NCBI GenBank assembly: GCA_927798505.1 | Contig: CAKMNE010000032.1 | Coordinates: 1-12,049, forward strand | From: an uncultured Bacteroidales bacterium | Lineage (GTDB): Bacteria; Bacteroidota; Bacteroidia; Bacteroidales; UBA932 | Length of the DNA stretch: 12,049 bases | Direction of reading: 5' to 3' | Shown here: positions 1 to 12,049 of the stretch, piece by piece | Position numbering within the stretch: position 1 is the first letter of the stretch | Layout: each line of letters starts with the position of its first letter | Notes under the pieces: generated by a model | Seen by the model: the letters and a program-made list of their open reading frames with translations, nothing else | The model's database searches: none | Told to the model about the DNA's origin: nothing | Program-made: the position numbers and the translations under genes

Positions 1-177
1 GAATCTGCAATCCGTGATATAAAGGACTTATATCTTCTTTCAATGGCTGAAAGCATCCCCGCTGATTATCTTGTGACAGGTGACCAGGACCTGCTTGTAC
101 TAAGAAATCATCTGGGGACAAAGATCATAACCTTTGCAGAGTTTGTCTCAATGGTTCAAGGGGACCTGAATGACTGA
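1..177 (+). CDS. PIN-domain toxin-type ribonuclease, C-terminal fragment
   Basis: The first 58 codons are open from the window edge to TGA at 175-177, so the gene starts upstream of the window. The fragment has the C-terminal half of a PIN-domain (PilT N-terminus-like) nuclease: an acidic cluster RDIKD at visible residues 5-9, an alanine-containing helix, then ADYLVTGDQDLLVL (residues 21-34) and an ending close to IITFAEF. The TGDxDLL segment followed by an 'I(I/L)T..eF' strand is characteristic of the PIN family annotated as 'putative toxin-antitoxin system toxin component'. Such proteins are Mg2+-dependent ribonucleases that usually sit next to a small antitoxin gene; any partner lies outside the window. 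D6/D9 and D28/D30 are candidate metal ligands, assigned by family analogy. The family call is fairly secure. Toxin activity is inferred. Confidence 0.75.
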   Translation, partial: ESAIRDIKDLYLLSMAESIPADYLVTGDQDLLVLRNHLGTKIITFAEFVSMVQGDLND

Positions 178-228
178 GGGTTTAGTTTTTGAATGTTTTT
201 ACACAAGAAGGTATCGTCCTCTCCGCGG

Positions 229-261
229 AAAAATGACAACCTTTATGGCTGTCATTTTTTT
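229..261 (+). terminator. Rho-independent terminator downstream of the PIN gene
   Basis: A hairpin pairs AAAAATGACA (229-238) with TGTCATTTTT (250-259). Two further G-C pairs form inside the stem across one mismatch. A run of T continues to 261. It lies about 50 bp after the PIN-gene stop, so it probably ends that transcript. The A-run on the left arm means it could also act on minus-strand transcripts. The surrounding 178-467 stretch has no convincing gene; an open frame crosses it but would run through both hairpins and the tRNA gene. Confidence 0.7.
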
Positions 262-300
262 GTGGCAATTTCCACCCCTGTTTTTTGCCATTTCCCCAAA

Positions 301-337
301 AAATAGCAGTTATAGCCCCCCCCTATTTTTGCTATTT
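301..337. repeat. Short inverted repeat with C-rich loop
   Basis: AAATAGCA (301-308) is repeated inverted as TGCTATTT (330-337), enclosing a 21-nt loop that contains a run of eight C. It lies between the two terminator hairpins in a non-coding stretch. The stem is AT-rich and the loop long, so it may be chance. No function is assigned. Confidence 0.25.
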
Positions 338-432
338 CGCCCGAACGGTCCGGATGCCGCACATACACCGCCAGCAAGCGGCAAGCAACGGCAAAATGGC
401 GTCGGGAGGCCCCCCGGGTCACGGCCGGACAC

Positions 433-463
433 AAAAAAAACGACAACCTTTCCGGTTGTCGTT
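433..463 (-). terminator. Rho-independent terminator of the tRNA-Gly transcript
   Basis: Read on the minus strand, AACGACAACC pairs with GGTTGTCGTT (arms 454-463 and 439-448 on the plus strand) across a 5-nt loop, and a run of eight T follows (433-440, A on the plus strand, partly shared with the stem end). It begins only 4 nt after the encoded CCA of the tRNA gene, which fits termination of the tRNA precursor. The stem core GACAACC is shared with the hairpin at 229-261. Confidence 0.85.
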
Positions 464-467
464 ATTT

Positions 468-543
468 TGGAGCGGAAAACGGGGCTCGGACCCGCGACCT
501 CAACCTTGGCAAGGTTGCGCTCTACCAACTGAGCTATTTCCGC
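468..543 (-). tRNA. tRNA-Gly (anticodon GCC)
   Basis: On the minus strand the gene is 76 nt including an encoded CCA. The acceptor arms GCGGAAA (537-543) and TTTCCGC (472-478) pair fully. The D-arm carries AGCTCAGTTGGTAGAGC. The anticodon stem is CAACC/GGTTG with loop TTGCCAA, giving anticodon GCC, which reads GGC and GGT. The T-arm is GCGGGTCCGAGCCCCGT-like with a GGTCCGAGCC core. The discriminator base is T (471), as usual for bacterial glycine tRNAs, and CCA is at 468-470. It lies downstream of pheS on the same strand, with its own promoter upstream and a strong terminator right behind it. Confidence 0.97.
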
Positions 544-566
544 GTTCGGTTTCCCGATTGGGATTG

Positions 567-597
567 CAAATATACAACGATATTTTGAATCCGCAAA
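567..597 (-). promoter_or_regulatory. Bacteroidetes-type promoter of the tRNA-Gly gene
   Basis: On the minus strand TTTG (594-597) is followed after exactly 19 bp by TATATTTG (567-574). This matches the Bacteroides housekeeping consensus TTTG-N19-21-TAnnTTTG without mismatch. Transcription would start near 562, about 20 nt before the mature tRNA 5' end. The promoter lies between the pheS stop and the tRNA, so the tRNA need not depend on pheS read-through. An AT-only hairpin around 595-616 could be a weak pheS terminator, but I do not call it. Confidence 0.8.
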
Positions 598-623
598 AAA
601 AATCTTCAATTTTTTCGGGAAAT

Positions 624-1661
624 CTACACCTCAATCGAAGTATTGAACTCCCGGAGGAACCGCAGATCATTCTCGAAATAGTGACGCAGGTCATTAACCT
701 GCCATTTCAGCATGGCGATACGCTCAAGTCCCATACCGAAAGCGAATCCCGAATACTTCTCAGGATCAATCCCCGAAGCCTTAAGCACATTAGGGTCCAC
801 CATGCCGCAACCCAGGATTTCAAGCCAGCCCGTTCCCTTGCAGATATTGCAACCCTTACCGTGACAAATGTTGCAGCTCACATCCACCTCAGCCGAAGGC
901 TCGGTGAACGGGAAGTAAGACGGACGCATACGAATCTGGGTCTCCGGACCGAACATCTCACGGGCAAAAAGCAGAATAGCCTGCTTCAGGTCTGCAAAAG
1001 TAACATTCTCGTCGATGTACAGTCCCTCGATCTGATGGAAAATGCAGTGAGCGCGCGCACTGATGGCCTCATTGCGGAAAACTCGCCCCGGACATACCAC
1101 GCGGATAGGCAGAGGCATAGTCTCCATAGCCCTCACCTGAACAGAGGAAGTATGGGTGCGCAGCAGCAGAGGATTGAGATGTCCCGCAGACACGAAGAAA
1201 GTGTCCTGCATGTCGCGGGCCGGGTGATTGGCCGGGAAATTCAGAGCCTCGAAAACATGGTGGTCATCCTCAATCTCCGGACCCTCGGCAACATCGTAGC
1301 CGAACTTGCGGAAAATACCCACAATCTCCTGGCGCACAATGCTCACCGGATGACGGGAACCAAGAGACATAGGGTCTCCCGGAAGTGAAAGGTCAGCCTT
1401 CGGAGCCGACTCATCCTCTATCTGAGCAAGAGCCTCCTTCAGCTCCTCTATCTTGGCAATTGCCTTCTGTTTCAACTCATTGAGCGGACGACCAAGCTCC
1501 CTCTTCACGGCTCCGTCCACAGAACGGAATTCTTCGAAAAGAGCTGTAATCTCACCCCTTTTGCCAAGGTAGCGCACACGCGCCTCTTCTACATCCTTGG
1601 CTGTCTTGCACTTGAGGGCATTGAGGTCCTCAAGGATTTTCTCTATATCTTCCTTTTTCAT
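624..1661 (-). CDS. pheS: Phenylalanine--tRNA ligase alpha subunit
   Basis: This 345-aa protein is the catalytic alpha subunit of the alpha2beta2 PheRS, which charges tRNA-Phe with phenylalanine using ATP in the cytoplasm. The N-terminal region (about 1-90) is the coiled-coil tRNA-binding arm. The class II catalytic core follows: RHPVSIVRQEI (103-113), motif 2 with GRVFRNEAISARAHCIFHQIEG (192-213 region), the substrate-pocket stretch SYFPFTEPSAEVDV (248-261) and motif 3 FGMGLERIAML (308-318). CNIC and CNIC at 263-274 form a CxxC-x4-CxxC insert that is absent from E. coli PheS and that I associate with Bacteroidales. The start is set at 1661 because the family's N-terminus begins at MKKEDIEKIL; an upstream in-frame ATG at 1745 would add 28 unlike residues inside the neighbouring gene. 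The small exported-protein gene ends 2 bp upstream, suggesting co-transcription. pheT is not adjacent here, as is common outside Proteobacteria and Firmicutes. Confidence 0.97.
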   Translation of the reverse strand: MKKEDIEKILEDLNALKCKTAKDVEEARVRYLGKRGEITALFEEFRSVDGAVKRELGRPLNELKQKAIAKIEELKEALAQIEDESAPKADLSLPGDPMSLGSRHPVSIVRQEIVGIFRKFGYDVAEGPEIEDDHHVFEALNFPANHPARDMQDTFFVSAGHLNPLLLRTHTSSVQVRAMETMPLPIRVVCPGRVFRNEAISARAHCIFHQIEGLYIDENVTFADLKQAILLFAREMFGPETQIRMRPSYFPFTEPSAEVDVSCNICHGKGCNICKGTGWLEILGCGMVDPNVLKASGIDPEKYSGFAFGMGLERIAMLKWQVNDLRHYFENDLRFLREFNTSIEV

Positions 1662-1663
1662 AT

Positions 1664-2071
1664 TCAATTGGATTTCCGCTTGGCGGCACGCTTGTCTCTT
1701 GCCTTCTTCTCCCGGCCTGCCCCCTGCTTGAGGTACTTGGCCCATTGGTCCTTGTCAAACACCTTGGAGAAAGAATTGTAAATCTGTTCCATCCATTTGT
1801 CCTGAATCTGAACATAAACATCGGAACTGGCAACCTTGGCGGCGCTCTTGACCATCAGTTCATCCCTCATCGCATTGTAGTCATGGGTCAGAATCGAATC
1901 CACATAGAACACCTGCCAGCTTTCCAGCTCGAGAGTTTCCTCCAGCTTGCTCACTTCAGTCTGAATCATCTCGTACAACTTCTTCTCCTCATCCTCCGGA
2001 CCCTGCTGGGCGAAAGAAGTGACGGGGAGCAAGATAGCGGCACAAATAACCAGTAAACGGAAATATTTCAT
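1664..2071 (-). CDS. Small exported protein of unknown function
   Basis: A 135-aa protein starts at MKYFRLLVICAAILLP with a clear signal peptide: two early basic residues, a hydrophobic core, and likely cleavage after SFA (about residue 23), before QQGPEDEE. No lipobox cysteine is seen, so it is probably periplasmic. The mature part is helical and charged, with a conserved-looking core around LELESWQVFYVDSIL and VQIQDKWMEQIYNSF. The tail is very basic (GREKKARDKRAAKRKSN). I recall similar short exported proteins in Bacteroidales genomes but know of no assigned function. The 'L..WQ.FYVDS' segment faintly resembles LTxxQ motifs of Spy/CpxP-like periplasmic proteins; that is only a guess. The ATG at 2071 is chosen because the signal peptide begins there; a longer in-frame start at 2233 would lie inside the divergent dipeptidase gene. 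It precedes pheS by 2 bp and probably shares its transcript. Confidence 0.85.
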   Translation of the reverse strand: MKYFRLLVICAAILLPVTSFAQQGPEDEEKKLYEMIQTEVSKLEETLELESWQVFYVDSILTHDYNAMRDELMVKSAAKVASSDVYVQIQDKWMEQIYNSFSKVFDKDQWAKYLKQGAGREKKARDKRAAKRKSN

Positions 2072-2095
2072 TAAATTCGCGTGATTAAAAGCGTA

Positions 2096-2126
2096 CAAAA
2101 ATAAGAATAATCCATAGAAAATGAAA
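2096..2126 (-). promoter_or_regulatory. Probable promoter of the small exported protein-pheS unit
   Basis: On the minus strand TATTTTTG (2096-2103) matches the TAnnTTTG box. Exactly 19 bp upstream is TTTC (2123-2126), one base off TTTG. Transcription would start near 2091, giving a leader of about 20 nt. The upstream element overlaps the first codons of the divergent dipeptidase gene. No equally good promoter is seen for the dipeptidase in the 49-bp gap; TAAATTCG (2072-2079) is one mismatch from the box but has no partner element. Confidence 0.5.
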
Positions 2127-3809
2127 AAGCTTCTTACCATTGCCCTCTGCGCAGCCCTGCTTTCGAGCATTCCCGCTGACGCCTGCACCAATGTAATCAT
2201 CACCCGCGGAGCCAGCACCGACGGCTCCTCCATAGTCTCATATGCCGCCGACTCGCACGTGCTCTACGGCGAGCTCTACTTCCACCCGGCGGCCAAATGG
2301 AAGGCTGGCGCGATGCTCCCGATCACCGAATGGGACACCTACCGCCCGACCGGGCAGATCCCGCAGGTGGCGCAGACCTTCCAGACCATGGGCAACATGA
2401 ACCAGCACCAGCTCATCATAGCCGAAACCACCTGGGGCGGCCGCGAAGAGCAGGTAAACGAGGATGGTGTGATGGACTATGGTTCGCTGATCTACGTGAC
2501 CCTGCAGCGTGCCCGCACCGCGCGCGAGGCCATCAGCACTATCGTGGAGCTGGCGAATACCTACGGCTACCCGTCCGAAGGCGAGACCTTCTCCATCGCG
2601 GATACCGAGGAGGCGTGGATCATGGACCTCGTCGGCAAGGGTAAGGAAAAGGGCATAGTATGGGTAGCGCGCAGGGTGCCGGACGGATACATATGCGCCC
2701 ACGCGAACCAGTGCCGAATCACCCGCTTCCCGCTCGATGACCCTCAGAACTGCCTCTACGCGCCGGATGTGATCGATTTCGCACGCCGCCAGGGCTGGTA
2801 CGAGGGCAAGGACGAGGATTTCAGCTTCCGCGATACCTACAATCCGCTCGACTTCTCGGGCGCCAGGGCCTGCGATGCAAGGGCCTGGGCGGCATTCAAC
2901 ATACTGTGCGACGGGACCTTCACCTACGAGCAGAACGGAGCCCTCGTCAGCACGCCGGCTTCGAACTGGATCGATTATGCGATGGGCTACGAACTCAGCG
3001 GCGAGATGCCTCTGTTCGTGAAGCCTTCGCGCAAGATCAGCGCCAAGGACGTGGCCGACGTGATGCGCGACCACTACGAGGGTACCCCTATGGATATGCG
3101 CACCGACGCTGGCGCGGGCGGCAATGCCTGCCCATACCGCTGGAGGCCTATGGGCTTCGAGGTGGACGGCGTGTCCTATGTCAATGAGCGCGCAATCGCT
3201 ACCCAGCAGACCGGATTCTGGTTCGTGGCACAGGCTCGCGGCTACCTTCCTGACGAGGTGGGCGCCCTGCTGTGGTTCGGCACGGACGATGCCGCAACAT
3301 CCTATCTCACACCATGTTACGTAAACTCCACCAAGGTGCCGGAGTGCCTGCGCGTGGGTAATGGCGATATGCTTCATTATTCCCCTACCTCTTCGTTCTG
3401 GATTTGCAACCGCGTGGCTCAGGCCTGCTACAAGATGTACAACCAGATGGAGCCGGTGGTGCGCGCAAAGGCCGACGAGTTCGAGAAGCATCAGATGTTC
3501 GAGGCAGTGCCTCAGATGGACGCAAAGCTCTGCGAGCTCGTTGCCAAGGGCAAGACCAGGAAGGCCATCAAGGCTATGACCGGCTACACCGTAAACACGG
3601 CTCAGGAGCAGTTCGAAGCTTGGAAAGCGCTCGAGGAACTGCTGCTTGTGAAGTTCATAGACGGCAATGTGAAGGCGCAGGAAGCTGACGGAAGCTTCAA
3701 GCACAGCAAATACCACAGCGGAACGCCGGAGGGCCTGACACAGCCAGGCTACACCGAAGCCTGGAAGCGCGCCGCTGCCCGCGAAGGTCTGCGTCAGAAG
3801 CAGTTTTAA
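2121..3809 (+). CDS. Exported C69-family dipeptidase (PepD type)
   Basis: This 562-aa protein belongs to peptidase family C69, N-terminal-nucleophile hydrolases that cleave dipeptides with broad specificity. A signal peptide (MKKLLTIALCAALLSS) ends at PADA, so cleavage would expose Cys22 as the new N-terminus (CTNVIITRGASTDG). That cysteine is the expected catalytic nucleophile, and here export and activation may be one step. Further family segments are MNQHQLIIAETTWGG (93-107), the stretch TYGYPSEGETFSIADTEEAW (147-166) and GYICAHANQCRI (189-200). The full length, with the long C-terminal part ending near 562, is usual for Bacteroidales members. The likely place of action is the periplasm. 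The gene looks richer in G+C at third positions than pheS or the SusC gene, which also creates long antisense open frames. It has its own stop 38 bp before the serine palmitoyltransferase gene, which has a separate promoter box, so functional linkage to it is doubtful. Confidence 0.93.
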   Translation: MKKLLTIALCAALLSSIPADACTNVIITRGASTDGSSIVSYAADSHVLYGELYFHPAAKWKAGAMLPITEWDTYRPTGQIPQVAQTFQTMGNMNQHQLIIAETTWGGREEQVNEDGVMDYGSLIYVTLQRARTAREAISTIVELANTYGYPSEGETFSIADTEEAWIMDLVGKGKEKGIVWVARRVPDGYICAHANQCRITRFPLDDPQNCLYAPDVIDFARRQGWYEGKDEDFSFRDTYNPLDFSGARACDARAWAAFNILCDGTFTYEQNGALVSTPASNWIDYAMGYELSGEMPLFVKPSRKISAKDVADVMRDHYEGTPMDMRTDAGAGGNACPYRWRPMGFEVDGVSYVNERAIATQQTGFWFVAQARGYLPDEVGALLWFGTDDAATSYLTPCYVNSTKVPECLRVGNGDMLHYSPTSSFWICNRVAQACYKMYNQMEPVVRAKADEFEKHQMFEAVPQMDAKLCELVAKGKTRKAIKAMTGYTVNTAQEQFEAWKALEELLLVKFIDGNVKAQEADGSFKHSKYHSGTPEGLTQPGYTEAWKRAAAREGLRQKQF

Positions 3810-3818
3810 AAAAGTTTG

Positions 3819-3826
3819 TATATTTG
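3819..3826 (+). promoter_or_regulatory. Candidate promoter box of the sphingolipid operon
   Basis: TATATTTG matches TAnnTTTG exactly and sits 21 bp before the serine palmitoyltransferase ATG, giving a predicted leader of about 17 nt. It has the same flanks (GTATATTTGCA) as the well-formed tRNA-Gly promoter in this window. No TTTG is found 19-21 bp upstream, where the dipeptidase reading frame ends, so strength is uncertain. Confidence 0.5.
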
Positions 3827-3847
3827 CAGCGCTAAAACCAACCTATT

Positions 3848-5041
3848 ATGAACAAATTATTGAATGAACTGTGTGGTAAGTACACGGTTCCGCAGGAGGC
3901 GAAAGCCGCAGGAATCTACCCTTACTACAAAGCGATTTCATCCGGACAGGACCCTGTAGTCACAATGGCGGACGGCCATAAGGCCCTGATGTTCGGATCG
4001 AATTCGTACCTTGGTCTTTCTGATGACCCAAGGCTCAAAGAAGCTGCAAAAGCCGCAATTGAAAAGTACGGAACCAGCTGCTCCGGCAGCCGCTTCCTCA
4101 ACGGTACCCTCGACATCCATAATCAACTTGAAGAAAGGCTTGCCAAATTCGTGGGAATGGAGGAGGCTGTGACCTTCAGCACCGGTTTCCAGGTAAATCT
4201 CGGAGTGGTCAGCGCCCTGGGATTCCGCGGAGGCTACACCCTGCTGGATGACACAGACCACGCCTGCATTATCGACGGAAGCCGTCTGGGCTGGAGCACG
4301 GTCTATAAATTCAAGCACAACGACATGGACGCGCTCGAGAAAAAGCTCAAGGCCTGCGAGCCTGAGGCTCCGAAGCTCATTGTCGTTGACGGTGTCTATT
4401 CAATGCTTGGAGATCTCGTACCGCTCCCAAGGCTCACCGAGCTGGCAGAGCAGTACAACGCATCTGTGATGATTGACGATGCCCACGGTCTGGGCGTGTT
4501 CGGAAAGAACGGCTCCGGTGTGGCCAACCATTTCGGTCTGACCGACAAGGTGGATCTGATTATGGGTACCTTCTCGAAGAGTTTCGGCTCCCTGGGAGGA
4601 TTCATAGCCGGAAGCCACGACGTAATCAACTTCCTCAAGCACAACTCCCGCTCACTGATTTTCAGCGCCTCCATGACTCCTGCCTCAGTTGCAGCTGCCG
4701 CCAAGGCTCTCGACATTATGGAAAGCGAGCCTGAGCGCCTGGAGCACCTGTGGGACATTACCCGCTACGCCTGGAAGCGCTTCCGCGAGAACGGGTTCGA
4801 CATCAACGCAACCGAATCCCCTATTATCCCGCTGATGGTGCGCGACACCAACAAGGCCCTTCAGATCGTTACTCTCGCCTACGAGCAGGGCGTCTTCATC
4901 ACCCCTGTCATCGCCCCGGCCGTTCCGGAAAAGGACGTGCTCATCCGCTTTGCGCTGATGGCCACACACCAGAAGGAGCATATCGACGAGGCAGTGGAGA
5001 AGCTGACCGTCATCTTCAGGGAACTGGGAGTAATCGAATAA
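3848..5041 (+). CDS. spt: Serine palmitoyltransferase (alpha-oxoamine synthase)
   Basis: This 397-aa PLP enzyme of the alpha-oxoamine synthase family would condense L-serine with a fatty acyl-CoA to 3-ketosphinganine, the committed step of sphingolipid synthesis. Visible features: GSNSYLGLSDDPRL (50-63), YGTSCSGSRFLNGT (74-87), His138 in DDTDHACIIDG as the PLP-stacking residue, DGVYSMLGD (181-189), DDAHGLGVFG (210-219), and the Schiff-base Lys244 in GTFSKSFGSLGG. Soluble bacterial homodimers of about 400 aa are typical; Bacteroides thetaiotaomicron BT_0870 is the well-known relative. Close paralogues are KBL (2-amino-3-ketobutyrate CoA ligase) and BioF. The SPT call rests on overall resemblance to the Bacteroidetes Spt N-terminus (MNKLLNEL..KYTVPQEAKAAGIYPYYKAI) and on the adjacent reductase. 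The ATG at 3848 follows a consensus promoter box. Confidence 0.9.
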   Translation: MNKLLNELCGKYTVPQEAKAAGIYPYYKAISSGQDPVVTMADGHKALMFGSNSYLGLSDDPRLKEAAKAAIEKYGTSCSGSRFLNGTLDIHNQLEERLAKFVGMEEAVTFSTGFQVNLGVVSALGFRGGYTLLDDTDHACIIDGSRLGWSTVYKFKHNDMDALEKKLKACEPEAPKLIVVDGVYSMLGDLVPLPRLTELAEQYNASVMIDDAHGLGVFGKNGSGVANHFGLTDKVDLIMGTFSKSFGSLGGFIAGSHDVINFLKHNSRSLIFSASMTPASVAAAAKALDIMESEPERLEHLWDITRYAWKRFRENGFDINATESPIIPLMVRDTNKALQIVTLAYEQGVFITPVIAPAVPEKDVLIRFALMATHQKEHIDEAVEKLTVIFRELGVIE

Positions 5042-5045
5042 GACT

Positions 5046-5840
5046 ATGGTCATACTCATCACTGGAATCACGTCCGGCTTTGGCAAGGCCTGCGCCGAGC
5101 GGCTGAGCGCGGAAGGGCATACCGTCTATGGAACCCACCGCAAGGCCAAGGAGCAAATCCCGGGAGTGCACTACATCAAGGCGGAGTCCACCGTCCAGGA
5201 GGACGTGCAGGCTGCCGTAAAGCAGGTAATGGATGAGCAGGACCGCATCGATGTCTTCATCAACAACGCCGGAATGGGAATAGGCGGTCCGCTGGAATTC
5301 TGCAGCATCGAGGACTGCCAGAGGCAGATGGACGTGAATTTCATGGGCATGGTTCGCTACATCCGCGAGGTTGTGCCGATTATGCGCGCTCAGGGACACG
5401 GACACATCATCTGCTTCAGCTCCATCGGCGGTCTGGTGGGACTTCCATTCCAGGGCATGTACAGCGCATCCAAGTTTGCCATCGAGGGCTATTGCGAGGC
5501 GCTGCGCCTCGAGATCCGCGGTTTCGGCATCAATGTGACCACCATAGAGCCGGGCGACTTTGCCACATCGTTCACCGCCCAGCGCAAGAGCGTGGACAAC
5601 CCCGAGGTGCACAAGGTCTATCCGGGCTATGCCAAATCGCTCGAGAGCATAGAGCACGATGAGACCACCGGTCTGAAGCCGGAATTCCTTGCCAAGAAGA
5701 TTTCCCGCATCATCAGGAAAAAGCGTCCGGGATATCATTACATCATCGCGAACCCTCTCCAGAAGCTTGCGGTAGTGGCGCGCACACTGCTCCCGCCGCG
5801 GGTATTCGCGTGGGTTATGTCTGTATATTATAAGGTATAG
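5046..5840 (+). CDS. Short-chain dehydrogenase, probable 3-ketosphinganine reductase
   Basis: This 264-aa classical SDR has the cofactor motif TGITSGFG (6-13), NNAG (73-76), Asn98, catalytic Ser125/126, Tyr139 and Lys143 in YSASK (139-143), and a PG turn at 169-170. HRK (31-33) after the second strand favours NADPH. It starts 4 bp after the spt stop, so the two are almost surely co-transcribed. That context, plus the known 3-ketosphinganine reductase of B. thetaiotaomicron (BT_0972, also an SDR), makes NADPH reduction of 3-ketosphinganine to sphinganine the best assignment. SDRs are hard to assign by sequence alone. The basic, hydrophobic C-terminus (about 236-264, ending MSVYYKV) could associate with the membrane, where the substrate lies. 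The stop is 1 bp from the stop of the convergent response regulator gene, leaving no room for an intergenic terminator. Confidence 0.82.
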   Translation: MVILITGITSGFGKACAERLSAEGHTVYGTHRKAKEQIPGVHYIKAESTVQEDVQAAVKQVMDEQDRIDVFINNAGMGIGGPLEFCSIEDCQRQMDVNFMGMVRYIREVVPIMRAQGHGHIICFSSIGGLVGLPFQGMYSASKFAIEGYCEALRLEIRGFGINVTTIEPGDFATSFTAQRKSVDNPEVHKVYPGYAKSLESIEHDETTGLKPEFLAKKISRIIRKKRPGYHYIIANPLQKLAVVARTLLPPRVFAWVMSVYYKV

Positions 5841-5841
5841 C

Positions 5842-6588
5842 CTATCCCAACCAGGAGATAAATCCTTCAGCCCTGGCCCTGGAAACTGCAAGTTCAACGG
5901 GAGCCGAAGGCTGCGAAATCACTACAAGGCGTCCCGTAGCATTGCGCGAGACGCTTTTTATTGCGCCGAAGGCTATGATGCATCCGCGCGATATGCGGAA
6001 GAACTTCTGCGGATCCAGCTCATTCTCAAGAGAATCTATGGTTGACTCGATCATATACTTCTCCCCACTGTAGGTCATAAGATAGTTGGCCTTGTCTTCT
6101 GAGAAGAAGAAGGCAATGTCGCCGCTTTGAACAGGGATAATGCGGTCCCCGCAACGCACAATGGATTTCTCTTTGTATGGCTTGGTGTTCTGCCCGAGTG
6201 CGGCGAGCAGCTTCTCAATGCTGGCGGAAGGGTTCCTGCGCTCCCGAGCCCTGCCTACTGCCCTTAGCAGGGCATCCGTTTCTATCGGTTTGAGCAGATA
6301 ATCGATGGAGCCCGCCTCGAAAGCCTTCACGGCATAGGAATCGTAGGCCGTGGTCATAATCACGGGAGCCTTGACCTGCACCCGGCGGAAGATTTCGAAG
6401 CAGATTCCGTCCGAGAGTTCCACATCCATAAATATCAAATCCAGTTCCGGATTTGCAGAGAGAAACTCCACAGCCCCGTGAACGCTGTCAATCATCGCGA
6501 CAATTTCCATTTCAGGAAATGCCTTGTTGAGCAGTCTTGCAAGATTGGCCTGAGCCATCTTTTCGTCTTCGATAATCAGCGCTTTCAT
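5842..6588 (-). CDS. LytTR-family response regulator
   Basis: This 248-aa two-domain regulator has an N-terminal receiver (1-115) with acidic pocket E7/D8, phospho-acceptor Asp55 in LIFMDVELSDG, Thr80 and Lys100 in LLKP. A C-terminal LytTR DNA-binding domain spans about 143-245, including the typical segment FFRISRGCIIAFGAIKSV (196-213). LytTR domains bind pairs of direct repeats about two helical turns apart. The gene overlaps its kinase by 4 bp (ATGA, 6585-6588), indicating translational coupling. Size and architecture match E. coli YpdB and BtsR. The likely binding site is at 7756-7786, upstream of both the kinase gene and the divergent transporter genes. Which genes it controls is inferred from that site. 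Confidence 0.95.
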   Translation of the reverse strand: MKALIIEDEKMAQANLARLLNKAFPEMEIVAMIDSVHGAVEFLSANPELDLIFMDVELSDGICFEIFRRVQVKAPVIMTTAYDSYAVKAFEAGSIDYLLKPIETDALLRAVGRARERRNPSASIEKLLAALGQNTKPYKEKSIVRCGDRIIPVQSGDIAFFFSEDKANYLMTYSGEKYMIESTIDSLENELDPQKFFRISRGCIIAFGAIKSVSRNATGRLVVISQPSAPVELAVSRARAEGFISWLG

Positions 6589-7718
6589 AAGAGTGGCAAT
6601 TTGGCTATGAATTCGGTTTCAGTTTTGCGTGCCTCAATTTCCTTGCCGGAGAGGTCCATGTACTGCTGCTTGATGTACGCAAGGCCCAACCCGGTGGAAG
6701 AGTGGCGCCCGACCTTAGGGCAGAGGTTGTTGGTCACGCATATATCGTCTCCTTCAATAAAAATATTGATTTTCAGAGGGTTATCTGGTCGCACAGCATT
6801 GTGCTTGGTGGCATTCTCTATCAGCAGCTGCAGGCAGCACGGCACCACATGGCGTTGCATTGCCTGAGGAGGGATGTCGCTTTCTATTTGCAGGCCCTCG
6901 GTGAAACGCACCTTCAGCAGGCTGACATATTTCTCCACGAAGTCCATCTCCTCGTAGAGCGGCACCAGTTTCTCCTCCTCGTTGCGAATCATATACCTGT
7001 ACACCTCTGCAAGCTTGTGGGTGTAGAGGCTGGCGCGCTCGGGGCTCTGCTCCTGGATCATGCAATCCAGGATGTTGAGGGAGTTGAAGAGGAAATGCGG
7101 GTTCACCTGCTGTTTGAGCTTCATGTAGCGATACTGCGCGAGATGGGCCCGCTCCAGCTCCTCGTCCCTCTGGCGCAGGGCACGTATGGTGAACACCACC
7201 ACCACAGCCAGCGCAACGCCGCTGAACGTGTAGTTGAGCAGCATGTTGATGGAGTCCGTGCGGACTTGCTCGTCCGAGAGAGGCATTATGAGGATGAGGC
7301 GCACCGTGATGACTATGATGAAGGCAAGCATCAGCCAGATCAGCGCATCCTCCGAGCCTTCGTCACGGCGCCTGCGGCGGTAGATCGTGGCAAAGCCGGA
7401 TATGGCATAGCCTATGATTATGGTGGTCAGAAAGGTAGACGCGGGATAGATGACCAGCGGATTGGAGGAGAAGCAGCCGAAGAGCTCCGAAAAGAGAAAG
7501 CCCAGGGCAAATCCGAAAATATTGATAAGCAGGATGGCAATGGCCATGAACATCGTGCTCATCCTTCCGCGCATGCAGATGAGCATGGTCAGCAGCATGG
7601 TGAGTATGGTGAGCAGCACATCGTCCTGCAAGCCGAAGTACCGGCAGACAAACGCAGTTGCGGCGTGTGCAAGCGCAAATGCGATAATCACAGATGTGTC
7701 TTTCAGGCCAGAATTCAT
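6585..7718 (-). CDS. LytS-type membrane sensor histidine kinase
   Basis: This 377-aa kinase belongs to the His_kinase/HATPase group that pairs with LytTR regulators. About six hydrophobic segments are seen (approximately 9-29, 35-49, 56-79, 91-113, 124-145, 157-181). A short coiled linker (182-200) follows, then the phospho-acceptor box QQVNPHFLFNSLN with His208, the N-box LLIENATKHN (298-307) and the G-box STGLGLAYI (341-349). It lacks the GAF domain of E. coli YpdA, and the membrane part is not recognisably the 5TM-Lyt domain, so the stimulus is unknown. It may sense a membrane or periplasmic ligand, or work with a transporter. The gene is divergent from the MFS gene and is translationally coupled to the regulator. 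The start at 7718 is the first ATG; a promoter box lies only 4 bp upstream, so a leaderless message or a slightly later start is possible. Confidence 0.93.
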   Translation of the reverse strand: MNSGLKDTSVIIAFALAHAATAFVCRYFGLQDDVLLTILTMLLTMLICMRGRMSTMFMAIAILLINIFGFALGFLFSELFGCFSSNPLVIYPASTFLTTIIIGYAISGFATIYRRRRRDEGSEDALIWLMLAFIIVITVRLILIMPLSDEQVRTDSINMLLNYTFSGVALAVVVVFTIRALRQRDEELERAHLAQYRYMKLKQQVNPHFLFNSLNILDCMIQEQSPERASLYTHKLAEVYRYMIRNEEEKLVPLYEEMDFVEKYVSLLKVRFTEGLQIESDIPPQAMQRHVVPCCLQLLIENATKHNAVRPDNPLKINIFIEGDDICVTNNLCPKVGRHSSTGLGLAYIKQQYMDLSGKEIEARKTETEFIAKLPLL

Positions 7719-7722
7719 AGCA

Positions 7723-7730
7723 CAAATTTA
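7723..7730 (-). promoter_or_regulatory. Candidate promoter box of the kinase-regulator operon
   Basis: TAAATTTG on the minus strand matches TAnnTTTG exactly. No TTTG is present 19-21 bp upstream. Instead the direct-repeat site 7756-7786 lies just beyond that position, which would suit an activator-dependent, autoregulated promoter. The predicted transcription start falls at or next to the kinase ATG. Confidence 0.4.
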
Positions 7731-7755
7731 ATAAAAATTTTCATCCCTAAATCTT

Positions 7756-7786
7756 CGCATTTCATCCTTTGATTCCCGCATTTCGT
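7756..7786 (+). promoter_or_regulatory. YpdB-like LytTR response-regulator binding site
   Basis: Two direct decamers, CGCATTTCAT (7756-7765) and CGCATTTCGT (7777-7786), differ at one base and are separated by exactly 11 bp, so their starts are 21 bp apart (two helical turns). The known E. coli YpdB site is GGCATTTCAT-N11-GGCATTTCAT; the copies here match it at 9/10 and 8/10 positions with identical spacing and read toward the MFS gene, as in yhjX. The site sits in the gap between a LytTR system and an MFS gene. Binding is inferred, but position, spacing and sequence agree. Confidence 0.75.
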
Positions 7787-7791
7787 CAGCA

Positions 7792-7809
7792 CCTATTATT
7801 AAAAATAGG
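7792..7809. repeat. Inverted repeat in the MFS leader region
   Basis: CCTATT (7792-7797) and AATAGG (7804-7809) form a 6-bp perfect palindrome with a 6-bp AT spacer. It begins 5 bp after the LytTR site and precedes a possible MFS promoter box. It could be a second operator or chance. Confidence 0.3.
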
Positions 7810-7846
7810 AAAGAAGTGCCTAACTTGGAACCCGATTAACACTAAA

Positions 7847-9178
7847 ATGTCCAATAAAACACTTTCATTTCGTCAGATATTCAATCTGAACTTCGGATTT
7901 TTCGGCGTACAGATAGCGTATGCCCTGCAGTCCGCGAACATTTCCCGCATCTTTGCTACTCTCGGTGCGGATCCGCACCAGTTGAGCTTTTTCTGGATAC
8001 TCCCTCCTCTGATGGGTATGATTGTCCAGCCTCTTATCGGCAAGTGGTCTGACAAGACCTGGTGCCGTCTGGGAAGGCGCAAGCCATATCTTCTGGTGGG
8101 AGCCATAATTGCCGTGCTGGTGATGCTGCTGCTTCCTAATGCGGGCAGCCTCAACCTCAGCAAGGCTTATGCCTTCCTCGGACTCAACAGCGCGATGTGG
8201 TTTGGCCTGTTCAGCCTCATCTTCCTCGACACTTCCATCAATGTGGCTATGCAGCCTTTCAAGATGATGGTGGGCGACATGGTCAGCGAGGAGCAGAAGG
8301 CCCAGGCGTACAGCACCCAGAGCTTCCTGTGCAATGCAGGCAGTCTCTTCGGTTACCTCTTCCCTATTTTCTTCACTTGGATCGGCATTTCCAACACCGC
8401 ACCTGAAGGCGTGGTGCCTGATTCCGTTATCTGGAGCTTCTACTGCGGTGCCGCTATCCTTATCCTCTGCGTTCTCTACACTTGCCTCAATGTCAAGGAG
8501 ATGAACCCGAAGGAGTATGCGGAGTTCCACGGCATAGAGGAAAAAGCTGATAAGAAGGAAGACAATCCGGGATTCATCAAGCTTCTAGTGAAGGCCCCGA
8601 AGACATTCTGGACAGTCAGCCTCGTGCAGTTCTTCTGCTGGGCAGCCTTCCTTTTCCTCTGGACCTACACCAACGGCGCGATTGCCGATACCTGCTGGGG
8701 CACCTCGGACGTGAAGTCCGCCGACTACCAGGCCGCGGGCAACTGGGTGGGCGTGCTCTTTGCCGTCGAGGCCATTGGAGCTATGCTCTGGGCTATCGCC
8801 ATCCCTAAGTTCAAGACTCTCAGGGGAGCCTATGTGACTAGCCTCATCCTCGGTGCGGCAGGGTTTGCATCGGTGTTCTTCATCCATAACCAGTACGTGC
8901 TCTTCCTCAGCTTTATGCTGATTGGCGTTTGCTGGGGTGCAGTGCTTTCCATTCCTTTCACCTTTGTGACCAACGCGCTGAGCGGGAACCATATCGGAAC
9001 CTACCTCGGCCTGTTCAACTGCGCCATCTGCCTTCCGCAGATTGTCGCTGCTGCCACTGGTGGCGCAATACTCAAGATCGTCGGCGGCTCACAGGCTGCT
9101 ATGTTCCTCGTTGCTGCCGTACTGCTGCTTTGCGGTGCGCTTGCCGTAGGACTGATTGAAGAAAGAAAGAATAACTAA
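7847..9178 (+). CDS. MFS transporter, sugar (SLC45/GPH-like) type
   Basis: This 443-aa inner-membrane carrier has about 12 hydrophobic segments in two halves joined by a charged cytoplasmic loop (about 217-245, EMNPKEYAEFHGIEEKADKK). The loop after helix 2 has the MFS motif GKWSDKTWCRLGRRKPYLLVG (65-85), in the version seen in sugar:cation symporters of the SLC45/GPH type. NHIGTYLGLFNCAICLPQI (381-399) near the end also fits that group. Bacteroidetes members are often annotated as maltose or sugar transporters and occur beside SusC/SusD genes; the substrate here is unknown. The start at 7847 gives MSNKTLSFRQIF, the usual N-terminus; an earlier in-frame ATG (7769) would place coding sequence across the regulator site. 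TAACTTGG (7821-7828), one base off the promoter box, may drive it. The SusC gene follows after 14 bp, so both are probably one operon under the divergent kinase/regulator pair. Confidence 0.9.
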   Translation: MSNKTLSFRQIFNLNFGFFGVQIAYALQSANISRIFATLGADPHQLSFFWILPPLMGMIVQPLIGKWSDKTWCRLGRRKPYLLVGAIIAVLVMLLLPNAGSLNLSKAYAFLGLNSAMWFGLFSLIFLDTSINVAMQPFKMMVGDMVSEEQKAQAYSTQSFLCNAGSLFGYLFPIFFTWIGISNTAPEGVVPDSVIWSFYCGAAILILCVLYTCLNVKEMNPKEYAEFHGIEEKADKKEDNPGFIKLLVKAPKTFWTVSLVQFFCWAAFLFLWTYTNGAIADTCWGTSDVKSADYQAAGNWVGVLFAVEAIGAMLWAIAIPKFKTLRGAYVTSLILGAAGFASVFFIHNQYVLFLSFMLIGVCWGAVLSIPFTFVTNALSGNHIGTYLGLFNCAICLPQIVAAATGGAILKIVGGSQAAMFLVAAVLLLCGALAVGLIEERKNN

Positions 9179-9192
9179 TTCCACTAATATTA

Positions 9193-12049
9193 ATGAAACG
9201 CATAATGACCATTCTTGCGGCAGCTGCAGCATCTGCAGTATTCTCCGCAAACGTAGCCGCTCAGAGCTACGAGGTAAAAGGCGTAATCGAGGATTCGCTC
9301 GGTCCGGTGATTGGTGCAACGGTGCTCGAACAGGGCACCTCCAACGGTACCATCACCGATATCGACGGAGCCTATACGCTCAAAGTATCATCTGCGGACG
9401 CAACCGTGGAAATTTCCTGCATCGGCTATACCACCCAGTCTTTCAAGGCTTCTGCCGTTCCGGCAAAAGTAATGCTGAGTGAGGATTCCGTTCTTCTTGA
9501 GGACGTAGTCGTTATCGGTTACGGTTCACAGAAGAAGAAGGAAGTGACCAGCTCTGTAGCTTCCGTAAAGGCTGAAGACTTCAATGCCGGTGTCAAGACC
9601 AACCCTATGGGTCTCCTTCAGGGTAAGGTTGCCGGTCTTAATATCAGCCGCCAGACCTCAGACCCTACTTCTACCGGCTTCAGCGTGCAGATCCGCGGTT
9701 TCTCCACTCTCGACAAGGGTGCCGGAACCAGCCCGCTCTACATTGTTGACGGTGTGCCTGTAAGCAACATCGACAACATTGCTCCGGATGAAATCGCCTC
9801 TATGGACGTGCTCAAGGACGGTTCTGCAGCCGCTATCTACGGTACCCGCGGTACCAACGGTGTGATTATCATCACCACCAAGCGCGGCGAGAACTTCAAC
9901 GATGTTCCTGTGACCCACGTAGAGTATGCCGGCTACGCTTCCGCTTCCTTCCGCAACGGAGACCTCGGAATGGCTACCCCAGAGGAGTTCATCAACCTCA
10001 GCGAGCTCAGCGGCGGAGTCATCACCCCTACCATACTCAAGGACGAAGACGGCAACCCTTACCAGACCGACTGGATGTCAGAGGTAACAAGGTCCGCAGC
10101 CATCACCCAGAGCCACAATGTTGCCATTACCGGCGCTTCCAGCAAGTTCAACTACCGTGCTTCCGTAAGCTACAAGGACGCTGAGGGTATCGCCCGCAAC
10201 AACGAGAGAAACGAGGTTATCGCCAAGATCGCCGCTTCCCAGAAGGCTCTTGACGGTTGGCTCAATCTCGCCTACGACTTCTCTTATATGAAATACCGCA
10301 ACGACTACTTCTGCGGAGACTTCAAGATGGCAGCCATCCTCAACCCTACTACTCCTATCTACGATCCTGCCAACGAGAACGGATACTACAAGCCTCAGGG
10401 AACAGGTCTTTCCAACCCTGTGGAGAACATGAACCAGAAGGAGTCTTACCAGACCGGCAACTACTTCCGCGGTTCTGTGAAAGCCACCCTCAATGTAAAG
10501 CCAGTGGCAGGCCTCAAGTTGAATGCCTTCGCCGCCTTCGAAGAGGGAGACAACAACAATTACTGGGCTAACAAGACCATCAACACTGACCTTGACGGCT
10601 CAGGAAAGGCAGGAAGAGGAAACGACAACAGCATGAACAAGCTGTTCGAAATCACCGCTGACTACAGCCGCTCATTCGGCAAGCACAATGTGGCTGCCGT
10701 TGCCGGTTTCTCATACCAGAACTTCTTCTACGATGGAGAAAGCATAGAGAACAAGGGCTTCCCTACAGAGAGCATGAAGTACTATCAGATCGGTAACGGT
10801 GATGCTGAGAAGACCTACCTCAAGGCATCCTCTTACCGCAATTCCAACACTCTGATTGCGCTCTTCGGCCGTGTAAACTACAACTACGCAGACAAGTATC
10901 TCGTTTCCGCATCCCTGCGCCGTGAGGGTTCTTCCCGCTTCGGCAAGAACAACAAATGGGGTCTCTTCCCTGCAGTCAGCCTCGGTTGGCGTGTTGCAGG
11001 CGAGGAGTTCATGGAGGAAGTAAGTTCAGTGAATGACCTCAAGCTCCGTCTCGGCTTCGGTGTAACCGGAAACAACCTCGGTTCAGACCTCAAGTCAGTC
11101 GCCCTTCTTTCCAACGGAGGTACCTTCTGGTACAACGGTGCTTATGTGAACACCTACACCGTCAGCCAGAATGTGAACCCTGATCTGAAGTGGGAGAAGA
11201 AATACGAATACAACCTCGGTGTGGATTTCGCCCTGCTTGACAACAGGCTTTCAGGTAGCTTCGATACTTACTACCGTCACACCAAGGACCTTCTCTGGGA
11301 CTACGAGGTTCCTACTCCTCCTTACCAGTATCCTACCCTGCTCGCAAACGCAGGTGTGATGGACAGCTACGGTGTCGAGCTCTCAATCAGCGCTATTCCT
11401 GTGAAGACCGATGACTTCACCTGGACCACGACTCCAACCCTGTCCTACAACCACAATGTCATCACCAGGCTTTCAGACCCTGAGAAGGGCTTCAACTACA
11501 AGCAGACGACCTCCGGTGGAGTGGGTGAGAACGGTATAATGAACACCAACACCCAGATTCTCATCGAGGGTCAGTCAGTAGGAACCTTCTACGGCTACAA
11601 GCTCCTCACCATCAAGGACGGCGTCTGGTACTACCAGACCCCTGCAGGCGGTGTTATCGACAGCGCAGGTGCTGCTGAAGGCTACCGCCAGCCACTGGGC
11701 AACGCTCAGCCTTGGTTCACCTTCGGTTGGGACAACTCCTTCAGGTACAAGAACCTCGATGCTACCGTATTCTTCCGCGGAGTGGTCGGAAACAAGATTC
11801 TCAACCTCACCCGCTGGGCTTACGGTCCTAGAGCTTCCGCTGCAGACAACATCTTCATGAAGGATGTGTCCAAGACCAATACCGTACTCAGCAACAAGGA
11901 GCAGTTCTCTGACTACTACCTCGAGGACGGTTCTTACGTGAAACTTGACAACATTACTGTCGGTTATACCTTCAAGCTCAAGGAGAAGAGCCTGATTGAC
12001 CATCTCCGCGTCTATGTCACCGGTCAGAACCTCGCAACCCTCACTGCTT
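9193..12049 (+). CDS. SusC/RagA-family TonB-linked outer-membrane receptor, partial (3' end outside window)
   Basis: An uninterrupted frame of 952 codons runs from ATG 9193 past the right edge. The protein has a signal peptide (MKRIMTILAAAAASAVFSA, likely cut after VAA or VAAQ) and a carboxypeptidase-regulatory-like domain (about 27-97, with GATVLEQGTSNGTITDIDG). A TonB-box region DVVVIGYG (104-111) is followed by a plug (about 115-232) containing VDGVPV (185-190) and LKDGSAAAIYGTRGTNG (207-223). A long beta-barrel rich in aromatic strands follows. The last visible residues, VYVTGQNLATLTA, match the stretch normally some 50-70 residues from the C-terminus, so little is missing. With a SusD lipoprotein, expected just outside the window, such receptors import oligosaccharides or other nutrients across the outer membrane using TonB-ExbBD energy. 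The substrate is not deducible; pairing with a sugar-type MFS carrier suggests a small oligosaccharide. No frameshift is seen. Confidence 0.96.
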   Translation, partial: MKRIMTILAAAAASAVFSANVAAQSYEVKGVIEDSLGPVIGATVLEQGTSNGTITDIDGAYTLKVSSADATVEISCIGYTTQSFKASAVPAKVMLSEDSVLLEDVVVIGYGSQKKKEVTSSVASVKAEDFNAGVKTNPMGLLQGKVAGLNISRQTSDPTSTGFSVQIRGFSTLDKGAGTSPLYIVDGVPVSNIDNIAPDEIASMDVLKDGSAAAIYGTRGTNGVIIITTKRGENFNDVPVTHVEYAGYASASFRNGDLGMATPEEFINLSELSGGVITPTILKDEDGNPYQTDWMSEVTRSAAITQSHNVAITGASSKFNYRASVSYKDAEGIARNNERNEVIAKIAASQKALDGWLNLAYDFSYMKYRNDYFCGDFKMAAILNPTTPIYDPANENGYYKPQGTGLSNPVENMNQKESYQTGNYFRGSVKATLNVKPVAGLKLNAFAAFEEGDNNNYWANKTINTDLDGSGKAGRGNDNSMNKLFEITADYSRSFGKHNVAAVAGFSYQNFFYDGESIENKGFPTESMKYYQIGNGDAEKTYLKASSYRNSNTLIALFGRVNYNYADKYLVSASLRREGSSRFGKNNKWGLFPAVSLGWRVAGEEFMEEVSSVNDLKLRLGFGVTGNNLGSDLKSVALLSNGGTFWYNGAYVNTYTVSQNVNPDLKWEKKYEYNLGVDFALLDNRLSGSFDTYYRHTKDLLWDYEVPTPPYQYPTLLANAGVMDSYGVELSISAIPVKTDDFTWTTTPTLSYNHNVITRLSDPEKGFNYKQTTSGGVGENGIMNTNTQILIEGQSVGTFYGYKLLTIKDGVWYYQTPAGGVIDSAGAAEGYRQPLGNAQPWFTFGWDNSFRYKNLDATVFFRGVVGNKILNLTRWAYGPRASAADNIFMKDVSKTNTVLSNKEQFSDYYLEDGSYVKLDNITVGYTFKLKEKSLIDHLRVYVTGQNLATLTA

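Follow-up and report, generated by a model that had tools for sequence, protein, structure and literature searches.

A 12,049-nucleotide stretch of DNA from an uncultured Bacteroidales bacterium (the window) carries two decamers, CGCATTTCAT-N11-CGCATTTCGT, at positions 7756 to 7786 of the forward strand (full sequence CGCATTTCATCCTTTGATTCCCGCATTTCGT). They lie in the gap between a divergent kinase/regulator gene pair on one side and a gene for a transporter of the major facilitator superfamily (MFS) on the other. A first-pass annotation likened them to the operator of the LytTR regulator YpdB of Escherichia coli; the decamers are present exactly as it described, and the gap between the kinase and MFS genes is indeed 128 bp long. 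The locus raises two questions, i.e. whether the resemblance reflects a recognition code shared across phyla, and which genes the repeats serve. The LytS-type histidine kinase (6585..7718, reverse strand) has an N-terminal membrane sensor and matches His_kinase (PF06580) with 83.5 bits against a cut-off of 25.2. Structure prediction (mean pLDDT 84.8, pTM 0.53) gives its sensor five helices and a long sixth that extends toward the kinase part. Beside it is encoded a response regulator (5842..6588, reverse strand), whose receiver (PF00072) and LytTR (PF04397) domains both score over cut-off. Judged by these two domains, the adjoining LytS-type kinase and the repeat spacing, the window appears to hold a LytTR-family two-component system. 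The MFS gene (7847..9178, forward strand; PF07690/PF13347, with TIGR01301 below cut-off) is the predicted target, and sequence comparison relates its product to SUC1 and SLC45A4. Only 14 bp after it begins a gene absent from the first-pass annotation, encoding a SusC/RagA-type TonB-dependent transporter (9193..12049, forward strand; TIGR04056, 707.1 bits, cut-off 368.25) that is truncated by the contig end; the two genes probably form one operon. The forward-strand stretch 3848-5840, which ends beside the regulator gene, holds genes for an AONS-type aminotransferase class I/II and a short-chain dehydrogenase, with 4 bp between them. The relatives L094 and L251 have them in the same place, and we presume that this gene pair may serve lipid synthesis.

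The decamers would be two of three half-sites in a single LytTR operator. Half-site I, AATTTTCATCC (7736..7746, forward strand), is a third repeat (TTCATCC) that had been missed, 21 bp upstream of half-site II, GCATTTCATCC (7757..7767, forward strand), which contains the first decamer and has a half-site at the same place in relatives. Half-site III, GCATTTCGTCA (7778..7788, forward strand), contains the second decamer, and the TTC cores of all three, at 7740, 7761 and 7782, follow a 21-bp period. In L094, the nearest relative, half-site I is degraded to TTTATCC. The excerpted text of PMC4847170 defines a LytTR operator as two repeats of 9-11 nucleotides with 11-13 spacer nucleotides between them, and the repeats of the window agree with this definition. 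A pattern of both decamers, drawn up after the site had been seen, matches once in the window with up to 3 mismatches, against 0.01 matches expected from 200 dinucleotide shuffles. At the same tolerance the window's own assembly (1.26 Mb, 65% complete) has one other match, with 3 mismatches, and a reversed control pattern also matches once there. A TTCGTCCC pair at 21 bp lies between genes at L262 1501-1527 (G000:C13 10318-10344), upstream of a condensation-type gene and with TACTTTTG further down; it is perhaps an operator of another LytTR regulator, with the reversed control pattern equally frequent.

Comparison across relatives ties the repeats to the regulator. The kinase search covered the window's own genome plus 150 others of the genus, 151 in all, and 114 have a match; an MFS gene adjoins the kinase-regulator pair in almost every locus fetched, L021 and L026 being without one. 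The kinase is longer in L030, L032, L166, L167 and L202-L207 (455-512 residues, compared with 377 in the window). L258 4717-9846 (G642) has susC next to a kinase-regulator pair that shares this sensor; no MFS match separates the two, and malQ is nearby. The upstream regions of relatives contain two or three copies of TTC[AG]TC with a 21-bp period, and their common consensus is C[AC]nTTC[AG]TC: 96 half-sites have C at -3 in 79, A or C at -2 in 86, and C after TTC[AG]T in 94. A first count found the 21-bp pair in 24/31 kinase-linked loci, in 4/4 loci with a LytTR match only and in 0/51 MFS loci with neither. A later count used a hand-made list of loci in the MFS tree. Here 40/52 regulator-linked promoters, versus 0/40 unlinked MFS promoters, contain a TTC[AG]T pair spaced by exactly 21 bp; unlinked means that no kinase or regulator match lies within about 1.5 kb upstream (less at contig ends), so that a distant regulator is possible. 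The genomes are related, and counts across loci are therefore not independent. The list leaves out loci fetched twice, linked loci lacking an MFS match, L021, L026, L217 and L258 among them, the seventh one-component locus (L254, which has the 21-bp pair) and 11 unlinked loci (L081, L083-L085, L087-L093) that had been counted in the earlier 0/51. Also left out are L256 (no pair) and L257 (TTC[AG]TC pair at 21 bp), from G264 and G233, where a distant-clade MFS gene is preceded, in the same direction, by genes for a LytTR regulator and a kinase without a sensor match, likewise with malQ and SusC.

The spacing is also recovered by a motif-free scan for similar 11-mers at spacings of 12 to 44, which peaks at 21 bp, and 42-bp spacing is additionally present in 19 of the 40 pair-bearing linked promoters. 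Twelve of the 52 linked promoters have no exact 21-bp pair, and 11 of these have no 22-bp pair either, L249 being the one promoter with a 22-bp pair in its place; in several of those without a pair, L008, L012 and L028 for example, a degraded half-site can be made out by eye at the expected place. It is extremely unlikely that the repeats arose by chance, or that the promoter is shared by ancestry without regulator binding. The sequences are related, hence conservation alone is no proof; however, none of the 40 unlinked promoters has the array, though 38 of their MFS proteins are 59-75% identical to that of the window, and 100 dinucleotide shuffles of the 52 linked promoters yield 21-bp pairs in a mean of 0.24 (maximum 2). 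The layout is, besides, common to two gene families, MFS and malQ. In the MFS tree the unlinked sets L037-L042 with L048, and L049-L056, nest among linked genes, which indicates that array and linked regulator were lost together in those sets. The repeats are thus predicted to be a real, conserved LytTR-type operator of a known kind. The expectation that such an operator, with its 11-bp spacer and facing the MFS gene, would be conserved across orthologous loci is borne out by both counts.

The same comparison bears on the resemblance to YpdB. The E. coli yhjX operator had been quoted correctly as GGCATTTCAT-N11-GGCATTTCAT, and the window pair agrees with it at 17/20 positions with an identical 11-bp spacer. 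Across 56 half-site pairs, between 10 and 17 of the 20 YpdB positions agree, with 12-13 in 35/56, and the window pair is one of three in the top tail. Even in L094, whose MFS protein is 98% and kinase 87% identical to those of the window, the first decamer is CGCAATTCAT. What relatives conserve, then, is half-sites at an 11-bp spacer, and not YpdB identity. The proteins differ as well. Between the window regulator and E. coli YpdB the identity is 26% (28% in another alignment), and the best NCBIfam matches of the window regulator, LytR (92.8 bits, cut-off 375) and BtsR (81.5 bits, cut-off 246), both fall far under. E. coli YpdA has 5TM-5TMR_LYT, GAF, His_kinase and HATPase_c domains, whereas a Pfam search of the window kinase gives only His_kinase over cut-off and one other match under it, and the window MFS protein has no significant similarity to YhjX (BLASTP E = 0.027). 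Membership in the YpdA/YpdB-yhjX system was considered and rejected, as kinase domains, regulator identity and MFS protein are all unlike. The broader proposal of the first-pass annotation, that a YpdB-type recognition code and its MFS-control role persisted across phyla or came in together with the system, can point to the near-match of the pair and to a LytS-type kinase, a LytTR regulator and a presumed MFS target in both systems; set against the relatives' pairs and the protein differences it is highly improbable. From the sequences compared, the close match to the E. coli operator would be mostly coincidence, and the window and YpdB are predicted to share the general half-site type and two-turn spacing of the family, which are known for other LytTR regulators, Bacteroides included, from the excerpts of PMC4847170 and PMC6193735.

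As to the genes served, the distance from the array to the promoter is informative. We took the last TTC of the array (relaxed core TTC[AG][TG], spaced by 21 or 22 bp) as the starting point and a strict -7 box of the Bacteroidota type, TAnnTTTG, as the end point; the loci behind these counts are related and are not independent cases. Among MFS promoters with a relaxed pair, 18/43 have a strict box downstream, at 37-39 bp in 14, 49-50 bp in 2 and 58-59 bp in 2, and the remaining 25/43 have none within 99 bp. For malQ promoters with a relaxed pair the strict box is present in 16/19, at 38 bp in 3 and 48-50 bp in 13. Across 1 to 99 bp no further distances occur, save an MFS offset of 60 bp that comes from reading L016 a second way, its other value being 38 bp; the 18/43 is a recount by locus. 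The distances step by about one helical turn, as they should if the regulator, once bound, has to face the polymerase. The window has a candidate MFS -7 box, TAACTTGG (7821..7828, forward strand), that differs from TAnnTTTG by one mismatch and lies 39 bp after the last TTC.

The regulator is divergent to the MFS gene in 51/52 linked loci, and the position of the array between divergent genes would also suit a role mainly in autoregulation of the kinase and regulator genes, or in repression. A weak candidate kinase -7 box, TAAATTTG (7723..7730, reverse strand), lies 4 bp before the start codon and adjoins half-site I, and the excerpts of PMC11347149 describe CoxC as a LytTR repressor with three repeats. 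Nevertheless, it is the strict box on the MFS side that is phased where present, while a kinase-side box (CAAAnnTA on the forward strand) is found in 17/51 divergent gaps, for 3 of these solely at over 150 bp from the start codon, and malQ has the same array upstream, at a distance from the kinase promoter. We regard autoregulation or repression as very unlikely, and consider it highly probable that the LytTR two-component system activates the MFS-SusC(-SusD) operon through the 21-bp half-site operator. The membrane kinase (6585-7718) would sense a signal linked to starch sugars and phosphorylate the LytTR regulator (5842-6588), which would then occupy the half-sites; with their 21-bp spacing, these would lie on the same side of the helix and immediately before a -33/-7 promoter. 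The bound regulator would recruit RNA polymerase for transcription of the MFS-SusC(-SusD) genes and, in many relatives, of malQ too. Computation shows the array, the fact that it co-occurs with the regulator, the gene content and, for promoters with a strict box, the phased distance; we infer binding, activation in place of repression, a phosphorelay and a malto-oligosaccharide substrate or signal.

The likely substrate is suggested by the genes that share the array. In 22 genomes, a refined array pattern has 15 matches at MFS arrays and 9 elsewhere, with an array before a GH77 gene (malQ) in G140, G139 and G116, lying in the first two 38 bp before TATATTTG or TATCTTTG. A GH77 match is present in 142 of the same 151 genomes. 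Of 40 malQ promoters read, some beside the system and some elsewhere, 19 have the relaxed pair and 21 do not; this count leaves out duplicates (L169, L170, L171, L175, L176, L185, L192), partial loci (L166, L218), those with an uncertain start (L188, L195, L209), one with no upstream sequence (L186) and the GH77 gene of the window's own genome (L199), which has no 21-bp pair upstream. The window contains no malQ neighbour or alpha-glucan enzyme, and its contig ends inside susC; GH77 lies in the same locus in L155, L162 and other relatives, and SusD follows susC in L161 and L162. SusC, SusD and malQ in relatives, together with the SUC1/SLC45-like MFS protein, indicate that the likely role is malto-oligosaccharide uptake. 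Control of starch-sugar uptake in Bacteroidales is usually credited to SusR or hybrid kinases; the SusR-regulated sus system of Bacteroides thetaiotaomicron likewise controls starch-sugar uptake through SusC/SusD, and SusR is another type of regulator than the LytTR protein here. Our results point to a LytTR system for this purpose, and in the literature searched we found no report of a LytTR operator with such a target context.

In seven loci, kinase and regulator are replaced by a single protein that combines the kinase's type of membrane sensor with a LytTR domain; the operator and the MFS gene next to it are the same. In genus g15, the MFS-SusC locus L160 encodes a protein of 250 residues in which Pfam recognises a LytTR domain alone, and L252, L253, L254 and L261 resemble it. 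PF04397 is the only Pfam match of the L160, L249 and L250 proteins, with no kinase or receiver. An hhalign alignment of the g15 family's N-terminal part with the membrane sensor of the kinase spans 134 columns (99.7%, E 1.1e-26; 26% over 90 residues by BLASTP for the L160 type), and the L160 LytTR domain is 46% identical to that of the window regulator. The fusions of the window's genus, L249 (313 residues) and L250 (374 residues), keep more of the kinase sensor and linker. A search with the L160 protein gives 82 matches, 80 of them without a receiver. The repeats before the MFS gene are kept in 7/7 one-component loci, at 21 bp or, in L249, 22 bp; TATCTTTG lies 38 bp after the last TTC in L249 and a one-mismatch box, TAAATTCG, at 38 bp in L250, and no strict -7 box was found in the five g15 loci. 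By their predicted architecture the replacement proteins fit transmembrane one-component regulators, presumably placed in the membrane.

The MFS tree, built from a short search and including six of these loci, puts them in three places forced by well-supported branches, and rejects both a single origin (p = 0.0007) and the grouping of L249 with L250 (p = 0.006). The LytTR-domain tree also has three places, two of them forced, with L249 within a 100/99 clade of two-component regulators; this short tree does not reject one origin (p = 0.225), and L249 and L250 form long branches in it. Taken together, these placements favour repeated conversion from two components to one, and transfer of a fusion gene between loci is possible. 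We lean modestly towards the view that at one orthologous promoter the sensor was joined to the LytTR domain, with loss of kinase catalysis and receiver, more than once, the MFS operon and the operator layout, with its half-sites two turns apart and in phase with the -7 box, being retained. The kinase and regulator genes are adjacent in that order, with a 4-bp overlap in many loci, and therefore each conversion could be a single in-frame deletion. The descent of membrane one-component regulators from two-component systems has already been proposed, as the excerpts of PMC10269533 indicate. The locus offers a natural series of regulator architectures, and because both states have the same operator type and target, the conversion step is directly testable by protein swap. 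The layout of half-site, 21-bp period and about 38, 49 or 59 bp to the -7 box may also guide the search for LytTR regulons in Bacteroidales.

Besides the sus system, three known systems are closest to the one proposed here, as far as the excerpts of their reports describe them. Like the window, YpdA/YpdB (PyrS/PyrR)-yhjX combines a LytS-type kinase and a LytTR regulator with two decamers at an 11-bp spacer upstream of an MFS gene (PMC4847170); unlike it, the window has three half-sites, regulator genes beside the target and a SusC/SusD and malQ context. Among the LytTR regulatory systems (LRS), the LRS-like operon of B. thetaiotaomicron has TCCGGTATTCA-11 bp-ACCGGAAATCA, 11 bp before TGTA-19 bp-TATCTTTG (PMC6193735), and so shares the promoter type and direct repeats with an 11-bp spacer just upstream. 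There, however, the LytTR protein is itself membrane-bound and paired with another membrane protein, the half-site letters differ and the operator belongs to the system's own operon (PMC6193735). CoxC/RcoM resembles the one-component forms in having sensor and LytTR domain in one protein and three direct repeats (PMC11347149). The sensor of CoxC, however, is an MHYT membrane domain, and its targets are cox genes, which it represses (PMC11347149), whereas the one-component forms here carry the sensor of the kinase of neighbouring lineages and have an MFS/SusC operon as their predicted target.
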